NCBI RefSeq assembly: GCF_000384115.1
Contig: NZ_KB913029.1
Location: forward strand, 5,059,057-5,123,056
Direction: 5' to 3'
Source of the DNA: Sporichthya polymorpha DSM 43042
GTDB lineage: Bacteria; Actinomycetota; Actinomycetes; Sporichthyales; Sporichthyaceae
Length of the DNA stretch: 64,000 bases
Of the stretch, positions 1-64,000 are shown in pieces. How positions within the stretch are numbered: position 1 is the stretch's first letter; each line of letters starts with the position of its first letter. The notes below the pieces were generated by a model. That model saw nothing but the letters and a program-made list of their open reading frames with translations. It did no database searches and had not been told where the DNA came from. Position numbers and translations under genes: made by a program.

Positions 1-161
1 AGCCACGTCCACGCCGGCTCGCCGTAGTTCGAGGTGCTGGCGAGCAGCTCGCAACTGGTCGTACCTCCGAGCACGTGGTGACGCACGACCAGCGCCGCGA
101 CGTACACCGAGAAGCCGAGGACCCATAAGAGGGCTTCCGTCGTCAACCGTCCAACTCGCAC
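1..161 (-). CDS. Membrane protein, 3' part cut off by window edge
   Basis: An open frame runs on the minus strand from a GTG at 159-161 to the window edge without a stop, giving 53 residues. After a short polar start it has one clear hydrophobic segment (residues 11-26, ALLWVLGFSVYVAALV), then a polar stretch with a single Cys. A GAGG lies about 7 nt upstream of the GTG. I do not recognise the family. It is divergent from the gene at 307. The rest of the gene lies outside the window, so the full length and number of membrane segments are unknown. Confidence 0.5.
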   Translation of the reverse strand, partial: MRVGRLTTEALLWVLGFSVYVAALVVRHHVLGGTTSCELLASTSNYGEPAWTW

Positions 162-306
162 CCGACCTCACCGACCATCTGCGCCCATGAGCCGGTGCGC
201 CCGTGGCGCCCCCTCGCGACCATGGGACAGCGCAGCCACCGACATGGCCATCGGCTGAACGGCTGGATCGCGATCCGCAGCCGGCAACCGCGGCATACTG
301 CCGAGC

Positions 307-861
307 GTGGTCGACGAAATCCGGGCACGGCTGAAACAGGCGGTCGAGGATCTGCGGAATGTGCGCCTGAACCGCAGCAACACTTTCGCCGAGGATCTCG
401 ACGGATACGTCTTGGACGTCGGCGATGAGTGGGTACTCCTCCAACGCTTGGAGCACAACCGGCCGATCGGGTTCCTCGCCCTACGGATCGGGGATGTGCA
501 CCGCGTGGTCACCAGCCGGCAACACGAACTGCAACGACGCGGGCTGGAAGCCGCCGGGTTGTGGCCACCGGCAGGTCCGGACACTTCGGTTGACCTGTCC
601 TCAACCCGCGGCGTCATTGAGTCGGCTCACGCGGCGGCGACTCTGGTGAACCTCCAGTTCGAGGAGGAGTCGTCGGACACCTGCTACATCGGTGTACCCA
701 TCGGCTGGAGCGAATCAACCGTGACCCTCGCCGAGATCAGCCCGACGGGGGAATGGGCGGGAACCGTCTCGCAGTGGCCACTCGACGAGATCACGCGCGT
801 CGAGTTCGACGGCTGGTACGAACGAGACCTTCTTCTCTTCGGCGGGACGCCGCCGCATTGA
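307..861 (+). CDS. Conserved-looking protein with two Sm-like beta segments, unknown function
   Basis: This 184-residue soluble protein starts at a GTG. I do not recognise the family. Two segments look alike in layout: residues about 32-68 (GYVLDVGDEWVLLQRL then GFLALRIGDVHRV) and about 130-175 (a strand-rich stretch ending PLDEITRVEFDGWYERD). Each could be a small beta-barrel of Sm-like type, but this is inference from the hydrophobic pattern. It has no signal peptide and no cysteine cluster. It lies just left of the outermost rnpB-like repeat, so it may belong to the chromosome flanking the island or to an older insertion. Confidence 0.55.
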   Translation: MVDEIRARLKQAVEDLRNVRLNRSNTFAEDLDGYVLDVGDEWVLLQRLEHNRPIGFLALRIGDVHRVVTSRQHELQRRGLEAAGLWPPAGPDTSVDLSSTRGVIESAHAAATLVNLQFEEESSDTCYIGVPIGWSESTVTLAEISPTGEWAGTVSQWPLDEITRVEFDGWYERDLLLFGGTPPH

Positions 862-962
862 GGTGGACCTATGAGGCTGCACCGGGCTGCAAGTGAGCGC
901 AGAGCCGGTCTGCCCTCTCCCCGAGCACTGACACCTCACCAGCGGCGGTGCGGAGTGCGGGG

Positions 963-992
963 CGACGAGCCGGCCTGTATGCCGGATCCTGT
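963..992. repeat. att-like copy of the rnpB 3' end (outermost, diverged)
   Basis: These 30 bp match the 3' end of rnpB at 16793-16822 except for two substitutions (TATG for TAAG and ATCC for ATTC). The following ~100 bp also resemble the bases after the copy at 2158, including the paired CTGGGCCGT boxes. The natural reading is the left attachment site of an older element inserted in the same target. The mismatches suggest this copy has been free to drift because it is not part of a functional RNA. Confidence 0.7.
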
Positions 993-1045
993 GGCCATAC
1001 ATCAGGTCGCGCCTCTGACGCGGTTTTGTGGTGCGCAAGACCCGC

Positions 1046-1065
1046 CCGGGCCGTCTCTGGGCCGT
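1046..1065. repeat. Paired CTGGGCCGT-type boxes, candidate integrase arm sites (left remnant)
   Basis: CCGGGCCGT at 1046-1054 and CTGGGCCGT at 1057-1065 are spaced 11 bp start to start, 54 bp inside the att copy. The same pair occurs at 2242-2261 and 16658-16677, always near an att copy. Spacing of one helical turn suits side-by-side binding by the arm-binding domain of a tyrosine integrase; this is inference. Confidence 0.45.
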
Positions 1066-1158
1066 CACCACTTCGCCGGTCCGACGCAGTCCGCCATGAT
1101 CCGTGACTGTTTCTGAGTGACCGTCAGTCACCGGCGATGGGTCGGCCTCTGGGTCGGA

Positions 1159-1722
1159 TCAGCGCTGGCGGGTGATGAAGTCCGTCCACGCATCCACGGC
1201 CTGTTCGCTGGTCATCGCCAAGACCTCGGCGCGGCGCAGGCCGGCCGTGTGCACCAATCGGTCGACCAGCCACGACTCGGGGGCCGACGGGGCAGCCGCG
1301 ACCGGGCTGACCTCGACCGCTCGTGCGGCCTTGCCCAGATCGCCGACGATCGCTTCCAGGGACCGCCGCACGGGCGACTCCCCCAGCGAAGCCACGCGCC
1401 GTTCCATCTCGGCATAGACCTCGCCGTCGGCACGGGCACCGACGGCCCACACCTCCGCGACCTCGACAGTGAGCGTCCCGCGCTCATCAGTGGTAGCCCG
1501 CCAGACGATCCGCCAGTCCCGGTTGCCGACCACGAGCTTGCGGTAGCCCACCAGTGACCCGAGCAGAGGTTCGCCTGCGAGGGGGTCGGTCTCGAGCAGG
1601 ACCATCTTCTTTAGTGCCCACACCAGCGGCGCGCCGTCCAGGCGTCGCAGGTCTTCGATCGCCGGCTCGGTCAGCCAGACCTCGGCGGGTCCGGATTGCC
1701 CACCGCGCTTCCTCGGCGGCAC
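1159..1722 (-). CDS. RelE/ParE-like toxin with long C-terminal extension (copy 1)
   Basis: The 187-residue product begins with a RelE/ParE-like fold: VWLTEPAIEDLRRLDG, then a helix, then the strand pairs LVGYRKLVVGNRDWRIVWRA and TLTVEVAEVWAVGAR. Such proteins act as mRNA interferases or gyrase poisons in toxin-antitoxin pairs. RelE-type toxins usually have 85-100 residues. Here about 80 extra residues follow, including an Ala-rich linker and a helical tail near MTSEQAVDAWTDFI. It lies 3 bp downstream of its Phd-like antitoxin. A second copy at 15665-16228 aligns without gaps with about 27 differences by eye, most of them in the extension, so the toxin domain is the better conserved part. Confidence 0.75.
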   Translation of the reverse strand: MPPRKRGGQSGPAEVWLTEPAIEDLRRLDGAPLVWALKKMVLLETDPLAGEPLLGSLVGYRKLVVGNRDWRIVWRATTDERGTLTVEVAEVWAVGARADGEVYAEMERRVASLGESPVRRSLEAIVGDLGKAARAVEVSPVAAAPSAPESWLVDRLVHTAGLRRAEVLAMTSEQAVDAWTDFITRQR

Positions 1723-1725
1723 GCG

Positions 1726-2031
1726 CTACGCGGGATCGTCCAGAGACGCCAGCTGGTCGCGCGTGAACCCCATCGACGCGATCGCCTCGTCCAGAGAGGT
1801 CCGGCGGCCGGTGTCCGTGGCTGCGCGGGCCAGGACCAAAGCGAGATCGACCAGGTCCCGCTCAAGGCCCTGCAAGCGCTGCAGCTCCTGGAAACTGATC
1901 ACGGCAGCAACAGGCTCTGCGTGCCTGCGCAGGATCGTGGCATGGCCGTTCTCGGCATCGGCGACCAGCTTGGAGACGCCGCGCCGACTTGCCTCGGCGA
2001 TCGGCAGCGGCTCGGCCGCAGCAAGACTCAT
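1726..2031 (-). CDS. Phd/YefM-like antitoxin (copy 1)
   Basis: The 101-residue protein has the Phd/YefM layout: PIAEASRRGVSKLVADAENG followed by ATILRRHAEPVAAVISFQEL. It should bind its own promoter through the N-terminal half and neutralise the toxin encoded 3 bp downstream through the C-terminal half. The ATG at 2029-2031 is chosen because the second copy is colinear from the same residue (6 differences in 101 by eye). No Shine-Dalgarno sequence is visible. A TATAGT lies about 10 nt before the ATG, so the mRNA may be leaderless or nearly so. The near-identity of the two antitoxins suggests they could cross-neutralise. Confidence 0.78.
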   Translation of the reverse strand: MSLAAAEPLPIAEASRRGVSKLVADAENGHATILRRHAEPVAAVISFQELQRLQGLERDLVDLALVLARAATDTGRRTSLDEAIASMGFTRDQLASLDDPA

Positions 2032-2037
2032 ACCGGA

Positions 2038-2051
2038 AACTATACATAGTT
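2038..2051. promoter_or_regulatory. Palindrome in the toxin-antitoxin promoter (copy 1)
   Basis: AACTAT and ATAGTT form an inverted repeat with a 2-bp centre just upstream of the antitoxin ATG, in an AT-rich patch unlike the surroundings. It overlaps the likely -10 hexamer (TATAGT on the minus strand). The position fits an autoregulatory operator for a Phd-type antitoxin. The equivalent site of copy 2 keeps CTATATAG. Confidence 0.55.
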
Positions 2052-2157
2052 CTGTGTAGATTTTCCAGCCTCGCGGACGCCGACTGTTTCGGGGACGCGA
2101 AGTCGTCGTGCATCTGCTCGTGCCGGTACCAAGAGCGACCTGTGAGTAACCTCGGGG

Positions 2158-2187
2158 CGACGAGCCGGCCTGTAAGCCGGATTCTGT
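2158..2187. repeat. att-like copy of the rnpB 3' end (left end of the element)
   Basis: These 30 bp are identical to the last 30 nt of rnpB at 16793-16822. The copy begins CGACGAGCCGGCC, the 3' strand of the RNase P RNA P1 helix, and ends GGATTCTGT. It lies between the remnant unit and the DUF5615/DUF433-integrase block, so it would be attL of the larger element, or a shared site between two tandem elements. Confidence 0.8.
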
Positions 2188-2241
2188 GGCGATACGTCCG
2201 AGTAGGCCCCTGACCTGCGGTTTTGTCGTCCACAGGCCCGT

Positions 2242-2261
2242 CTGGGCCGTCTCTGGGCCGT
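2242..2261. repeat. Paired CTGGGCCGT boxes, candidate integrase arm sites (left end)
   Basis: Two exact copies of CTGGGCCGT at 2242-2250 and 2253-2261 lie 55 bp inside the left att copy. The same doublet lies inside the right end at 16658-16677. Placement at both ends of the element fits integrase arm-type sites, by inference. Confidence 0.5.
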
Positions 2262-2335
2262 CACAGCTCGACGAGACACCGCGGTCCGCAGCGGTTTATG
2301 ACGGTCCGTCAGCGTCTGTCCAGCAACCCGCCGGG

Positions 2336-2704
2336 CTACGGCAGGGGCAGCTTCCGAACCCGAATCGCCGAAGCCGTCACCGCCACGATGGCGCCCGCCT
2401 CGAGGTCCTCAGCCACGGCTGGAAGGTTGGCCACCAAGAGCCTCGCGAGCTCGCCGACAGGAAGAGTTGACACTTCCCTGGTCAACACCACGGAGGGCCC
2501 TCGCGAGCGGCTGGCGGCGAGAAGCGCTCCGAAGTCGGTGTCGGAGCTGATGATCATGCGCCGTTCCTGCGCCGCGTACTCCAGGATCTGGGCGTCGTCG
2601 GCCCGGTCCAGCGACACCGACTGCACGTGAACGACGTCGTGACCCGCCAAAGCCAGGGGCTGGCAGATCGCGCTCGAAAGGTTCTGGTCGACCAGAAACC
2701 TCAA
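2336..2704 (-). CDS. DUF5615 PIN-like protein, probable toxin of a DUF433 pair
   Basis: The 122-residue protein begins MRFLVDQNLS and has ISSDTDFGALL near residue 53. These are the two acidic motifs typical of DUF5615, a PIN-like nuclease family. The family is commonly paired with DUF433 proteins as predicted VapBC-like toxin-antitoxin modules. Its start overlaps the DUF433 stop by 4 bp (ATGA), so the two are co-translated. It sits between the left att copy and the integrase, a common place for element-stabilising modules. RNase activity is inferred from family and motifs only. Confidence 0.8.
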   Translation of the reverse strand: MRFLVDQNLSSAICQPLALAGHDVVHVQSVSLDRADDAQILEYAAQERRMIISSDTDFGALLAASRSRGPSVVLTREVSTLPVGELARLLVANLPAVAEDLEAGAIVAVTASAIRVRKLPLP

Positions 2705-2943
2705 GCGCTGTCCTGCAACGGGAGCATCGTCACCTCAGACGCGGCCGCTGCGTACTGCAGGGCCTCGCGGACATCGTCGGCTTCGAGGAACGGGAAGTCC
2801 TCGTGGATCTGCTCGAAGCTCTGGCCCGCGGCTACCAGTCGGACCAGATGCGCCACGGTGAAGCGGTAACCGCGAATGCACGGCTGGCCGCCCATCTTCC
2901 CCGGCTCCACCGTGATGCGTTCGAAGACCGTCACGACCACCAC
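2701..2943 (-). CDS. DUF433 protein, probable antitoxin
   Basis: The 80-residue protein matches DUF433: RITVEPGKMGGQPCIRGYRF then TVAHLVRLVAAGQSFEQI and a short helix with FPFLEADDVREAL. It would form an HTH-like DNA-binding domain and repress its own operon while neutralising the DUF5615 product. The two genes overlap by 4 bp. The start at 2943 is the first in frame and keeps the family N-terminus. Confidence 0.8.
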   Translation of the reverse strand: MVVVTVFERITVEPGKMGGQPCIRGYRFTVAHLVRLVAAGQSFEQIHEDFPFLEADDVREALQYAAAASEVTMLPLQDSA

Positions 2944-3017
2944 TCGCCCACGTTTTGCCGCGGCCCGTCCGGCCGTGGCTTTCCAAGGTTACGGCGTCGC
3001 CCGCGTCGCTGCCCGCA

Positions 3018-4214
3018 TTAGTCCCCGGACCTGCGCGCTTGCCCTTCTCTGGGCTGGCTGGCGGCCAGGGAACGACCGAGACCGGCATCTACCGCAGCCC
3101 GGGACCGTTCCTCGGTGTCCGGCCACAGATGGGCGTAGGTGTTGAGGGTCTCGTCCGCCGTGGCATGGCCGAGTCGGGCTTGGACGACCTTCACGCTCTC
3201 CCCGCCGTCGATGAGCAGGGAGGCGTAGAAATGCCGCAGCTCGTGAAAGTGACTGCCCGCCGGGAGACCGGCCGCCAGCACCGCAGGCCGCCAGACGGTG
3301 CGGTGGAACCAGGTTCGCCCGATCGGCCGGCCGTGGTCGTCGCTGAACATCAGCTCGACCGAACGGCCGCGGGCGTCAGGCGTTAGCGCGGCCGGGACGG
3401 CCGCCACATGCGCGGCCAGCGCGTCCAGCACGACGTCGGCCAAGGGAACGGTCCGGTAGCTGGCGGTGGTCTTGGGTGGCGCCAGGTACGGGGGCGCTCC
3501 GGGCATCAGGATCAACTGCCCGTCCACGGTCAGGGTCCGGCGCAGGAAGTCGACGCGGTCGCGACGCAGTCCGAGGACCTCCCCTTGGCGCAACCCGGTG
3601 CCGGCCGCGCAGATCAGCAGCGCCCGGTACCGCTCGGGCACGGCGGCGGCGAGCCCGGCGACCGCCTCGGCCGGGAGGGGCGTGACCTCGCGGGGTGGCG
3701 CCTTGGGCAGGGTGATCCGTTCGCACGGGCTGATCGCCAGCACCCGGTCGGCCACGGCGGCGCGGAAGATCATGCGCAGCACCGAGTACACGAGCGTGGT
3801 GGTCGTGGGTGCCAGCACGTCCGAGCGGGATTTGACCCAGCCCTGGATCTCGGAACGGGTGATGGCTCCCATCGGGCGGTGGCCGAGCAGCGGGAGGATG
3901 TGGTTGCGCAGGTGGGAGTCGAAGGCGGCGGCGGTCGTGCGCCGGTGGACCTGCGCTGCCTGCCAGGACGTGGCGTACTCCTGCAGCGTGATCCGTCCGG
4001 CGGCGGGGTCCACGTAGAGCCCGCGCGACTTGTCCGCCTCCACCCCAGCCAGGAACCGCTCGGCATCAGCCTTGCGTGCGAATGTGCGTGCGCGCTCCCG
4101 GCCGTTCGGGTCGAAGTAGCGAGCCCGCCATCGGTCGCCTTTGCCGTAGCGGTCGGTCCGCACGCGGACGCCGCCGTCGGCCTGCTTCTCCCAGCGGTCT
4201 TCGACATGTGCCAT
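3018..4214 (-). CDS. int: Tyrosine recombinase/integrase
   Basis: The 398-residue phage-type integrase has an N-terminal AP2-like arm-binding region (WRARYFDPNGRERARTFARK), a SAM-like core-binding domain (residues ~70-165) and a catalytic domain. Visible catalytic motifs are Arg in GTGLRQGEVLGL (~209), HELRH (~325), GHA further on, and the nucleophile Tyr in LNTYAHLW (~359). The ATG at 4214 is chosen because GAGGAGG lies 8 nt upstream; a longer in-frame start at 4283 lacks support. It should catalyse excision and integration at the rnpB-derived att sites with the excisionase encoded 121 bp upstream. Confidence 0.92.
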   Translation of the reverse strand: MAHVEDRWEKQADGGVRVRTDRYGKGDRWRARYFDPNGRERARTFARKADAERFLAGVEADKSRGLYVDPAAGRITLQEYATSWQAAQVHRRTTAAAFDSHLRNHILPLLGHRPMGAITRSEIQGWVKSRSDVLAPTTTTLVYSVLRMIFRAAVADRVLAISPCERITLPKAPPREVTPLPAEAVAGLAAAVPERYRALLICAAGTGLRQGEVLGLRRDRVDFLRRTLTVDGQLILMPGAPPYLAPPKTTASYRTVPLADVVLDALAAHVAAVPAALTPDARGRSVELMFSDDHGRPIGRTWFHRTVWRPAVLAAGLPAGSHFHELRHFYASLLIDGGESVKVVQARLGHATADETLNTYAHLWPDTEERSRAAVDAGLGRSLAASQPREGQARRSGD

Positions 4215-4335
4215 GACTAGGCCTCCTCGCCCGTGATGGGCTGTTCGGCGGAGCGTTCGAAGGGTACGACGGGCTGGCGACAAGACGCCTCGGTCGCGCG
4301 AGAGCGGATGTCATCGACGGTTGCGGCCAGGGCCG

Positions 4336-4560
4336 TCACTTGTTCTCGGGTTCGACGCGGCCGGAGGCGATGAAGGCGTCGAGGTCGTGGGTGTCGAGGC
4401 GGACGTAGCGCCCGACTTTGTAGAATCGGATTCGGCGCTCGGAAATGAGTCGCCGGATGAACCGCACGGGCGTGCCGAGGCGTTCGGCCGCTTGTGGGAC
4501 GCTGAGCAGGTCACCGGCGACGGCGTTTTGGCGGGGTCGGGGGTCCGGAACTGCGGGCAT
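4336..4560 (-). CDS. xis: Excisionase-like helix-turn-helix protein (MerR-type wHTH)
   Basis: The 74-residue protein carries a winged helix: LLSVPQAAERLGTPVRFIRR, then LISERRIRFYKVGRYVRLDT and DLDAFIASGRVE. This is the usual layout of actinobacterial excisionases next to integrases. The ATG at 4560 is preceded by AAGGA at normal spacing; a longer frame to 4656 is possible but has no ribosome site. It likely bends att DNA and may also control the integrase gene downstream. Confidence 0.8.
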   Translation of the reverse strand: MPAVPDPRPRQNAVAGDLLSVPQAAERLGTPVRFIRRLISERRIRFYKVGRYVRLDTHDLDAFIASGRVEPENK

Positions 4561-4955
4561 GGCTTGGTCCTTCGCTGTCGGGGTCGGCACCGGCCGCGGC
4601 CGGGCTAGTTCAGGCACGAAGGGTGCCTGTTGGTGGTTGCCCGGATGCTTGCCCACCGGTTGTCAGGATGCTTGACATGCGCTGGCCGTCCGGTCGCCCA
4701 GGGGGTTGGTCCGGATCGGAGTGAGCGTCCGTCAGTTTCGGTCGGCGGCTGTGATGGTCCGGGGAGGTCCGTACGTGTCCACGATGGCGACTGCCGAGCA
4801 CAGCGGGAAGTTGACGACCAGTCATCCGGGTGGATAACACCGGCCTTACCTGGTGGCTGTCACGGGGATACGCAGCAGCCCCGAAGAGCTGGACGGGTCC
4901 TTGGGGACGGGCTGCACACCACGCTGGCGGCTCCCAGATTGTCCATCCCTGGACC
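4561..4955. other. Intergenic region upstream of xis with a direct repeat
   Basis: No convincing gene is seen in these 395 bp. GGATGCTTG occurs at 4643-4651 and again at 4666-4674, 23 bp apart, about 85-110 bp upstream of the xis start. Two helical turns of spacing would suit a regulator or Xis dimer. The rest is ordinary GC-rich spacer between the relaxase stop and xis. Confidence 0.4.
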
Positions 4956-7900
4956 TCACCATCCGATCCCGGGAGCGTCGTCTCGGCCGCGGTCGTGCAT
5001 GTGTTCGTGCGCTCTCCGACTGCTGCGCTCCGGTGAACGGAACGCGTCCCGGGCAGCGGCGCTTTCGAGGGCGCGTCGTGTCCGCGCCGACAGCCGCGGA
5101 ATCGTTTCCACTGAGGCCGCCGGGGCGAGGTAGACCTCGCTTCGCGCGGACCTGGCGCTTGTGTGCTGGAGGGCCCGCGCGCGGTGCTCTGTCTCGCGGC
5201 TACGGGCGTCGGCGGCGAGTTGGCGGGTGAGTTCGTCGATCTCCCGGTGGAGTTGCGCGGCTGCGGTGATGTTGCCGAGCAGCGCCTGCTCGTGCTCGGT
5301 GATGGTGGCGGCGAGGTCGCGGCGGCGCGCGGGACGGAGCCAGGAGGTACCGGCGAGTTCGATGCGAGCGGCGGCTGCGGCCTGCCGGTGCTCGCGCTGC
5401 TCGTGGTTGAGCTGGTCCCGCCGTTGCTGGCGCAGTGTCAGCTCGGTGGGCCGGGCGGCGTGTTCGGCGGGCAGGCCCGGTTCGGCCGCTCGGCGTGCCG
5501 CGTCCTCGGCGGCGCGGCGCGCCTGTTCGGCCGGGCGGACGCGTGCGTTCTCGCGGGCGGTGTGGGCGGCGTCCTGCGCGCCGCTGCTCGCCAGCGCGGT
5601 GGCGAGCACATCGAGAGCGCGCTCCTGGTCCGTCGCGCCGGATCGTCCGACCAGTGGCAATCCGTGACGGTCGTCGAGGTCCGTGGCGGTGTCGGGAGTG
5701 ATGTAGGCGTGGTTGGCGTCGCGGCCGCGGGTGAGCGCGACGTAGAGGTGTTCCCGGTCGATCCCGGGGCGCACGAGGACCAGGCCGACGTCGACGGTGG
5801 CGCCCTGGGCGGCGTTGATGGTGGCGGCCCAGCCGTACTCGGCGTGGGCTGCGGCGTAGGCGGCGGGCAGGAAGGTCCGGTCGCCGCGGTCGAGGTGCTC
5901 GACGAGCAGGCCGTCCTGTTGTGCGGTGAGGACGCGCCACCGGTCGCCGTTGCGCACGTGCCCGTCCCCCGCAGGCAGGGTGCGGTCGTTGCGGCGGGTG
6001 CGCAGCAGATCTCCGGCTTGCCAGTCCCGCTCACCGAGGCGCACGACCGGCCCGCTGATGTCGCCGGCGGCCTGGGCAGTGGCGCGGGCGCGGGTGTTGA
6101 GGGCGTCGACGTCGGCGCGGGTGCGGGCCATCATCAGCACCTCCCGCCCGGCGGCGCGTTCGGCCGCCCACTGCGCGTGCACCCCGTCGAGAGCCCCGTC
6201 GCCGTCGGCGCACGCGTGCAGACGGTCTTGGTCGCGGTAGGCGGTCAGCCCGGCGGGATCGCCGCGGCGCAGGGCGAGGGATGCGTCGCGTTCCCAGTCC
6301 TGACGGAACCGGTGCACCCCGGCGAGTTCGATGCCGTGCCCGGCCGCGGCGAGGGCGGCGAGCATGCCGCCGGGTCCGTTGACGACCCCGATCTGGGCGG
6401 GGTCACCGACCAGGACGACTTTGGCGCCGGCGCGGGCGGCGGCGGTGATCAGGGTGTCGAGGGCGTGGGTGTTGGCCATCGAGGCCTCGTCGACGATCAC
6501 CACGCTGCGGGCGTCGAGGACGACACGGGCGCGGGCGTCGGCCGGCATCCGCCCGCGCCGGGCGTGGTCATAGACCCACTTGGCGAGGGTGTCCGTGCGT
6601 GAGCCGGTCGCGTCGGCGAGTTCGGCGGCCGCGCGCGCGGACGGGGCCAGCCCGAGGACGCGGTGACCGGCACGGCTCCACGCCTCCGCTGCCAACCCGA
6701 GGGTGCGGGTCTTGCCCGCACCGGCCGGGGCCGTGAGCACCGAGAGGAAGTCCCCGCCCTCGGCGATGGCCCACACCGCAGCCCGCTGGGTGGCGTCCAG
6801 GCCGGCGTCTTCCAGGGCGAGGACCAGCGACGCGGCGGGAACCCGACCGTAGCCGCCGCCGCGACCGCGGTCGGCCAGCGAGAGCACCCGCGCCTCGGCC
6901 GCCAGCACCTCGGCGCCGGCCCACCGCTCATCCGACGCGCGTGCGGTGACCCCGTGCGGCTGCCGCCCGACCGACACCGCCTCGTCCAGGCCGAGGGCGC
7001 GGTCGGTCAGGGCCTCGACCGTGCGCAGGACCTCGGCCGCGCCGCGGCCATCGACCGGCACCCGCGCCGCCACCTGGCCGGCGACGTCGGCCCGGGAGAA
7101 CGTGGCCCGCGCCCCAGCGGCGGCCGCGACCGCGGCAGCCGCCACCTCCTCCCGCTCGCAGGTAGGAGCCAGGGGCGCGTCGACGGCCGCGGCCCGGACG
7201 TTCGCGAGGATCTCCTCACGGCGGTAGCCGGCGCGCTCCGCCTCGTCGGCCCAGGCCTGTCCCAGGGTCGCCTGATCGGGGTGGGTCTTGCCCGGGCGGG
7301 TCTTCAGCACCGCGGCCTTGGTCACCGCCGCCTGCTCGGCGGAGGTGAGGGACCGGCCGAGGGAGTTCTCGTATTCGGCGATTTTCACCGCGGCTTCGGG
7401 TTCGATTTGTGCGGCCCTTTTCGACCACAGCTTCAACAACCCGGCCGGGATACCGGCTATTTCGGCTTGGCCGTGCGCATTCGGTTCCTCGAACACCACG
7501 CCGACCCGGGCGTGCAATTCACTGCGCAGCGCCGCTTGATAAACCATTCCGGCGGATTTCTTGTGGTGGTACAACTCGGTGGCATCCAAGGTGCGCCACC
7601 GCCCGTCCGCGCAGCGGACCTTGTTCACCACCAGCGCGTGGGTGTGCAACTGCGGATCCCCGCACCGACTGGTCCGGTGCTCGAACGAGGCGGCGACCAG
7701 CCCCGCGGACGCGGTTTGTTCCACCCCGTCCATCCCCCGCCGCGACCAGGACGCGTGCGTGTCCAGGTACGTCAGCGCCGCCGCCACGGCGGCCCGGTGC
7801 GCGGCGCGCACCGAACTCGCGGTGTCCGGATCGCCCAGGGCCCATAAGGAACTGACGCTCTTCGGCGCCGAAAAGGTGAGGTCGAACCCGGTCACGCCAT

Positions 7901-8141
7901 CCCGGCGCCACGCCCGGCCCAACCGCTCCCCGGTCACCGGGTGCAGCGCCCGGGCGAAGAGCGCCTCCAGCTCCGATTCGCTCACCGTCGCGTCCGAGTC
8001 CAGGCTCAGCTCCGCCAGGCCGCGACCCGACCATCGGCCCGGCGCCTCGCCTGCCCCGATGTAGTAGTCCGTCGCCGCACACGCCACGCCGGCCGTGTAG
8101 TACCGCCACGACGACGTCCCGATCTTGGCCGAACTCAACAC
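4956..8141 (-). CDS. mobF: MobF-family relaxase with TraI/TrwC-like helicase domain
   Basis: The 1061-residue protein nicks oriT and unwinds DNA during conjugative transfer. It opens with VLSSAKIGTSSWRYY and has two Tyr pairs (14-15 and 26-27) plus a His triad (H155, and H166/H168 in LHTHALVVNK), the TrwC relaxase signature. A Walker A (TAPAGAGKT, ~470), a DEAS box (~549) and the C-terminal AATINAAQGATVD and LYVALTRGRD motifs mark a RecD-like helicase. The tail is Arg/Ala-rich and coiled. GTG at 8141 is chosen because it starts the conserved N-terminus and GGGGAGG lies 8-9 nt upstream. No coupling protein or mating-pore gene accompanies it, so transfer would rely on another element. Confidence 0.9.
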   Translation of the reverse strand: MLSSAKIGTSSWRYYTAGVACAATDYYIGAGEAPGRWSGRGLAELSLDSDATVSESELEALFARALHPVTGERLGRAWRRDGVTGFDLTFSAPKSVSSLWALGDPDTASSVRAAHRAAVAAALTYLDTHASWSRRGMDGVEQTASAGLVAASFEHRTSRCGDPQLHTHALVVNKVRCADGRWRTLDATELYHHKKSAGMVYQAALRSELHARVGVVFEEPNAHGQAEIAGIPAGLLKLWSKRAAQIEPEAAVKIAEYENSLGRSLTSAEQAAVTKAAVLKTRPGKTHPDQATLGQAWADEAERAGYRREEILANVRAAAVDAPLAPTCEREEVAAAAVAAAAGARATFSRADVAGQVAARVPVDGRGAAEVLRTVEALTDRALGLDEAVSVGRQPHGVTARASDERWAGAEVLAAEARVLSLADRGRGGGYGRVPAASLVLALEDAGLDATQRAAVWAIAEGGDFLSVLTAPAGAGKTRTLGLAAEAWSRAGHRVLGLAPSARAAAELADATGSRTDTLAKWVYDHARRGRMPADARARVVLDARSVVIVDEASMANTHALDTLITAAARAGAKVVLVGDPAQIGVVNGPGGMLAALAAAGHGIELAGVHRFRQDWERDASLALRRGDPAGLTAYRDQDRLHACADGDGALDGVHAQWAAERAAGREVLMMARTRADVDALNTRARATAQAAGDISGPVVRLGERDWQAGDLLRTRRNDRTLPAGDGHVRNGDRWRVLTAQQDGLLVEHLDRGDRTFLPAAYAAAHAEYGWAATINAAQGATVDVGLVLVRPGIDREHLYVALTRGRDANHAYITPDTATDLDDRHGLPLVGRSGATDQERALDVLATALASSGAQDAAHTARENARVRPAEQARRAAEDAARRAAEPGLPAEHAARPTELTLRQQRRDQLNHEQREHRQAAAAARIELAGTSWLRPARRRDLAATITEHEQALLGNITAAAQLHREIDELTRQLAADARSRETEHRARALQHTSARSARSEVYLAPAASVETIPRLSARTRRALESAAARDAFRSPERSSRRAHEHMHDRGRDDAPGIGW

Positions 8142-8377
8142 TCGCGAACGCCTCCCCGAAAGGCCAGCTCGCGCCCAACCGTACATTCAAAGAATGCACA
8201 TGTCTGCTGGGGTTAAGGGTTGAATTTGAGGTGTGCTGATGATTGTTGGTAACGATGGTTAGTGGGAGTTCGGTATGGGTTGTAGAGGCGATTGTCGGTA
8301 GGAGAATTTGTCGCGGACGAATTGCGCGATCGAGCGCGTGTCGGCGCGTCGCGTCGTGCTCCTGGCCGGTAGGCGAG
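8142..8377. other. AT-richer intergenic region upstream of the relaxase, candidate oriT
   Basis: The 236 bp before mobF hold no gene and include a stretch (about 8184-8335) clearly poorer in G+C than its surroundings. It contains the inverted repeat CATTC-AAA-GAATG (8184-8196) and GT-rich runs such as GGTTAAGGGTTGAATTTG. MobF relaxases often act on an oriT next to their gene. No nic site can be named by eye. Confidence 0.35.
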
Positions 8378-8518
8378 CTAAAGCCCACGGTCGGAGCTTG
8401 AGGTGGCCGGAACGACCCTGGAGTGGTCGGGCTCGTCGTTGAGACTGGCAGCGGTGGAGGCAACCAGCCCGCCGATCAGGAAGCCCGCGACAGCGGATGC
8501 CAGTGCGGTGGTGTTCAT
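8378..8518 (-). CDS. Small single-span membrane protein
   Basis: The 46-residue product starts MNTTALASAVAGFLIGGLVA: one transmembrane helix, then a polar tail (NDEPDHSRVVPATSSSDRGL). The ATG at 8518 follows TAGGAGC, which gives a ribosome site overlapping the stop of the upstream DUF4396 reading frame. The two were therefore probably translated together. I do not know its function. Its place beside DUF4396, ccdA and tlpA suggests a role at the membrane in the same metal or redox unit. Confidence 0.55.
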   Translation of the reverse strand: MNTTALASAVAGFLIGGLVASTAASLNDEPDHSRVVPATSSSDRGL

Positions 8519-8526
8519 GGCTGCTC

Positions 8527-8951
8527 CTAGTGGTGGTGGCTCATGTGGCGCATGTCGTGTGCGGCACCACCGTCGGAACCCGGGGTCGGAGCCGTGGTGG
8601 TAGGCCATCGTCAAGGCGTGGCCCTTGCCCTTAGTGAGCAGTCGCCGATTCACGGTGTACGCGACGGAGTAAGCGGCGAAAAGCGCCAGGATCATCGAGC
8701 TCCAGAACAGGGGCTCTCCAGCCCGGCGTGCATGGCGCCGGGGATCAGGCCATGACGAGGTTGTCGACGACTTCCATGGTCGCGATCGAAAGCGTTTCGG
8801 CCGCGAACACCACGGATAGTGCGGCGAAGAACCCGAGGGCGGCCGACAGCAGCGGCAACGTCGAGAGCGCGTATCCGTACAGGAATGCGAGCGCCACCGC
8901 GAGCGCGATCGTCGGCGTGATTCCCCAGCCCAGCGCCATGCCGATCATCAA
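8527..8951 (-). pseudogene. DUF4396 membrane protein, interrupted by three single-base shifts
   Basis: Three minus-strand frames together spell one DUF4396 protein. The first frame carries IGMALGWGITPTIALAVALAF to ETLSIATMEVVDNLVMA. After a one-base deficit it continues as LIPGAMHAGLESP, and after a second one as LFWSSMILALFAAYSVAYTVNRRLL. After a one-base excess it ends GGAAHDMRHMSHHH, then TAG at 8527-8529. Every shift sits in a run of C or G, so these could be real mutations or sequencing undercalls. The His/Met-rich tail suggests metal binding. An open frame without a clear start codon extends upstream of 8951 (PEPIGEILGLMIGM), so the N-terminus is also uncertain. Confidence 0.7.
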
Positions 8952-9077
8952 CCCGAGAATCTCGCCAATTGGCTCCGGTCGTGCCGACGCGTCAATCAGC
9001 CGCAGGCGGGTGCCGGTCGTGCGGCCGATGGAAGCGGGGAACCCCGCGCCCGGCGCGTCCCTCGGCCTGGCCGAAGC

Positions 9078-9848
9078 TCAAATGGGCGTGCTGAAGTTCG
9101 CTGTCCAGATCCGCATCTGGACCGAGAGCTCGGTCCACAGACCGGTGAGCAGCAGGATCCCGAGCACGCACATCATCACGCCACCGGCGCGCATCACCAC
9201 GAGGTGATGGGACCGCACCCAATCGACGGCACCTAGCAACCGGCGCATCCCCAGCGCGATCCCGATAAACGGCAGGCCGAGGCCCAGACTGTAGATGAAG
9301 GTGAGCAGCGCCCCGCGCTCCGCGCTCGCGCTGTCGAAGGCCAGTGCCTGCACCGCACCCAGGGTGGGGCCGATGCACGGGGACCAGCCGACCCCGAACA
9401 GCACGCCGAGCACCGGCGCCGCGACCAGGCCGGACGCGGGAGCCCGGTGCAGCCATCTGGCCTCGCGGCGCAGGCCGGGTAGCACCCCGAGGAAGCTCAG
9501 CCCGAGCAGGATCGTCACCACCCCGAGCACACGGTTGACCGTGTCCTGACGCTCAATCAGCTCGGCCCCGGCGTACCCGAACAACGCGCCGAACGAAACG
9601 AACACCGCCGCGAAACCCAGGACGAACAGGGTGGTGCCCGCCAGCACGCGCCCGCGTCTGGCCACGCCGAGATCGGTCCCTGCAAGCCCGGTGACGTAGG
9701 CGAGGTATCCGGGCACCAGCGGCAGCACACAGGGCGACGCGAACGAGATGAGCCCGGCGAGCAGCGCGATTGGGGCCGCCAACAGCAGCGAACCTGATGT
9801 GACGGTCGTCGAGAACGACTCGCCCACCACGGCGGCCAGCGCGCTCAC
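9078..9848 (-). CDS. ccdA: CcdA-type transmembrane thiol-disulfide electron carrier
   Basis: The 256-residue membrane protein moves reducing electrons from cytosolic thioredoxin to extracytoplasmic thiol proteins. About six hydrophobic segments are visible. The paired cysteines of the family lie in FASPCVLPLVPG (near residue 40) and GWSPCIGPTLG (near 155). Its start overlaps the tlpA stop by 4 bp (ATGA), so it is co-translated with the thioredoxin-like lipoprotein that is its likely partner. Such pairs usually serve cytochrome c maturation in the chromosome. Here, inside a metal-resistance element, they may keep metal-handling proteins reduced. Confidence 0.9.
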   Translation of the reverse strand: MSALAAVVGESFSTTVTSGSLLLAAPIALLAGLISFASPCVLPLVPGYLAYVTGLAGTDLGVARRGRVLAGTTLFVLGFAAVFVSFGALFGYAGAELIERQDTVNRVLGVVTILLGLSFLGVLPGLRREARWLHRAPASGLVAAPVLGVLFGVGWSPCIGPTLGAVQALAFDSASAERGALLTFIYSLGLGLPFIGIALGMRRLLGAVDWVRSHHLVVMRAGGVMMCVLGILLLTGLWTELSVQMRIWTANFSTPI

Positions 9849-10516
9849 CGCTGGACCCTCATGGACGGCCCCCGTCGCGCCCCACCGCGCTGGCCTGGGG
9901 TCGCGGTCGGAGCGAACCCGCCGGCGGTGCCGTCGAAGGTCTCGGCTGCGATCTGCCGGACCAGCGCGGTGAAGGTGCCATAAGAGCCGACCCCGATGAT
10001 CCGCGCCGCCACGCGGCCCTGGCGGTCGAGGATGAGCGTGCTCGGGATCGCTTTCGGGGGCAGGGTCCGGCGGAAGGACAATTGGAGGCTTCCGTCGGGA
10101 TCACGGATGCTCGGATAGGTGATGCCCCACCGGCGCTCGAAAGCTTCCGCGGCTCCGGCCGCGTCGTCGCGCGTGTTCAGACCGAGGAACTGAACGCCCT
10201 CGTCCCCGAGCTCGATCCAGGCCCGCTGCAGGTCCGGCGCCTCTCGGCGGCACGGGGCGCACCAGGACCCCCAGATGTTGATCAGAACGACCTTGCCGCG
10301 CTGCGATTCGATGTCGTAACGCCCGCCGCCGAGCAGCGGCCCGCTCAACGCGACCGGCTCCCCTCGTTGTGCGACCGAGAGCACGGTGATGGTGCCGGAG
10401 CCGGAGACAAACCCGGCATCATCTCCGGGCGCCGAGCCCGCCCCCGGGCCGGAGCCACACCCCGCGACCATCACAACGCCGGCCACGGTGATCGCGAGCC
10501 GCCAATCGCGCCTCAT
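9845..10516 (-). CDS. TlpA/ResA-like thioredoxin lipoprotein
   Basis: The 223-residue protein has a lipoprotein signal with lipobox VAGC (Cys20) and then a TlpA-type thioredoxin fold. The active site is WGSWCAPC (C86, C89) and the cis-Pro segment is AIPSTLILDRQGRV. It should act outside the membrane as a thiol reductase fed by CcdA, encoded immediately downstream with a 4-bp overlap. The ATG at 10516 is chosen because GGAGG lies 6 nt upstream and it yields the signal peptide; longer frames upstream are artefacts. It is divergent from cmtR with 132 bp between starts, so both operons could share control. Confidence 0.88.
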   Translation of the reverse strand: MRRDWRLAITVAGVVMVAGCGSGPGAGSAPGDDAGFVSGSGTITVLSVAQRGEPVALSGPLLGGGRYDIESQRGKVVLINIWGSWCAPCRREAPDLQRAWIELGDEGVQFLGLNTRDDAAGAAEAFERRWGITYPSIRDPDGSLQLSFRRTLPPKAIPSTLILDRQGRVAARIIGVGSYGTFTALVRQIAAETFDGTAGGFAPTATPGQRGGARRGPSMRVQR

Positions 10517-10634
10517 GATCCTCCGAGCGTCCCTGCATCGGACGGCCCGCCAGTGACCCGCCGCGCCATGACCAACGTGCGGCAGGCGCAGCAGTGGCCG
10601 CCCTGCATTCCCTCGACCTGCATCGCCCCTCCTC

Positions 10635-10663
10635 GCTATCATCGCGCCATGACGATGGATAGC
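10635..10663. promoter_or_regulatory. Inverted repeat over the cmtR start, candidate CmtR operator
   Basis: GCTATCATCG at 10635-10644 and CGATGGATAGC at 10653-10663 are inverted copies with a one-base bulge. They flank and cover the ATG at 10649. A repressor bound here would block transcription or translation of the cmtR-ctpG operon. This is inferred from symmetry and position. Confidence 0.45.
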
Positions 10664-11047
10664 ACACCCGGATGTCTGCGGTCGACGGGGGCCCCGAGCG
10701 AGCTGGATGCGGCAGTTGCCCTGTTCCACAGCCTCTCGGACGCGACCCGGTTGGCGATCGTGCGCCGCCTGGCCGGTGGTGAGGCACGCGTGGTCGACCT
10801 GGTGGCCGAACTCGGCCTGGCTCAGTCGACGGTGTCGACGCACGTGGCCTGCCTGCGGGATTGCGGTCTGGTGGCCGGGCGGCCAGAGGGCCGGCAGGTG
10901 TTCTACAGCCTCGCCCGACCGGAGCTGATCGACCTGTTGGCGTCCGCCGAAACGCTCTTGGCGGCCACGGGCAACGCGGTCGCACTGTGCCCGGCCTACG
11001 GCGCCGACGCCGACTCGGCGGACGAAGCGAAGGAGCGCGCGCGATGA
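10649..11047 (+). CDS. cmtR: ArsR/SmtB-family metal sensor, CmtR-like (Cd/Pb)
   Basis: The 132-residue winged-helix repressor has the recognition helix in STVSTHVACLRDCGLVAG. Cys68 and Cys72 (in ACLRDC) and Cys114 (ALCPAYG) reproduce the three-cysteine pattern of mycobacterial CmtR, which senses Cd(II) and Pb(II) with two cysteines in the DNA-reading helix and one near the C-terminus. The stop overlaps the ATPase start by 4 bp. The ATG at 10649 has no clear ribosome site; an alternative ATG is at 10655. The metal specificity is inferred from the cysteine pattern and from the CtpG-like neighbour. Confidence 0.85.
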   Translation: MTMDSTPGCLRSTGAPSELDAAVALFHSLSDATRLAIVRRLAGGEARVVDLVAELGLAQSTVSTHVACLRDCGLVAGRPEGRQVFYSLARPELIDLLASAETLLAATGNAVALCPAYGADADSADEAKERAR

Positions 11048-13005
11048 GCGATGCCTGTGGGTGCAGCGACGGACCCCGGCCGGAGGGAGAGACCGGGCAG
11101 GAGCCGGAACGGCTCTGGGAGATCAGCGAGCTGCGCTTCGCCGCGGCGGCCGGGGTCTTACTGGTGGCCGCGCTGTGCGCGGACTGGGCGGGGGCGACCC
11201 GGTCGGTCGAGCTGACGCTGGAGGCGCTGGCGCTGGTCGTCGGCGGGTACACCTTCGTCCCCTCGACGCTGCGCCGACTGGCGCAGCGCCGGATCGGGGT
11301 GGGCACGCTCATGACCATCGCCGCGGTCGGCGCGGTGCTCCTCGGCGAGGTCGGGGAGGCCGCGATGCTGGCCTTCCTGTTCTCCATCAGCGAGGGCCTG
11401 GAGGAATACTCCCTGGCGCGGACCCGCCGGGGCCTGCGGGCGTTGCTCTCGCTCGTCCCGGACGAGGCGACCGTGCTGCGTGACGGGCGGGAGCTCGTCC
11501 TGCCGCCGGGCGAGCTGCGGGTCGGGGACGCGATGCTGGTCAAGCCGGGCGAGCGCCTCGCCACCGACGGGATCATCCGCGACGGCCGCACCGCTCTGGA
11601 CCTCTCGGCGATCACCGGTGAGTCCGTGCCGGTCGAGGCCGGGCCCGGCGTCGAGGTCTTCGCCGGGGCGATTAACGGCACCGGGGCGCTCACGGTCGAG
11701 GTGACCACCACGGCCGAGGACAACTCCCTGGCCCGGATCGTGAAGATCGTCGAGGCCGAACAGTCCCGCAAGGGTGCCAGCGAGCGTTTGGCCGACCGCA
11801 TCGCCAAGCCGCTGGTGCCTGGGGTGATGATCGTCGCGACGTTGATCGCCGCGATCGGCAGCGCGCTGGGCGATCCCCTCGTGTGGATCGAGCGCGCCCT
11901 GGTCGTGCTGGTGGCCGCGTCACCGTGCGCGCTGGCGATCTCGGTGCCGGTCGCCGTGGTCGCCGCCATCGGCGCGGCGAGCAAACTCGGTGTCCTGGTC
12001 AAAGGCGGGGCCGCCCTGGAAGCCCTCGGCGCCGTGCGCGCGGTCGCGCTGGACAAGACCGGCACGCTCACCGCGAACCGGCCCGCCGTCATCGAGGTCG
12101 CCACCACCGCTGACGCCACCCGCGAGCAGGTCCTGGACCTCGCCGGCGCGCTGGAGGCCCGCAGCGAGCACCCGTTGGCCCGCGCGATCCTGGCCGCCGT
12201 CGACCACGTCCGACCGGCCACCGATGTGGAGGCCGTCACCGGCGCCGGGTTGACCGGCCGCCGCGACGGGCACACCCTCCGGCTCGGGCGCCCCGGTTGG
12301 CTGGAGCCCGGCGCGCTGGCCGCCGACGTGAGGCGGATGCAATCCGCCGGGGCCACCGCCGTGCTGGTGGAGCAGGACGGCACGGTCATCGGGGCCATCG
12401 CGGTCCGCGACGAACTGCGACCCGAGGCGGCCGAGGTCGTGGCGCAGTTGCGCCGCGACGGTTACGAGGTCGCGATGCTCACCGGCGACAACCAGGCCAC
12501 GGCCGACGCCCTGGCCAAGGACGTCGGCATCGAGGTCGTCCACGCCGAGCTCCGCCCCGAGGACAAGGCCCGGTTGATCGGGCAGATGCGCAGCCGACAC
12601 TCCACCGCGATGGTCGGGGACGGGGTCAACGATGCTCCTGCGCTGGCCACCGCCGACCTGGGCATTGCCATGGGCGCCATGGGCAGCGACGTGGCCATCG
12701 AGACCGCCGATGTCGCATTGATGGGCGAGGACCTCCGACATCTTGCACAAGCGTTTGCCCACGCCCGCCGAGCCCGCCGGATCATGCTGCAGAACGTCGG
12801 CCTGTCGCTGGCCATCGTGGTCGGGCTGATGCCACTTGCGTTGTTCGGCCTGCTCGGCCTCGCGGCCGTAGTCCTGGTACACGAGCTCGCCGAGGTCGTC
12901 GTCATCGCCAACGGCGTCCGCGCCGGACGCACCAAGGCCCTGGAGATCCCGGCCGCCGCCAACGCGGCCTCACTTCCTCGCACCACGGTGGACGCTTCAT
13001 CGTGA
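11044..13005 (+). CDS. ctpG: P1B-type heavy-metal exporting ATPase, CtpG-like
   Basis: The 653-residue ATPase pumps metal ions out of the cytoplasm. A short Cys-containing N-terminus (MSDACGCSDG) replaces a full metal-binding domain. Further motifs are the actuator loop TGES, the metal-path motif SPC (residues 293-295, where many relatives have CPC), the phosphorylation motif DKTGTLT (Asp336), HP in EHPLARAI, GDGVNDAPAL, and the final helix HELAEVVVIANGVRAGR. It overlaps cmtR by 4 bp and lspA by 4 bp (GTGA). With CmtR as sensor, Cd or Pb export is most likely. The SPC motif is also found in cobalt/nickel-type pumps, so specificity is open. Confidence 0.88.
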   Translation: MSDACGCSDGPRPEGETGQEPERLWEISELRFAAAAGVLLVAALCADWAGATRSVELTLEALALVVGGYTFVPSTLRRLAQRRIGVGTLMTIAAVGAVLLGEVGEAAMLAFLFSISEGLEEYSLARTRRGLRALLSLVPDEATVLRDGRELVLPPGELRVGDAMLVKPGERLATDGIIRDGRTALDLSAITGESVPVEAGPGVEVFAGAINGTGALTVEVTTTAEDNSLARIVKIVEAEQSRKGASERLADRIAKPLVPGVMIVATLIAAIGSALGDPLVWIERALVVLVAASPCALAISVPVAVVAAIGAASKLGVLVKGGAALEALGAVRAVALDKTGTLTANRPAVIEVATTADATREQVLDLAGALEARSEHPLARAILAAVDHVRPATDVEAVTGAGLTGRRDGHTLRLGRPGWLEPGALAADVRRMQSAGATAVLVEQDGTVIGAIAVRDELRPEAAEVVAQLRRDGYEVAMLTGDNQATADALAKDVGIEVVHAELRPEDKARLIGQMRSRHSTAMVGDGVNDAPALATADLGIAMGAMGSDVAIETADVALMGEDLRHLAQAFAHARRARRIMLQNVGLSLAIVVGLMPLALFGLLGLAAVVLVHELAEVVVIANGVRAGRTKALEIPAAANAASLPRTTVDASS

Positions 13006-13511
13006 CCGCAGGCGGACCGCTCCGCGACCTCGGGAACAGACGCCCCCGGATCTTCTTGATCGCCACCGTGGCGGTGCTGGTCGCACTGGACCTGGGCATC
13101 AAGGCGTGGGCCGAGCGAGACCTCGCCGACGAACGATCCGTCGACCTCGGCGTCATCCAACTGCGACTGACGTTCAACCCCGGCGTCTCATTCGGGCTCG
13201 GCGACGGCCTTCCCAGCTGGCTCGTGCTCACGGTCACCGGGCTGCTCATCGCCGCCCTGGCGACCTTCAGCTGGCGCTTCTCCCGCGCCGCGCCCATGCC
13301 CGTGGCAGTGGCGCTGGCCGTCGTACTGGCCGGGGCGGTCGCCAACTTCCTCGACCGCGCCGCGGACGGGAAGGTCACCGATTACCTGCACACCGGCTGG
13401 TTCCCCACCTTCAACGGCGCCGACATCTACATCACCCTCGGCGCCATCGCGCTGGGTCTGGCCATGCTCCGGGCCGAGCGCGCCGAGCGGTCACAGCAGA
13501 GCAGGCCATGA
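13002..13511 (+). CDS. lspA: Lipoprotein signal peptidase in the metal operon (PbrC-like context)
   Basis: The 169-residue membrane aspartic protease removes signal peptides from lipidated prolipoproteins. About four transmembrane segments are seen. Family motifs are NPGVSFGLGDG, GAVANFLDRAADGKVTDYL with one catalytic Asp, and FNGADIYITLG with the other. It starts at GTG 13002 overlapping the ctpG stop and ends overlapping the next gene by 4 bp, so it is fully embedded in the operon. A second lspA in a metal operon recalls pbrC of lead-resistance operons. The lipoprotein substrates could include the TlpA-like protein of the same element. Confidence 0.88.
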   Translation: MTAGGPLRDLGNRRPRIFLIATVAVLVALDLGIKAWAERDLADERSVDLGVIQLRLTFNPGVSFGLGDGLPSWLVLTVTGLLIAALATFSWRFSRAAPMPVAVALAVVLAGAVANFLDRAADGKVTDYLHTGWFPTFNGADIYITLGAIALGLAMLRAERAERSQQSRP

Positions 13512-14134
13512 CCTCGCCGGAGAAGCATGTGATGGTCCGCCGCGGGCTGGCGCTGGCCTACCTCATCGTCGTCTGGGATGTCGTCGAGGGCATCGTCGCC
13601 GTCACCGCAGGACTCGCGGCCAACTCCATCGCACTTGTCGGCTTCGGGATCGACTCCGCTATCGAGGTGTTCGCCGCCTCCGTGGTGATCTGGCAGCTAC
13701 GCGGCGGCTCCCAGTCCCGGCAGGGACCCGCCCTACGACTGATCGCCATCTCCTTCTTCGTGCTCGCCGGCTACGTTGCTTTCGAGTCAACGCGCGATCT
13801 GATCAGTCAGGATCGAGCCGGCGAGTCTGTGGTCGGCATTCTGCTCAACGCCGTTGCGCTCGCCGTCATGGTGCCGGTGGCAATCGCTCAACGCCGCACC
13901 GGACAAGCTCTGGACAACCCCGTGCTGTTGGCCCAATCCACCGAGACGTGGATGTCGAACGCCCTCTCGGTCACGGTTCTCACCGGCCTCGGGCTCAACT
14001 CGACGCTCGGATGGTGGTGGGCCGACCCGGTCGTGGCCCTCGTGGTTGCCGCCCTCGCTGCCTGGTCCGGCTTCGAGACGTGGCGCGAGGGCAAAGAGCG
14101 CTCCCTCACCTCCACGGAGCACGCCGATCCCTGA
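13508..14134 (+). CDS. Cation-efflux (CDF-like) membrane protein, short form
   Basis: The 208-residue protein has five to six predicted transmembrane segments and the acidic motifs expected of cation diffusion transporters: WDVVEGIVAVTAG, GFGIDSAIEVFAA and WWADPVVALVVA. The cytoplasmic C-terminal domain common in CDF proteins is missing; it ends in a short charged tail after the last helix. It overlaps lspA by 4 bp and is the last gene of the cmtR-ctpG-lspA unit. It probably adds secondary export of the metal handled by CtpG. Confidence 0.8.
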   Translation: MTSPEKHVMVRRGLALAYLIVVWDVVEGIVAVTAGLAANSIALVGFGIDSAIEVFAASVVIWQLRGGSQSRQGPALRLIAISFFVLAGYVAFESTRDLISQDRAGESVVGILLNAVALAVMVPVAIAQRRTGQALDNPVLLAQSTETWMSNALSVTVLTGLGLNSTLGWWWADPVVALVVAALAAWSGFETWREGKERSLTSTEHADP

Positions 14135-14218
14135 ACCCCGGAACAGCTGCAACGTAGTTCGCGCTGTTCTGGTCGTACTCGGCACGTGCAGCGTGGCGCG
14201 CAGCGTCGATGCATGCTG

Positions 14219-15163
14219 CTACTCGCGGTATCGGACGGCGAAGGTCCGCCCGCCGTCGAGCGAGGCCAGGATGGCGCCATCCACGGCGGCGAAGACGTCG
14301 CTGCCGCTGGTCGCGGTCAGCGCGTGCGGGGTGGAGCCGAGGCTGCCACGGCGCTGCCATGTGCGGGCGCCATCGGTGCTGGCATGCAACGTCCCGTCCT
14401 GGCCGGCGCCGACAATCGTGCCGTCCTCGGCCCAGGACACCAGGAGCAGCGGCGGGGCCGCTGCCACGGGCGTGTAGGTGTTGCCGCCGTCCTCGCTGCG
14501 AGCCAGCCCCTGCTCGGTCGTGGCCAGCAGGATCTCGGCGTCGTCTGGGCTGACCGCGAAGTCGGCGATGGGCAGCTGCCCACGGGTCTGCCACGTCCGC
14601 TTGTCCTGGCTGACCATGAAGTCGCCCGTGAGGGCGTTGAGGCCGTACACGAGTCCGTGGCGCGCCTCGAGGGCATGGAAGTCGGCCTTGCCCTCGAGCG
14701 AGAGAGACTGCCAGCTACGCCCGCCGTCGGTGGATTCGATGAGCCCGACCGACTCCGGACCCAACTGGGCAGGACCAGGATGTCCGCTGGCCAGGTAGTG
14801 ATTCGGCCCCGCCACGGTGAAGCCCATGAAGTCCTGCACCTGCTCACCGACGCGGGTGGCCTGTGCGCCTTGCGGGACGCGGAAGAGCCCGTGGTGCGTG
14901 CCGGCAAGGAGCACCCCACCGAGGGGGTCCACGCCCAGCCCGTGCACGTGGACAATCTCGACGGAACTCCCGGACGTGCTCTCGTCGCCGTCCCCGGAAA
15001 GGGCCACCACGGTGCCGCCTATCGCCACCAGGGCAGCGACGGCGCCAACCGCCGCAAACACCCAGCGCCGGTGCCCGTCCGGGGGCGCCGACACGGATGA
15101 TTGACGCTCGATGCGACGAGCCGAGGAAGCCCCAGCGCGCGGACGGGTATTCGATTTGACCAC
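14219..15163 (-). CDS. F510_1955-type BNR/sialidase-like beta-propeller, membrane anchored
   Basis: The 314-residue protein starts at GTG. Its N-terminal basic stretch is followed by a hydrophobic anchor (WVFAAVGAVAALVAIGGTVV, ~33-52) and an extracytoplasmic beta-propeller. BNR-type Asp-box motifs recur: STDGGRSWQ, SEDGGNTYT, STDGARTWQ, SLDGGRTF. The early motif HVHGLGVDPLGG is typical of the family named F510_1955 glycosylhydrolase. The true function is unknown. Its placement convergent with the CDF gene in a metal island suggests an envelope role in metal handling rather than sugar cleavage, by inference. Confidence 0.75.
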   Translation of the reverse strand: MVKSNTRPRAGASSARRIERQSSVSAPPDGHRRWVFAAVGAVAALVAIGGTVVALSGDGDESTSGSSVEIVHVHGLGVDPLGGVLLAGTHHGLFRVPQGAQATRVGEQVQDFMGFTVAGPNHYLASGHPGPAQLGPESVGLIESTDGGRSWQSLSLEGKADFHALEARHGLVYGLNALTGDFMVSQDKRTWQTRGQLPIADFAVSPDDAEILLATTEQGLARSEDGGNTYTPVAAAPPLLLVSWAEDGTIVGAGQDGTLHASTDGARTWQRRGSLGSTPHALTATSGSDVFAAVDGAILASLDGGRTFAVRYRE

Positions 15164-15496
15164 GACTCACCGATCAAGACGAGGGCCACGGCGCTAGGCC
15201 GGGCGCGGAGTAGACCGGTTGATAGTAACGAGATGCGACTCGGGCAGCCTGCCCTGCGCCCCGTAGTCGGTCGCTTCTTGAGGTCCCACAGTCGTAGCCC
15301 GCCCCTGCCGGTTAGGGCGAACACGATGGGTCGGGCGAGCACCACAATTTCATCGCCGCCAGAGTGACCCCCGTTTCTCCTTTCGGCGAACGAAGACCGT
15401 CAGCGCTTACTCGTCTTCCTCGCGAGGTCCCCGGCAATCGACGGGACCGACGCGTTACTCTTCGACGCTTCGTGGGTGTCGGAGGCGTGCCGGCCC

Positions 15497-15529
15497 GTGC
15501 CAGATGCGTGCCAGATACATGGCAGATGG
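15497..15529. repeat. Three tandem 11-bp repeats
   Basis: GTGCCAGATGC, GTGCCAGATAC and ATGGCAGATGG follow each other directly. One-helical-turn periodicity points to cooperative binding of a protein on one DNA face, as in integrase arm sites or plasmid-type iterons. The sequence differs from the CTGGGCCGT boxes near the att copies. Confidence 0.6.
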
Positions 15530-15557
15530 AGGGGTCTGCCGCGGGTGGATCACCCAA

Positions 15558-15592
15558 GGCTGAAATCCCTTACTCAGTAAGGGATTGCAGCC
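15558..15592. repeat. Long palindrome beside the 11-bp repeats
   Basis: GGCTG, one mismatch, then AATCCCTTACT pairs with AGTAAGGGATT, one mismatch and CAGCC, around a single central C: 16 of 17 pairs match. There is no T-run, so a plain terminator is unlikely. The inner CCCTTACT...AGTAAGGG is shared with the hairpin at 44764-44801. Possible roles are an operator, a recombination core or a member of a genome-wide palindrome family. Confidence 0.6.
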
Positions 15593-15664
15593 AACGAGCG
15601 CGATTTCGCAGGTCGACAAGAGGCGCTCAGGGCGGAATGAGTCCCCGCCTTCACCACCAGCGCA

Positions 15665-16228
15665 TCAGTGCCTGCGGCTGATGAAGTCCGTCCACGCATC
15701 CACGGCCTGCTCGCTGGTCATGCCCATCACCTTGTTGCGATCCAAGCCGGCGGTGTGGACCAGCCGATCGACCAGCCAGGCCTCGGGCGCGGAGGGCGCA
15801 ATCGCGACCGGGGTGACGTCGACGTCTTTCGCCGCCTTTCCGAGTTCTCCGACGATTGCTTCCAACGATCTCCGCACGGGGGTTGCCCCGAGTGAGGCGA
15901 CGCGCCGCTCCATCTCGGCGTACACCTCACCGTCGGAGCGGGCACCCACGGCCCACACCTCGGCGATCTCCACCGTGAGGGTTCCGCGCTTGTCGCTGGT
16001 GGCCCGCCAGATGACGCGCCAGTCGCGGTTGCCGACGACAAGCTTGCGGTAGCCGACCAGCGACCCGAGCAGCGGTTCGCCGGCGAGGGGATCGGTTTCG
16101 AGCAACAACATCTTCTTGAGCGCCCACACCAGCGGTGCGCCGTCCAGGCGTCGCAGATCCTCGACCGCGGGGTCGGTCAGCCAGACCTCGGCCGGGCCGG
16201 ACTGTCCGCTGCGCTTTCTGGGTGGCAC
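15665..16228 (-). CDS. RelE/ParE-like toxin with long C-terminal extension (copy 2)
   Basis: The 187-residue protein is colinear with the copy at 1159-1722, with about 27 substitutions by eye and no gaps. The RelE-like core is present (VWLTDPAVEDLRRLDG; RKLVVGNRDWRVIWRA; TLTVEIAEVWAVGAR), followed by the unusual 80-residue tail ending TSEQAVDAWTDFISRRH. Differences concentrate in the tail (residues ~125-187), including a block near DRNKVMGM versus RRAEVLAM. The two toxins may thus differ in specificity or in regulation while keeping the core. It follows its antitoxin by 2 bp. Confidence 0.75.
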   Translation of the reverse strand: MPPRKRSGQSGPAEVWLTDPAVEDLRRLDGAPLVWALKKMLLLETDPLAGEPLLGSLVGYRKLVVGNRDWRVIWRATSDKRGTLTVEIAEVWAVGARSDGEVYAEMERRVASLGATPVRRSLEAIVGELGKAAKDVDVTPVAIAPSAPEAWLVDRLVHTAGLDRNKVMGMTSEQAVDAWTDFISRRH

Positions 16229-16230
16229 CG

Positions 16231-16536
16231 CTACGCGGGGTCATCCATGGATGCCAGTTGGTCCCGGGTGAAGCCCAGCGACTCAATCGCCTCGTCCAAC
16301 GAAGTACGGCGACCGCTGTCCGTGGCGGCCCGGGCCAGAACGAGGGCGACGTCGACCAGGTCGCGTTCGAGCCCCTGGAGACGTTGCAGCTCGTGGAAAC
16401 TGATCACGGCAGCGACGGGCTCCGCGTGCCGCCGCAGGATGGTGGCATGGCCGTTCTCGGCGTCGGCGACGAGCTTGGAGACGCCGCGACGGCTCGCCTC
16501 CGCAATCGGCAGCGGCTCAGCCGCAGCAAGACTCAT
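16231..16536 (-). CDS. Phd/YefM-like antitoxin (copy 2)
   Basis: The 101-residue protein differs from copy 1 at six positions by eye and has the same Phd layout (PIAEASRRGVSKLVADAENG; ATILRRHAEPVAAVISFHEL). The ATG at 16536 is chosen for colinearity with copy 1; the frame extends upstream to 16647, but that stretch (Cys-rich, covering the promoter palindrome) is not convincing protein. As in copy 1, TATAGT lies about 10 nt before the ATG and no Shine-Dalgarno sequence is visible. It is next to the right end of the element and the 3' end of rnpB. Confidence 0.78.
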   Translation of the reverse strand: MSLAAAEPLPIAEASRRGVSKLVADAENGHATILRRHAEPVAAVISFHELQRLQGLERDLVDVALVLARAATDSGRRTSLDEAIESLGFTRDQLASMDDPA

Positions 16537-16543
16537 ACGGAAA

Positions 16544-16551
16544 CTATATAG
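16544..16551. promoter_or_regulatory. Palindrome in the toxin-antitoxin promoter (copy 2)
   Basis: CTATATAG is a perfect 8-bp palindrome upstream of the antitoxin start, in an AT-rich patch conserved with copy 1 at 2038-2051. It overlaps the likely -10 element on the minus strand and fits an autoregulatory operator. Confidence 0.5.
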
Positions 16552-16657
16552 ATTTCTGTGCAGATTTTCTAGCCTCGTCCAACCGCAGCAGCAGAAGTCG
16601 ACTGAGGGACGACCACACACACAACCGCAGGGGCCAAAGAGCGGCATTCAAGATCGC

Positions 16658-16677
16658 CTGGGCCGTCTCTGGGCCGT
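16658..16677. repeat. Paired CTGGGCCGT boxes, candidate integrase arm sites (right end)
   Basis: CTGGGCCGT at 16658-16666 and 16669-16677 repeats the doublet found inside both left att copies, 116 bp inside the right att copy. Presence at both ends supports a role in the recombination complex. Confidence 0.5.
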
Positions 16678-16792
16678 GACAGCTCGGCGACAGGGGGTAA
16701 ATAGAGGTCGTGAGCAGTCAACCACGCACCGTGATCCCTGCAGCTCACAAGGCGTGTCGGACACCAGCGGTGCCCTGTGGATAACGTGGGGA

Positions 16793-16822
16793 CGACGAGC
16801 CGGCCTGTAAGCCGGATTCTGT
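16793..16822. repeat. att-like segment inside rnpB (right end of the element)
   Basis: This is the last 30 nt of rnpB and is identical to 2158-2187. It covers the 3' strand of helix P1 and the adjoining junction. Since the element lies downstream of rnpB, this copy keeps the RNA intact, as expected for attR of an element that restores its target. Confidence 0.8.
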
Positions 16823-17200
16823 TCGCCGGGCCTTGCGGTCCGGCGAGACGGCCATCCATCTGGGGCCGGTGTCACCACCGGCCTCGGTGCGGCCTACCTG
16901 TGAGCTCGGGCGGGCCGCCCTCGAACGCTCACACACGCTGGGCGGGCCCAGCGATCTTGGCCTTGCTCCGGGTGGGGTTTACCGAGCCGTCCGAGTCACC
17001 CCGGACGCTGGTGGTCTCTTACACCACCGTTTCACCCTTACCGTCCCGCAAGCGGGGCGGCGGTCTGCTTTCTGTGGCACTGTCCCGCGGGTCACCCCGG
17101 GTGGGTGTTACCCACCACCCTGCCCTGTGGAGTCCGGACTTTCCTCACCGAGACGCTTCCGCGGAAGCGTTTCGGCGCGGCCGTCCGGCCGGCTCGTCGC
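16794..17200 (-). ncRNA. rnpB: RNase P RNA (bacterial type A)
   Basis: On the minus strand the RNA starts near 17200. The 5' strand GACGAGCCGGCC (17187-17198) pairs perfectly with GGCCGGCTCGTC at the 3' end (16794-16805), forming P1. Conserved landmarks are GAGGAAAGTCCGGACTCC near the 5' end, GACGGTAAGGGTGAAA with GGTGGTGTAAGAGACCACC in the middle, and ACAGAATCCGGCTTACAGG at the 3' end. The length of about 405 nt fits type A. It is the catalytic RNA that matures tRNA 5' ends. Its 3' end is the attachment site of the neighbouring element, and no T-rich terminator is visible just downstream, so termination or processing may now depend on element sequence. Confidence 0.95.
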
Positions 17201-17207
17201 GAAGCTC

Positions 17208-17213
17208 AGCGTA
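17208..17213 (-). promoter_or_regulatory. Candidate -10 element of rnpB
   Basis: TACGCT on the minus strand lies 8-10 bp upstream of the predicted 5' end of rnpB and fits TANNNT. No good -35 hexamer is seen at standard spacing in this very GC-rich stretch. Confidence 0.3.
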
Positions 17214-17336
17214 GTGGTCGTCCACCGCCGGCTCCCGGCGGTGCGACGTCGCGGCGCGCTGGATTGGGCCGATCAGCCCCTCCGCTGATCCCCCGAACGC
17301 CCTCAAGCCCCCTGAGGAGCGGCCGATAGTGGGTCG

Positions 17337-18653
17337 ATGATCAGGACCCGCACCCCCGTGACCGCCGTTCTGACGTTGCTCGCGGTCGCTGCGTGCGGCT
17401 CCGGTGACAACGTCACCGCACTCGACGGTTCGCCGCCGCCGGCACAGATCCCGTTCGCGACGGCGAAGGCCCGAGCCGGTGGCCCGACGACCTGGACGAA
17501 GGTCGCACCGTGGCCCTACCGCCCTTGGGTCATGAAGGTCTCGGCCTGGACCGGCCGCGAGGTGCTGGTGTTCGGATCCGGGCCCGGCCGGGACCAGCGG
17601 GTCGAGAAGAACCGGATGGGCTCGATCTCCGGCGCTTACGATCCCGCCTCAGACACGTGGCGGCAGATCGCCGTCGCGCCGTTCGACGTCACGAACGCGG
17701 GCGTTGTCGGCACCGCCGGAGCGGTTTTTGCAGTTACCGGCCGGATGGTCGACCGGGTCTGGACCCCGGAGCTTTGGGCCTACTCCGTCGACGCCGACTC
17801 GTGGCGCCGACTCCCCTCCCCGCCCGCCGAGGACTTCTACGGCGTGACCCTTGCCGGTCGGACTCTGGCCACGACGTCCTTCGGGCAGGCGGGCCGGACG
17901 ATTCACCTGCTCGACCTCGACAGCGAGAACTGGCGAGCCGCTCCCGCGGATCCCTGGCCGAACGGTCAGAACGAGATGGTCGGGCTCGCCGACGGCCGAA
18001 TCGTCGTCCTCTCGACGACAGCGCCCCCGCCGCCGACGCCGCCGCCTGGCGCTGAGGACAGCGGAACGTTCGTCGTCGCCGGACCCGCGGAGCCGCGCGG
18101 TCCCGATAACCCAGGGCCCTGTTGGAAGGCCGCCGTGCTCGACACCGGCGCCGATTCGTGGCGAGAGCTGCCCCGGTCCGGCCTCGCGCGGAACTTCCAC
18201 GGATCCTGGACCGCCGTCGGCAGTCGACTGATCAACGTCGAGACCGGATCTCTCCCGGCCGACTCCGTGGAAGCCGGGTGCGGCGACGAACCCAATGTCC
18301 CGTCCGGCGGCGTCCTCGACGTCGACGCCGGTCGATGGGAGCCGCTGACTCCGTTCCCGCGGAAGGGCGCCCCGATCTTCGCCGGCGCCCTGGGCGACGA
18401 GTCGACGGCCATCACCCAGGCCAGCGACTCGGAGGAGGCGGTGTGGAGATACGACACCCACGCGCGAACCTGGGCGGCCCTGCCGCCGATCCCCGGCCGG
18501 ACGCACGGGTTCAGCGACTCGCTGTGGGCGTGGGCGGGCGACCGGTTGCTGATCTTCGCCAACGGTGCCCTGAAGCCCACCAAGAACGGCTGGGACACCC
18601 GAACCGTCGCTGTTCACGACGGCTGGTCCTGGGCCCCCGGCGAGCGCAGCTAG
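17337..18653 (+). CDS. Secreted lipoprotein with Kelch/galactose-oxidase-like beta-propeller
   Basis: The 438-residue protein has a short signal and lipobox (LLAVAACGSG, lipid Cys ~20). The mature part shows repeating Kelch-type units: WTGREVLVFG, GAYDPASDTWRQIA, ELWAYSVDADSWRRLP, WKAAVLDTGADSWRELP, GVLDVDAGRWEPL, VWRYDTHARTWAALP. This predicts a propeller of about six blades on the outer face of the membrane. No catalytic residues are evident, so a binding role is more likely than enzymatic activity. It lies outside the rnpB element, with its start 137 bp from the rnpB 5' end on the opposite strand. Confidence 0.75.
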   Translation: MIRTRTPVTAVLTLLAVAACGSGDNVTALDGSPPPAQIPFATAKARAGGPTTWTKVAPWPYRPWVMKVSAWTGREVLVFGSGPGRDQRVEKNRMGSISGAYDPASDTWRQIAVAPFDVTNAGVVGTAGAVFAVTGRMVDRVWTPELWAYSVDADSWRRLPSPPAEDFYGVTLAGRTLATTSFGQAGRTIHLLDLDSENWRAAPADPWPNGQNEMVGLADGRIVVLSTTAPPPPTPPPGAEDSGTFVVAGPAEPRGPDNPGPCWKAAVLDTGADSWRELPRSGLARNFHGSWTAVGSRLINVETGSLPADSVEAGCGDEPNVPSGGVLDVDAGRWEPLTPFPRKGAPIFAGALGDESTAITQASDSEEAVWRYDTHARTWAALPPIPGRTHGFSDSLWAWAGDRLLIFANGALKPTKNGWDTRTVAVHDGWSWAPGERS

Positions 18654-18761
18654 CCTCGATCTTTCGTGACCAGCCGGTTCCCAGCGAGCGGGTAGTCGAT
18701 GGCGTTGGTCGGAGTCCTGGGCACTGTTGTCCGCCGGCGTTGTGTTCGCCGGTTCTCCGGG

Positions 18762-20224
18762 GTGTTCGTCGCGACGGGATCTGGGTTCAGGTCAGGGCGG
18801 TCAGTCGTTGGTGGCCGCCGGTGATCAGATCGGCCCAGGGCCATCGGGAGTTCAGGCGCAGGGTGCGCCGACGGCCGGTGGTGATCACGCGGGCGGCGAC
18901 GCTGAGCAGGCGTAGTCGAAGACGTTTGGGTTCCCAGCGGCGGGCCGCGTGGGTGGGCCAGGCCAGCAGCTGGGTCCAGACCAACAGCTCGGTGGCCAGC
19001 TGGGCGAGTTCGAGCCAGAGCTCGTTCTTGGTGAACGAGTGCAAGGGCAGGTTGGTGGCGCCGGTGTCTTTCAGCGTCCGGACGCGGTCCTCGGCCCGGG
19101 CCCGTAACCGGTGTCGGACTTCGAGATCGGCCAGACGAGAGCCGCGGGTGTTGGTGGCGAACACAGTGATGCGCCAGCCGTCCGCGTCGGTGATCCGCAG
19201 CTGCGCACCGACGTGGGGCTCCTCGCGACGGGCGATCACCCGCATGCCGGGCGGCCATCCGGTGAAGGAGGCCGGCAGCCAGCGGGTCAGTTCGGCGACC
19301 TGCGCGCCCGGGCGCGGGCACCCGTCAGCATCGAGGGCGGCGCGCCAAGCCTGGCGTGGTAGGACCGCGAGGGCATCGAGCACCGGTTGACGGGCGGCGA
19401 TCCCGACCGAGAACTCCAGGCCGAGCTCATGCACGTGGTTCAGCAAGTCCTTGACCCCGCCCGCGCTATCGGCGCGCACCAGCACCCCGCCCCGCACCGC
19501 TTCGGGCAGTTGGGCGAGTGCGGCATCGAGGACTGCGATCTGATCGGCGGCGTTGTTGGCATTCGCACTGCCGGGGCGCAGCAGCGCGGCCAACGGCTCG
19601 CCGGTTCCGGTCGGGCCGTGATCGGCGAAGGCCAGGAGCGGGTGGAACCCGAACCCGCGCTTGAAGGTCGGCGCCGCTCCTTCCTTCTCCGAATGCGCCC
19701 CGACCAGCGTGGCGTCCAGATCCAGCACCGGGCGGTCCTGACCAGCCCACGGATCGACCCGTGACCACACCCACGCCCGGGCCTGCGCGCGGGCGGCACG
19801 GATCGCGCCGAGTGTGGCTTTGGCCGTGTCCGGATCTGCGGCCAGGGTTTCGATAAGTCGGCTGACCGTCGGGTCCGAAGCCACCGGGCCGAACAGCTCC
19901 GGCTGCGCGCGCACCAACGCCAGATCGGCCAGACAGTCCCCACCCAACGCGATCGCGACCACCAGATCGAGCACCGTCTTACCTGGGTCGTGCACCGCCC
20001 GGTGCGCCCGCCACGGCGCCAACCCCCGGGACAGGGCACCGGCCAAGCCGCTGACCACCGCGGTCTTCAAAAGCAACGCCCCACCCGCTGAAGAGATCAG
20101 CGACTCGCCGCCAGCCTCAACACGGGGCACAGAACGAACCCGGCTACCCATCACCTACGGAGTGCCTTCCGGCTCGGCGATCTTGGACCTTCGACAAGCC
20201 CAGAATCCCGTGCCAGACAGGCAC
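18762..20224 (-). mobile_element. IS1380-family insertion sequence
   Basis: The element is defined by its single transposase gene and by imperfect inverted ends. The left end reads GTG...GTC...GACGGGATCTGGG inward (18762-18785). The right end, on the other strand, reads GTGCCTGTCTGGCACGGGAT followed by TCTGGG (20199-20224). About 19 of 25 positions agree. I see no clear target-site duplication, so exact borders are uncertain. It sits between a Kelch lipoprotein and a GNAT gene without breaking either. Confidence 0.6.
18787..20154 (-). CDS. IS1380-family transposase
   Basis: The 455-residue DDE transposase has DLDATLVGAHSEKEGA (first catalytic Asp region), ADSAGGVKDLLNHVHELGL (second Asp region) and a long C-terminal part with LPLHSFTKNELWLELAQLA holding the final acidic residue. 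The length is normal for the family and no frameshift is seen, so it may be active. Its stop codon lies directly inside the left inverted end. Codon use is similar to the surrounding genome, so it has probably been in this or a similar host for some time. Confidence 0.9.
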   Translation of the reverse strand: MMGSRVRSVPRVEAGGESLISSAGGALLLKTAVVSGLAGALSRGLAPWRAHRAVHDPGKTVLDLVVAIALGGDCLADLALVRAQPELFGPVASDPTVSRLIETLAADPDTAKATLGAIRAARAQARAWVWSRVDPWAGQDRPVLDLDATLVGAHSEKEGAAPTFKRGFGFHPLLAFADHGPTGTGEPLAALLRPGSANANNAADQIAVLDAALAQLPEAVRGGVLVRADSAGGVKDLLNHVHELGLEFSVGIAARQPVLDALAVLPRQAWRAALDADGCPRPGAQVAELTRWLPASFTGWPPGMRVIARREEPHVGAQLRITDADGWRITVFATNTRGSRLADLEVRHRLRARAEDRVRTLKDTGATNLPLHSFTKNELWLELAQLATELLVWTQLLAWPTHAARRWEPKRLRLRLLSVAARVITTGRRRTLRLNSRWPWADLITGGHQRLTALT

Positions 20225-20288
20225 TTCCGTGTTTAACGCGCCGAACTCAACCGCTCACACGCGAAATGTCGAGGCTAGCCTCCCGCGC

Positions 20289-20741
20289 GTGAACGTCGAG
20301 GAGGTGAGCCCCCGGGATCCGGGGGTCGCGGCGCTGCTCGAGGCGCTGACCGCCGACCTCGCCGGCGAGGGGTACGCGGCGGAGGAGACGTTCGGGTACT
20401 CCGTCGAGCAGTTGGAGGCCCAGAGCGTGCACCTGGTCGGCGTCCGCGTCGGGGGGACGCTCGCCGCCGTCGGCGGCATCGAGATTCAGGGCGCGGGGGT
20501 CGCGGAGCTCAAGCGCTTCTACGTCGACCCGGCCCACCGCGGGGCCGGGCTCGCCGACGCGGTGATCAAGGCCTTGCTCAACCACGGGGCGGGGCGCGGC
20601 GTCACCACCGTCCGGCTCGAGACCGGGGACAAGCAGCACGCCGCGATCGCTTTCTACCGGCGGCACGGGTTCGGCGAGGTCCCCCGGTTCCCGCCCTACG
20701 AGGCGTCCGCGACGTCGGTGTGCATGCAGCGCGACCTCTGA
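20289..20741 (+). CDS. GNAT-family N-acetyltransferase
   Basis: The 150-residue enzyme transfers an acetyl group from acetyl-CoA to an amine. The core shows VGGTLAAVGGIEIQGAGVAELKRFYVDP, the acetyl-CoA loop HRGAGLADAVI, and the late motif AIAFYRRHGFGEVPRFPPYE. The GTG at 20289 is preferred since it starts the conserved fold; an upstream in-frame ATG at 20229 is possible. The substrate is unknown. It lies just right of the IS1380 element and is convergent with a DUF6069 gene, with a strong hairpin between them. Confidence 0.82.
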   Translation: MNVEEVSPRDPGVAALLEALTADLAGEGYAAEETFGYSVEQLEAQSVHLVGVRVGGTLAAVGGIEIQGAGVAELKRFYVDPAHRGAGLADAVIKALLNHGAGRGVTTVRLETGDKQHAAIAFYRRHGFGEVPRFPPYEASATSVCMQRDL

Positions 20742-20748
20742 ACCGCCG

Positions 20749-20796
20749 TTGCGTCCGGGAAAGTGGTCGCCCCGGCAACCACTTTCCCGGACGCAA
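20749..20796. terminator. 19-bp perfect hairpin between convergent genes (family member)
   Basis: TTGCGTCCGGGAAAGTGGT (20749-20767) pairs perfectly with 20778-20796 across a 10-nt loop. It begins 8 nt after the GNAT stop and ends 7 nt before the DUF6069 stop, so it can end both transcripts. No T-run follows. A relative with a compensated 5-bp difference is at 49871-49922. Confidence 0.7.
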
Positions 20797-20802
20797 GAGG
20801 CC

Positions 20803-21219
20803 TCATTCGGGGAGGCGGGCGGCGAGGGCGGGGACGACGATCGCGGCGGCGACGAGGTGAGTGGCCATCAGCAGGACCCGGGTGTCCCAGGCGGCGTCGG
20901 CGAGGACGTCCGGGACCAGGGAGAGCACGGTCAGGGCGACGGTGGTGACGACGAAGGTCCGGCGCGGGGCTCGGTTCCGGCGGGCGAGGACGGCGGCGAG
21001 GCCGACGCCCACCAGCGAGAACAGCGCGGTGAGCTGGGCGAAGGCGAACAGCGGGATGGCCTCGCCGGAGATGTCGAGCGAGATCCCGGCCTCCTGGCCG
21101 ACGGCCGCGACGACGGTCGTGGCGATCGAGGCGAGCACGGTCGCGAGCAGGCCGGCGCGGACGAGCGGGCGGACCGAGGTGCGCGGGGCGGACAGGACGG
21201 TGGTGGCGGTGGCGGTCAT
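20803..21219 (-). CDS. DUF6069-family four-helix membrane protein
   Basis: The 138-residue protein has four hydrophobic segments: LVRAGLLATVLASIATTVVAA, FAFAQLTALFSLVGVGLAAVL, TFVVTTVALTVLSLVP and LLMATHLVAAAIVVPALAARL. The pattern fits DUF6069 (function unknown), common in actinobacteria. GGAGAC lies upstream of the ATG at 21219. It is divergent from the nitrilase gene with 169 bp between starts, a spacer in which I see no clear operator. Confidence 0.7.
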   Translation of the reverse strand: MTATATTVLSAPRTSVRPLVRAGLLATVLASIATTVVAAVGQEAGISLDISGEAIPLFAFAQLTALFSLVGVGLAAVLARRNRAPRRTFVVTTVALTVLSLVPDVLADAAWDTRVLLMATHLVAAAIVVPALAARLPE

Positions 21220-21388
21220 TGCGGTCTCCTGAGGGTGTGGAACCGGCTGGTGCGCGGTCTCTCACCCCTGCTACGAACGCCCCGACCCGGAATCGACAAC
21301 GGCCGCCGAGAAATTTCGACGGATCTTTCCGGCCCCCGCCGTGGGATGCTCGCGGCACCGCACCACCCCGCGTCAGCCGGAGGTCCCC

Positions 21389-22318
21389 GTGCAGGTCACC
21401 GTCGCCGCCGTCCAGGCCACCCCGGTCTTCCTCGACACCGACGCCACCGTCGAGAAGGCCACCGCGCTGATCAAGGAGGCCGCCGACCTCGGGGCACAGC
21501 TCATCGTGTTCCCCGAGGCGTTCGTCCCGACCTACCCGGACTGGGTCTGGCGCCTGCCCGCCTGGAGCGACGGCCGGTACACGGGCCGCCTCTACGAGCA
21601 GGCCGTACAGGTCCCCGGCCCGGTCGTCACCCGCCTCGGCGAGGCCGCCCGCGAGGCCGGCGCCTACGTCGCGATGGGCATCAACGAGATCGAGGGCGGG
21701 ACGCTCTACAACACGCTGATCTACCTCGCCCCCGACGGCTCGCTCGCCGGCCGCCACCGCAAGCTCATGCCCACCGGCGGCGAACGCACCGTCTGGGGTT
21801 ACGGCGACGGTTCGACCCTCGACGTCGTCCGCACCCCGTTCGGGGTGGTCGGCGGACTGATCTGCTGGGAGAACTACATGCCGCTCGCGCGGGCGGCGAT
21901 GTACGCGCGGGGCGTCGAGATCCACCTCGCCCCGACGTGGGACAACGACGAGGCCTGGATCTCGACGTTGCGGCACATCGCCAAGGAGGGCCGCTGCTAC
22001 GTCATCGGGGTCTCCCCCGTCCTCCGCGGCGCCGACGTGCCCGCGGACCTGCGCGGCGACATCTACCGGGACGCGACCGACCCGGACGAGGCCGACTGGA
22101 TGAGCCGGGGCCTCGGCACGATCGTCGCGCCCGGCGGCGCGATCCTCGCCGGGCCGCTGCGCGATCAGGAGGGCATCGTCGTCGCCGAGATCGACGTCGA
22201 GCGCAACGTGCCGCCCCACCGGCGCCTGTTCGACCCCGTCGGCCACTACGCCCGCCCCGACGTCTTCACCCTGAACGTGAACACGCGCCCACAACCGAGC
22301 GTGCGGTTCGACGACTGA
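21389..22318 (+). CDS. Nitrilase (carbon-nitrogen hydrolase)
   Basis: The 309-residue enzyme belongs to the nitrilase branch and hydrolyses nitriles to acids and ammonia. The catalytic triad is visible as Glu43 (FPEAFVPTYPDW), Lys125 (HRKLMPTGGER) and Cys159 (GLICWENYMPLAR). The CWENYMPL context is typical of true nitrilases rather than amidases. GTG at 21389 is preceded by CCGGAGG. Length is slightly short of the usual 320-370, with a short C-terminal tail. The physiological substrate (aliphatic, aryl or cyano-compound) cannot be told. It stands alone, 97 bp before the amidoligase-like cassette. Confidence 0.88.
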   Translation: MQVTVAAVQATPVFLDTDATVEKATALIKEAADLGAQLIVFPEAFVPTYPDWVWRLPAWSDGRYTGRLYEQAVQVPGPVVTRLGEAAREAGAYVAMGINEIEGGTLYNTLIYLAPDGSLAGRHRKLMPTGGERTVWGYGDGSTLDVVRTPFGVVGGLICWENYMPLARAAMYARGVEIHLAPTWDNDEAWISTLRHIAKEGRCYVIGVSPVLRGADVPADLRGDIYRDATDPDEADWMSRGLGTIVAPGGAILAGPLRDQEGIVVAEIDVERNVPPHRRLFDPVGHYARPDVFTLNVNTRPQPSVRFDD

Positions 22319-22415
22319 CCGCGGTACTCACCGTTCACGTTCCCGAAACGGACGCCGGCGGACGGCGCGCCACGCTGGGGAGCACTACGCTCGCGACCTA
22401 CCCGTGGAGGAACGC

Positions 22416-25400
22416 GTGTCCATCCGTGTCGCGGTCGAGCACCGGACGATCTACCGCTTCGACCGCCCGACCGACATCGGGCCGCACCTGGTTCGCCTCC
22501 GGCCGGCGCCCCACTGCCGGACGCCGATCCTCGGCTACTCGCTGAAGGTCGCGCCCGAGCCGCACTTCGTGAACTGGCAGCAGGACGTCTACGGCAACCA
22601 CGCCGCGCGCCTGGTCTTCCCGGAGCCGGCGCGGGAGCTGTCGATCACCGTCGACCTCATCGCGGACCTCGCGGTCATCAACCCGTTCGACTTCTTCGTC
22701 GACTGCGACGCCCGTCAGTTCCCGTTCGAGTACCCCCGCGGCCTCGCCGACGACCTCGAGCCGTACCTGCGCCCGGTCGGGCACAACTCCCCCGGCTCGC
22801 CGCTGGCCGAGTGGCTCGACCGCTTCGACGCCGGCGCCGCGAAGGGCACCCCGATCGTCGACTTCCTCGTCGAGGTCAATCGCCGCGTGGCCGGCGACGT
22901 CGCGTACTCGATCCGCCTCGAGGAAGGCGTCCTGACCCCGGACGAGACGCTGACCCGCGCACTCGGTTCCTGCCGCGACAGCGCCTGGCTGCTGGTGGCG
23001 ATCCTCCGCGAGCTCGGCCTGGCCGCGCGGTTCGTCTCCGGCTACCTGGTCCAGCTCGTTCCTGACGACCCGTCAAATCTGCCCACCGGTGCTTCCGCCA
23101 CCGACTTCACCGACCTGCACGCCTGGGCCGAGGTCTACATCCCGGGCGCGGGCTGGATCGGCCTGGACGCGACCTCCGGTCTGCTCGCCGGCGAGGGCCA
23201 CATCCCGCTCGTCGGCACGCCGCGGCCGGAGCAGGCGGCGGCGATCACCGGCACCACCGGCCCGTGCGAGACCACGCTGGAGTTCGCCAACACGGTGCGG
23301 CGCCTCTACGAGGACCCGCGGGTCACCAAGCCGTACTCCCAGCAGCAGATCGAGCGCATCCACGCGCTCGGCGCCGAGGTGGACGCCCGCCTGGTCGCCG
23401 GCGACGTCCGGCTGACGATGGGCGGCGAGCCGACGTTCGTCGCCGCCGACGACATGGACTCCCCGCAGTGGCGCATCGCCGCCGACGGCCCGGAGAAGCG
23501 CGCGTTCGCCGTCGCGCTCGCCGACCGGCTGAAGGCCCACTACGCCCCGCGCGGGGTCGTGCTGCACGGGCAGGGCAAGTGGTATCCCGGCGAGCCGCTG
23601 CCCCGCTGGCAGATCGGCATCGTCTGGCGCAGCGACAACGCCGCGCTGTGGGCGAACCCCGACCTGCTCGACGATCCGTGGAGCGAGCCCGTCGTCGACC
23701 CCGGCTCCCCCGCCGCGCGCGCCGCGGTCACCGCCCTGACCGAGGCGATCGCCGCCGGCCTCGGGGTCCCCGCCGACTGCGTCCGCCACCTCTACGAGGA
23801 CCCGATCGACCGCCTCGCCGCCGAGGCCCGTCTGCCCGCCGGCGCACCACCGGAGCACGGCGCGGCCGCGCAGTCGGCGTGGCCGGCCGACGCCGAGCGC
23901 CGCCACGCCCTGATCGCCGAACTCGACGCCGAACGCGGGGATCCGGTCGCCTGCGCGATCCCGCTCAACCGCACCGAGGACGGCACCGGCTGGACGACGA
24001 CGCAGTGGCGCACCCGCCGCGGCGAGGTCTTCCTGCGCCCGGGCACGTCGCCGGCGGGGCTGCGGCTGCCGCTCGACGCCATCGCGTGGACGCCGCCGCC
24101 GGTCACGTTCGACCGCTCCCGGTTCGCCCCGGCCCCGCCGATGCCGCGGTACGCCGAGCCGCCGCCGAAGCCCGAACCGACCGACCCGGAACCGACGAGC
24201 CCCGCGGCGACGGTCCTCCCCGTCGAGGGGGCGCCGACGACCGCGTTGTGCGTCGAGGAGCGCGGCGGGCACGTGTTCGTGTTCCTGCCGCCGCTGCCCG
24301 ACGCCGCGGACACCGTCGCGCTGCTCGCCGTCGTCGAGGCGGGCGCGACGGCGACGGGCACCAAGGTCGTCCTCGAGGGCTACGCGCCCGCCGGCGACGA
24401 CCGGCTGCGCTCGCTGACCGTCACCCCGGACCCGGGCGTCATCGAGGTCAACGTCCACCCGGCGGCGAGCTGGACGGAGCTCGCGGAGATCAACGCGACG
24501 CTCGACTCCGCGGCGCGCGCGGTGGGCCTGGCGACCGAGACGTTCGGCCTGGACGGCACGCACACCGGCACCGGCGGCGGCGGGCATCTGACCCTCGGCG
24601 GCCCGACTGCGGCGGACTCCCCACTGCTGCGTCGGCCGGACCTGCTGGCTTCGATGGTCACCTACTGGCAGCACCACCCGGGCCTGACGTACCTGTTCTC
24701 CGGGCGCTTCGTCGGGCCGACCAGCCAGGCCCCGCGCGTCGACGAGGGCCGGGCCGAGAACCTCTACGAGCTCGAGATCGCCTTCGCCGAGCTCGCCCGC
24801 CTCGCGGCCGACGGCGACGTCCGGCCCTGGCACGTCGACCGCGCCCTGCGGCACCTGCTGACCGACATCGCCGGGAACACCCACCGCTCCGAGTTCTGCA
24901 TCGACAAGCTGTTCTCCCCCGACTCCGACCGCGGCCGGCTCGGCCTGCTCGAACTCCGCGGGTTCGAGATGCCGCCGCACCCGGACATGGCGCTGGTCCA
25001 GGCGCTGCTGGTCCGCGCGCTCGTCGCCCGGTTCTGGGACGCGCCGTACTCCGGGCCGCTGGTCCGCTGGGGCACCCGGCTGCACGACTCGTTCCTGCTG
25101 CCGGAGTTCGCGCTCGCCGACGTCGCGGACGTCGTCGCCGACCTGAACACCCACGGCATCGCGTTCTCCCCGGCCTGGCTGGACCCGTTCGCGGAGTTCC
25201 GCTTCCCGCGCCTCGGCGCCGTCGACGTGGCCGGGGTGCACCTGGAGCTGCGCCTGGCGATCGAGCCGTGGCACGTCCTCGGCGAGGAGGTCACCGGGTC
25301 GGGGACCGCGCGGTACGTCGACTCCTCCGTCGAGCGCGTGCAGGTGAAGATCACCGGCGCGGTGCCGGGCCGGCACGCCGTCACCTGCAACGGCGTCCCG

Positions 25401-25808
25401 CTGCCGCTGGCGCCGGCCCGCTCGGGCGACGCCCTGGTCGCCGGGGTGCGGTTCAGGGCCTGGTCGCCGCCGTCGGCGCTGCACCCGACGATCGATGTCC
25501 AGTCGCCGCTGGTCTTCGACGTCGTCGACCTGTGGAACGCCCGTGCCGTGGGCGGGTGCACGTACCACGTGACCCATCCGGGTGGCCGGGCATACACGAC
25601 GTTCCCGGTCAATGCGGGCGAGGCGGAGGCCCGCCGCGGGGCACGGTTCGTCCCCGAGGGCCACACACCGGGCCCGGTGGACGTGGAGGCATGGCAATCT
25701 GTGGCCATGCATCCGTCGCCGGCCACGTCGCTGATCGCGGGTACCGCGGCCGACGCCGGCGAGTACCCGCGCACGCTCGACCTGCGCCGGACCCGCCCCC
25801 GACGGTGA
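22416..25808 (+). CDS. Transglutaminase-like protein fused to DUF2126 (amidoligase cassette)
   Basis: The 1130-residue protein has a beta-rich bacterial transglutaminase N-region (HRTIYRFDRPTDIGPH), then a transglutaminase core with Cys186 (GSCRDSAW), His235 (DLHAWAEVY) and Asp251 (GLDATSG). A long DUF2126 domain follows from about residue 330, with MGGEPTFVAADDMDSPQW and a Pro-rich linker around 560-600. GTG at 22416 is chosen because GGAGGA precedes it at 4-5 nt. DUF2126 proteins are predicted members of the amidoligase-linked peptide-modification operons. The gene overlaps the next by 4 bp (GTGA). The substrate is unknown. Confidence 0.88.
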   Translation: MSIRVAVEHRTIYRFDRPTDIGPHLVRLRPAPHCRTPILGYSLKVAPEPHFVNWQQDVYGNHAARLVFPEPARELSITVDLIADLAVINPFDFFVDCDARQFPFEYPRGLADDLEPYLRPVGHNSPGSPLAEWLDRFDAGAAKGTPIVDFLVEVNRRVAGDVAYSIRLEEGVLTPDETLTRALGSCRDSAWLLVAILRELGLAARFVSGYLVQLVPDDPSNLPTGASATDFTDLHAWAEVYIPGAGWIGLDATSGLLAGEGHIPLVGTPRPEQAAAITGTTGPCETTLEFANTVRRLYEDPRVTKPYSQQQIERIHALGAEVDARLVAGDVRLTMGGEPTFVAADDMDSPQWRIAADGPEKRAFAVALADRLKAHYAPRGVVLHGQGKWYPGEPLPRWQIGIVWRSDNAALWANPDLLDDPWSEPVVDPGSPAARAAVTALTEAIAAGLGVPADCVRHLYEDPIDRLAAEARLPAGAPPEHGAAAQSAWPADAERRHALIAELDAERGDPVACAIPLNRTEDGTGWTTTQWRTRRGEVFLRPGTSPAGLRLPLDAIAWTPPPVTFDRSRFAPAPPMPRYAEPPPKPEPTDPEPTSPAATVLPVEGAPTTALCVEERGGHVFVFLPPLPDAADTVALLAVVEAGATATGTKVVLEGYAPAGDDRLRSLTVTPDPGVIEVNVHPAASWTELAEINATLDSAARAVGLATETFGLDGTHTGTGGGGHLTLGGPTAADSPLLRRPDLLASMVTYWQHHPGLTYLFSGRFVGPTSQAPRVDEGRAENLYELEIAFAELARLAADGDVRPWHVDRALRHLLTDIAGNTHRSEFCIDKLFSPDSDRGRLGLLELRGFEMPPHPDMALVQALLVRALVARFWDAPYSGPLVRWGTRLHDSFLLPEFALADVADVVADLNTHGIAFSPAWLDPFAEFRFPRLGAVDVAGVHLELRLAIEPWHVLGEEVTGSGTARYVDSSVERVQVKITGAVPGRHAVTCNGVPLPLAPARSGDALVAGVRFRAWSPPSALHPTIDVQSPLVFDVVDLWNARAVGGCTYHVTHPGGRAYTTFPVNAGEAEARRGARFVPEGHTPGPVDVEAWQSVAMHPSPATSLIAGTAADAGEYPRTLDLRRTRPRR

Positions 25809-28387
25809 CCGCGGGGAGCGAGTCCCGGACCGACGCGTCCGGGATGGTGCACGCCTACGCCGCCCGCCGGTCCGGGAACCGGACCGAGCGCGCGCGGTGG
25901 GACGAGATGGTCGGCTTCCACGGCCGGGTCCGCCGCGGCTGGCGCGAGCTGTCCGCGGTCGCGGAGAGCCTGGGGCCCTCCGGCCTGGCCGCCGCCGCGG
26001 CCGAGGCGCACCGCCTCCTGGAGGAGGACGGCGTCACCTACCGGCCGCTCGGCGCGCCGGAGGAGCAGACGTGGGTGCTCGACCCGCTGCCCGTCTTCGT
26101 CGACGAGGCCGAGTGGGCGATGCTCGAGCCCGGCCTGATCCAGCGGGCGAACCTGCTTGAGACCCTGCTCCACGACCTGTACGGACCGCGCAACACCCTG
26201 CGGTCGGGCGTCCTGCCGAACGAACTCGTCCACGCCCACCCTGGCTTCCTGCGGGTCTGGGACGGCGTCGCGACCGGGACGGCCCGCCAGCTGTTCCTCG
26301 CCGCCGCCGACCTGGCCCGGGCCGCCGACGGGACCTGGTGCGTCCTCGCCGACCGCGTCCAGGCCCCCTCCGGTGCCGGGTACGCGATGGCGAACCGGCG
26401 CGTGGTGTCCCGCGTCCTGCCCGGCCTGCACCGCGAGGCCGAGATCCACCGCCTCGGCCCGTTCTTCCACGCGATGCGGATCGGCCTCGAACAGGTCGCG
26501 CCGCCCACCGCCGAGGCGCCCCGCGCCGTGCTCCTGACCCCCGGCGCCGGCAGCGAGACCGCGTTCGAGCAGGCCTACCTCTCGACGCTGCTCGGTTACC
26601 CGCTCGTGCGCGGCGAGGACCTGGTCGTCGCCGACGGCCGGGTCTGGCAGCAGACCCTCGGCCGCCTGGAGCAGGTCGACGTCATCCTGCGCCGTGTCGA
26701 CTCCTGGTACTGCGACCCGCTCGACCTGCGCCCGGACTCCGAACTCGGCGTGCCCGGGCTGGTCGAGGCCGCACGCGCCGGCTCGGTGTCGCTCGTGAAC
26801 GGTCTCGGCTGCGGCGTGCTGGAGAACCCCGGCCTGCTGCCGTTCCTGCCCGCTCTGTGCCAGACGCTGCTCGACGAGCCGCTGCGGCTGAAGTCCGTGC
26901 CGACCTGGTGGTGCGGCGACGAGGCGGGGCTCGCCAAGGTCCGCGCCTCGCTGCCGGAGATGGTGATCAAGCCCCTCGCACGCGGCATCAGCCGCACCCG
27001 CGTCCACGGCTGGGAACTGACGGCTCAACAGCGCGAGGACCTGCTGCGCCGGATCGAGTCCGAGCCCTACGCCTGGGTCGGGCAGGAGTCGCTGCCCTGC
27101 TCGACCGCGCCGAGCATCATCGCCGACGACCTGTTCCCCCAGGACCTGACGCTGCGGACCTTCGCGGTCGCGTCGGGCGCGAGCTTCCAGGTGATGACCG
27201 GCGGCCTTGGGCAGGTCCGCACCTCGCCCGCCCTGACGGATCGTCAGGTTCTCACCACCAAGGACGTCTGGATCCGCAACACCCGCGGCGCGCCGACGAT
27301 CGAGCCCTGGGTCCGCGAGGCGACTCCGTCCCAGGTGCTCCCGCTCACGATCACGCCGCGCGTCACCGAGGACATGTTCTGGCTCGGCCGCTACGCCGAG
27401 CGGGCCGAGGACACCGCCCGCCTGGTCCGCGCGGTCAACGACCGCTGGGCGGACTTCCACCACTCCCCCGAGCGGACCGGCGCCGCCGCGCTCGCCGTGC
27501 TGCTCGAGACGCTGACCCGCGTCACCGCGACCACGCCGGGCTTCCTCGGCGTCGACGCCGACACCCGGTTCGCGGGCCGGGCCGGAGAACTGCTCTCGCT
27601 CGTCCTCGACGAGGAGCGCGAGGGCACGCTCGCGTTCGCGGTGCGCCGCCTCACCGAGGTCTCCGGCGACGTCCGCGAGCAGCTCTCGACCGACACCTGG
27701 CTCGTCCTCGGCGGCCTGGAGCGCGAGCTCGACCAACTGCGCCGGACGCTGCGCGGGCGGCAGGTCCTGACCCCGGACGTCCCGACCGCGATCGCCCGTG
27801 TGCTGGAAGGCCTGCTCGCCCTCTCCGGCCTGATCGCCGAGAGCCTGGTCCGCGACGCCGGCTGGCGGTTCTGCGAGATCGGACGCCGGGTCGAGCGGGC
27901 CCTGCACGTCACCGCGCTGCTCGAGGCGGCCGTCACCGCCCGACGGGCGCCGCAGACCGACAGCCTCGTCCTCGAATCGGTGCTCATCGCGGCGGAGAGC
28001 ATCATCACCTACCGTCGTCGGTACCAGGCTCGCGCCGGCGTCGGGACGATGCTCGACCTCCTCCTCGCCGATCGGGAGAACCCGCGCGCCGTGGCGTACC
28101 AGCTCGACCGGCTCGGCGAGGCGCTCGAGCGGATCCCGGCCGAGTCCGAGCGCATCTCGCCGGTGCGCGACGCCCTCGCCGAGATCCGGGCGATCATCCG
28201 CAACGCCGACACCGTCGCCCTCGCGCGGGCGGAGGAGGACGGGACGCGGCCGGGGTTGCGCGACCTGCTCTCCCACCTCAACAAGCTGCTCTCGACCCTG
28301 GCCGTCGACGTCGAGCGCATCTTCTTCGTCCAGCCGGCGCCGCAGCGTCCGCTCGACGTCACCGTCTCGACGTGGGAGGCCTGGTGA
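25805..28387 (+). CDS. Circularly permuted ATP-grasp fused to alpha-E domain
   Basis: The 860-residue protein joins two parts often encoded separately. Residues ~20-510 are a circularly permuted ATP-grasp type 2 ligase (YRPLGAPEEQTWVLDPLPVF; LLTPGAGSETAFEQAYL; KPLARGISRTRVHGWEL). Residues ~520-860 are an alpha-E helical domain (TEDMFWLGRYAERAEDTARL). The ATP-grasp half would form an amide bond on an acyl-phosphate intermediate; the alpha-E role is unknown. It overlaps both neighbours by 4 bp (GTGA), so the three proteins are made in a fixed ratio. The fusion supports direct contact of the two domains in the pathway. Confidence 0.88.
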   Translation: MTAGSESRTDASGMVHAYAARRSGNRTERARWDEMVGFHGRVRRGWRELSAVAESLGPSGLAAAAAEAHRLLEEDGVTYRPLGAPEEQTWVLDPLPVFVDEAEWAMLEPGLIQRANLLETLLHDLYGPRNTLRSGVLPNELVHAHPGFLRVWDGVATGTARQLFLAAADLARAADGTWCVLADRVQAPSGAGYAMANRRVVSRVLPGLHREAEIHRLGPFFHAMRIGLEQVAPPTAEAPRAVLLTPGAGSETAFEQAYLSTLLGYPLVRGEDLVVADGRVWQQTLGRLEQVDVILRRVDSWYCDPLDLRPDSELGVPGLVEAARAGSVSLVNGLGCGVLENPGLLPFLPALCQTLLDEPLRLKSVPTWWCGDEAGLAKVRASLPEMVIKPLARGISRTRVHGWELTAQQREDLLRRIESEPYAWVGQESLPCSTAPSIIADDLFPQDLTLRTFAVASGASFQVMTGGLGQVRTSPALTDRQVLTTKDVWIRNTRGAPTIEPWVREATPSQVLPLTITPRVTEDMFWLGRYAERAEDTARLVRAVNDRWADFHHSPERTGAAALAVLLETLTRVTATTPGFLGVDADTRFAGRAGELLSLVLDEEREGTLAFAVRRLTEVSGDVREQLSTDTWLVLGGLERELDQLRRTLRGRQVLTPDVPTAIARVLEGLLALSGLIAESLVRDAGWRFCEIGRRVERALHVTALLEAAVTARRAPQTDSLVLESVLIAAESIITYRRRYQARAGVGTMLDLLLADRENPRAVAYQLDRLGEALERIPAESERISPVRDALAEIRAIIRNADTVALARAEEDGTRPGLRDLLSHLNKLLSTLAVDVERIFFVQPAPQRPLDVTVSTWEAW

Positions 28388-29355
28388 CGACCACGACTCT
28401 GGCCACGGAGATCCCGGCCCACGCGAAGGTGTGGCGACTGGTGCACCGCACCGAGTACGTCTACGACGACGACGTCGACACCTCCTACGGACGCGGCCAT
28501 CTGATTCCCCGTCATGGCGACGGCCAGCACCGCATCGCCGCCGAGGTCGAGGTCGACCCGGAGCCGGCGGACCTGCGCGAGCACACCGACTACTTCGGCA
28601 ATCGCTCGACCTACTTCGCGGTGCGCACGCCTCACCGGAAGCTGACGGTGACGGCGACCAGCGTCGTCGCCGTCCACCGGGGAAGCGCCCGGCGCGACGC
28701 GCTCCGCGGGCTGCGAGCCAAGGACGTCCACGACCGTCTCGCCGACCGCAGCGACCTGACGCCGGACCTCAACGCCGCGCGGCAGTACCTGCTCCCGTCG
28801 CCGATGGTCGGACGCGCCGACCAGGTCGCCTCGTTCGCGCGCGACCTGATGCGGCCCGCACGCAGCCTCGACGAGGTGGTCGCGGACCTGCTCGACCGCA
28901 TCCGCGACGGCTTCGCCTACGTCACCGGGGCGACGACGGTGACCACGACGCTCCCCGAACTGCTCGCGACCCGGGAGGGCGTCTGCCAGGACTTCGCGCA
29001 CCTTGCGGTCGCGAGCCTGCGCGCCGTCGGGCTGGCCGCCCGGTACGTCTCCGGCTACCTGGAGACTCAGCCCCCGCCCGGCAAGCCGCGGCTGATCGGC
29101 GCCGACGCCTCCCACGCCTGGGCGTCGGTGTTCGCCCCCGGCATGGGCTGGATCGACTTCGACCCGACCAACCACAAGTTCGTCGACGACACCTACATCG
29201 TCACGGCCATCGGGCGGGACTACTCCGACGTCCCGCCGCTCAAGGGCGTCATCTTCACCGAGAGCACCAAGAACACCCTCACGGTCTCGGTGGACATGGC
29301 CCCGCTCACGGCGGAGATCCCCGACGCGGGATCCCGCGATCCCGGGAGCGCGTGA
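28384..29355 (+). CDS. Second transglutaminase-like peptidase/ligase of the cassette
   Basis: The 323-residue protein has the bacterial transglutaminase N-domain (WRLVHRTEYVYDDDVDTSYG) and a core with Cys201 (EGVCQDFAHLAVASLRAVGL), His244 (DASHAWASVFAPG) and Asp260 (IDFDPTNHKF). Such proteins can be peptidases or acyl transferases. It starts at GTG overlapping the ATP-grasp/alpha-E gene by 4 bp. Two transglutaminase-type enzymes flanking an ATP-grasp ligase is the layout of the predicted peptide-tag or peptide-synthesis operons. It has no signal peptide, so action in the cytoplasm is likely. Confidence 0.88.
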   Translation: MTTTTLATEIPAHAKVWRLVHRTEYVYDDDVDTSYGRGHLIPRHGDGQHRIAAEVEVDPEPADLREHTDYFGNRSTYFAVRTPHRKLTVTATSVVAVHRGSARRDALRGLRAKDVHDRLADRSDLTPDLNAARQYLLPSPMVGRADQVASFARDLMRPARSLDEVVADLLDRIRDGFAYVTGATTVTTTLPELLATREGVCQDFAHLAVASLRAVGLAARYVSGYLETQPPPGKPRLIGADASHAWASVFAPGMGWIDFDPTNHKFVDDTYIVTAIGRDYSDVPPLKGVIFTESTKNTLTVSVDMAPLTAEIPDAGSRDPGSA

Positions 29356-29399
29356 CCACGGAGCGCTTGACCAGCGGTTTTGCGGGGTAGCGTCGCGAC

Positions 29400-30407
29400 G
29401 TGCGCTCCTTCTCCTGCCCGAAGTGCGGGCACCTGCTGTTCTTCGAGAACAGCCTCTGCCTGAACTGCGAGTCCGAGGTCGGGTTCGACCGGGCCGCGGC
29501 CGAGTTCGTCCTCGCGCCGCCCGCGACGCGGTGCGCCAACGCCGTCCTGGCCGAGTGCAACTGGATCGCACCCGACGGCGGGCTCTGCGACTGCTGCGAC
29601 CTGACCCGCACCCGCCCCAGCGACGACGACACCGAGGGCATGGCCGCGTTCGCCCGCGCCGAGGCGGCCAAGCGCCGGCTGCTCTACCAGCTCGACGACC
29701 TCGGCCTCGGTGTCGAGGCCACGCCGGACTGCCCGGGCCTGGAGTTCGACCTGCTGTCCTCGGTCGACGAACCGGTGACCACCGGGCACGCGGACGGCGT
29801 CATCACCCTCGATCTCGCCGAGGGCGACGACGGGCACCGCGAGACCATGCGCGTCCGCCTCGACGAGCCGTACCGGACCCTGCTCGGCCACTTCCGTCAC
29901 GAGGTCGGGCACTACTACTGGATGCGTCTCGTCGACGGGGGTCCCGCGCTGCCGGCGACCCGCAAGCTCTTCGGCGACGAGCGGGCCGACTACGCCGAGG
30001 CCCTCGCGGCGCACTACTCCTCCGACCCGGAGCCGGGGTGGGACCAGACCCACGTCTCGATCTACGCCACCGCCCACCCGTGGGAGGACTGGGCCGAGAC
30101 GTTCGCCCACTACCTGCACATCCGCGACGCCCTACAGACGGCCTCCGCGTTCGGCATCGTCGTCGCGGGCCCGGAGGTCGAGGTCCCGCCGGACCCCGAC
30201 GCCCCGCTGGCGTCGGTCCCGATCGAGACCGACGACTTCGACGACCTGGTGAACTCCTGGCTCCCGCTGACCTACGCGCTCAACGCCGTCAACCGGAGCA
30301 TGGGCAAGAAGGACCTCTACCCGTTCGTGCTCTCCCCCGCGGTGCTCGACAAGCTCCGCTTCGTGCACACGTTGGTCACGCGCAAGCCGCCTGCACGTCC
30401 GCAATGA
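29400..30407 (+). CDS. Zinc-ribbon protein with HEVGH metallopeptidase domain
   Basis: The 335-residue protein starts with a zinc ribbon (C6, C9, C20, C23) and continues with a putative zinc-binding metallopeptidase domain. HEVGH (H167, E168, H171) is the active-site helix and WEDWAETFAHYLHIRD supplies a downstream Glu/His region. This matches the family annotated as putative zinc-binding metallopeptidase (Peptidase_Mx type). It starts 45 bp after the second transglutaminase and is likely the last gene of the cassette. It would suit removal or trimming of the peptide that the ligases make. Its last 32 bp overlap the convergent VOC gene. Confidence 0.8.
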   Translation: MRSFSCPKCGHLLFFENSLCLNCESEVGFDRAAAEFVLAPPATRCANAVLAECNWIAPDGGLCDCCDLTRTRPSDDDTEGMAAFARAEAAKRRLLYQLDDLGLGVEATPDCPGLEFDLLSSVDEPVTTGHADGVITLDLAEGDDGHRETMRVRLDEPYRTLLGHFRHEVGHYYWMRLVDGGPALPATRKLFGDERADYAEALAAHYSSDPEPGWDQTHVSIYATAHPWEDWAETFAHYLHIRDALQTASAFGIVVAGPEVEVPPDPDAPLASVPIETDDFDDLVNSWLPLTYALNAVNRSMGKKDLYPFVLSPAVLDKLRFVHTLVTRKPPARPQ

Positions 30408-30843
30408 CGATCTTCTCGGGCTTGTTGATCGCCTCGAACGCGATCTGGGCCTTGGGCCCGTTGAGCAGCTCGAGCACCGGCAGCGGGACGACCTGCCAGG
30501 ACAGCCCGAACTTGTCCTTCAGCCACCCGCAGTAGCTCGGCTCGCCGCCCGCCACGAGCGCGTCGAAGTAGTGGTCGACCTCGGCCTGGTCGGCGCAGAA
30601 GATCTGGAACGAGACCGCCTCGCTGAACGTGAACATCGGGCCCCCGTTGAGCCCGGTGAACGGCTGGCCGTTGAGCGTGAACTCGACGACCATCTCGGCG
30701 CCCGCCTCGTTGCTGGGCGTGCCGCCGTCGGGCGCGAGACCGACCTCGCCCATCTTCGAGTTCGGGAAGACCGACGTGTAGAACTCCGCGGCCTCCCGGG
30801 CGTTCCCGTCGAACCACAGGCACGGGGTGATCGGCTTGTTCAT
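30376..30843 (-). CDS. VOC-family (PhnB/3-demethylubiquinone-like) protein
   Basis: The 155-residue protein is a VOC-fold protein of the PhnB type: ITPCLWFDGNAREAAEFYTSVF at the start, FTLNGQPFTGLNGGPMFTFS in the middle and YCGWLKDKFGLSWQVVP near the end. ATG at 30843 has GGAGGAGA at good spacing. The family contains metal-dependent enzymes and non-enzymatic binders, so the reaction is not known. The 3' end overlaps the convergent metallopeptidase gene by 32 bp. Confidence 0.85.
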   Translation of the reverse strand: MNKPITPCLWFDGNAREAAEFYTSVFPNSKMGEVGLAPDGGTPSNEAGAEMVVEFTLNGQPFTGLNGGPMFTFSEAVSFQIFCADQAEVDHYFDALVAGGEPSYCGWLKDKFGLSWQVVPLPVLELLNGPKAQIAFEAINKPEKIVIADVQAACA

Positions 30844-30919
30844 TGCTGTCTCCTCCGGGGTGTGTGTCGCTCTCGTACCCCTGGTGACGACCGCGGACCC
30901 CAAAACTCATCGCTCTGCA

Positions 30920-30983
30920 CCACGAAAGCGCACATCCGTACGCCGAATCCGAGGAAAACGCGTACGGATCTGCGCTTTCGTGG
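30920..30983. terminator. 22-bp near-perfect hairpin downstream of the NUDIX gene
   Basis: CCACGAAAGCGCA plus ATCCGTACG (30920-30942) pairs with 30961-30983 with a single C-C mismatch and an 18-nt loop. It begins 7 nt after the NUDIX stop (reading the minus strand) and lies upstream of the VOC gene. The CGAAAGCGCA stretch recurs in the hairpin at 55374. It can act as a factor-assisted terminator, although no T-run follows. Confidence 0.6.
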
Positions 30984-30989
30984 GAGGAG

Positions 30990-31655
30990 TTACTCGAAGA
31001 GCGCGGGGAGAGTGGGGTCGGCGCGGTGGGCGAAGATCGCCTCGATGACGCGGTCCGGGGTGCGGCGGTGGGACAGCGGCGGGAGCTGGTCGCGGGTGTA
31101 GAACCCGACGCCGTCGGTCTCGTGGTCGCCGCCGGCTTCGCCGCCGATGACGTCGCCGCCGAAGACGATCTTGTAGGCGCTGAACGGCGAGCCCGGGTCG
31201 TGGGCGTCGAAGACGCCGATCAGGTGGGTGAGCCGGCAGTGAAACCCGGACTCCTCGCGGACCTCGCGCTCGGCCGAGGAAGCCGGGGAGTCGCCGACGT
31301 CGGCCCAGCCGCCGGGCAACGACCAGCGGCCGTCGGCGACCTCGCGGACGAGCAGCAGCCGGTTCTCCTCGTCGAAGACGGCGGCGCGGACGTCGACCTT
31401 CGGCGTCACGTAGCCCTCGGTCGGGTGGTACATCTCGGGCAGCTCGACCTCGGGCCGGGCCCAGAGCTCGGCGAGCATCGCCTTCGAGATCGCGGCGAGC
31501 TCGGTGTAGCGCCGGGTCTCGTAGGGGTTCGAGGCGAACGTCGAGCCGATCCGCGCCATCGCGTCGAGCTTGCGCGCCCAGGCCAGCCACGGCGAGCCGG
31601 CCGGCACTCCCGGCGGCAGGTCCTCCGGCACCTCGGGCAGGTCCGCGGAACTCAC
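30990..31655 (-). CDS. NUDIX hydrolase
   Basis: The 221-residue protein has the Nudix box GGWADVGDSPASSAEREVREE around residues 110-130 with SGF following, inside a fold that cleaves nucleoside diphosphate-linked compounds. An N-terminal helical region of about 85 residues (LDAMARIGSTFASNPYETRRYTEL) precedes it, as in NUDIX proteins with an N-terminal hydrolase domain. GTG at 31655 overlaps the RNase H/phosphatase stop by 4 bp, so the two are co-translated. The substrate is not evident. Confidence 0.85.
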   Translation of the reverse strand: MSSADLPEVPEDLPPGVPAGSPWLAWARKLDAMARIGSTFASNPYETRRYTELAAISKAMLAELWARPEVELPEMYHPTEGYVTPKVDVRAAVFDEENRLLLVREVADGRWSLPGGWADVGDSPASSAEREVREESGFHCRLTHLIGVFDAHDPGSPFSAYKIVFGGDVIGGEAGGDHETDGVGFYTRDQLPPLSHRRTPDRVIEAIFAHRADPTLPALFE

Positions 31656-32836
31656 GACCCGTCCACCCGCTTCCACTCGCCGAGGTGGGCGGTCTCGTTG
31701 TAGGCGTGGACGGCGGAATTGCCGTCGCCGTACCAGCGGACGGTGGACAGCGCCGCGGGGTCGAGCTGCAGGCGGTGGATCGTCGCGATCGGCGCGCCCA
31801 GCGCCTCACGGATCAGCATCTTGATCGAGCCGACGTGCGCCACGATCAACACGCCGCGCCCGGCGTGCGTGGCGAGGATCCGCTGCTGGGCCTCCGCCAC
31901 GCGGGCCGCGACCTGCAGCAGGCTCTCCCCGTTCGGTGGCGCGATCTCCGGGTTCGACAGCCACTGCGACAGCGCGTCCCCGGCCTGGGCCCGGGCCTCG
32001 GCGAAGGTCAGGCCGTCCCAGTCGCCGAAGTCGCATTCGCGGAACCCGTCGTCGACGATCACTTCGAGCCCGACCGCGTCCGCGACCGCCTGCGCGGTCT
32101 GCCGCGCCCGCAGCAGCGGCGAGGAGACGATGACGTCGATCCCGCCGTTCGCCGCGAGGTGGGTGGCCGCGGCCTTCGCCTGCTGCTGCCCGCGCTCGGA
32201 CAACGGCGGGTCGAACCGGATGCCGGAGAACCGCTTCTCGATGGTGTGCGGGGTCTCGCCGTGGCGGAGCAGGCGCAGGGTCGTGACGTGCCCGAGGTCC
32301 GTGGCCCAGCCGATGATCTTCGGGATCGGGCCGGTCTCGTCGAGCGCGACCTCCTTGGCCAGCGGCTGCGCGGACACGACGCGGATCTCACCGGTCCGCT
32401 CGCCGGGCGGCGGCTCGACGGCCGGGCCCGACCCGTCGAGGGCGAGGTTGGCGAGCCGGTCCGCGTGGGTGTTCTCGCCCCGCGGGATCCAGGTCCAGCG
32501 CACCTGCGCCTGCGCCGGGATCAGCGTCTTCGCCTTGCTCGCCAGCGGCTTGAGGTTCTCGTGCTTGACGCTCCACCGGCCGGCCATCTGCTCGATGACG
32601 AGCTTGGAGTCCATGCGGACCTCGACCTGTGCGGTCGGGTCGAGCTCGAAGGCCGCCTCCAGGGCCGCGATCAGGCCGGAGTACTCGGCGACGTTGTTCG
32701 TCGTGACCCCGAGCGTGGCCGCGCGCTCGGCGAGGACCTCACCGGTGTCGGCGTCGCGCACGACTGCGCCGTAGGACGCCGGACCAGGATTGCCGCGGGC
32801 CGCTCCATCGGCCTCGACCACGAGCCGACGCGTCAT
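31652..32836 (-). CDS. Bifunctional RNase HI / histidine phosphatase
   Basis: The 394-residue fusion has an N-terminal RNase H domain with acidic residues in EADGAARGNPGPASYG (D10), NNVAEYSGLIAAL (Glu), VRMDSKLVIEQ (Asp) and THADRLANLAL (Asp). The C-terminal histidine phosphatase has LRLLRHGETPHT and the partner motif HVGSIKMLIREAL. This is the actinobacterial RNase H/acid (CobC-like) phosphatase, known from mycobacterial Rv2228c. It removes RNA from RNA-DNA hybrids and dephosphorylates small molecules, possibly alpha-ribazole phosphate. Its start abuts the zinc-ribbon gene stop. Confidence 0.92.
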   Translation of the reverse strand: MTRRLVVEADGAARGNPGPASYGAVVRDADTGEVLAERAATLGVTTNNVAEYSGLIAALEAAFELDPTAQVEVRMDSKLVIEQMAGRWSVKHENLKPLASKAKTLIPAQAQVRWTWIPRGENTHADRLANLALDGSGPAVEPPPGERTGEIRVVSAQPLAKEVALDETGPIPKIIGWATDLGHVTTLRLLRHGETPHTIEKRFSGIRFDPPLSERGQQQAKAAATHLAANGGIDVIVSSPLLRARQTAQAVADAVGLEVIVDDGFRECDFGDWDGLTFAEARAQAGDALSQWLSNPEIAPPNGESLLQVAARVAEAQQRILATHAGRGVLIVAHVGSIKMLIREALGAPIATIHRLQLDPAALSTVRWYGDGNSAVHAYNETAHLGEWKRVDGS

Positions 32837-33610
32837 CTACAACCCCGAGTCCGCGACGCGGACGAGGATCCGCCGGCACTCCTCGCAGCGCACGACCTCG
32901 TCCTCGGGCGTGGCCCGGACCTTGTTCAGGTCGGTCGTGGAGAGTTCCATCCGGCAGCCCTCGCAGCGACCCCGGCGCAGCGCCGCCGCACCCAGCCCGT
33001 TCGAGGAGGCGCGGACCTTCTCGTAGAGCGCGACGAGCTCGCCGGGCAGACCACCGGCCAGCGTGGCCCGTTCTCCGCCGAGCTTCTCGGTCTCGGCGTC
33101 GATCTCGGCGGTCGCGGCCGCGAGCGCAGCCTCGGTGCGCTCCAGGTCGGCGGCGATCTGGTCCCGTTCGGCGGTCAGCTCGGCGATCCGGGCCTGGGCG
33201 GCCTCGCGGCGCTCCATGATCTCCAGCACCGCGTCCTCGAGGTCGCCCTGTCGCTTGGCCAGGCTCGCGATCTCGTGCTGGAGGATCTCGAGCTCCTTCG
33301 GCGAGGAGACCTGGCCGGCGTCGAGGCGCTTCTGGTCCCGGTCGGCCCGCTGGCGGACCTGGTCGACGTCGGCCTCGGCCTTCGTCTGCTCCCGCGCGAT
33401 GTCGGAGTCCTCGGTCTCGGCGGCGACGAGCAGGTCCCGGACCTGGTCGCGGCGCACCCCCAGCTCCGCGATCGTCGCGGTCTCGGGCAGGGTCCGACGC
33501 CGGTGGGCCAACTGGTCGATGCGGGTGTCGAGCGCCTGCAGGTCGAGCAGCCGCCACTGGTCTGCGAGCGCGACGTTCAGCGGATCCTCCTGAAGGGTGC
33601 GGTCTCCCAC
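32837..33610 (-). CDS. Coiled-coil protein with C-terminal C4 zinc ribbon
   Basis: The 257-residue protein is mostly a long coiled coil (residues ~20-190, rich in Arg, Glu, Ala and Leu heptads) followed by a zinc ribbon with two CxxC pairs (CEGCRMEL and CEECRRIL). Proteins of this type lie beside the RNase H/phosphatase and Nif3-like genes in many actinobacteria. They may act as nucleic-acid-binding adaptors; the role is unproven. It starts at GTG; a start slightly downstream, near LNVALADQW, is possible. Confidence 0.82.
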   Translation of the reverse strand: MGDRTLQEDPLNVALADQWRLLDLQALDTRIDQLAHRRRTLPETATIAELGVRRDQVRDLLVAAETEDSDIAREQTKAEADVDQVRQRADRDQKRLDAGQVSSPKELEILQHEIASLAKRQGDLEDAVLEIMERREAAQARIAELTAERDQIAADLERTEAALAAATAEIDAETEKLGGERATLAGGLPGELVALYEKVRASSNGLGAAALRRGRCEGCRMELSTTDLNKVRATPEDEVVRCEECRRILVRVADSGL

Positions 33611-33680
33611 CGTATCCCCGCCCGGCCCGCCGGAACCGGAGCCTGGCCTGGAAGGGGGCGGCCGGGGGTCTCGGCCGGGG

Positions 33681-34811
33681 TCAGATGTGCAGCGTCCAGG
33701 GGTCGGTGACGATCTCGGAGACGCGGGTCTGCACGCGGCTCCGGCCGGTCAGACCCGCCTCCAGCTCCTGCGCCGCGCGGGCCAGCCACGGCCACTCGCT
33801 CGCCCAGTGCGCGACGTCGACGAGCGCCGGGGCACCGTCGACCTCGCGAGCCTCGGAGGCGGGGTGGTGCCGCAGGTCGGCGGTGACGTAGACGTCGGCG
33901 CCGATCGAGCGGACGGCCCCGAGCAGGGAGTCCCCGGCGCCGCCGCACACCGCGATGCGCCGGACCAGGCGGGTGGAGTCCCCCGCGACGCGGATGCCGC
34001 CGGCGGTGGCGGGCAGCCCGTCGCGGACCCGGGCGACGAACATCGACAACGGCTCGGGCTCGTCGAGGACGCAGACCCGGCCGGTCCCCCGCGGGCCGAC
34101 CTCGCCGGCCAGTTCGAGGACGTCGAACGCCGGCTCCTCGTACGGGTGCGCGGCGCGCAGCGCGGCGAGGACGGCGCCGCGCCGGTCGCGGGAGAGCACC
34201 ATCTCCAACCGCGTCTCCGCAACGGTCTCGACCTTGCCGACCGCGCCGATCGTCGGGTTCGCGCCGGGCAGCGGCCGGAACGTGCCGGTGCCCTCGGTGG
34301 TGAACGCGCAGCGGTCGTAGTCGCCGATCGCCCCGGCGCCCGCGATCGCGAGCGCGTCGAGGACGCGGTCGGCGTCGGCGTGCGGCACGAACGTGACGAT
34401 CTTGTCCATCGGGTCGCACGGCCGGGGCTCGATCGGTTTGCCCGGCGGCAGTTTGAGCGCGTCGGCGAGGGCGTCCGAAACGCCGCCGGTGGCGCAGTCC
34501 GCGTTGGTGTGCGCGACGAGCAGCCCGCAGCCGCCGGCGATCAGGCGGTGGACCAGGCGACCCTTGTAGTTCGTCGCCGGGACGCCGTTCACCGGGCGCA
34601 GGAACAGCGGGTGGTGCGTGATCAGCAGGTCGGCGCCCCACTCCAGGGCCTCGTCGACGACCTCCGCCACCGGGTCGACGGCGAACAGGACCTTCTCGAC
34701 ACGGGCGTCCGGGTCGCCGCAGACGAGCCCGACCGCGTCCCAGGACTCCGCCCAGCGGGGGTCGTAGCGGCTCTCGATGACCTTGACCACGTCGCGCAGG
34801 GCAGCAGGCAC
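33681..34811 (-). CDS. Nif3-like dinuclear metal centre protein
   Basis: The 376-residue protein has the Nif3 fold with metal ligands in LLITHHPLFLRPVNG and VAHTNADCATGGVSDALA at the front and DVAHWASEWPWL at the end. The middle insert (FVPHADADRVLDALAIAGAG) is the PII/CutA-like domain found in the longer family members. It forms a toroidal hexamer in known structures. The biochemical role is unsettled (a GTP cyclohydrolase 1 type 2 homolog by name). It heads the run Nif3, zinc ribbon, RNase H/phosphatase, NUDIX on the minus strand. Confidence 0.9.
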   Translation of the reverse strand: MPAALRDVVKVIESRYDPRWAESWDAVGLVCGDPDARVEKVLFAVDPVAEVVDEALEWGADLLITHHPLFLRPVNGVPATNYKGRLVHRLIAGGCGLLVAHTNADCATGGVSDALADALKLPPGKPIEPRPCDPMDKIVTFVPHADADRVLDALAIAGAGAIGDYDRCAFTTEGTGTFRPLPGANPTIGAVGKVETVAETRLEMVLSRDRRGAVLAALRAAHPYEEPAFDVLELAGEVGPRGTGRVCVLDEPEPLSMFVARVRDGLPATAGGIRVAGDSTRLVRRIAVCGGAGDSLLGAVRSIGADVYVTADLRHHPASEAREVDGAPALVDVAHWASEWPWLARAAQELEAGLTGRSRVQTRVSEIVTDPWTLHI

Positions 34812-34840
34812 GCCGGGAGGCTACCCGGCGCGGCCGCGGT

Positions 34841-35050
34841 TCAGCGCGTCGCCGCGCTGCTGGTCTCCGCCGCGCCGATCTCCGCGGACGAGCCGGCCGG
34901 CGTCGAGCCGTCGTTCGTCGTCGACGCGAGCAGGTACCCGCACATCAGCAGCATCAGGACCAGCCAGTTGACCATCGACAGCCCGATCGTCACCGGGTCC
35001 GGCCCGGTCGTGAGACGGGACTGCGCGACGACGGCTGCCTGCGGCTCCAT
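34841..35050 (-). CDS. Possible small single-span membrane protein
   Basis: A 69-residue frame has one hydrophobic segment (TIGLSMVNWLVLMLLMCGYL) between a polar start and a Ser/Thr-rich tail. It fills the gap between the Nif3-like gene and the MBL gene on the opposite strand. No ribosome site is visible before the ATG. It could be a genuine small membrane protein or chance. Confidence 0.4.
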   Translation of the reverse strand: MEPQAAVVAQSRLTTGPDPVTIGLSMVNWLVLMLLMCGYLLASTTNDGSTPAGSSAEIGAAETSSAATR

Positions 35051-35118
35051 AAGGGCTTCGACGCGGTCCTGACCAGCCCGGTTCCCAGTTTGCGAAGTCC
35101 TCGTGCTTACCTACAAAG

Positions 35119-36159
35119 ATGACCGATCAACCAAGCGACTGGACCGCGCCGGGGGCGTACGAGGTGGCACCCGGGGTCCACCGCATCCCGCTGCCGCTGC
35201 CGAACGACGGCCTGCGGGCGGTCAACGTCTACGTCCTCCCGGCCGGGCCGGAGCCCGCCGACGGGTGCGTGCTCATCGACTCCGGCTGGGCCCTCGCGGA
35301 GGCGCGCACGCAGCTGGAGGACTCCCTCGCCCTGATCGGTTACGGGCTCGACGACGTCCGCCGGTTCCTCGTCACCCACATGCACCGCGACCACTTCACG
35401 CTCGGAATCGAGCTGCGCCGCCTGTTCGGGGCGAAGGTCGCGCTCGGGGCCGGCGAGCAGCCCAACCTGGACCTGATCCTGTCCGCGAACGACGCGGCGC
35501 TGCTGCGCCTGCTGCCGGCCTGGGGCGCCCCCGACCTCGGGCAGGCCTGGGCCGCCACCATCCAGCCGGAGGAGCGCGAGCTCTCGCGGAAGTCCTACGA
35601 GACCCCGGACGAGTGGATCCGCGACGGCCAGGTCCTCGACGCCGGCAAGCGCAGCCTGACCGCGATCGAGACGCCCGGGCACACCCGCGGCCACCTGGTC
35701 TACCTCGACCCCGACGCCGAGGTGATGTTCACCGGCGACCACGTGCTCCCGCACATCACGCCGTCGATCGGCCTCGAGCCCGCCCGCCAGGACAGCCCGC
35801 TGACGGCCTACCTGGCCTCGCTGCGGCTGCTGCTCAGCCACCCCGACGCCCTCATGCTCCCGGCCCACGGGACCCCGGGCGGCAGCGTCCACGGCCGGGT
35901 GAAGGAGCTGCTGCACCACCACGACGTCCGGCTCGCGGCCACGCTCGAGGCGATCCGCGCCGGCGCCGGTTCCCCCGCCGAGGCCGCGAAGGCGATCGGC
36001 TGGACCCGCCGCGAGACCCCGTTCGCGGATTTGAACACCTACAACCAGATCCTCGCCGTCGGCGAGACCTGGGCCCACCTCGTCGTCCTCGCCGAACGCG
36101 GCGAGGTCGTCCAGACCGTCGACGGCGAGGGCCGGATCACCTACGACCTGCCGCGATGA
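35119..36159 (+). CDS. MBL-fold metallo-hydrolase (lactamase/glyoxalase II-like)
   Basis: The 346-residue enzyme has the metal-binding motif THMHRDH (H87, H89, D91, H92), later ligands in TPGHTRGHLVYL and FTGDHVLPHITP, and a C-terminal helical region with LLHHHDVRLAATLEAI. The extended C-terminal domain resembles LACTB2-type or glyoxalase-like hydrolases acting on thioesters or RNA. The substrate is unknown. Start is the ATG at 35119. Confidence 0.87.
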   Translation: MTDQPSDWTAPGAYEVAPGVHRIPLPLPNDGLRAVNVYVLPAGPEPADGCVLIDSGWALAEARTQLEDSLALIGYGLDDVRRFLVTHMHRDHFTLGIELRRLFGAKVALGAGEQPNLDLILSANDAALLRLLPAWGAPDLGQAWAATIQPEERELSRKSYETPDEWIRDGQVLDAGKRSLTAIETPGHTRGHLVYLDPDAEVMFTGDHVLPHITPSIGLEPARQDSPLTAYLASLRLLLSHPDALMLPAHGTPGGSVHGRVKELLHHHDVRLAATLEAIRAGAGSPAEAAKAIGWTRRETPFADLNTYNQILAVGETWAHLVVLAERGEVVQTVDGEGRITYDLPR

Positions 36160-36214
36160 GTTTCGGGCCCGGCGCCCGTCTGTGGATGCGACCCCCTCTG
36201 CGGAAGGACGCGCC

Positions 36215-36817
36215 ATGCCCGAGACCCAGCCCGGCCCCGACCTCACCCCCGCCGCGACCCAGGTGATCCGCCTGCTCGACGGGGTGCGCGAGGAGCACCT
36301 CACCGCCCCGACCCCGTGCGTGGGGCTGACCGTGGGCGCGCTGCTCGAGCACTTTCTCGGGCTGACGCAGGCGTTCACCGACGCCGCGCGCAAGGTCCCG
36401 CCGCCCCCGGACGCGCCCGCCGGCGGCGCGCCGACCGACGTCGAGCTGAACCCGGAGTGGCGGGCGCTGCTGCCCAAGCAGCTCGGCGAGCTCGCGCAGG
36501 CGTGGCGCGACCCGGCGGCCTGGGCCGGCGAGGCGACCGCGGACGGCGTCACGATGCCGGCCGAGGTCATGGGCGTCGTCGCGCTCGACGAGCTCGTCCT
36601 GCACGGCTGGGACCTCGCCCGCGCCACCGGCCAGAACTTCGCCTGCGACGAGGCGAGCGCCGGCGCCGTCCTCGGGTTCACCCAGATGTCCGCGGCCCCC
36701 GAGTTCGCCGACAGCCGCGACGGCCTGTTCGGCCCGGTCGTCGAGGTACCGGCTGACGCCCCGCCGTTCGTCCGGGCGCTCGGCCTCTCGGGCCGGGACC
36801 CGGCCTGGACGCCGTGA
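36215..36817 (+). CDS. TIGR03086-family metal-binding (DinB/mycothiol-dependent-like) protein
   Basis: The 200-residue protein matches the TIGR03086 actinobacterial family: LDGVREEHLTAPTPCVGLTVGALLEHFLGL at the start and LDELVLHGWDLARATGQNFACDE in the middle, a DinB-like four-helix bundle with a metal site. ATG at 36215 is chosen because AAGGA lies 7-8 nt upstream. The family is related to mycothiol-dependent isomerases; the function of this member is unknown. Confidence 0.82.
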   Translation: MPETQPGPDLTPAATQVIRLLDGVREEHLTAPTPCVGLTVGALLEHFLGLTQAFTDAARKVPPPPDAPAGGAPTDVELNPEWRALLPKQLGELAQAWRDPAAWAGEATADGVTMPAEVMGVVALDELVLHGWDLARATGQNFACDEASAGAVLGFTQMSAAPEFADSRDGLFGPVVEVPADAPPFVRALGLSGRDPAWTP

Positions 36818-36837
36818 ACCGGCCGGCCGGGACTGGG

Positions 36838-36909
36838 TGGGCGCAACAGGGATCGAACCTGTGACCACCGCCTTGTAAGGGCGGCGCTCTACCGCTGAGC
36901 TATACGCCC
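36838..36909 (-). tRNA. tRNA-Val (anticodon TAC)
   Basis: The minus strand folds as a complete tRNA: acceptor GGGCGTA with TGCGCCC, D-arm AGCTCAGCGGTAGAGC, anticodon stem CCGCC/GGCGG with loop CTTACAA (anticodon TAC), and T-arm ACAGGTTCGATCCCTGT. Length is 72 nt with a short variable loop. CCA is not encoded (ACCC follows). It is not used as an integration site here. Confidence 0.95.
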
Positions 36910-36920
36910 GTGCCGCGGGA

Positions 36921-37382
36921 TCATCCCACGAACTGGGCCAGGGCCTCGTGGTAGAGCTCGTGATTGCGGGGCCGGCCGATGTCGCTGAGCGTCCGCCAGA
37001 CGACGACGCCCTCGCTGTCGATGAGGAACGAGCCCCGGGTCGCGACGCCGGCGTTCTCGTCGAAGACGCCGTAGGCCCGGGCGACCTCGCCGTGCGGCCA
37101 GAAGTCGGAGAGCAGCGGGAACTTCAGGCCGTCCCGGTCCGCGAAGACGCGCTGCGTGTACGGCGAGTCGACCGAGCAGCCCAGGACCTGGACCCGGTCG
37201 TTCTGGAAGTGCTCGACGTCGGCCTGCAGCAGCGTCAGCTCGCCGGCGCACACGCCGGTGAAGGCCAGCGGGTAGAACACGAGCAGCACCGCCTTGGGCC
37301 GGTGCTCCGCCAGCGTGATCACGACGTTGTGCTGGTCGCGAAGTGCGAAGTCGGGGGCCTTCGCGCCGATCTCGATCGCCAC
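36921..37382 (-). CDS. ahpE: AhpE-type one-cysteine peroxiredoxin
   Basis: The 153-residue thiol peroxidase reduces hydroperoxides and peroxynitrite. The peroxidatic Cys45 lies in PLAFTGVCAGEL, where mycobacterial AhpE has it. GRPRNHELYHEALAQF closes the protein, without a resolving Cys in the usual 2-Cys position. Reductant in actinobacteria is mycothiol/mycoredoxin. The stop lies 12 bp from the tRNA gene. Confidence 0.92.
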   Translation of the reverse strand: MAIEIGAKAPDFALRDQHNVVITLAEHRPKAVLLVFYPLAFTGVCAGELTLLQADVEHFQNDRVQVLGCSVDSPYTQRVFADRDGLKFPLLSDFWPHGEVARAYGVFDENAGVATRGSFLIDSEGVVVWRTLSDIGRPRNHELYHEALAQFVG

Positions 37383-37398
37383 GGCACCAACCTACGGG

Positions 37399-37824
37399 TC
37401 AGCGCTTGCGGGCGGCCTTGGGGGTCACCAGACGGGTGCCCGACCAGTCGGGCGCCGCGGCGATGCTGCTGGTCTGCGACAGGCCGGCGGTCGGGGCCGC
37501 CTCGCCGATGTCGGACGGCTCGACGTGACCGGGTCGGCCCGACTTCGGCGTCAGCAGCCAGACCACACCCCCGTCCATGAGGGAGGCCAGGGAGTCGACC
37601 AGGGCGTCCACCAGGTCACCGTCCCCCTCGCGCCACCACAGGAGGACGGCGTCGACGGTTTCCTCGTAGTCCTCGTCGACCAGTTCGTTACCGGTCACGT
37701 CCTCGATCGCGTCGCGGAGGTCGAAGTCGACGTCGTCGTCGTAACCGATCTCCTGGACGACCTGACCCGAGGCGAAGCCCAGCCGCGAGATGGTCGCGGC
37801 CGCGCCCTCGGCGCTGGCGCCCAA
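37399..37824 (-). CDS. DUF3052 protein
   Basis: The 141-residue acidic protein has the DUF3052 signature GQVVQEIGYDDDVDFDLRDA then IEDVTGNELVDEDYEETVDA and LVDSLASLMDGGVVWLLTPK. It is conserved in actinobacteria next to ahpE and aceE; the function is unknown. A TTG at 37824 with AGGAG 7 nt upstream is the best start; the frame extends to 37938, but the extra residues do not match the family. It is divergent from aceE. Confidence 0.85.
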   Translation of the reverse strand: MGASAEGAAATISRLGFASGQVVQEIGYDDDVDFDLRDAIEDVTGNELVDEDYEETVDAVLLWWREGDGDLVDALVDSLASLMDGGVVWLLTPKSGRPGHVEPSDIGEAAPTAGLSQTSSIAAAPDWSGTRLVTPKAARKR

Positions 37825-38061
37825 CGTATGTCTCCTGTTCCTCGTGTGTCCCACTGAGGTGGTTGGCGGGTAGTTCATCCGGTTCGAGGCCCGCCGCGCA
37901 AGTACCCCCGCCGGAGGTGTGGACAGCGATCGAGACACACCTCACGCCCGAAACGCCCGGTTTACCGGAGGGTAGCGATGCACGAAACGATCTCCAGGAC
38001 AACGATGGAGGGGACACCCCGGCACCGGAGGGGGTGGCCTCGGAAGAAAAGGACCTCCGCC

Positions 38062-40815
38062 GTGACATCAGGACGCGAACGGTTCTCCGTCATCAGCGAC
38101 GGGCTGCCCACCCAACTGCCGGACGTCGACCCCGAGGAGACGCGGGAGTGGCTGCAGTCGCTCGACGCCGTCATCGACGGAGGCGGCCAGGCCCGCGCGC
38201 GCTACCTGATGCTCCGACTGCTCGAACGCGCCCGTGAGCGACAGGTCGGCGTCCCCGGTCTGCGCAGCACGGACTACATCAACACGATCTCGACCGAGAA
38301 CGAGCCGTGGTTCCCCGGCGACGAGGACGTCGAGCGCCGCATCCGCGCGTTCATCCGCTGGAACGCGGCCGTCATGGTGTCGCGCGCGAACCGGCCCGGC
38401 ATCGGCGTCGGCGGGCACATCGCGACGTACGCGTCGGCGGCGTCGCTCTACGACGTCGGCTTCAACCACTTCTTCCGCGGCAAGGCGGGCGGCGAGTCCG
38501 GCGATCAGGTCTTCATCCAGGGCCACGCCTCCCCCGGCATCTATGCGCGCGCGTTCCTCGAGGGTCGTCTGTCGGCGGACCAGCTCGACGGGTTCCGGCA
38601 GGAGCTGACCTCCCCGGTCGGCGGTCTGCCGTCGTACCCGCACCCGCGGCTGATGCCGGACTTCTGGGAGTTCCCGACCGTCTCGATGGGCCTCGGCCCG
38701 CTGCACGCGATCTACCAGGCCCGGTTCAACCGGTACCTGTTCAACCGTCAGATCAAGGACACGTCGCGCTCGCACGTGTGGGCCTTCCTCGGCGACGGCG
38801 AGATGGACGAGGTCGAGTCGCTCGGCGCGATCGGCGTCGCGGCCCGCGAGGAGCTCGACAACCTGACGTTCGTCGTCAACTGCAACCTGCAGCGGCTCGA
38901 CGGCCCGGTGCGCGGCAACGGCAAGATCATCCAGGAGCTCGAGAGCTACTTCCGCGGCGCGGGCTGGAACGTCATCAAGGTCGTCTGGGGCCGGGACTGG
39001 GACCCGCTGCTCGCGCGCGACGTCGACGGCGTCCTCGTCAACGCCATGAACACCACGCCGGACGGGCAGTTCCAGACCTACACGACCGAGTCCGGCGCCT
39101 ACATCCGCGAGAACTTCTTCGGGCGGGACCCGCGGCTGCGCAAGATGGTCCAGAACATGACCGACGAGCAGCTCACCAAGCTCTCGCGCGGTGGTCACGA
39201 CTACCGCAAGGTCTACGCGGCGTTCAAGGCCGCGCGCGAGCACGTCGGCCAGCCGACGGTGATCCTCGCGCACACCATCAAGGGCTGGACGCTCAAGAGC
39301 TTCGAGGCGCGCAACGCGACGCACCAGATGAAGAAGCTGACCAAGGACGACCTCAAGGAGTTCCGCGACCGGCTGCACCTGCCGATCTCGGACGCCGCGC
39401 TCGAGGCCGACCTGCCGCCGTACTTCCACCCCGGTGAGAACTCGGACGAGATCAACTACCTGCTCGAGCGGCGCCGCGCCCTCGGCGGGTTCCTGCCCTC
39501 GCGCGTGGTGCGGGCCAAGCCGCTCAAGCTGCCGGGCGCGGCCGCGTTCACCCAGATGGAGAAGGGCTCGGGCAAGCAGCCGGTCGCGACGACCATGGCG
39601 TTCGTGCGACTGATCCGCGACCTGATCAAGGACCCGGAGATCGGCCACCGCTTCGTGCCGATCATCCCCGACGAGGCGCGCACCTTCGGCCTGGACTCGA
39701 TCTTCCCGACCGCGAAGATCTACTCGCCCCACGGCCAGAACTACGACGCCGTCGACCGCGAGCTTCTCCTGTCCTACAAGGAATCGACGCAGGGTCAGAT
39801 CCTGCACGAGGGCATCAGCGAGGCCGGCGCCATGGGCTCGGTCGTCGCCGCGGGCACGTCGTACGCGACGCACGGCGAGCACATGATCCCCGTCTACATC
39901 TTCTACTCGATGTTCGGGTTCCAGCGGACCGGCGACGCCATCTGGGCCTTCGCGGACCAGCTCGGCCGCGGGTTCCTGATCGGCGCCACCGCGGGCCGCA
40001 CCACGCTGAACGGCGAGGGCCTGCAGCACGAGGACGGGCACTCGCTGCTGCTCGCGTCGACCAACCCGGCGTGCGTGGCCTACGACCCCGCGTTCGGGTT
40101 CGAGATCGGCCACATCGTGCAGTCCGGGCTCAAGCGGATGTACGGCTCGTCGGTCGCCCACCCGCACGGCGAGGACGTCTTCTACTACCTGACGGTCTAC
40201 AACGAGCCCTACGTCCAGCCGGTGCAGCCCGCGAGCCTGGACGTCGACGCGCTGCTGCGCGGCATGTACCGGTACGCGCCGGCGCCCGAGGTACCGAACG
40301 GCGCCCCGCGGGCCCAGCTCCTGGCGTCCGGCCCGGCGATGCAGTGGGCGCTCGAGGCCCAGGCCCGGCTCGCGTCCGAGTGGGGCGTCGGCGCCGACGT
40401 CTGGTCGGTGACGTCGTGGTCGGAGCTGCGCCGCGACGGCATGGCGTGCGAGGAGCACAACCTGCTCCACCCCGACGCCGAGCCGGTCGTCCCCCACGTC
40501 ACCCGCTCCCTGACCGGCGCCCCCGGCCCGGTCGTCGCGGTCAGCGACTGGATGAAGGCCGTCCCGGACCAGATCGCGCGGTGGGTCCCCAGCGACTTCA
40601 TCTCGCTCGGGACCGACGGCTGGGGCCGCTCCGACACCCGCGCCGCCCTGCGCCGCCATTTCCGCGTCGACGCCCAGTCGATCGTCGTCCGGACCCTCGC
40701 CGAGCTCGCCGCCCGCAAGGAGATCGAGCCCGAGACCGTCCGCAAGGCCCTCGACACCTACCGGCTCACCGACGTCACCGCCACCACCGCCACCGAGGCC
40801 GGCGGCGAGACCTGA
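38062..40815 (+). CDS. aceE: Pyruvate dehydrogenase E1 component (homodimeric)
   Basis: The 917-residue thiamine-diphosphate enzyme decarboxylates pyruvate and passes the acetyl group to the E2 lipoyl domain. The ThDP motif is [20 protein letters not shown] with NCNLQRLDG completing it. [20 protein letters not shown] and [11 protein letters not shown] near residues 105-140, and a C-terminal transketolase-like domain, are standard. GTG at 38062 matches the family start ([19 protein letters not shown]) with AAGGA upstream; longer in-frame starts at 37978 and 38005 are less likely. A double palindrome follows the gene at 40835-40914. Confidence 0.95.
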
Positions 40816-40834
40816 GCCCCCCGGGCGCCCCCCA

Positions 40835-40914
40835 CCGTCTGCTCATGCATGAGCAGACGGTCGATTTCGGGCCCGATCGTGTCCGATTTTCGACCTCCCG
40901 CTCATGCATGAGCA
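40835..40914. repeat. Two GCTCATGCATGAGC palindromes after aceE
   Basis: The first is a perfect 26-bp palindrome (half-site CCGTCTGCTCATG, 40835-40860). The second core, GCTCATGCATGAGC, lies at 40900-40913 with flanking CCC/GGG offset by one base. Between them GGTCGA and TCGACC also pair, so the block can fold as one large cruciform. It lies between aceE and the DUF1906 gene, 130-209 bp upstream of the latter start. It could be a terminator, an operator pair or a palindromic repeat. Confidence 0.6.
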
Positions 40915-41043
40915 GGGGACGCCGGACGGGGACCAACCCGGACGAAACACCATTCGTCACATCAGTCACTTGAAGCACTTTGGCCTCTTTGGCCTCTACG
41001 CTGAACGGGTTCCACCCCGTCCAACGAGAGGCACCCTGCGCCC

Positions 41044-42399
41044 ATGTCCCGCCAGCAGCGGGTCGTCCGGACCGCCGCCGCGACTCGGCGGGACCGGGCG
41101 GTCACCGTTCTCGCCGCGCTGCTGCTGGCCGCGATGGGGCTGGCCGCCGTCCTCGTCGGGCCCCAGGCCGAGGCCGACCAGGCCCCGACGGCCGAGCCGG
41201 CCTACGCGCCGGCCGCGACGTCCTCGCCCAACCCGGGGCCGGCGTACCCGGCCGCGGCGACCGCGACCCGGTACCGCGGGCTCGCCTTCGACATCTGCAC
41301 CGCGCCCTCGCGCCGGGCCATGGAGGCCTGGCGCGCCTCCCCGTACGGCGCGGTCGGGATCTATGTGAGCGGCCGCAACCGGGCCTGCACGCAGCCGGAG
41401 CTCACCGCGGCCTGGGTGCGGGACATCAGCGCCATGGGCTGGAAGCTGCTGCCGATCAACATGGGCCTGCAGGCGCCGTGCCGGGAGAACAAGCGCAAGA
41501 AGCCGATGAAGCCGGCCTCGGCGGCGGCGTCCGGGCGGACGGAGGCCGCGGAGGCGGTCGTCGCCGCCAAGAACCTCGGCCTGCTGCCCGGCTCCCCGAT
41601 CTACGCCGACATCGAGCCCTACGACCCGAGCAAGCCCCGTTGCGTCAGGGCCGTCGCGGCCTACGTGAGCGCCTGGACGCGCGAGCTGCACCGCCACGGC
41701 TACCTCTCCGGGCTGTACGGCGCGCTCTCCTCCGGGCTCGCCGACGCGGCGAAGCGGTACAACTCGAAGACCGACGCCCGGCCCGACGCCGTGTGGGTCG
41801 CGCGCTGGGACCGCTCGCCGCGCCTGACCGGCTGGGCCGGGGTCCCGAACAACCGCTGGTCGGCCTCGCAGCGCGCGAAGCAGTACCGCGGGGACCACGC
41901 CGAGACGCACGGCGGCGTGCGGATGGTCATCGACTCCGACTCCGTCGACGCCCCGGTCGCCACGGTGGCGCGCACGTACCCGGTCACGAGCGCCTCGACG
42001 CTGAACTTCCGCCGCTCCCCCGGGACCTCGGCCGAGATCGTCGGCTCCGCCGAGCCGGGCACCGAGGTCGCGGTGGTGTGCCAGGTGAGCGGCCCCGAGG
42101 TCGAGGGCTCGCGAGTCTGGGACAAGCTCGTCGACGGCAGCTACGTCTCCGACGCCTACGTCGGCGGCGGGGCACGCAAGCCGCTGCCGACCTGCAGCTA
42201 CCCGGTGCAGGTCCTGACCTCGGGCGGGGCGTTCACCCGCACGGGCCCGGCGGACACGACGCCGACCGCAGCGAAGCTCCCGCTCGGCTCGCTGGCCTGG
42301 ATCTCCTGCCGCCAGGGCACCTGGGTCCAGCTCCACAACGGCCTGTACCTCAACCGCCGCCACCTCGCGCCGTACACCGCCCCGTTGCCGAACTGCTGA
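41044..42399 (+). CDS. Secreted DUF1906 (glycoside hydrolase-like) protein with SH3-like tail
   Basis: The 451-residue protein has an N-terminal signal/anchor (TVLAALLLAAMGLAAVLVGP), a Pro/Ala-rich linker, a DUF1906 Rv2525c-like TIM-barrel (RGLAFDICTAPSRRAMEAWR to GGVRMVIDSDSVDA) and a C-terminal SH3-type region (STLNFRRSPGTSAEIVG; AKLPLGSLAWISCRQGTWVQ). DUF1906 proteins resemble glycosidases and may act on cell-wall or extracellular glycans. Several paired Cys suggest disulfides outside the cell. The start is ATG at 41044 after AACGAGAGG. Confidence 0.82.
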   Translation: MSRQQRVVRTAAATRRDRAVTVLAALLLAAMGLAAVLVGPQAEADQAPTAEPAYAPAATSSPNPGPAYPAAATATRYRGLAFDICTAPSRRAMEAWRASPYGAVGIYVSGRNRACTQPELTAAWVRDISAMGWKLLPINMGLQAPCRENKRKKPMKPASAAASGRTEAAEAVVAAKNLGLLPGSPIYADIEPYDPSKPRCVRAVAAYVSAWTRELHRHGYLSGLYGALSSGLADAAKRYNSKTDARPDAVWVARWDRSPRLTGWAGVPNNRWSASQRAKQYRGDHAETHGGVRMVIDSDSVDAPVATVARTYPVTSASTLNFRRSPGTSAEIVGSAEPGTEVAVVCQVSGPEVEGSRVWDKLVDGSYVSDAYVGGGARKPLPTCSYPVQVLTSGGAFTRTGPADTTPTAAKLPLGSLAWISCRQGTWVQLHNGLYLNRRHLAPYTAPLPNC

Positions 42400-42406
42400 C
42401 GCCGCG

Positions 42407-43462
42407 TCAGGAGCGGCGCCGGGTCCACTCCAGCAGCGTGTCCAGGTCCCAGGTGTTGACGATCTGATCCGGGCTCAGGCCCATCTCGGTCGCGCGGACG
42501 CAGCCGTGGGGCTGCCAGTCGAGCTGCCCGGGCGCGTGGGCGTCGGAGTCGATCGAGAAGCGGCATCCGGCCTCGACGGCCATCGCGATGAGCCGTTTGG
42601 GCGGGTCGAGCCGCTCGGGCCGGGAGTTGATCTCGACCGCGACGTCGAAGCGTGCGCACGCCGCGAAGACGAGCTCGGCGTCGAACTGCGACTCCGGCCG
42701 GCCGCCTCGTCCCCCGCGCTTGCCGTCGGGGTCGCGTTTCACGATGCGGCCGGTGCAGTGCCCGAGGACGTCGACGTGCGGGTTCGCGACGGCGTTCACC
42801 ATGCGCCGGGTCATCGAGTCGGCATCCATCTTCAGCTTGGAGTGGACGCTCGCGACGACGACGTCGAGGCGGGCGAGCAGATCCGCGTCCTGGTCGAGCG
42901 AGCCGTCGTCCAGGATGTCGACCTCGATCCCGGTGAGCAGCCGGAACGGTGCCAGGCGCTCGTTGATCTCGGCGACGACGTCGAGCTGACGCAGCAGCCG
43001 GTCGCGGGAGAGCCCGTTGGCGACGGTCAGCCGGGGTGAGTGGTCGGTGAGCACCAGGTACTCGTGGCCGATGACGTCGGCCGCGGTGCGGGCCATCTCC
43101 TCGATCGGGCTGCCGCCGTCCGACCAGTCGGAGTGCGTGTGCAGGTCGCCCTTGAGCGCCGCGCGGATCGCCTCTCCCCCGGGCGCGACCGACGCCGGGG
43201 ACTCGGCCGCGAGCTTGCGCAGGTAGCCGGGGACGGTGCCGGCGAGGGACTCCTCGACGACCGTTGCCGTCGTGTCGCCGATGCCCTTGAGCTCCTTCAG
43301 CGTCCCGGCGGCGACGCGCGCCGCGAGCTCGCCCTCGGGCAGGTCGGCGAGCACCGCGGCGGCGTTGCGGAACGCCTTCACGCGGTGCGTCGGGGCGTGA
43401 CCGCGCTCCAGCAGGAACGCGATCGAGTCCAGGTCCCCGAGCGGGTCGCGGCTCTCACTCAT
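42407..43462 (-). CDS. PHP-domain phosphoesterase (PolX-like C-terminal type)
   Basis: The 351-residue protein begins with a helix-hairpin-helix region of the PolX type (GHAPTHRVKAFRNAAAVLAD, LKGIGDTTATVVEE) and ends with a PHP domain: GDLHTHSDWSDGGSPIEEMA, LVLTDHSP, ASVHSKL, DVLGHCTGR, EINSRPERLDPPKR, SIDSDAHAPGQLDW. It lacks the nucleotidyltransferase domain of PolX. The metal-dependent phosphoesterase substrate is unknown. The ATG at 43462 starts MSESRD; longer upstream frames are antisense to fasR and unlikely. Confidence 0.87.
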   Translation of the reverse strand: MSESRDPLGDLDSIAFLLERGHAPTHRVKAFRNAAAVLADLPEGELAARVAAGTLKELKGIGDTTATVVEESLAGTVPGYLRKLAAESPASVAPGGEAIRAALKGDLHTHSDWSDGGSPIEEMARTAADVIGHEYLVLTDHSPRLTVANGLSRDRLLRQLDVVAEINERLAPFRLLTGIEVDILDDGSLDQDADLLARLDVVVASVHSKLKMDADSMTRRMVNAVANPHVDVLGHCTGRIVKRDPDGKRGGRGGRPESQFDAELVFAACARFDVAVEINSRPERLDPPKRLIAMAVEAGCRFSIDSDAHAPGQLDWQPHGCVRATEMGLSPDQIVNTWDLDTLLEWTRRRS

Positions 43463-43513
43463 CCCGGAGATCTTCCCCGAGGCGCCCCGCTCGTGCCGCC
43501 TAGGCTGCGGTCC

Positions 43514-44683
43514 ATGTCGCCAACCCGGGCGAGTGCCGTCCACGCCGAGCACGAGGCGACGGCCCGTCGGGTCGAGCAGGCGGCCGGCCAGATCTCCGCG
43601 GCCGCCGTGGACGCGATGAACGCGCAGCTCCCCTGGTACCGCGAGCTGCCGGCCGAGCGGCGGTCGCTGATCGGGCTGATCGTCACCGCCGGCCTGACGT
43701 CGTTCACGACGTGGCTGCGCGACCCCGCCGAGGGCGCGCAACTGCCCACCGACGTCTTCGCGGCCGCGCCGCCGGAGATGGCCCGCGCCGTGTCGCTGCC
43801 GCAGACCGTCGAGCTGGTCCGGCTCACCGTCGAGGTGCTGGAGAGCCAGGTCGGCGACCTCGCCGCCCCCGGCGAGGCGGACTGGCTGCGGACGGCGGTG
43901 CTCCGCTACTCGCGCGAGCTCGCGTTCGCCGCGGCGCAGGTCTACGCGACGGCTGCCGAGGCGCGCGGTGCGTGGGACGCCCGGCTCGAGGCGCTGATCG
44001 TCGACGCCGTCCTGCGCGGTGAGTCCGACGAGGCGCTGAACTCCCGCGCCGCCGCGGTGGGCTGGTCGCACCCGGGGCCGGTCACCGTCGTCGCCGGGCA
44101 CACGCCGGACGGCGACCCGGCCGACGTCGTGCGGGCCGTCCAGCGTGCGGCGCGGCACGCGGACCTCGACGTCCTCGTCGGGGTGCAGGGCGAGCGGCTG
44201 CTCGTGATCCTCGGCGGCGTCGGGGACCTCCGCGCCGCGGGCGGGGCGATCGTCGACCGCTTCGGCCCGGGGCCGGTCGTCGTGGGGCCGCTGGTGACGG
44301 ACCTCGCCGCCGCGACCGGGTCCGCCGCGGCCGCGCTGTCCGGGCTCCGCGCCGTCGCCGCCTGGCCCGCCGCCCCGCGGCCGGTCGAGGCCGACGACCT
44401 CCTCCCCGAGCGCGCCCTCGCCGGCGACGCCGCCGCCCGCCGCGCCCTGGTGGAGGACTTCTACGAACCGCTCGCGGCCGCGGGCTCGTCGATCCTCGAG
44501 ACCGTCAGCACCTTCCTCGAGCTCGCCGGGTCGCTGGAGGCCACCGCCCGCGCGCTGTTCGTCCACCCCAACACGGTCCGGTACCGGCTCCGCCGCGCCG
44601 CCGAGATCACCGGCGCCGTCCCCGGCACCGCCCGCGGCGCCTACGCCCTCCGCCTCGCCCTTACCCTCGGCCGCCTCCCTTGA
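43514..44683 (+). CDS. fasR: PucR-type regulator of the fatty-acid synthase operon (FasR-like)
   Basis: The 389-residue regulator has a C-terminal PucR-type helix-turn-helix (LEATARALFVHPNTVRYRLR RAAEITG as two runs) and a long N-terminal sensory part with WYRELPAERRSLIGLIVTAG. In Streptomyces the regulator of this type located upstream of fabD (FasR) activates the fabDHPF operon and is essential. The same gene order here supports that role. It ends 219 bp before fabD, with a strong terminator hairpin and three GGGGTGACACCCC-like palindromes in between. Confidence 0.85.
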   Translation: MSPTRASAVHAEHEATARRVEQAAGQISAAAVDAMNAQLPWYRELPAERRSLIGLIVTAGLTSFTTWLRDPAEGAQLPTDVFAAAPPEMARAVSLPQTVELVRLTVEVLESQVGDLAAPGEADWLRTAVLRYSRELAFAAAQVYATAAEARGAWDARLEALIVDAVLRGESDEALNSRAAAVGWSHPGPVTVVAGHTPDGDPADVVRAVQRAARHADLDVLVGVQGERLLVILGGVGDLRAAGGAIVDRFGPGPVVVGPLVTDLAAATGSAAAALSGLRAVAAWPAAPRPVEADDLLPERALAGDAAARRALVEDFYEPLAAAGSSILETVSTFLELAGSLEATARALFVHPNTVRYRLRRAAEITGAVPGTARGAYALRLALTLGRLP

Positions 44684-44735
44684 CCCGCCCCCCTGACCCG
44701 CCCCCGGCCGAAACAGTCAGCCCTGACGTCAAAAA

Positions 44736-44801
44736 GGGGTGACACCCCTTACTGCGGAGTAGGGGGTGACACCCCTTACTGCGGAGTAAGGGGTGTCACC
44801 C
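44736..44801. promoter_or_regulatory. Repeated GGGGTGACACCCC palindromes upstream of fabD
   Basis: A 26-bp unit starting GGGGTGACACCCC and ending TTACTGCGGAGTA occurs at 44736-44761 and 44763-44788. A third, inverted and shortened copy (GGGGTGTCACCC) follows at 44790-44801. Each unit is itself a 13-bp odd palindrome. The spacing start to start is 27 bp. They lie about 100-165 bp before the fabD start. They may be binding sites for the FasR-like regulator as well as parts of the terminator stem; inference only. Confidence 0.5.
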
Positions 44802-44806
44802 TTTTT
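44764..44806 (+). terminator. Strong intrinsic terminator between fasR and fabD
   Basis: GGGTGACACCCCTTACT (44764-44780) pairs perfectly with 44785-44801 across loop GCGG, followed by TTTTT at 44802-44806. This is one of the few hairpins in the window with a T-run. It would end the fasR transcript, so fabD should have its own promoter within the next 95 bp. Confidence 0.8.
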
Positions 44807-44901
44807 CGACCGCGGGTTGTAGGACGTGTACAAAGGCCCGCGAAGCGCGTTGGCCCCGGCCGCAGGGGCGCGCACCCGCCCGAAGAGCACAAGGTGGACC
44901 C

Positions 44902-45828
44902 ATGCTGGCGATCGTCGCCCCCGGTCAGGGGGCCCAGACCCCCGGCTTCCTCGAGCCCTGGCTCGAGCTCCCCGCGTTCGCCGCGCGGCTGGGTGCCTGG
45001 TCGGAGGTCGCGCAGATCGACCTGGTCGAGCTCGGCACCAAGGGTGACGCGGAGCAGATCAAGGACACTGCCGTCGCGCAGCCCCTGCTCGTCGCGGCCG
45101 GGCTGGCCTCGCTCGCCGAACTCCTCGGCACCCCGGCCGGCGCCGATCCCGTCGCGAGCGCCGCGGGCGTGCTCGCCGGTCACAGCGTCGGTGAGCTGAC
45201 CGCGACGGCCGCGGCGGGCGTCCTGCCGGCCGAGGCCGCGATGACGTTCGTCGCCGCGCGCGGGCGCGGGATGGCCGAGGCCTCCGCGGTCACGCCGACC
45301 GGCATGACGGCCGTCCTCGGCGGTGACCGGGACACGGTCCTCGCCAAGCTCGCCGAGCACGGGCTCACCCCCGCGAACGACAACGGCGCCGGCCAGATCG
45401 TGGCCGCCGGGACGCTGGAGCAGCTCGCCGCGCTCGCCGCGGACGGACCGGAGAAGGCGCGGCTGATCCCGCTGTCGGTCGCCGGGGCGTTCCACACGAC
45501 GCACATGGCGCCCGCGGTCGACCAGCTCGCGGCCCTCGCGGCGACGCTGACGCCCGCCGACCCGGTCACGAAGCTGCTCTCCAACGCCGACGGTTCGGCC
45601 GTGACCACCGGCGCCGAGGTGCTCGACCGCCTCGTCAAGCAGGTGAGTAACCCGGTGCGCTGGGACCTGTGCATGGAGTCGATGCTGAGCCTGAACGTGA
45701 CGGGCATCATCGAGCTTCTGCCTGGTGGGACGCTCGTCGGCCTCGCCAAGCGCGGCATGCGCGGCGTAGCGTCCGTAGCTGTGAAGACCCCGAACGATCT
45801 GGCCGCAGCCCGGGATCTGCTTCCGTGA
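44902..45828 (+). CDS. fabD: Malonyl-CoA:ACP transacylase
   Basis: The 308-residue enzyme loads malonyl groups from CoA onto the acyl carrier protein. The nucleophile Ser95 is in GHSVGE and His198 is in GAFHTTHM. GQGAQTPGFLEPW is the normal N-terminus and AAGGTGG precedes the ATG at 7-8 nt. It is the first gene of the FasII operon and overlaps fabH by 4 bp (GTGA), so it is coupled to it. Confidence 0.95.
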   Translation: MLAIVAPGQGAQTPGFLEPWLELPAFAARLGAWSEVAQIDLVELGTKGDAEQIKDTAVAQPLLVAAGLASLAELLGTPAGADPVASAAGVLAGHSVGELTATAAAGVLPAEAAMTFVAARGRGMAEASAVTPTGMTAVLGGDRDTVLAKLAEHGLTPANDNGAGQIVAAGTLEQLAALAADGPEKARLIPLSVAGAFHTTHMAPAVDQLAALAATLTPADPVTKLLSNADGSAVTTGAEVLDRLVKQVSNPVRWDLCMESMLSLNVTGIIELLPGGTLVGLAKRGMRGVASVAVKTPNDLAAARDLLP

Positions 45829-46823
45829 CGGGCGCGATCCGGCCGTCCACCGGCGCCGCGCACACCCGGCTCTACAGCGTCGGGGGCTACCGACCCGCGC
45901 GCCTGGTGACCAACGCCGAGATCTGCGAGCACATCGACTCGACCGACGAGTGGATCCGCACCCGCTCCGGCATCGCCACCCGGCGATTCGCCGCGCCCGA
46001 GGAGACCATCTCGGACATGTCGGTGGCCGCGGGCGGCAAGGCCATCGCCGCAGCGGGCATCGCACCCGAGCAGATCAGCGCCGTTCTGGTCGCGTCCTGT
46101 ACGACGATCGTGCAGATCCCCGCGGCCGGGCCGGAGGTCGCGCACCGCCTCGGCGCGACCAACGCCGCCGCCTTCGACGTCAACATCGCCTGCGCCGGTT
46201 TCTGTCACGGCGTCGCGCTCGGCTCGGACATGATCCGCGCCGGCAGCGCGGAGTACGTCCTCGTCATCGGCACCGAGAAGTTCAGCGACGTCGTCGACCC
46301 GACCGACCGCAGCATCGCGTTCATCTTCGGCGACGGGTCCGGCGCCGCGGTGATCGGTCCGTCCGACGTCCCCGGCATCGGCCCGGTCGTCTGGGGCGCG
46401 GACGGCAGCCAGGCCTCCGCGATCGAGATGAACGCCGACTGGGTCACCAAGGCCACCGCCGGCGAGCGCGCCTTCCTCCAGATGAACGGCCAGCAGGTCT
46501 TCCGCTGGGCCGCCTACGAGATGGCGCCCGTCGCGCGCCGCGCCGTCGAGGCCGCGGGGCTGACCTTCGAGGACATCGACGCGTTCATCCCCCACCAGGC
46601 CAACATGCGGATCACCGACGCGATGGTGCGGGCCCTCAAGCTGCCTTCGCACATCGCGATCGCCCGGGACATCGTCGACTCGGGCAACACCTCGGCGGCC
46701 TCGGTCCCCCTGGCGATGGAGACGATGCTCGAGCGCGGCGAGATCGCGAGCGGCGCCACTGCGCTGCTCGTCGGCTTCGGCGCCGGCCTGAGCTTCGCCG
46801 CCCAGGTGGTGACCATCCCCTGA
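45825..46823 (+). CDS. fabH: Beta-ketoacyl-ACP synthase III
   Basis: The 332-residue condensing enzyme starts fatty-acid synthesis from acyl-CoA and malonyl-ACP. The triad is Cys123 (NIACAGFCHG), His257 (IPHQANMR) and Asn288 (DSGNTSAAS). GTG at 45825 overlaps the fabD stop. In actinobacteria it often prefers branched starters, but the pocket cannot be judged by eye here. Confidence 0.95.
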   Translation: MTGAIRPSTGAAHTRLYSVGGYRPARLVTNAEICEHIDSTDEWIRTRSGIATRRFAAPEETISDMSVAAGGKAIAAAGIAPEQISAVLVASCTTIVQIPAAGPEVAHRLGATNAAAFDVNIACAGFCHGVALGSDMIRAGSAEYVLVIGTEKFSDVVDPTDRSIAFIFGDGSGAAVIGPSDVPGIGPVVWGADGSQASAIEMNADWVTKATAGERAFLQMNGQQVFRWAAYEMAPVARRAVEAAGLTFEDIDAFIPHQANMRITDAMVRALKLPSHIAIARDIVDSGNTSAASVPLAMETMLERGEIASGATALLVGFGAGLSFAAQVVTIP

Positions 46824-46928
46824 TCCGGTCACACCCCGGCCCGGCCCTACGCTGACCTGGTCGGCCGTGCCGGCACCGGTAGTTCCCCAAGCCCACCCGA
46901 TCACCGCAGAACGACAGGAGAGCACCGC

Positions 46929-47171
46929 ATGGCATCCGAGGACGAGATCATCGCCGGTCTGGGCGAGATCGTGAACGAGATCGTCGGCATCCCGGCGGAG
47001 GACGTCCAGCCGGACAAGGCCTTCATCGAGGACCTGGACATCGACTCGCTGTCGATGGTCGAGGTCGTCGTCGCGGCCGAGGAGCGCTTCGGCGTGAAGA
47101 TCCCGGACGACGAGGTCAAGAAGCTCGTGACGGTCGGCGACGCGGTGTCCTACATCGCGTCCAACGCCTGA
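46929..47171 (+). CDS. acpP: Acyl carrier protein
   Basis: The 80-residue acidic four-helix protein carries the growing chain on a phosphopantetheine attached to Ser40 in DIDSLSMVEV. Family length is normal. ACAGGAGAG lies 8-10 nt before the ATG. It lies between fabH and fabF, 105 bp and 48 bp away, with its own strong ribosome site as expected for a highly made protein. Confidence 0.96.
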   Translation: MASEDEIIAGLGEIVNEIVGIPAEDVQPDKAFIEDLDIDSLSMVEVVVAAEERFGVKIPDDEVKKLVTVGDAVSYIASNA

Positions 47172-47219
47172 TCGTCGTTCGCTGATCGGGTTCTGAGCCG
47201 GAGAGGGTGGAGAAAGCGC

Positions 47220-48461
<1,242 letters not shown>

Positions 48462-48476
48462 CCCTAGGGTCAGCTT

Positions 48477-49865
48477 GTGAGCGACCCGCGGGATCCGATC
48501 GACCGTCTCGCGCGGTTGCTCGACCCCGGGTCGATCGACCTGTGGTGGGACGGCGCGGAGAGCGGGTTCCGCGCCGCCAACGGGACCGTCGAGTCCTCCC
48601 CCGTCGTCGCCTTCGCGGCCGACCCGGCGCGCATGGGCGGCGCGATGGGGATCGAGGGGTCCGGGCTGATCGAGGCCGTGTACCGCAAAGCGACGGACCA
48701 TCAGATTCCGGTGATCGGGATCTGGCACTCCGGCGGGGCGCGTCTGACCGAGGGTGTCGCGGGCCTGCACGCCGTCGGGCGGATCTTCGCGGCGATGACG
48801 GCCGCGTCGGGGCGCGTCCCGCAGATCTCGCTCGTCCTCGGTCCCGCGGCCGGTGGCGCGGCCTACGGGCCGGCGCTGACCGACCTCGTCGTGCTCGGTC
48901 CCGACGGACGGGTCTTCGTCACCGGCCCCGACGTCGTCGCGACCGTCACCGGCGAGAACGCGGACATGGCGCTGCTCGGCGGCCCGGAGCCGCACGGGCG
49001 AACGTCCGGCGTCGTCCACGTCGTCGCGCCCGACGACGCCGCGGCCTTCACGGCCACCCGCACGCTGACCGCGCTGCTCGCCCGGCCCGGCCGGCTCGAC
49101 CTCGACGCGGTCAACGACACCGACCTCGCCGCCGGGCTGCCGACCGAGGCCCGCCAGGTCTACGACGTCCGCCCCTTGACGGAGCGTCTGCTCGACGCCG
49201 GGACCGCCGTCGAGCTACAGCCGGAGTGGGCACCGAACATCGTGACGACCCTGGGCCGGCTCGGCGGCCGCACCGTCGGCGTCGTCGCGAACAACCCGCA
49301 ACGACTCGGCGGCTGCCTGGACTGGCCGTCGGCCGAGAAGGCGGCGCGCTTCGTCCGGATGTGCGACGCGTTCGGGATCCCGCTGGCCGTCTTCGTCGAC
49401 ACCCCCGGCTACCTGCCCGGCGTCGGCCAGGAGTGGGACGGCGTCGTCCGCCGCGGCGCGAAGCTGCTGCACGTCTTCGCCGCGACCGCCGTCCCCCGCG
49501 TGACCGTCGTCCTGCGCAAGGCGTACGGCGGGGCCTACATCGCGATGAACTCCCGCTCGCTCGGTGCGACGCGCGTCTTCGCCTGGCCCGGCGCCGAGAT
49601 CGCCGTGATGGGTGCGGTGGCCGCGGTGCGGATCCTGCACCGGCGGGCCCTCGCCGCCGCCGACGAGGCCGAGCGCGCCGCTCTCGAGACGACCCTGGCC
49701 GCCCAGCACGCCCGCGACGAGGGCGGGGTCGACGCGGCTCTCGCGGCCGGGATCGTCGACGAGGTGATCGCTCCGGCGCGCACGCGCACCGCCGTCGCCC
49801 GGGCCCTCGCCGCTGCCCTCAGCGACCCTCCCGTCCGCGGCGCACACACGAACATGCCGCTGTGA
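48477..49865 (+). CDS. accD: Acyl-CoA carboxylase carboxyltransferase (beta) subunit
   Basis: The 462-residue carboxyltransferase moves CO2 from biotin to acetyl- or propionyl-CoA. Typical features are IWHSGGARLTEGVAG, LGPAAGGAAYGPAL, FVTGPDVVATVTGE in the N-half and VDTPGYLPGVGQEWDGVVRR then LRKAYGGAYIAMNSRSLGA in the C-half. The position after fabF recalls accD6 of mycobacteria. It is shorter at the N-terminus than standalone propionyl-CoA carboxylase subunits (usually 520-550). The stop is followed 5 nt later by the hairpin at 49871. Confidence 0.9.
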   Translation: MSDPRDPIDRLARLLDPGSIDLWWDGAESGFRAANGTVESSPVVAFAADPARMGGAMGIEGSGLIEAVYRKATDHQIPVIGIWHSGGARLTEGVAGLHAVGRIFAAMTAASGRVPQISLVLGPAAGGAAYGPALTDLVVLGPDGRVFVTGPDVVATVTGENADMALLGGPEPHGRTSGVVHVVAPDDAAAFTATRTLTALLARPGRLDLDAVNDTDLAAGLPTEARQVYDVRPLTERLLDAGTAVELQPEWAPNIVTTLGRLGGRTVGVVANNPQRLGGCLDWPSAEKAARFVRMCDAFGIPLAVFVDTPGYLPGVGQEWDGVVRRGAKLLHVFAATAVPRVTVVLRKAYGGAYIAMNSRSLGATRVFAWPGAEIAVMGAVAAVRILHRRALAAADEAERAALETTLAAQHARDEGGVDAALAAGIVDEVIAPARTRTAVARALAAALSDPPVRGAHTNMPL

Positions 49866-49870
49866 ACAGC

Positions 49871-49922
49871 CGTTGCGTCCGACGATGTGGTCGCTGTTGC
49901 AGCCACATCGTCGGACGCAACG
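49871..49922. terminator. 20-bp perfect hairpin between convergent genes (family member)
   Basis: CGTTGCGTCCGACGATGTGG (49871-49890) pairs perfectly with 49903-49922 across a 12-nt loop. It separates accD from the convergent DUF3145 gene. It shares the sequence from the stop codon onward with the hairpin at 20749, except for a 5-bp stem block that is changed on both arms. Confidence 0.7.
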
Positions 49923-49929
49923 AGGAGAT

Positions 49930-50430
49930 TCAGCCGACCTGGTGCAACCAGCGGACGGGGGCCCCGTCGCCGGCGTAGCGGAAGGGCTCGAGCTCGTCGT
50001 CCCAGGGCTGACCCAGCATCAGGTCGACCTCGTCGGCGAGGTCGCAGTCCTCGGTCTCCCGGGCGCGGTTCATCGCGGCGCGGAGCCGGTCCTCTCCGAT
50101 CATGATGTCCCCGTGGACGCCGATGACGGCGTGGAACATGCCCAGGCTCGGGGTGCAGCTGTAGCGGGCACCCTCGTGGCCGCCCACCGGCTCCTCGGTG
50201 ACCTCGTAGCGCAGCTGGTTCCAGCCACGCAGCGCGGAGGCCAAGGCGGCCGCTGTGCCGCGCTCCCCCTGCCAGGACAGCTCGGCTCGCCACTGCGACG
50301 GCGCGGCCGGTTGCGGCGTCCAGTCGAAGTTCACCGAGACGCCGAGAACTCCCGCCACGGCCCATTCGACGTGCGGGCACATGGCGGACTGAGCGGAGTG
50401 GATGTACAGCACTCCACGAGTGGTCGTCAC
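49930..50430 (-). CDS. DUF3145 protein
   Basis: The 166-residue soluble protein belongs to DUF3145, which is conserved in actinobacteria directly beside the FasII/accD cluster. Recognisable stretches are GVLYIHSAQSAMCPHVEWAV, WRAELSWQGERGTAAALASA and EVDLMLGQPWDDELEPFRY. The function is unknown; the constant linkage suggests a link to lipid synthesis. About 200 bp upstream (50431-50628) hold no gene. Confidence 0.88.
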   Translation of the reverse strand: MTTTRGVLYIHSAQSAMCPHVEWAVAGVLGVSVNFDWTPQPAAPSQWRAELSWQGERGTAAALASALRGWNQLRYEVTEEPVGGHEGARYSCTPSLGMFHAVIGVHGDIMIGEDRLRAAMNRARETEDCDLADEVDLMLGQPWDDELEPFRYAGDGAPVRWLHQVG

Positions 50431-50628
50431 GTGTTTCCTCCTGGCTGGACTCGGCTCGAGATACGCCTTCCCCTGCGGTCTCGACGTGCCAGTTCGGGAA
50501 GAACAGATGACGCCGATGTCATTTTGCCCGACATCGGGACCAAGATCGCAACTCCCCCGCGGCGTGTCGGCCGGCGGATGTCGCGAATTCCCAGGTGAGC
50601 GACCGAGTCAGCCCGGTGAAAAGGAGTA

Positions 50629-53247
50629 CTAGGCCGCCGCGTGCGAGCGGGGGCGGCGACCGCCGGGGAGCAGCGGCCGGGGGCCGTTGAGGTCCTCGTT
50701 GTAGCGGTCGAGCCAGGCCGGGAACTCGGCCGCGGGCATCGGGCGCGAGATGTGGTACCCCTGCGCCTGCCCGACGCCGAGCTCCTGGAGGCGGGCGAAG
50801 ACGTCCGAGTCCTCGACGCCCTCGGCGACGGTCTGCATGCCGATGTTGCGCGCGAGGTCGGCGACCGAGCGGACGATCGTGAGCACCCGCGGGTCGCTCT
50901 CGATCCGCGAGGTGAACTCGCGGTCGATCTTGATCTCGTTGACCGGGAGTCGGCGCAGGTACGCCAGGGACGAGTAGCCGGTGCCGAAGTCGTCGATGGA
51001 GAGCCGGACGCCGAGCGCGTTGAGGCGCACCAGCACGTCGATCGCCTGCGGGCTGTCCGCCATCAGGGACGTCTCGGTGATCTCGAGGGTCAGCAGGTGC
51101 GCGGGGACGTCGTGGCGGGCGAGCACCGACGAGACCGTCTCGGCGAACGAGGTGTCGCGCAGGCTGCGCGGCGAGACGTTGACGGCGACGCCGGCCTCGA
51201 TGCCGCGGCGCAGCCACGCCGAGCACGCCGAGAGCGAGGAGTCGAGCATCGCCTCGGTGAGCGGGCCGATCATGCCGTTGGCCTCGGCCACCGGGAGGAA
51301 CTCGGCCGGGCCGCGGATGCCGTCGACCGGGTGCCGCCAGCGCGCGAGGGCCTCGACGCCGACGATCGAGCCGTCGACCAGGGACGCCTTCGGCTGAACC
51401 CAGGCCTCGATGCCGCCGTCCTTGATGGCCGCGCGCAGTTCGCCGACCAGCGCCAGCCGGCTGGGGTTGGCCGCCTCCTGCAGACCCTCGTCGTAGAAGC
51501 GCACACCGCCGCCGTTGGCCTTGGCCGCGTACATCGCGACGTCCGCGCGCTTGAGCAGACCCGACACGTCCTCGCCGTGCAGCGGGGCCATCGCGACGCC
51601 GATCGAGGCGGAGACCTCGACCGAGACGCCGTCGAGCCGCATGGGCGCCGCCAGGGAGTCGACCATCGCCTGCGCCATCGACGCGGCCTCGGCCGGGCTC
51701 GCGACATCGGTGAGCAGAACGGCGAACTCGTCCCCACCGAGCCGGGCGACGAGCGCCCGCGTACCGGCCACCTCGACGAACTGGCGCGCGACGTCCCGGA
51801 GAAGTTGGTCGCCGTGCTGGTGGCCGAGGGTGTCGTTGACCTCCTTGAAGCCGTTGAGGTCGCTGATCATCACCGCGCAGCCGACCGACGTGCCGAGGCG
51901 GACGGCGGCGATCGCGGCGTCGAGTTCCTGCTGGAGCAGGTGACGGTTGGGCAGGCCGGTCAGGGTGTCGTGGTGCGCCTCGTGCGAAAGGCGGGCGATC
52001 AGCGAGCCGGACTTCAGCGCGACGCCGGCGTGGTTGGCGACGGTCTCCAGCAGGCGGACGTCACCGGCGTCGAAACCGCGGACCTCGCCGAGGCGGTTGC
52101 CGACCGAGAGCGTGCCGACGATGACGCCGTCCATGTGCAGCGGGACGACGATGGCCTCGCGCAGGCCGTGCTCGGCCAGGTACTCCTTCTCGGCGGCGTC
52201 CTTGGTCGTGCGCGCGAGCAGCACCGAGCGACGCTCGCGCCGGACGCGGGCGACCACGGGGTCGGCGTCGAAGGCGGCGAGGCCGACCTCGGCGACCCCG
52301 TCGCGCTGGACGCCGTCGGGGAGCAGACTCATGCGGGCCGGCGCCAGACCGCCCGGGAAGTCGAAGGACAGGAACTCGGCGCGGTCGCTGCGCAGCAGCT
52401 GACGGGCCTGGGCCAGGACCGAGCGCAGGACGGTGTCGACGTCGTGCGCGCCGGAGACGACCTCGGAGAAGTGGTACAGCTGCTCCAGGCTCTCGTGCCG
52501 CTCACGCAGCGACGCGTAGGCGCGGTAGCCGAGCAGCAGCAGCGCGCCGGCGGCCTCGACGAGGAACGCGCTGCGGACGTCGTACGTGACCGCGGTGGCG
52601 GCGACCAGGCCGACGGTGCCGACGGCGGCGGCCAGCGTGCCGGCGCTCGCGACCTCGCGGGCCATGCGGGAGATCTTGATGCGGCCCTCGTAGCAGGCGA
52701 TCGCCATCGTGGTGATCGTCGCGTCGAAGGAGCCGGCCGCGACCAGCGCCGCGAAGGCGGCGGCCCACGCCTCGGGGCCGGCCTCCTGGCCGTTGAAGGC
52801 CAGCGACCAGATCGTCAGGGCCAGCGCGCCGGAGGCGAAGACCAGGGCGGTGTTGAACGCGACCTTGATCGGGGCCTGGCGGCGGTGGAAGACGAAGATC
52901 AGCAGCGAGCCGACGACGCGGCCGATGAGCAGCCCCTCCGGGCCGGCCATGAACAGGCCGACGACCAGCGGGATCTCGGACAGCGAGACCGTCTGCGCCT
53001 CACGGCGGATCTGGATGTGCAGCACGACCATCTCGGCCACGCCGAACATCAGGACCATCGCCCACCAGGGCAGGTGGGTCGGACCGGGGGCCTTGTCCTC
53101 CAGCGCCGGCGACCAGACCAGCAGCGCGGTGCCGGTCGCGAGCAGGAACACGATGAGCCCGAGGATCCGGGTCCCGCGGGCCGTCAGCAGGGCGGCCAGA
53201 CCGCGACGGGAAGCCCCCCGCCGCTCCACTGCCCGCGTCCCTGTCAC
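50629..53247 (-). CDS. Membrane GAF-GGDEF-EAL cyclic-di-GMP enzyme
   Basis: The 872-residue protein has an N-terminal multi-span membrane region (residues ~30-250; SEIPLVVGLFMAGPEGLLIG is characteristic of a MASE-like sensor), a GAF domain (~275-430), a diguanylate cyclase with GGDEF (~502) and an EAL phosphodiesterase with VGVEALARWRHPVDG (~631) and DDFGTGYSSLAYLRR (~750). Both active sites look intact. GTG at 53247 has GGAGGAGA 8 nt upstream and overlaps the subtilase stop by 4 bp. The coupling suggests that the secreted protease and second-messenger signalling work in one process. Confidence 0.9.
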   Translation of the reverse strand: MTGTRAVERRGASRRGLAALLTARGTRILGLIVFLLATGTALLVWSPALEDKAPGPTHLPWWAMVLMFGVAEMVVLHIQIRREAQTVSLSEIPLVVGLFMAGPEGLLIGRVVGSLLIFVFHRRQAPIKVAFNTALVFASGALALTIWSLAFNGQEAGPEAWAAAFAALVAAGSFDATITTMAIACYEGRIKISRMAREVASAGTLAAAVGTVGLVAATAVTYDVRSAFLVEAAGALLLLGYRAYASLRERHESLEQLYHFSEVVSGAHDVDTVLRSVLAQARQLLRSDRAEFLSFDFPGGLAPARMSLLPDGVQRDGVAEVGLAAFDADPVVARVRRERRSVLLARTTKDAAEKEYLAEHGLREAIVVPLHMDGVIVGTLSVGNRLGEVRGFDAGDVRLLETVANHAGVALKSGSLIARLSHEAHHDTLTGLPNRHLLQQELDAAIAAVRLGTSVGCAVMISDLNGFKEVNDTLGHQHGDQLLRDVARQFVEVAGTRALVARLGGDEFAVLLTDVASPAEAASMAQAMVDSLAAPMRLDGVSVEVSASIGVAMAPLHGEDVSGLLKRADVAMYAAKANGGGVRFYDEGLQEAANPSRLALVGELRAAIKDGGIEAWVQPKASLVDGSIVGVEALARWRHPVDGIRGPAEFLPVAEANGMIGPLTEAMLDSSLSACSAWLRRGIEAGVAVNVSPRSLRDTSFAETVSSVLARHDVPAHLLTLEITETSLMADSPQAIDVLVRLNALGVRLSIDDFGTGYSSLAYLRRLPVNEIKIDREFTSRIESDPRVLTIVRSVADLARNIGMQTVAEGVEDSDVFARLQELGVGQAQGYHISRPMPAAEFPAWLDRYNEDLNGPRPLLPGGRRPRSHAAA

Positions 53248-55223
53248 TGCCAGTCTCCTCCGGCGAAGTCCGTACCTGCCCAGGTACGCCCAGCCCATGA
53301 GACGCCGGCCCAGGTGCGTCCGTTCCACGTTCCACCGGCCCAAGTCCGGCCATTCCAGGACCCATCCGCCCAAGTCCGGCCGGCCCAGGTCCGTCCGGCC
53401 CAGGTGCGACCCAGCCATTCGGTGGATGCCCAGGTGCGCCCGGCCCAGGTCCGGCCCGCCCACGTGGAGCCGTTCCAGGTGCCGCCGTTCCAGGCGTGAC
53501 CGGCGGCGGCAGCCTTCGCATGGGTCGCGGAGTTGAACGGTTTGCCGAAGATGTCCCGTTCGCCGGTCAGCGGTTTCCCGTCGAGCTCGAGGTGATCCTG
53601 CCCACGTGCGCCCTCGAGCGTCCCGGTGCCCTTGGCCCGCGGGGCGGTGACCCGGCCGTTCAGCAGACCGTTGAGCAGCCCGGCCGCCGGCTCGATGAGG
53701 TTGCCGACCAGCGGCGGGGACGTCAGCGCGGCAACGAGGGCCGGGACGCCGAGCTGCAGCAGCCCGTGCCCCTGGGCCCGCGGGTCGGCGACGACGAGGC
53801 CGAGGCCGAGCGTCGCCGTCAGGAGCTTGACCTGCTCCGGGGTGAGGTTCGGGCGGGCGGAGATCAGCGCCGCGATCGCCCCGGACGCGACCGCCGCCGC
53901 CTGCGACGTGCCGCTGCCGCGGAAGAATCGGCCGGCGAAGGCGCCCTTCTCCCCGTACGCGGTGTCGATGTACGAGCCGGGGACGCGCAGGCTCTGGACG
54001 CTCTTGCCCGGCGCGACGATGTCGGGGTTGCGCTTGCTGTCCCCGCGCGAGGAGAACTCCGGGATCGTGTCGTCGAGCGTCGAGGCCGTGCCCTTGGTGT
54101 CGTCCGCACCGACGGCGAGGATGTGGGGGTTGCGCGCCGGGTTCGTCAGGCGGCCGTCGGCGAAGCCGGAGTTGCCGGCCGACACCACGACGACGATGCC
54201 CTTGCGCCAGGCGACCTCGACCGCGTGGGCGAGCGGGTCGACGACGTAGTCCTGGGTCCCGTCGGTGCCGAAGCTCAGGTTGAGGACCCGGATGTTCATC
54301 CCGGGGTCCTTCGCGTGCTGCACGACCCAGTCGATCGCCGCGAGGATCTGCGAGACGTCGGTCGCGCCGTGGGCGTCGGCGGCCTTCACACTGATGATGC
54401 GCGCGTCCGGCGCCATGCCGGCGAAGCCCTCGCACGAGCCCGACTTCTTGGTGTCGACGCTCGCGTCCTTGCCGGCGATGATCCCGGCCATGTGGGTGCC
54501 GTGGCCGAACGTGTCGAGATAGCGGGTGCTCGAGTTCTGCGACTCGGGCGTCAGGTCCGGACCGTGGATCACCTTTCCGGGCGCGTTCAGCCCGGGGACC
54601 GGCGCGACCCCGGAGTCGATCAGCGCGACGTCGACGCCCTGGCCGGTCCCGCCCTGCCGCCACATCGGCCGGACCCCGACCAGCTTCGCGATGTTGCACA
54701 GCGAGTTCGGGTCCGCCGCGGCGTCGTAGGACTGCCCGGCTCCCCCGTCGTGCGTCGGTCCCGCGGGGGTGCTCTTCGGCTTCGCCTTGGTGCCGGTCGA
54801 CTTCGTCGGCTTTCTCGTCGGGGACGCCGTCGGGGGCTTCGACGCGTTCTTCGGGGAAGTCGTCGTTCCGGGCGCCGGGGTGGCGGTCGCACCCGCGGGG
54901 GCGGGGACGTCGACGTCCGGGGTCAGGGCGGCGACGCGACCATCGGCGGCGAGGGCGGTGGCGGCGTCGGCGTCGAGGCGCACGGCGGCGCCGTCGAGAG
55001 AGTCGAACTCGCCGGTGACGGTCCCGCCCGCGGCGCGGACGTCGCGGAGCACGTCGTCCAGCTCGCCGGACTGGGCCCGCAGGACGTAGTCGCCGGCCGG
55101 GAGGCGCTCGGGGTCGGGCGACGGGGCGACCGCGACGACGGCGGCCGCGACCAGGGCGATCCCGGACAGACCGGCGACGAGGACGGACGCGCGCGGACCG
55201 GTTCTGCGGGCCCTGCGCGCCAT
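53244..55223 (-). CDS. S8 subtilisin-like protease with Trp-rich C-terminal repeats
   Basis: The 659-residue protein has a signal/anchor (VLVAGLSGIALVAAAVVAVA), an inhibitor-like prodomain (GDYVLRAQSGELDDVLRDVR), a Pro/Lys/Thr-rich linker and a subtilase domain. Catalytic motifs are DVALIDSGVAP (Asp ~203), GHGTHMAGIIAG (His ~241), SAGNSG, and GSGTSQAAAVASG (Ser ~438). From ~575 to the end it is a run of short repeats of the type W-A-G-R-T and W-N-G-x-T, 17 Trp in about 80 residues. ATG at 55223 starts the signal peptide. It overlaps the GGDEF-EAL gene by 4 bp. The repeats may bind glycans or the cell wall, by inference. Confidence 0.88.
   Translation of the reverse strand: MARRARRTGPRASVLVAGLSGIALVAAAVVAVAPSPDPERLPAGDYVLRAQSGELDDVLRDVRAAGGTVTGEFDSLDGAAVRLDADAATALAADGRVAALTPDVDVPAPAGATATPAPGTTTSPKNASKPPTASPTRKPTKSTGTKAKPKSTPAGPTHDGGAGQSYDAAADPNSLCNIAKLVGVRPMWRQGGTGQGVDVALIDSGVAPVPGLNAPGKVIHGPDLTPESQNSSTRYLDTFGHGTHMAGIIAGKDASVDTKKSGSCEGFAGMAPDARIISVKAADAHGATDVSQILAAIDWVVQHAKDPGMNIRVLNLSFGTDGTQDYVVDPLAHAVEVAWRKGIVVVVSAGNSGFADGRLTNPARNPHILAVGADDTKGTASTLDDTIPEFSSRGDSKRNPDIVAPGKSVQSLRVPGSYIDTAYGEKGAFAGRFFRGSGTSQAAAVASGAIAALISARPNLTPEQVKLLTATLGLGLVVADPRAQGHGLLQLGVPALVAALTSPPLVGNLIEPAAGLLNGLLNGRVTAPRAKGTGTLEGARGQDHLELDGKPLTGERDIFGKPFNSATHAKAAAAGHAWNGGTWNGSTWAGRTWAGRTWASTEWLGRTWAGRTWAGRTWADGSWNGRTWAGGTWNGRTWAGVSWAGRTWAGTDFAGGDWQ
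53250..53500 (-). repeat. 15-bp coding repeats for the Trp-rich tail of the subtilase
   Basis: Units of about 15 bp coding for TWAGR, TWNGR or close variants repeat some 16 times with few differences. Near-identical adjacent units make this stretch prone to slipped-strand or unequal recombination, so copy number may vary between strains. Confidence 0.75.
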
Positions 55224-55373
55224 TGCCGTGCCTCCCCTGGTGCGTCCTCCGGGCAAGGAGGACGTAGGGAGGATCGGTCCGCCCCGCCGGTCACTTGAGC
55301 GTCGCGGCGCTCCAACGTGAGGAGGTTTCGAACCGGCCCCGTCAGGCGCGGCACAGATCACCGCCCGCACCGC

Positions 55374-55434
55374 CCCGAAAGCGCAGTACGGCACCGAAAT
55401 TTTGCTTCCGCGGGTGCCGTAGTGCACTTTCGGG
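55374..55434. promoter_or_regulatory. Hairpin ending in the hrpA ribosome binding site
   Basis: CCCGAAAGCGCAGTACGGCACC at 55374-55395 (given here as CCCGAAAGCGCA plus GTACGGCACC) pairs with 55413-55434 with two mismatches and a 17-nt loop. The right arm ends CTTTCGGG, directly in the GGGAG before the ATG at 55439. If transcribed, the fold would sequester the ribosome site. It lies in the divergent gap between the subtilase and hrpA. Confidence 0.55.
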
Positions 55435-55438
55435 AGTA

Positions 55439-58400
55439 ATGGCCCGCCAGACACCCCTCGACCCCGAGACCCGAGCGCAGCTCCGCGCGCTGCGGGAGCA
55501 GCTGGACACCCTGACGCTGCGTGACGCGCACCGGCTCGGCCGCCGGCTGGACGCGCTGCGCCGGCGCACGGAGCCGGCGGCCCTGGCGAAGCTGACCGAC
55601 GACGTCGCGACCGCCGCGGTGCGGGCCGAGCTGCGGGCGACCGCGCGGCCGGAGATCACGTATCCCGAGGAGCTGCCGATCAGCGCCCGGCGGGACGACA
55701 TCGCCGCGGCGATCCGCGACTCCCAGGTCGTCGTGGTCGCCGGCGAGACCGGGTCGGGCAAGACGACGCAGCTGCCGAAGATCTGCCTCGAGCTCGGCCG
55801 CGGCGTCCGCGGGCTGATCGGCCACACGCAGCCGCGGCGCCTCGCGGCGCGGACCGTGGCCGACCGGATCGCCGACGAGCTCGGCACGAACCTGGGTGAG
55901 ACGGTCGGGTACCAGATCCGCTTCACCGACCGGGTCGGCGAGAACACGCTGGTGAAGCTGATGACCGACGGCATCCTCCTGGCCGAGATCCAGCGCGACC
56001 GGCGGCTCCTCGGCTACGACACCCTCATCATCGATGAGGCGCACGAGCGCAGTCTCAACATCGACTTCATCCTCGGCTACCTGCGCCAGCTGCTGCCCGC
56101 GCGGCCGGACCTGAAGATCGTCATCACCTCCGCGACCATCGACCCCGAGCGGTTCGCGCGGCACTTCGCCTCCCCCGGCGGCCGGCCGGCGCCGATCATC
56201 GAGGTGTCCGGCCGGACCTACCCGGTGGAGGTCCGCTACCGCCCGCTGGTCTCGGACACCGAGAACGAGCGCCGGGACGACCGCGCCGAGCCGCACGACA
56301 TGCCCGCCGGGGTCTGCGACGCCGTCGAAGAGCTCTTCCGTGAGGGGCCGGGCGACGTCCTGGTCTTCCTCTCCGGCGAGCGCGAGATCCGGGACACTGC
56401 CGACGCCCTGCGGGGCCGGCTCCGACCTGACGCACGGTCAGGCCTGCCGGTGGAAATCTTGCCCCTCTACGCCCGGCTGTCGAACGCGGACCAGCACCGG
56501 GTGTTCGCGCCGCACTCCGGCCGGCGGGTGGTGCTCGCGACCAACGTGGCCGAGACGTCGCTGACGGTGCCGGGGATCCGGTACGTCGTGGACGCCGGCA
56601 CCGCGCGCATCTCCCGGTACAGCACGCGCCGCAAGGTGCAGCGGCTGCCGATCGAGGCGATCTCGCAGGCCTCGGCGAACCAGCGCGCGGGTCGCTGCGG
56701 TCGTGTCGCCGAGGGCATCTGCGTCCGGTTGTACTCGGAGGAGGACTACCTCGGCCGACCGGAGTTCACCGAGCCGGAGATCCTGCGGACGAACCTGGCG
56801 AGCGTCATTCTGCAGATGACGGCGATCGGGCTGGGGGACGTCGCGGCGTTCCCGTTCGTCGACCCGCCGGACCGGCGCAGCGTCGCGGACGGCGTCGCGC
56901 TGCTGGAGGAGCTCGGAGCGCTGACGCCCGCGGGCGCGCTGACGCCGGTCGGGCGGAAGCTGGCCCAGCTGCCGGTGGACCCGCGGATCGGGCGGATGAT
57001 CCTCGAGGCCGACCGGTACGGCGTGCTGCGCGAGGTCATCATCATCGCGGCGGCGCTGTCGATCCAGGACCCGCGCGAGCGCCCGGTCGAGGCCCAGGAG
57101 GCCGCGCGCGCCAAGCACGCGCGCTTCAATGACCCGACGTCAGATTTTCTTGCCTACCTGAACCTGTGGACCTACCTGCGCGAGCAGCAGCGGGAGCTGT
57201 CCTCCGCGAAGTTCCGCAAGCTCTGCGCAGCGGACTACCTGCACTACCTGCGGGTGCGCGAGTGGCAGGACCTCGTCGCGCAATTGCGGGAGGTGGCGGG
57301 GCAGATCGGGCTGCGCTGGAACTCGAACCCCGGCGACCCGCAGAAGGTCCACCTCGCGCTCCTGACCGGGCTGCTGACGCAGATCGGGAACCAGGACGTC
57401 GACGGCGCGAAGGGCTCGTCGCGGGAGTTCGTCGGCACCCGCAACACGCGGTTCTCGATCTTCCCCGGATCGGCGCTGGCGAAGAAGCCGCCGAAGTGGG
57501 TGATGGCGGCCGAGCTCGTCGAGACCTCCCGGCTGTTCGCCCGCACGGTGGCGAGGATCGAGCCGGAGTGGGTCGAGCCGCTCGCGGAGCACCTGGTCAA
57601 GCGGAACTACTCCGAGCCGCACTGGGAGCGCAAGCGCGGCGCCGTCGTCGCCTACGAGCGCGTGACGCTGCACGGGCTGACGTTGGTCGCGGGACGCAAG
57701 GTCGACTACGCGCGCATCGATCCCGGCCTGTGCCGCGAGTTGTTTCTCCGGCACGCGCTGGTCGAGGGCGGCTGGGAGACCCACCACGCGTTCTTCGCGC
57801 ACAACCAGGCGCTCCGGGAGGCGGTCGAGGAGCTGGAGCACCGGTCGCGCCGGCGCGGCCTGGTCGTCGACGACGAGACGCTGTTCGCGTTCTACGACGC
57901 GCGGATCCCCGACGACGTCGTCTCGGCGCGGCACTTCGACGCCTGGTGGAAGAAGACGCGGCGCACGCAGCCGAACCTGCTCGACGCGGACCCGGAGCTG
58001 CTGCTCTCCGACCGCGGGAGCACGGTGTCCCGCGACGACTACCCGGACACGTGGACCGCGCGCACCGCCGCGGGGCCGGAGACGTTCGCGCTCAGTTACC
58101 AGTTCGAGCCGGGGACGGACGCGGACGGCGTCACCGTGCTCATCCCGCTCTCGGTGCTGAACCGCGTCTCCCCCGTCGGGTTCGACTGGCAGGTGCCGGG
58201 CCTGCGTTCCGAACTCGTGACGGCGCTGATCCGCTCGCTGCCCAAGCCGATCCGGCGCAGCTTCGTCCCCGCGCCGGACCACGCCGCCGCCGTTCTGCCG
58301 CGGCTCGACCCGAACGCCGGCGAGCCGATCACGACCGCGCTGGAGCGGGAGCTCGGCGCGCGCAACGGCGTCCCCATCGACCCGGAGGATTGGGACTGGG

Positions 58401-59419
58401 AGCGCGTCCCGCCCCACCTGCGCATGACGTTCCGGGTCGAGGACGAGCGGGGCAAGGCGCTCGGCGAGGGCAAGGACCTCGCCGCGCTCGCGGCGCAACT
58501 CGCGCCGACGGTGGCGTCGATGGTCGCCGCCGGCGCCGCGGCGCTGGAGCAGCCGGCGCTCGCCGGGTGGCCGGACCTGCCCGCGGGGGCGGTGCCGGAG
58601 ACCTACTCCCGCGTCCAGGACGGGCGCGTGGTCGAGGGCTACCCCGCCCTCGTCGACGAGAACGGCACCGCCGCACTGCGCGTGCTGCCGGACGCGCAAG
58701 CCGCGCGCGCGGCGATGGCCGGCGGGGTGCGGCGGCTGCTGCTCACCGAGGTCAGTCCGCCGGTGAAGGCGGTGCTCGGCCGCCTGCCGAACCGGGCCAA
58801 GCTCGCGCTCGCGGCCGCCCCCCACGAGAACGGATCGGCGTTGTTCGCCGACTGCGCCGACGCCGCGGTGGACGCGATCGTCGCGGCCCACGGTGGTCCC
58901 GTGCGCGACGCCGCCGGGTACGCCGCACTGCTCGCCGCGGTGCGGGCCGAGCTGCCGGCGCGGTTCGAGGCGGTTGTGGGGCAGGTCGTCACGATTCTGA
59001 CGGTTGCTCAGGAAGTGGACGCCGCGCTCGCCCGCGCCGGCGACTCAGCGTCCGTCCTCGACATGCGGGCGCAATACACCGGGCTGCTCCACCCCGGCTT
59101 CGTCGCCGAGGCCGGGGCCGACCGGCTCCCCCACGTCGCCCGCTACCTGCGCGGCATCGGCCGCCGGCTCGACAAGCTGAACGAGAACCCCGAGCGTGAC
59201 GCCGCCCGGATGGCCCAGGTCGCACAGCTGTCGCGCGAGTACGCCGACCTCGTCGCCGCCCTCCCGCCGGCCCGGCGCACCGACCCCGACGTCGTCGCGA
59301 TCCGCTGGATGCTCGAGGAGCTCCGGATCAGCCTGTTCGCCCAGACCCTCGGCACCGCCCACACGGTCTCCGAGAAGCGGATCCTCGCCGCCATGGACGC
59401 CGCCGAGTCCGCGGGATGA
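55439..59419 (+). CDS. hrpA: HrpA-type ATP-dependent RNA helicase
   Basis: The 1326-residue DEAH-box helicase has Walker A GETGSGKTTQL (~103), IIDEAHERSLNIDF (~199), SATIDPERFARHF and the C-half motifs TNVAETSLTVPGIRYV and QRAGRCGR. The helicase-associated and OB domains follow, then a long HrpA-specific C-terminus. Length is normal for HrpA. It remodels RNA or ribonucleoprotein; a role at collided ribosomes is known for relatives. The start at 55439 follows GGGAG and is partly hidden in a hairpin. Confidence 0.93.
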   Translation: MARQTPLDPETRAQLRALREQLDTLTLRDAHRLGRRLDALRRRTEPAALAKLTDDVATAAVRAELRATARPEITYPEELPISARRDDIAAAIRDSQVVVVAGETGSGKTTQLPKICLELGRGVRGLIGHTQPRRLAARTVADRIADELGTNLGETVGYQIRFTDRVGENTLVKLMTDGILLAEIQRDRRLLGYDTLIIDEAHERSLNIDFILGYLRQLLPARPDLKIVITSATIDPERFARHFASPGGRPAPIIEVSGRTYPVEVRYRPLVSDTENERRDDRAEPHDMPAGVCDAVEELFREGPGDVLVFLSGEREIRDTADALRGRLRPDARSGLPVEILPLYARLSNADQHRVFAPHSGRRVVLATNVAETSLTVPGIRYVVDAGTARISRYSTRRKVQRLPIEAISQASANQRAGRCGRVAEGICVRLYSEEDYLGRPEFTEPEILRTNLASVILQMTAIGLGDVAAFPFVDPPDRRSVADGVALLEELGALTPAGALTPVGRKLAQLPVDPRIGRMILEADRYGVLREVIIIAAALSIQDPRERPVEAQEAARAKHARFNDPTSDFLAYLNLWTYLREQQRELSSAKFRKLCAADYLHYLRVREWQDLVAQLREVAGQIGLRWNSNPGDPQKVHLALLTGLLTQIGNQDVDGAKGSSREFVGTRNTRFSIFPGSALAKKPPKWVMAAELVETSRLFARTVARIEPEWVEPLAEHLVKRNYSEPHWERKRGAVVAYERVTLHGLTLVAGRKVDYARIDPGLCRELFLRHALVEGGWETHHAFFAHNQALREAVEELEHRSRRRGLVVDDETLFAFYDARIPDDVVSARHFDAWWKKTRRTQPNLLDADPELLLSDRGSTVSRDDYPDTWTARTAAGPETFALSYQFEPGTDADGVTVLIPLSVLNRVSPVGFDWQVPGLRSELVTALIRSLPKPIRRSFVPAPDHAAAVLPRLDPNAGEPITTALERELGARNGVPIDPEDWDWERVPPHLRMTFRVEDERGKALGEGKDLAALAAQLAPTVASMVAAGAAALEQPALAGWPDLPAGAVPETYSRVQDGRVVEGYPALVDENGTAALRVLPDAQAARAAMAGGVRRLLLTEVSPPVKAVLGRLPNRAKLALAAAPHENGSALFADCADAAVDAIVAAHGGPVRDAAGYAALLAAVRAELPARFEAVVGQVVTILTVAQEVDAALARAGDSASVLDMRAQYTGLLHPGFVAEAGADRLPHVARYLRGIGRRLDKLNENPERDAARMAQVAQLSREYADLVAALPPARRTDPDVVAIRWMLEELRISLFAQTLGTAHTVSEKRILAAMDAAESAG

Positions 59420-59431
59420 GGTCCCGCCGGG

Positions 59432-60892
59432 TCAGCCGGCGGGGACGGTGATGAGCTGGTCGACGGGGGCGAAGTCGTCGCGGAGGACCTCGGCGTCGCG
59501 GGCGAACTGGGTGACCTGGGGGCCGGTGCGGACGGCGAACTGGCCGACGTTGTTCTCGATCGCGTCGGCGAAGGCCGGGAGCGGAGCGTCGGAGGCGACG
59601 ATCACGATGTTGCCGCCGCCGGTGGAGTCGAAGACCGCCGGGTAGGAGACGAGCGCGACGTGGCGGAACACCGAGGCGACGGTCGCGACCTCGGCCCGGG
59701 CGAAGTCGGCGGGCCAGTAGTCGATGACGTTGACCAGGTACAGGCCGTCGGGGCCGACCACGCGGCGAACGTCCTCCACGACCTCACGGGTCGTCAGGTG
59801 CCACGGGACCGCGATGCCGCCGAAGGCGTCCATCACCACGGCGTCCCAGGAGTTGTCCGGCTGGGCGGTGAGAGCGGTCCGGCCGTCGCGGATCGAGACC
59901 TCGATGCCGTCCCCGGTGACGAGCCCGAGCTCCTTGCGGTCGATGTCGATGACGCCGGAGTCGATCTCGACGATCAGGTTGTCGCTGCCGGGCCGGGTGG
60001 CGTCGACGTACCGCGGCAGGGTCGCGCCGCCACCACCGATGTGCAGCGCGCGCACCGGCTGCCCCGGCGGGCGCAGCGCGTCGAACACGGCGCCGAGCGT
60101 GCGGATGTAGGCGAACTCCAGATGGGTCGGGTCGGCAAGGTCGACGTACGAGTGGCGCAGGGTGTCGAGCTGCAGGACGCGGCCGGTCGGTCGGTCCGGG
60201 TCGACGACGACCTTCGCGCAGTGGTACGCGGTCTCGGTGTCGCACGGTTGCGGAGCGATCACGAACGCGCCCGCGCCGATCACCGCCGCGCTGGTACCGC
60301 CCGCGGCCGCGGCCTTGAGCTGGGTCCGCGCGGCCACCGCGATGCCGAGCACGATCAGCCCGATGCCGAGGGCGTAGAAGATCCGCGACGTCGGGGCCGA
60401 GGAGACCAGCACGAACCCGGTGACGAAGGTGCCGACCAGCGCGCCCACCGTCCCCGTCGCGGACAGCATGCCGACGACCGACCCGGTCTTGTCGAGCGTG
60501 CCGAGCTGGGTCTTCACGACCATCGGCGTCACCGCGGAGAGCAACGCCGCGGGGAACAGCACGGCGATCGCGGCCATCGTGAGCACGGCCCCGTCGTCGT
60601 TGCCGGTGATCGCCTCGCCGGTCGCGCGGATGGCCGGGACGATCAGCAGCGTCAGGCCGCCGGCGGCGATGATGGCCGGGCCGATCATCTTCCGCGGGTC
60701 CCAGCGGTCGGCCGCGACGCCGCCGAGCCAGGACCCGAGCGCGATCGCCGCGAGGGCGAACCCGATGACGGCGGTGCTCACCTCGAGTGTGATGCCGGCG
60801 TAGGGCGCGACCAGCCGGAGGCTGAGGATCTCCAGGACGAGAACCGCCGCCGAGCTGACGAAGACCAGGACGCCACCGAGGAGCGGGCTCAT
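59432..60892 (-). CDS. Fused membrane / spermidine-synthase-like protein
   Basis: The 486-residue protein has about seven N-terminal transmembrane segments (GVLVFVSSAAVLVLEILSLR onward) and a C-terminal Rossmann domain like spermidine synthase (ALHIGGGGATLPRYVDATRP; DAVVMDAFGGIAVPWHLTTR). Fused membrane polyamine-synthase-like proteins of this kind are common in actinobacteria. The catalytic Asp equivalents are partly present, but the substrate is unknown. Its ATG overlaps the preceding methyltransferase gene stop by 4 bp. Confidence 0.85.
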   Translation of the reverse strand: MSPLLGGVLVFVSSAAVLVLEILSLRLVAPYAGITLEVSTAVIGFALAAIALGSWLGGVAADRWDPRKMIGPAIIAAGGLTLLIVPAIRATGEAITGNDDGAVLTMAAIAVLFPAALLSAVTPMVVKTQLGTLDKTGSVVGMLSATGTVGALVGTFVTGFVLVSSAPTSRIFYALGIGLIVLGIAVAARTQLKAAAAGGTSAAVIGAGAFVIAPQPCDTETAYHCAKVVVDPDRPTGRVLQLDTLRHSYVDLADPTHLEFAYIRTLGAVFDALRPPGQPVRALHIGGGGATLPRYVDATRPGSDNLIVEIDSGVIDIDRKELGLVTGDGIEVSIRDGRTALTAQPDNSWDAVVMDAFGGIAVPWHLTTREVVEDVRRVVGPDGLYLVNVIDYWPADFARAEVATVASVFRHVALVSYPAVFDSTGGGNIVIVASDAPLPAFADAIENNVGQFAVRTGPQVTQFARDAEVLRDDFAPVDQLITVPAG

Positions 60893-62367
60893 CGGCGCGC
60901 CTCCCCCGGGACGAGGAAGCCCTGGTCGACCAGGTCGCGGATCTGCGGCAGCAGCCGGGTCCGCATCGCGTCCTCCTCCTCGTCGAGCAGGGTCGCGACG
61001 GCGTCGACCAGCACGCCGGCGGGCGCCTGCCCGGTGCACGCGCCGACCAGGGCGGCGGTTGCGGTGTCGACCTGCACCGCCCGCCGCAGCCCGTGCGCCT
61101 GCCGGAGCACGACGTGCTGCGGGTCCTCCGCGCCCGGGTCGCCGATCAGCTCCTGCGTGACGTCGTCCGCGACGATCAGACGGGACGTCAGCAACGTGGC
61201 GTCGTCGCGGGTCCGCAGCCAGGAGACGCGGTCGAAGGCGTCGGCGACGTGCGGGCCGAGCGGGGTCTCGACGGCGTGCGGCCAGTCCTCGACGCGGTGG
61301 GTTCCGGTCGCCTCGGTGCGCCGCAGGCAGATCCAGCCGAAGCCGATCCCCTCGACCTGCTCCGCCTCCAGCGCGGTCAGCCAGGCGTCGTAGCGGTCGC
61401 GGTAGTCCGGCCCGGCGACGTCGCCGGCGTCGTGCAGCCAGAGCGAGACGTAGGCGGCCGGGTCGAGGATCTCCCGCTGCAGCGCCCACGCGTCGCAGTT
61501 GCCGGGCAGCCAGGCGCCGACGCGGTCGCGCCAGTCCTCGCCGCGGCGGTGGACCCAGTTCGCGAGGACCTGGCACCAGCCACCCTCCGACAGGTACCCG
61601 GGTGCCGCGCCGACAAGGCGCCGGCAGAGCTCGTCGCCCGCGAGCCCGCCGTCGCGGTACGTGCGCTGCCCGTCGCCGGCCCCGATCACGAACGGCGGGT
61701 TGGAGACGATCAGGTCGAAGCTCTCCCCCGCGACCGGGTCGAACAGCCCGCCCTCGCGCAACTCCACCGAGACCCCGGACAGGGCCGCCGACAGCGCCGC
61801 CAGCTCCAGTGCGCGCGGGAGGACGTCGGTGGCCACGACGGATCGCGCGTGCCGAGTCAGGTGCAGGGCCTGGACGCCGCAGCCGGTGCCCAGATCCAGG
61901 GCCCGCTCGACCGGGTGACGCACCGTCAGCTCCGCCAGCGACACCGACGCGCCGCCGACACCGAGGACGTGGTCGGCGGGAACCGGCCGGACGTTCCCGT
62001 CCAGCCCGGAGCCGAGGTCGGAGACGACGTAGAAGCCCTCGTCGTGGGGTCGGGCGTCGAGCCGGGCCCGGACCTCGTCGCCGGCGGTCTCGACCAGCCC
62101 GAGCCGCGTCGCGGCGTCCAGCGGCAGCGTGAGATCGGCGGCCGCGACGGTGTCCTGGAGCAGGAACAGACGGACCAGCGCGGCGAGCGGCGATGAGGCC
62201 GCGCGGGCGGCCCGGCGGGCTGGCACGGTCTCGTGCCGGGCGAGGGCCAGCTCGGCGACGGAGCCGAGCAGGTCGAAGACGCCGTCGGTGGTGTAGTCGG
62301 CCGCGGCGAACGCCTCCCGGATCCGGTCGATGTCCTGCGCGGTCTCGGGGTCGTTCAGCGCGATCAC
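60889..62367 (-). CDS. SAM-dependent methyltransferase with NPPF motif
   Basis: The 492-residue protein has a helical N-terminus (DIDRIREAFAAADYTTDGVF), a Rossmann fold with VERALDLGTGCGVQALHL, and LIVSNPPFVIG (~223), the signature of enzymes that methylate amino groups of bases or Gln. A long C-terminal region (~300-492) is of the DUF7059/DUF7782 type seen in actinobacterial methyltransferases. It may modify rRNA or a release factor; not determined. GTG at 62367 starts the family N-terminus. Confidence 0.85.
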   Translation of the reverse strand: MIALNDPETAQDIDRIREAFAAADYTTDGVFDLLGSVAELALARHETVPARRAARAASSPLAALVRLFLLQDTVAAADLTLPLDAATRLGLVETAGDEVRARLDARPHDEGFYVVSDLGSGLDGNVRPVPADHVLGVGGASVSLAELTVRHPVERALDLGTGCGVQALHLTRHARSVVATDVLPRALELAALSAALSGVSVELREGGLFDPVAGESFDLIVSNPPFVIGAGDGQRTYRDGGLAGDELCRRLVGAAPGYLSEGGWCQVLANWVHRRGEDWRDRVGAWLPGNCDAWALQREILDPAAYVSLWLHDAGDVAGPDYRDRYDAWLTALEAEQVEGIGFGWICLRRTEATGTHRVEDWPHAVETPLGPHVADAFDRVSWLRTRDDATLLTSRLIVADDVTQELIGDPGAEDPQHVVLRQAHGLRRAVQVDTATAALVGACTGQAPAGVLVDAVATLLDEEEDAMRTRLLPQIRDLVDQGFLVPGEARR

Positions 62368-62417
62368 GCGTCCATCTTGGTCCCCCGTGCCGGGGTTCCG
62401 GCTGGCAGGATGAGCTC

Positions 62418-62729
62418 GTGGCCTCCAAGGACGAGATCGACCGGCTGATCGCCGAGGCGGACGCCGCCCTCGGTCGGCCGCCGGCGGCTCCTCCGGTCCG
62501 GTCCCGGCGTGAGCCGGCACCCGTCGCCGACGCCGCCGTCGAGCGTCCCCCGGGCCGGTTCGAGGCGTCGCTGAAGGTCTCCGCCGTCTCCGGCGGGGTT
62601 GCGGCCGCACTGGTGTTCGCGACGTTCGCCGTGCTGCCGTTCCTCGGCGCGTTCTCCGGCGCCGCCGGGGCGTTCGTCGCGACGTTCGCGATCGTCCTCG
62701 GGCAGCGACTGTTCCGCCGGAAGACGTGA
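62418..62729 (+). CDS. Small two-span membrane protein
   Basis: The 103-residue protein has a charged N-terminal half (KDEIDRLIAEADAALG, Pro/Arg-rich) and two hydrophobic segments (GGVAAALVFATFAVLPFLGA and GAAGAFVATFAIVLGQRLF). AGGAT precedes the GTG start. It is divergent from the methyltransferase with 50 bp between starts and convergent with tetR. I do not recognise the family. Confidence 0.65.
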   Translation: MASKDEIDRLIAEADAALGRPPAAPPVRSRREPAPVADAAVERPPGRFEASLKVSAVSGGVAAALVFATFAVLPFLGAFSGAAGAFVATFAIVLGQRLFRRKT

Positions 62730-62739
62730 GCCGGCGCCT

Positions 62740-63333
62740 CTAGCGGGGTGCGTTGTCGATGACCAGCTCGGCAAGGGCGCGGGCCCGGACCGCCGCGCTC
62801 GGGTCGACCGGATTCTGCGCGCCCACGATGCCGCCGTCGAAGATCAGCACCAGCTGGTCCGCGAGCGCCTCCGGGTCGGCGACGCCGAGAGCGGTGGCGT
62901 CGGAGAGGAAGCACTGCCGGGTCTCGGCGCGGGCCTGACCCAGGACCTCGTTGACGGTCGCGTCGGTGCGCGCCTCCCCGGTGGCGGCGAGGAACGGGCA
63001 CCCGCGCCAGTGCGGGCTGTGGGCGAGTTCGTCGAACGCGTCGAAGACCGCGAGCAGACGCGCCCGGGGGTCGGTGTGCCGGCTGCGGTGCCGCTCGATG
63101 CGCCGCGCGCGGGCCTCGCGGCGACGGTCCAGATAGGCCCGGATGAGGCCGTCCTTGCTCCCGAACGCGCTGTAGAGGCTGGCCTTGGCCACGCCGGCGT
63201 GCTCGATGACGCGGTCGATCCCGACCGTGTTGACGCCCTCCGCGTAGAACAACTCGTCCGCGGCGCGCAGGAGCCGCTCGCGCGCGGACGGTGCCCGCTC
63301 CGGGGCGTTCCGGTCCGGCGTGACGGTGCTCAT
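62740..63333 (-). CDS. TetR-family repressor
   Basis: The 197-residue regulator has the TetR helix-turn-helix (ARERLLRAADELFYAEGVNT then VGIDRVIEHAGVAKASLYSAFGSKDGLI) and an all-helical ligand domain with HSPHWRGCPFLAATGEARTD. It is divergent from an MFS transporter gene. Two palindromes in the gap are its likely operators, so it should repress the transporter and itself until a ligand binds. Confidence 0.9.
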   Translation of the reverse strand: MSTVTPDRNAPERAPSARERLLRAADELFYAEGVNTVGIDRVIEHAGVAKASLYSAFGSKDGLIRAYLDRRREARARRIERHRSRHTDPRARLLAVFDAFDELAHSPHWRGCPFLAATGEARTDATVNEVLGQARAETRQCFLSDATALGVADPEALADQLVLIFDGGIVGAQNPVDPSAAVRARALAELVIDNAPR

Positions 63334-63338
63334 ACCGG

Positions 63339-63368
63339 TTGACTCTAACAGACAGGTCTGTCTACCAT
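63339..63368 (+). promoter_or_regulatory. Candidate promoter of the MFS gene
   Basis: TTGACT (63339-63344) and TACCAT (63363-63368) are spaced 18 bp. The first TetR palindrome fills the spacer, an arrangement that would let the repressor block RNA polymerase directly. Confidence 0.5.
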
Positions 63369-63391
63369 CAACGGGCCAGACAGACCTGTCT
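63350..63391. promoter_or_regulatory. Two TetR operator palindromes
   Basis: AGACAGGTCTGTCT at 63350-63363 and AGACAGACCTGTCT at 63378-63391 are the same palindrome (arms AGACAG/CTGTCT) in opposite orientation, 28 bp apart. They lie between the divergent tetR and MFS starts. A pair of dimers would control both promoters. Confidence 0.75.
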
Positions 63392-63418
63392 GGTGAGCCC
63401 AGGCGAAGGACCATCTCG

Positions 63419-64000
63419 ATGGCCGCGACCGCTCCGCCCGCGTCGTCCGCACCGGCGTCGACCCGTTTCCGTCTGTCGGACGGGGCCGCGTTCGCGCTGC
63501 TCTGCTCGATGGCCCTGGCGTTCCTCGCCGCCGCGAGCGCGCCGACCCCGCTGTACTCCGTGTACCAGGAGGAGTGGGGCTTCTCCGCGATCACGACGAC
63601 GGTCGTCTTCTCCGTCTACGCCGCCTCCGTCCTCGGAGCGCTGCTCACCGTCGGGTCGCTGTCGGACCACATCGGCCGGCGGCCGCTGCTGTTCGGCGCG
63701 CTGGGCGCGCAGGTCGTCGCACTGGTGCTGTTCGCGGTCGCGGAGAACGTCGAGACGCTGATGGCCGCGCGGTTCATCCAGGGCATCTCGACGGGCGCCG
63801 CGATCGGCGCGATCGGCGCGGGTCTGCTCGACCTCAGCAAGCTCCGCGGCGCGACCGCGAGCGCCGTCGCCCCGATGGTCGGGACCGGTGCGGGCGCCGT
63901 CGTCTCCGGCATGTTCGTGCAGTGGCTGCCGGCACCGGAGCACCTGATCTACGTCGTCCTGCTCGGCGTCTTCGTGCTGCAGGCGGTCGGCGTCGCGTTG
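63419..64000 (+). CDS. MFS transporter, cut off by window end
   Basis: At least 194 residues are visible from the ATG at 63419 (AAGGA upstream). Five to six transmembrane segments are seen, with the MFS loop signature GSLSDHIGRRPLLFGALGAQ between helices 2 and 3. YSVYQEEWGFSAITTT follows helix 1. It is probably a drug or metabolite exporter of the DHA1 type controlled by the divergent TetR repressor. The C-terminal half lies outside the window. Confidence 0.85.
   Translation, partial: MAATAPPASSAPASTRFRLSDGAAFALLCSMALAFLAAASAPTPLYSVYQEEWGFSAITTTVVFSVYAASVLGALLTVGSLSDHIGRRPLLFGALGAQVVALVLFAVAENVETLMAARFIQGISTGAAIGAIGAGLLDLSKLRGATASAVAPMVGTGAGAVVSGMFVQWLPAPEHLIYVVLLGVFVLQAVGVAL

Follow-up and report, generated by a model that had tools for sequence, protein, structure and literature searches.

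The four-gene cassette described here belongs to a type of system that is known but uncharacterised, and we give an even chance to the explanation that, within the known amide-ligation system built from ATP-grasp, Alpha-E and transglutaminase (TG), it constitutes the second module, the one with DUF2126; DUF2126 would then carry out the ligation and the product of gene 2 would serve as a non-canonical subunit. The explanation builds on features documented in the sequences, namely the architecture of the cassette, the conservation of the TG and HExxH residues, the loss of ATP-grasp residues, the split of the ATP-grasps into two clades, the co-occurrence of a further set of genes and the linkage of a peptidase.

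The window, that is the whole stretch of 64,000 nucleotides that was analysed, corresponds to positions 5059057-5123056 of contig C1 of a single-contig genome of 5.5 Mb. According to Pfam, gene 1 (22416..25808, +) encodes Bact_transglu_N and Transglut_core domains together with DUF2126 (1122 bits for the latter), gene 2 (25805..28387, +) a CP_ATPgrasp_2 domain (444 bits) and Alpha-E (217 bits), gene 3 (28384..29355, +) a stand-alone transglutaminase-like protein with Bact_transglu_N and Transglut_core, and gene 4 (29400..30407, +), which starts 44 nt past the end of gene 3 on the same strand, Zn_ribbon_DZR_6 and Peptidase_Mx (334 bits). The open reading frames and the Pfam matches thus bear out the genes, domains and positions given in a preliminary description of this DNA, as well as its 4-bp overlaps: start and stop overlap by exactly 4 bp between genes 1 and 2 (25805..25808, +) and between genes 2 and 3 (28384..28387, +), an exact length that recurs in 8/66 and 49/71 homologous same-strand pairs, respectively. 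An NCBIfam search gave no match. A carbon-nitrogen hydrolase (nitrilase-like) is encoded 97 bp upstream of gene 1 (21341-22318, +); it was rejected as a functional partner, not being seen at the other DUF2126 loci searched with the nitrilase. Elsewhere in the window, a DDE transposase (DDE_Tnp_1_4; 18787-20154, –) lies upstream of the cassette, a TrwC-type relaxase/helicase protein (4956-8186, –) suggests an integrated conjugative element nearby, and a protein with an Rv2525c-like glycoside-hydrolase-like domain is found at 41044-42399 (+).

Gene 2 had been taken for the ligase of the cassette, a role that did not hold up, the Glu and Asn inferred to bind Mg and the Gly loop being lost in essentially all fused homologs. 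In a comparison of 51 dereplicated fused with 26 dereplicated stand-alone ATP-grasps (L083 numbering), the E-x-N motif reads LEDNxRxPSG in the stand-alone proteins and typically LADRxQAPSG in the fused ones, and gene 2 has A182, R184 and Q186 where the former have E, N and R. Glu174 is present in 100% of the 26 stand-alone proteins versus 2% (1/51) of the fused ones, the sole exception being L143, and Asn176 in 100% versus 0% (0/51). We take these two residues to be the Mg ligands, on the strength of the general ATP-grasp E-x-N motif of known structures rather than of a ligand-bound CP structure. The Gly loop follows the same pattern, Gly387 and Gly390 being kept in 4% and 2% of the 51 fused proteins versus 100% of the 26 stand-alone ones, as do Asp441 and Asn473 (0% versus 100%), both lost in gene 2; the equivalent of Lys381 is kept in 29% of the fused proteins, gene 2 among them. 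The stand-alone CP-ATP-grasps retain the EDN motif, the Lys and the Gly loop, and 25 further ones from 23 DUF2126 genomes, used as a control, are intact, 11 of the 13 tested positions being kept in all and each of the other two showing one substitution. In gene 2, the E-x-N motif and the Gly-rich nucleotide loop by which a catalytic ATP-grasp is recognised are both absent.

The replacement residues are themselves conserved among the fused proteins (Arg in 42/51, Gln in 40/51, Glu340 in 50/51), which argues for repurposing and not decay, and the ATP-grasp residues D169, R198, D304, R451 and D487 remain. In the Alpha-E part of gene 2 both E-R motifs are kept, and several Arg and Asn residues conserved in stand-alone Alpha-E are lost. 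Fused and stand-alone ATP-grasps fall into two separate clades with support 1.0; since the tree is midpoint-rooted, the direction of change is read from the motif common to other ATP-grasps. Gene 2 is therefore probably a repurposed pseudo-ATP-grasp, as judged from its residues; pseudoenzymes can retain or alter chemistry. A literature search for an inactive ATP-grasp, with Iyer et al. (2009) outside its reach, found nothing, and the only solved relative of gene 2 retrieved by sequence was 3n6x, over the ATP-grasp part.

An intact stand-alone ATP-grasp/Alpha-E/TG set, with the ATP-grasp residues in place, is present in the same genome 114 kb from the cassette (L083 7022-10451, i.e., G000:C1 about 5197021-5200450). 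Such co-occurrence extends to the other genomes: stand-alone-type Alpha-E was found in 70/70 DUF2126 Pseudomonadota genomes queried, together with the long-frame, fused-type Alpha-E in 64/70 (in three of the six genomes without it, DUF2126 lies at the end of a contig), two or more Alpha-E copies are present in 6/6 DUF2126 Actinomycetota, and an intact stand-alone ATP-grasp occurs in all 23 DUF2126 genomes checked. Three genomes of the same class (G038, G074, G096) likewise hold the four cassette families plus the stand-alone set elsewhere.

In gene 1, the TG triad C186/H235/D251 is invariant in a 39-sequence alignment, along with other polar residues including E338, K388, E677, H724, R824 and E846-x-R848; the DUF2126 residues were mapped to glutamine synthetase (GS) ligands by motif resemblance only. 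Foldseek searches with an AF2 model of TG-DUF2126 (pLDDT 80.7) retrieved transglutaminases, plus weak GS and GmaS matches (prob about 0.75-0.91, E 0.009-0.05), the top-ranked GS-type fold match being gamma-glutamylmethylamide synthetase (E 0.009, also weak), with other GS enzymes scoring alike. These matches to a model are in line with the label "putative amidoligase" that DUF2126 carries in Pfam and do not amount to proof of it; a sequence search for solved relatives of DUF2126 or Alpha-E found none. Because the usual catalytic residues are gone from the ATP-grasp of gene 2 and of nearly all the relatives examined, the predicted GS-like DUF2126 is probably the working ligase, and a likelier one than gene 2.

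A gene-neighbourhood survey was run on 51 DUF2126 loci from Pseudomonadota, Actinomycetota, Bacteroidota and others, picked non-randomly from search hits. TG is fused to DUF2126 at 50 of the 51 loci, a fused ATP-grasp-Alpha-E is present at 48 and a further TG at 49, and the cassette core, made of the fused ATP-grasp-Alpha-E and a second TG, is found at 48/51; the three loci without it include one contig-end case. Gene order and overlaps show much more conservation than chance would give, and the ATP-grasp/Alpha-E fusion, which had been put forward as a special feature of this cassette, is the norm. DUF2126 itself occurs in 71 of the 249 Pseudomonadota genomes sampled (about 28%) and in 6/149 Actinomycetota genomes. 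Among ORFs of at least 100 aa at the 51 loci, and over 15 further loci, no widely shared extra neighbours were seen, Anbu being the informative one. At L130 7733-11122 and in genomes G217, G245 and G393, DUF2126 adjoins Anbu and Alpha-E is only of the stand-alone type. These three small genomes apparently lack the fused ATP-grasp, a minimal arrangement, which means that gene 2 is not required everywhere.

The TG triad of gene 3, C201/H244/D260, is invariant in a 47-sequence alignment, so that the Cys-His-Asp residues ascribed from the outset to both TG domains are confirmed. Peptidase_Mx, described from the start as a zinc-ribbon HEVGH peptidase, indeed has H167-E-V-G-H171 and the ribbon cysteines, and matches the family profile; H167, E168, H171, E233 (likely the third ligand) and the ribbon cysteines are invariant in a 56-sequence alignment. 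Loss of catalytic residues in homologs, named beforehand as a finding that would count against the earlier reading, is seen in the ATP-grasp, and the TG triads and HExxH are invariant. An AF2 model of Peptidase_Mx (pLDDT 92) has weak fold matches to a putative zinc metallopeptidase and gluzincin-like enzymes, and the nearest relative found, at 75% identity, comes from a Sporichthya MAG.

Linkage of the metallopeptidase in other genomes, on which the earlier reading also depended, was recovered in one phylum and is sparse in the other. Among 149 Actinomycetota genomes, Peptidase_Mx lies within a few kb of DUF2126 in 6/6 genomes with DUF2126 and exceeds the cut-off in only 1/143 without it (Fisher 5e-10). 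The 249 Pseudomonadota genomes comprise 24 with DUF2126 and Mx, 47 with DUF2126 only and 10 with Mx only (p 4e-8); only 9/71 DUF2126 genomes have Mx linked to DUF2126 and 47/71 have no Mx, and Anbu, which the query matched in 85/249 genomes, is linked to DUF2126 in 16/71, all other than the nine with linked Mx. Mutual exclusion of Mx and Anbu at DUF2126 loci was considered and rejected, zero loci with both against about two expected by chance not being significant. The same single-sequence query did not find Anbu in the genome studied here. The association between DUF2126 and Mx is real, and the peptidase is optional and lineage-dependent. The synthesise-attach-remove cycle suggested earlier may operate but is unsupported as a general mechanism, given the 47/71 Pseudomonadota without Mx; as an obligate cycle it is weakened, since Mx is linked in only 9/71 and Anbu in 16 others.

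Among the closest systems known in other bacteria are those of M. tuberculosis, Rv2566-Rv2569c and Rv2409c-Rv2411c, which we take to comprise the same four families plus the stand-alone set elsewhere, with gene directions presumably differing from those of the cassette. A peptide- or amide-bond system of these families, also mentioned in the preliminary description, is already in the literature: later papers (PMC3597751, PMC6376114, PMC5666114) credit its prediction to Iyer et al. (2009; Mol BioSyst 5:1636), and by these accounts it has the same families, coupling in the genome and predicted amide-bond chemistry as the cassette, whose core is common to 48/51 DUF2126 loci. Here, CP-ATP-grasp, Alpha-E, TG and DUF2126 domains come together in one operon-like cluster. 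The Anbu operon shares the ATP-grasp, Alpha-E and TG families, and Anbu is linked to DUF2126 in the 16/71 Pseudomonadota mentioned above, whereas the operon's ATP-grasp and Alpha-E are separate genes, its ATP-grasp is intact, and the cassette has Peptidase_Mx in place of Anbu. The B. cenocepacia cluster I35_5080-83 similarly brings an ATP-grasp, Alpha-E and TG under common regulation with a large TG protein, but its gene list gives ATP-grasp and Alpha-E separately and contains no peptidase, and the cluster is NtrC-regulated (PMC5491218). The Rlo operon of P. aeruginosa likewise has a peptidase alongside an ATP-grasp and a transglutaminase-like protein, but with a RimK-related ATP-grasp, a transglutaminase that is membrane-bound and inactive, and an aspartic retropepsin as the peptidase; neither DUF2126 nor Alpha-E figures in its description (PMC12239564).

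The physiological data available come from Proteobacteria and partly from Anbu-type operons. Actinobacteria use GlnR rather than NtrC for nitrogen regulation, and the window contains 7 matches to a GlnR-type motif versus 5.3 expected, none of them near the cassette. In P. putida, nitrate instead of ammonium raises PP_2688 and PP_2685 about 16-22x (log2 3.99 and 4.44; PMC8050072), the B. cenocepacia cluster is NtrC-dependent (PMC5491218), and in marine metagenomes DUF403/404/407 co-vary and cluster with urea domains (PMC3597751). By analogy, the cassette probably has a role under nitrogen limitation in this actinobacterium. The ATP-grasp of an Anbu operon releases phosphate from ATP, and Anbu showed no peptidase activity (PMC6376114).

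An explanation close to that of the preliminary description would keep gene 2 as a still active ligase of altered chemistry, its substitutions re-tuning metal and nucleotide binding to suit another substrate, so that two working ligases would be encoded. The strong conservation of the replacement residues, the remaining D169, R198, D304, R451 and D487 and the release of phosphate by a stand-alone relative (PMC6376114) speak for it, but the inferred Mg-ligand Asn is lost in 51/51 and the Glu in 50/51 fused proteins, the Gly loop is gone and often the Lys too (29% kept), removing nucleotide and metal sites together, and every genome checked also has an intact paralog; we regard an active gene 2 as unlikely.

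Slightly less doubtful, though still improbable, is nitrogen salvage, which concerns the substrate and is compatible with the explanation that we favour: DUF2126 would act in the manner of GmaS or PuuA, adding gamma-glutamyl groups to amines or peptides, and usable nitrogen would be freed by the TG-like hydrolases and the peptidase. This would suit the rank of GmaS among GS-type fold matches, the NtrC dependence or induction by nitrogen limitation of relatives (PMC5491218, PMC8050072) and the association with urea genes in metagenomes (PMC3597751), but the GmaS match is weak (E 0.009) and equalled by other GS enzymes, conserved amine-catabolism neighbours are absent from the 51 DUF2126 loci and the adjacent nitrilase is not conserved. 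The least probable of the three is protein tagging, in which the ligases would attach a peptide tag and Peptidase_Mx or Anbu would strip it or degrade the tagged protein. Following Iyer et al. (2009), tagging has been suggested as the task of the Anbu operon (PMC6376114, PMC5666114), and one of the two peptidases is linked at 25/71 Pseudomonadota, and Mx at 6/6 Actinomycetota, DUF2126 loci; against it stand the 47/71 DUF2126 Pseudomonadota genomes without Mx, the lack of a conserved tag-like neighbour among ORFs of at least 100 aa at the 51 loci and the failure of Anbu to show peptidase activity (PMC6376114).

In the explanation of the cassette as the DUF2126 module, DUF2126 would form an amide bond, peptide or gamma-glutamyl in type, at a GS-like active site, and the fused TG domain of gene 1 would act on the same substrate. 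The former CP-ATP-grasp and Alpha-E of gene 2 would make up the non-canonical subunit, probably scaffolding or substrate-presenting and translationally coupled to the second transglutaminase (gene 3). The module would work atop the intact stand-alone ATP-grasp/Alpha-E/TG set of the same genome, with Peptidase_Mx as an accessory for which other lineages have Anbu or nothing, and nitrogen limitation, by analogy with proteobacterial relatives, would be its probable setting. A broader proposal, which in our view falls just short of an even chance, is that in one ancient conversion an ATP-grasp became a conserved subunit, non-catalytic or chemically repurposed, that is joined to Alpha-E and was taken on by a GS-like ligase. 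The resulting pathway would have two ligases, with the DUF2126 module relying on a second, intact ATP-grasp/Alpha-E/TG module and using interchangeable peptidases.

What the analysis usefully adds is the probable pseudo-ATP-grasp, apparently new, together with the findings that an intact set co-occurs and that the peptidase depends on the lineage. These points matter because DUF2126, whose chemistry is uncharacterised, is carried by about 28% of the sampled Pseudomonadota genomes (n=249). Targets for assays, residues to mutate, double mutants and nitrogen limitation as a condition follow from the probable pseudo-ATP-grasp, the intact second set and the optional peptidase.
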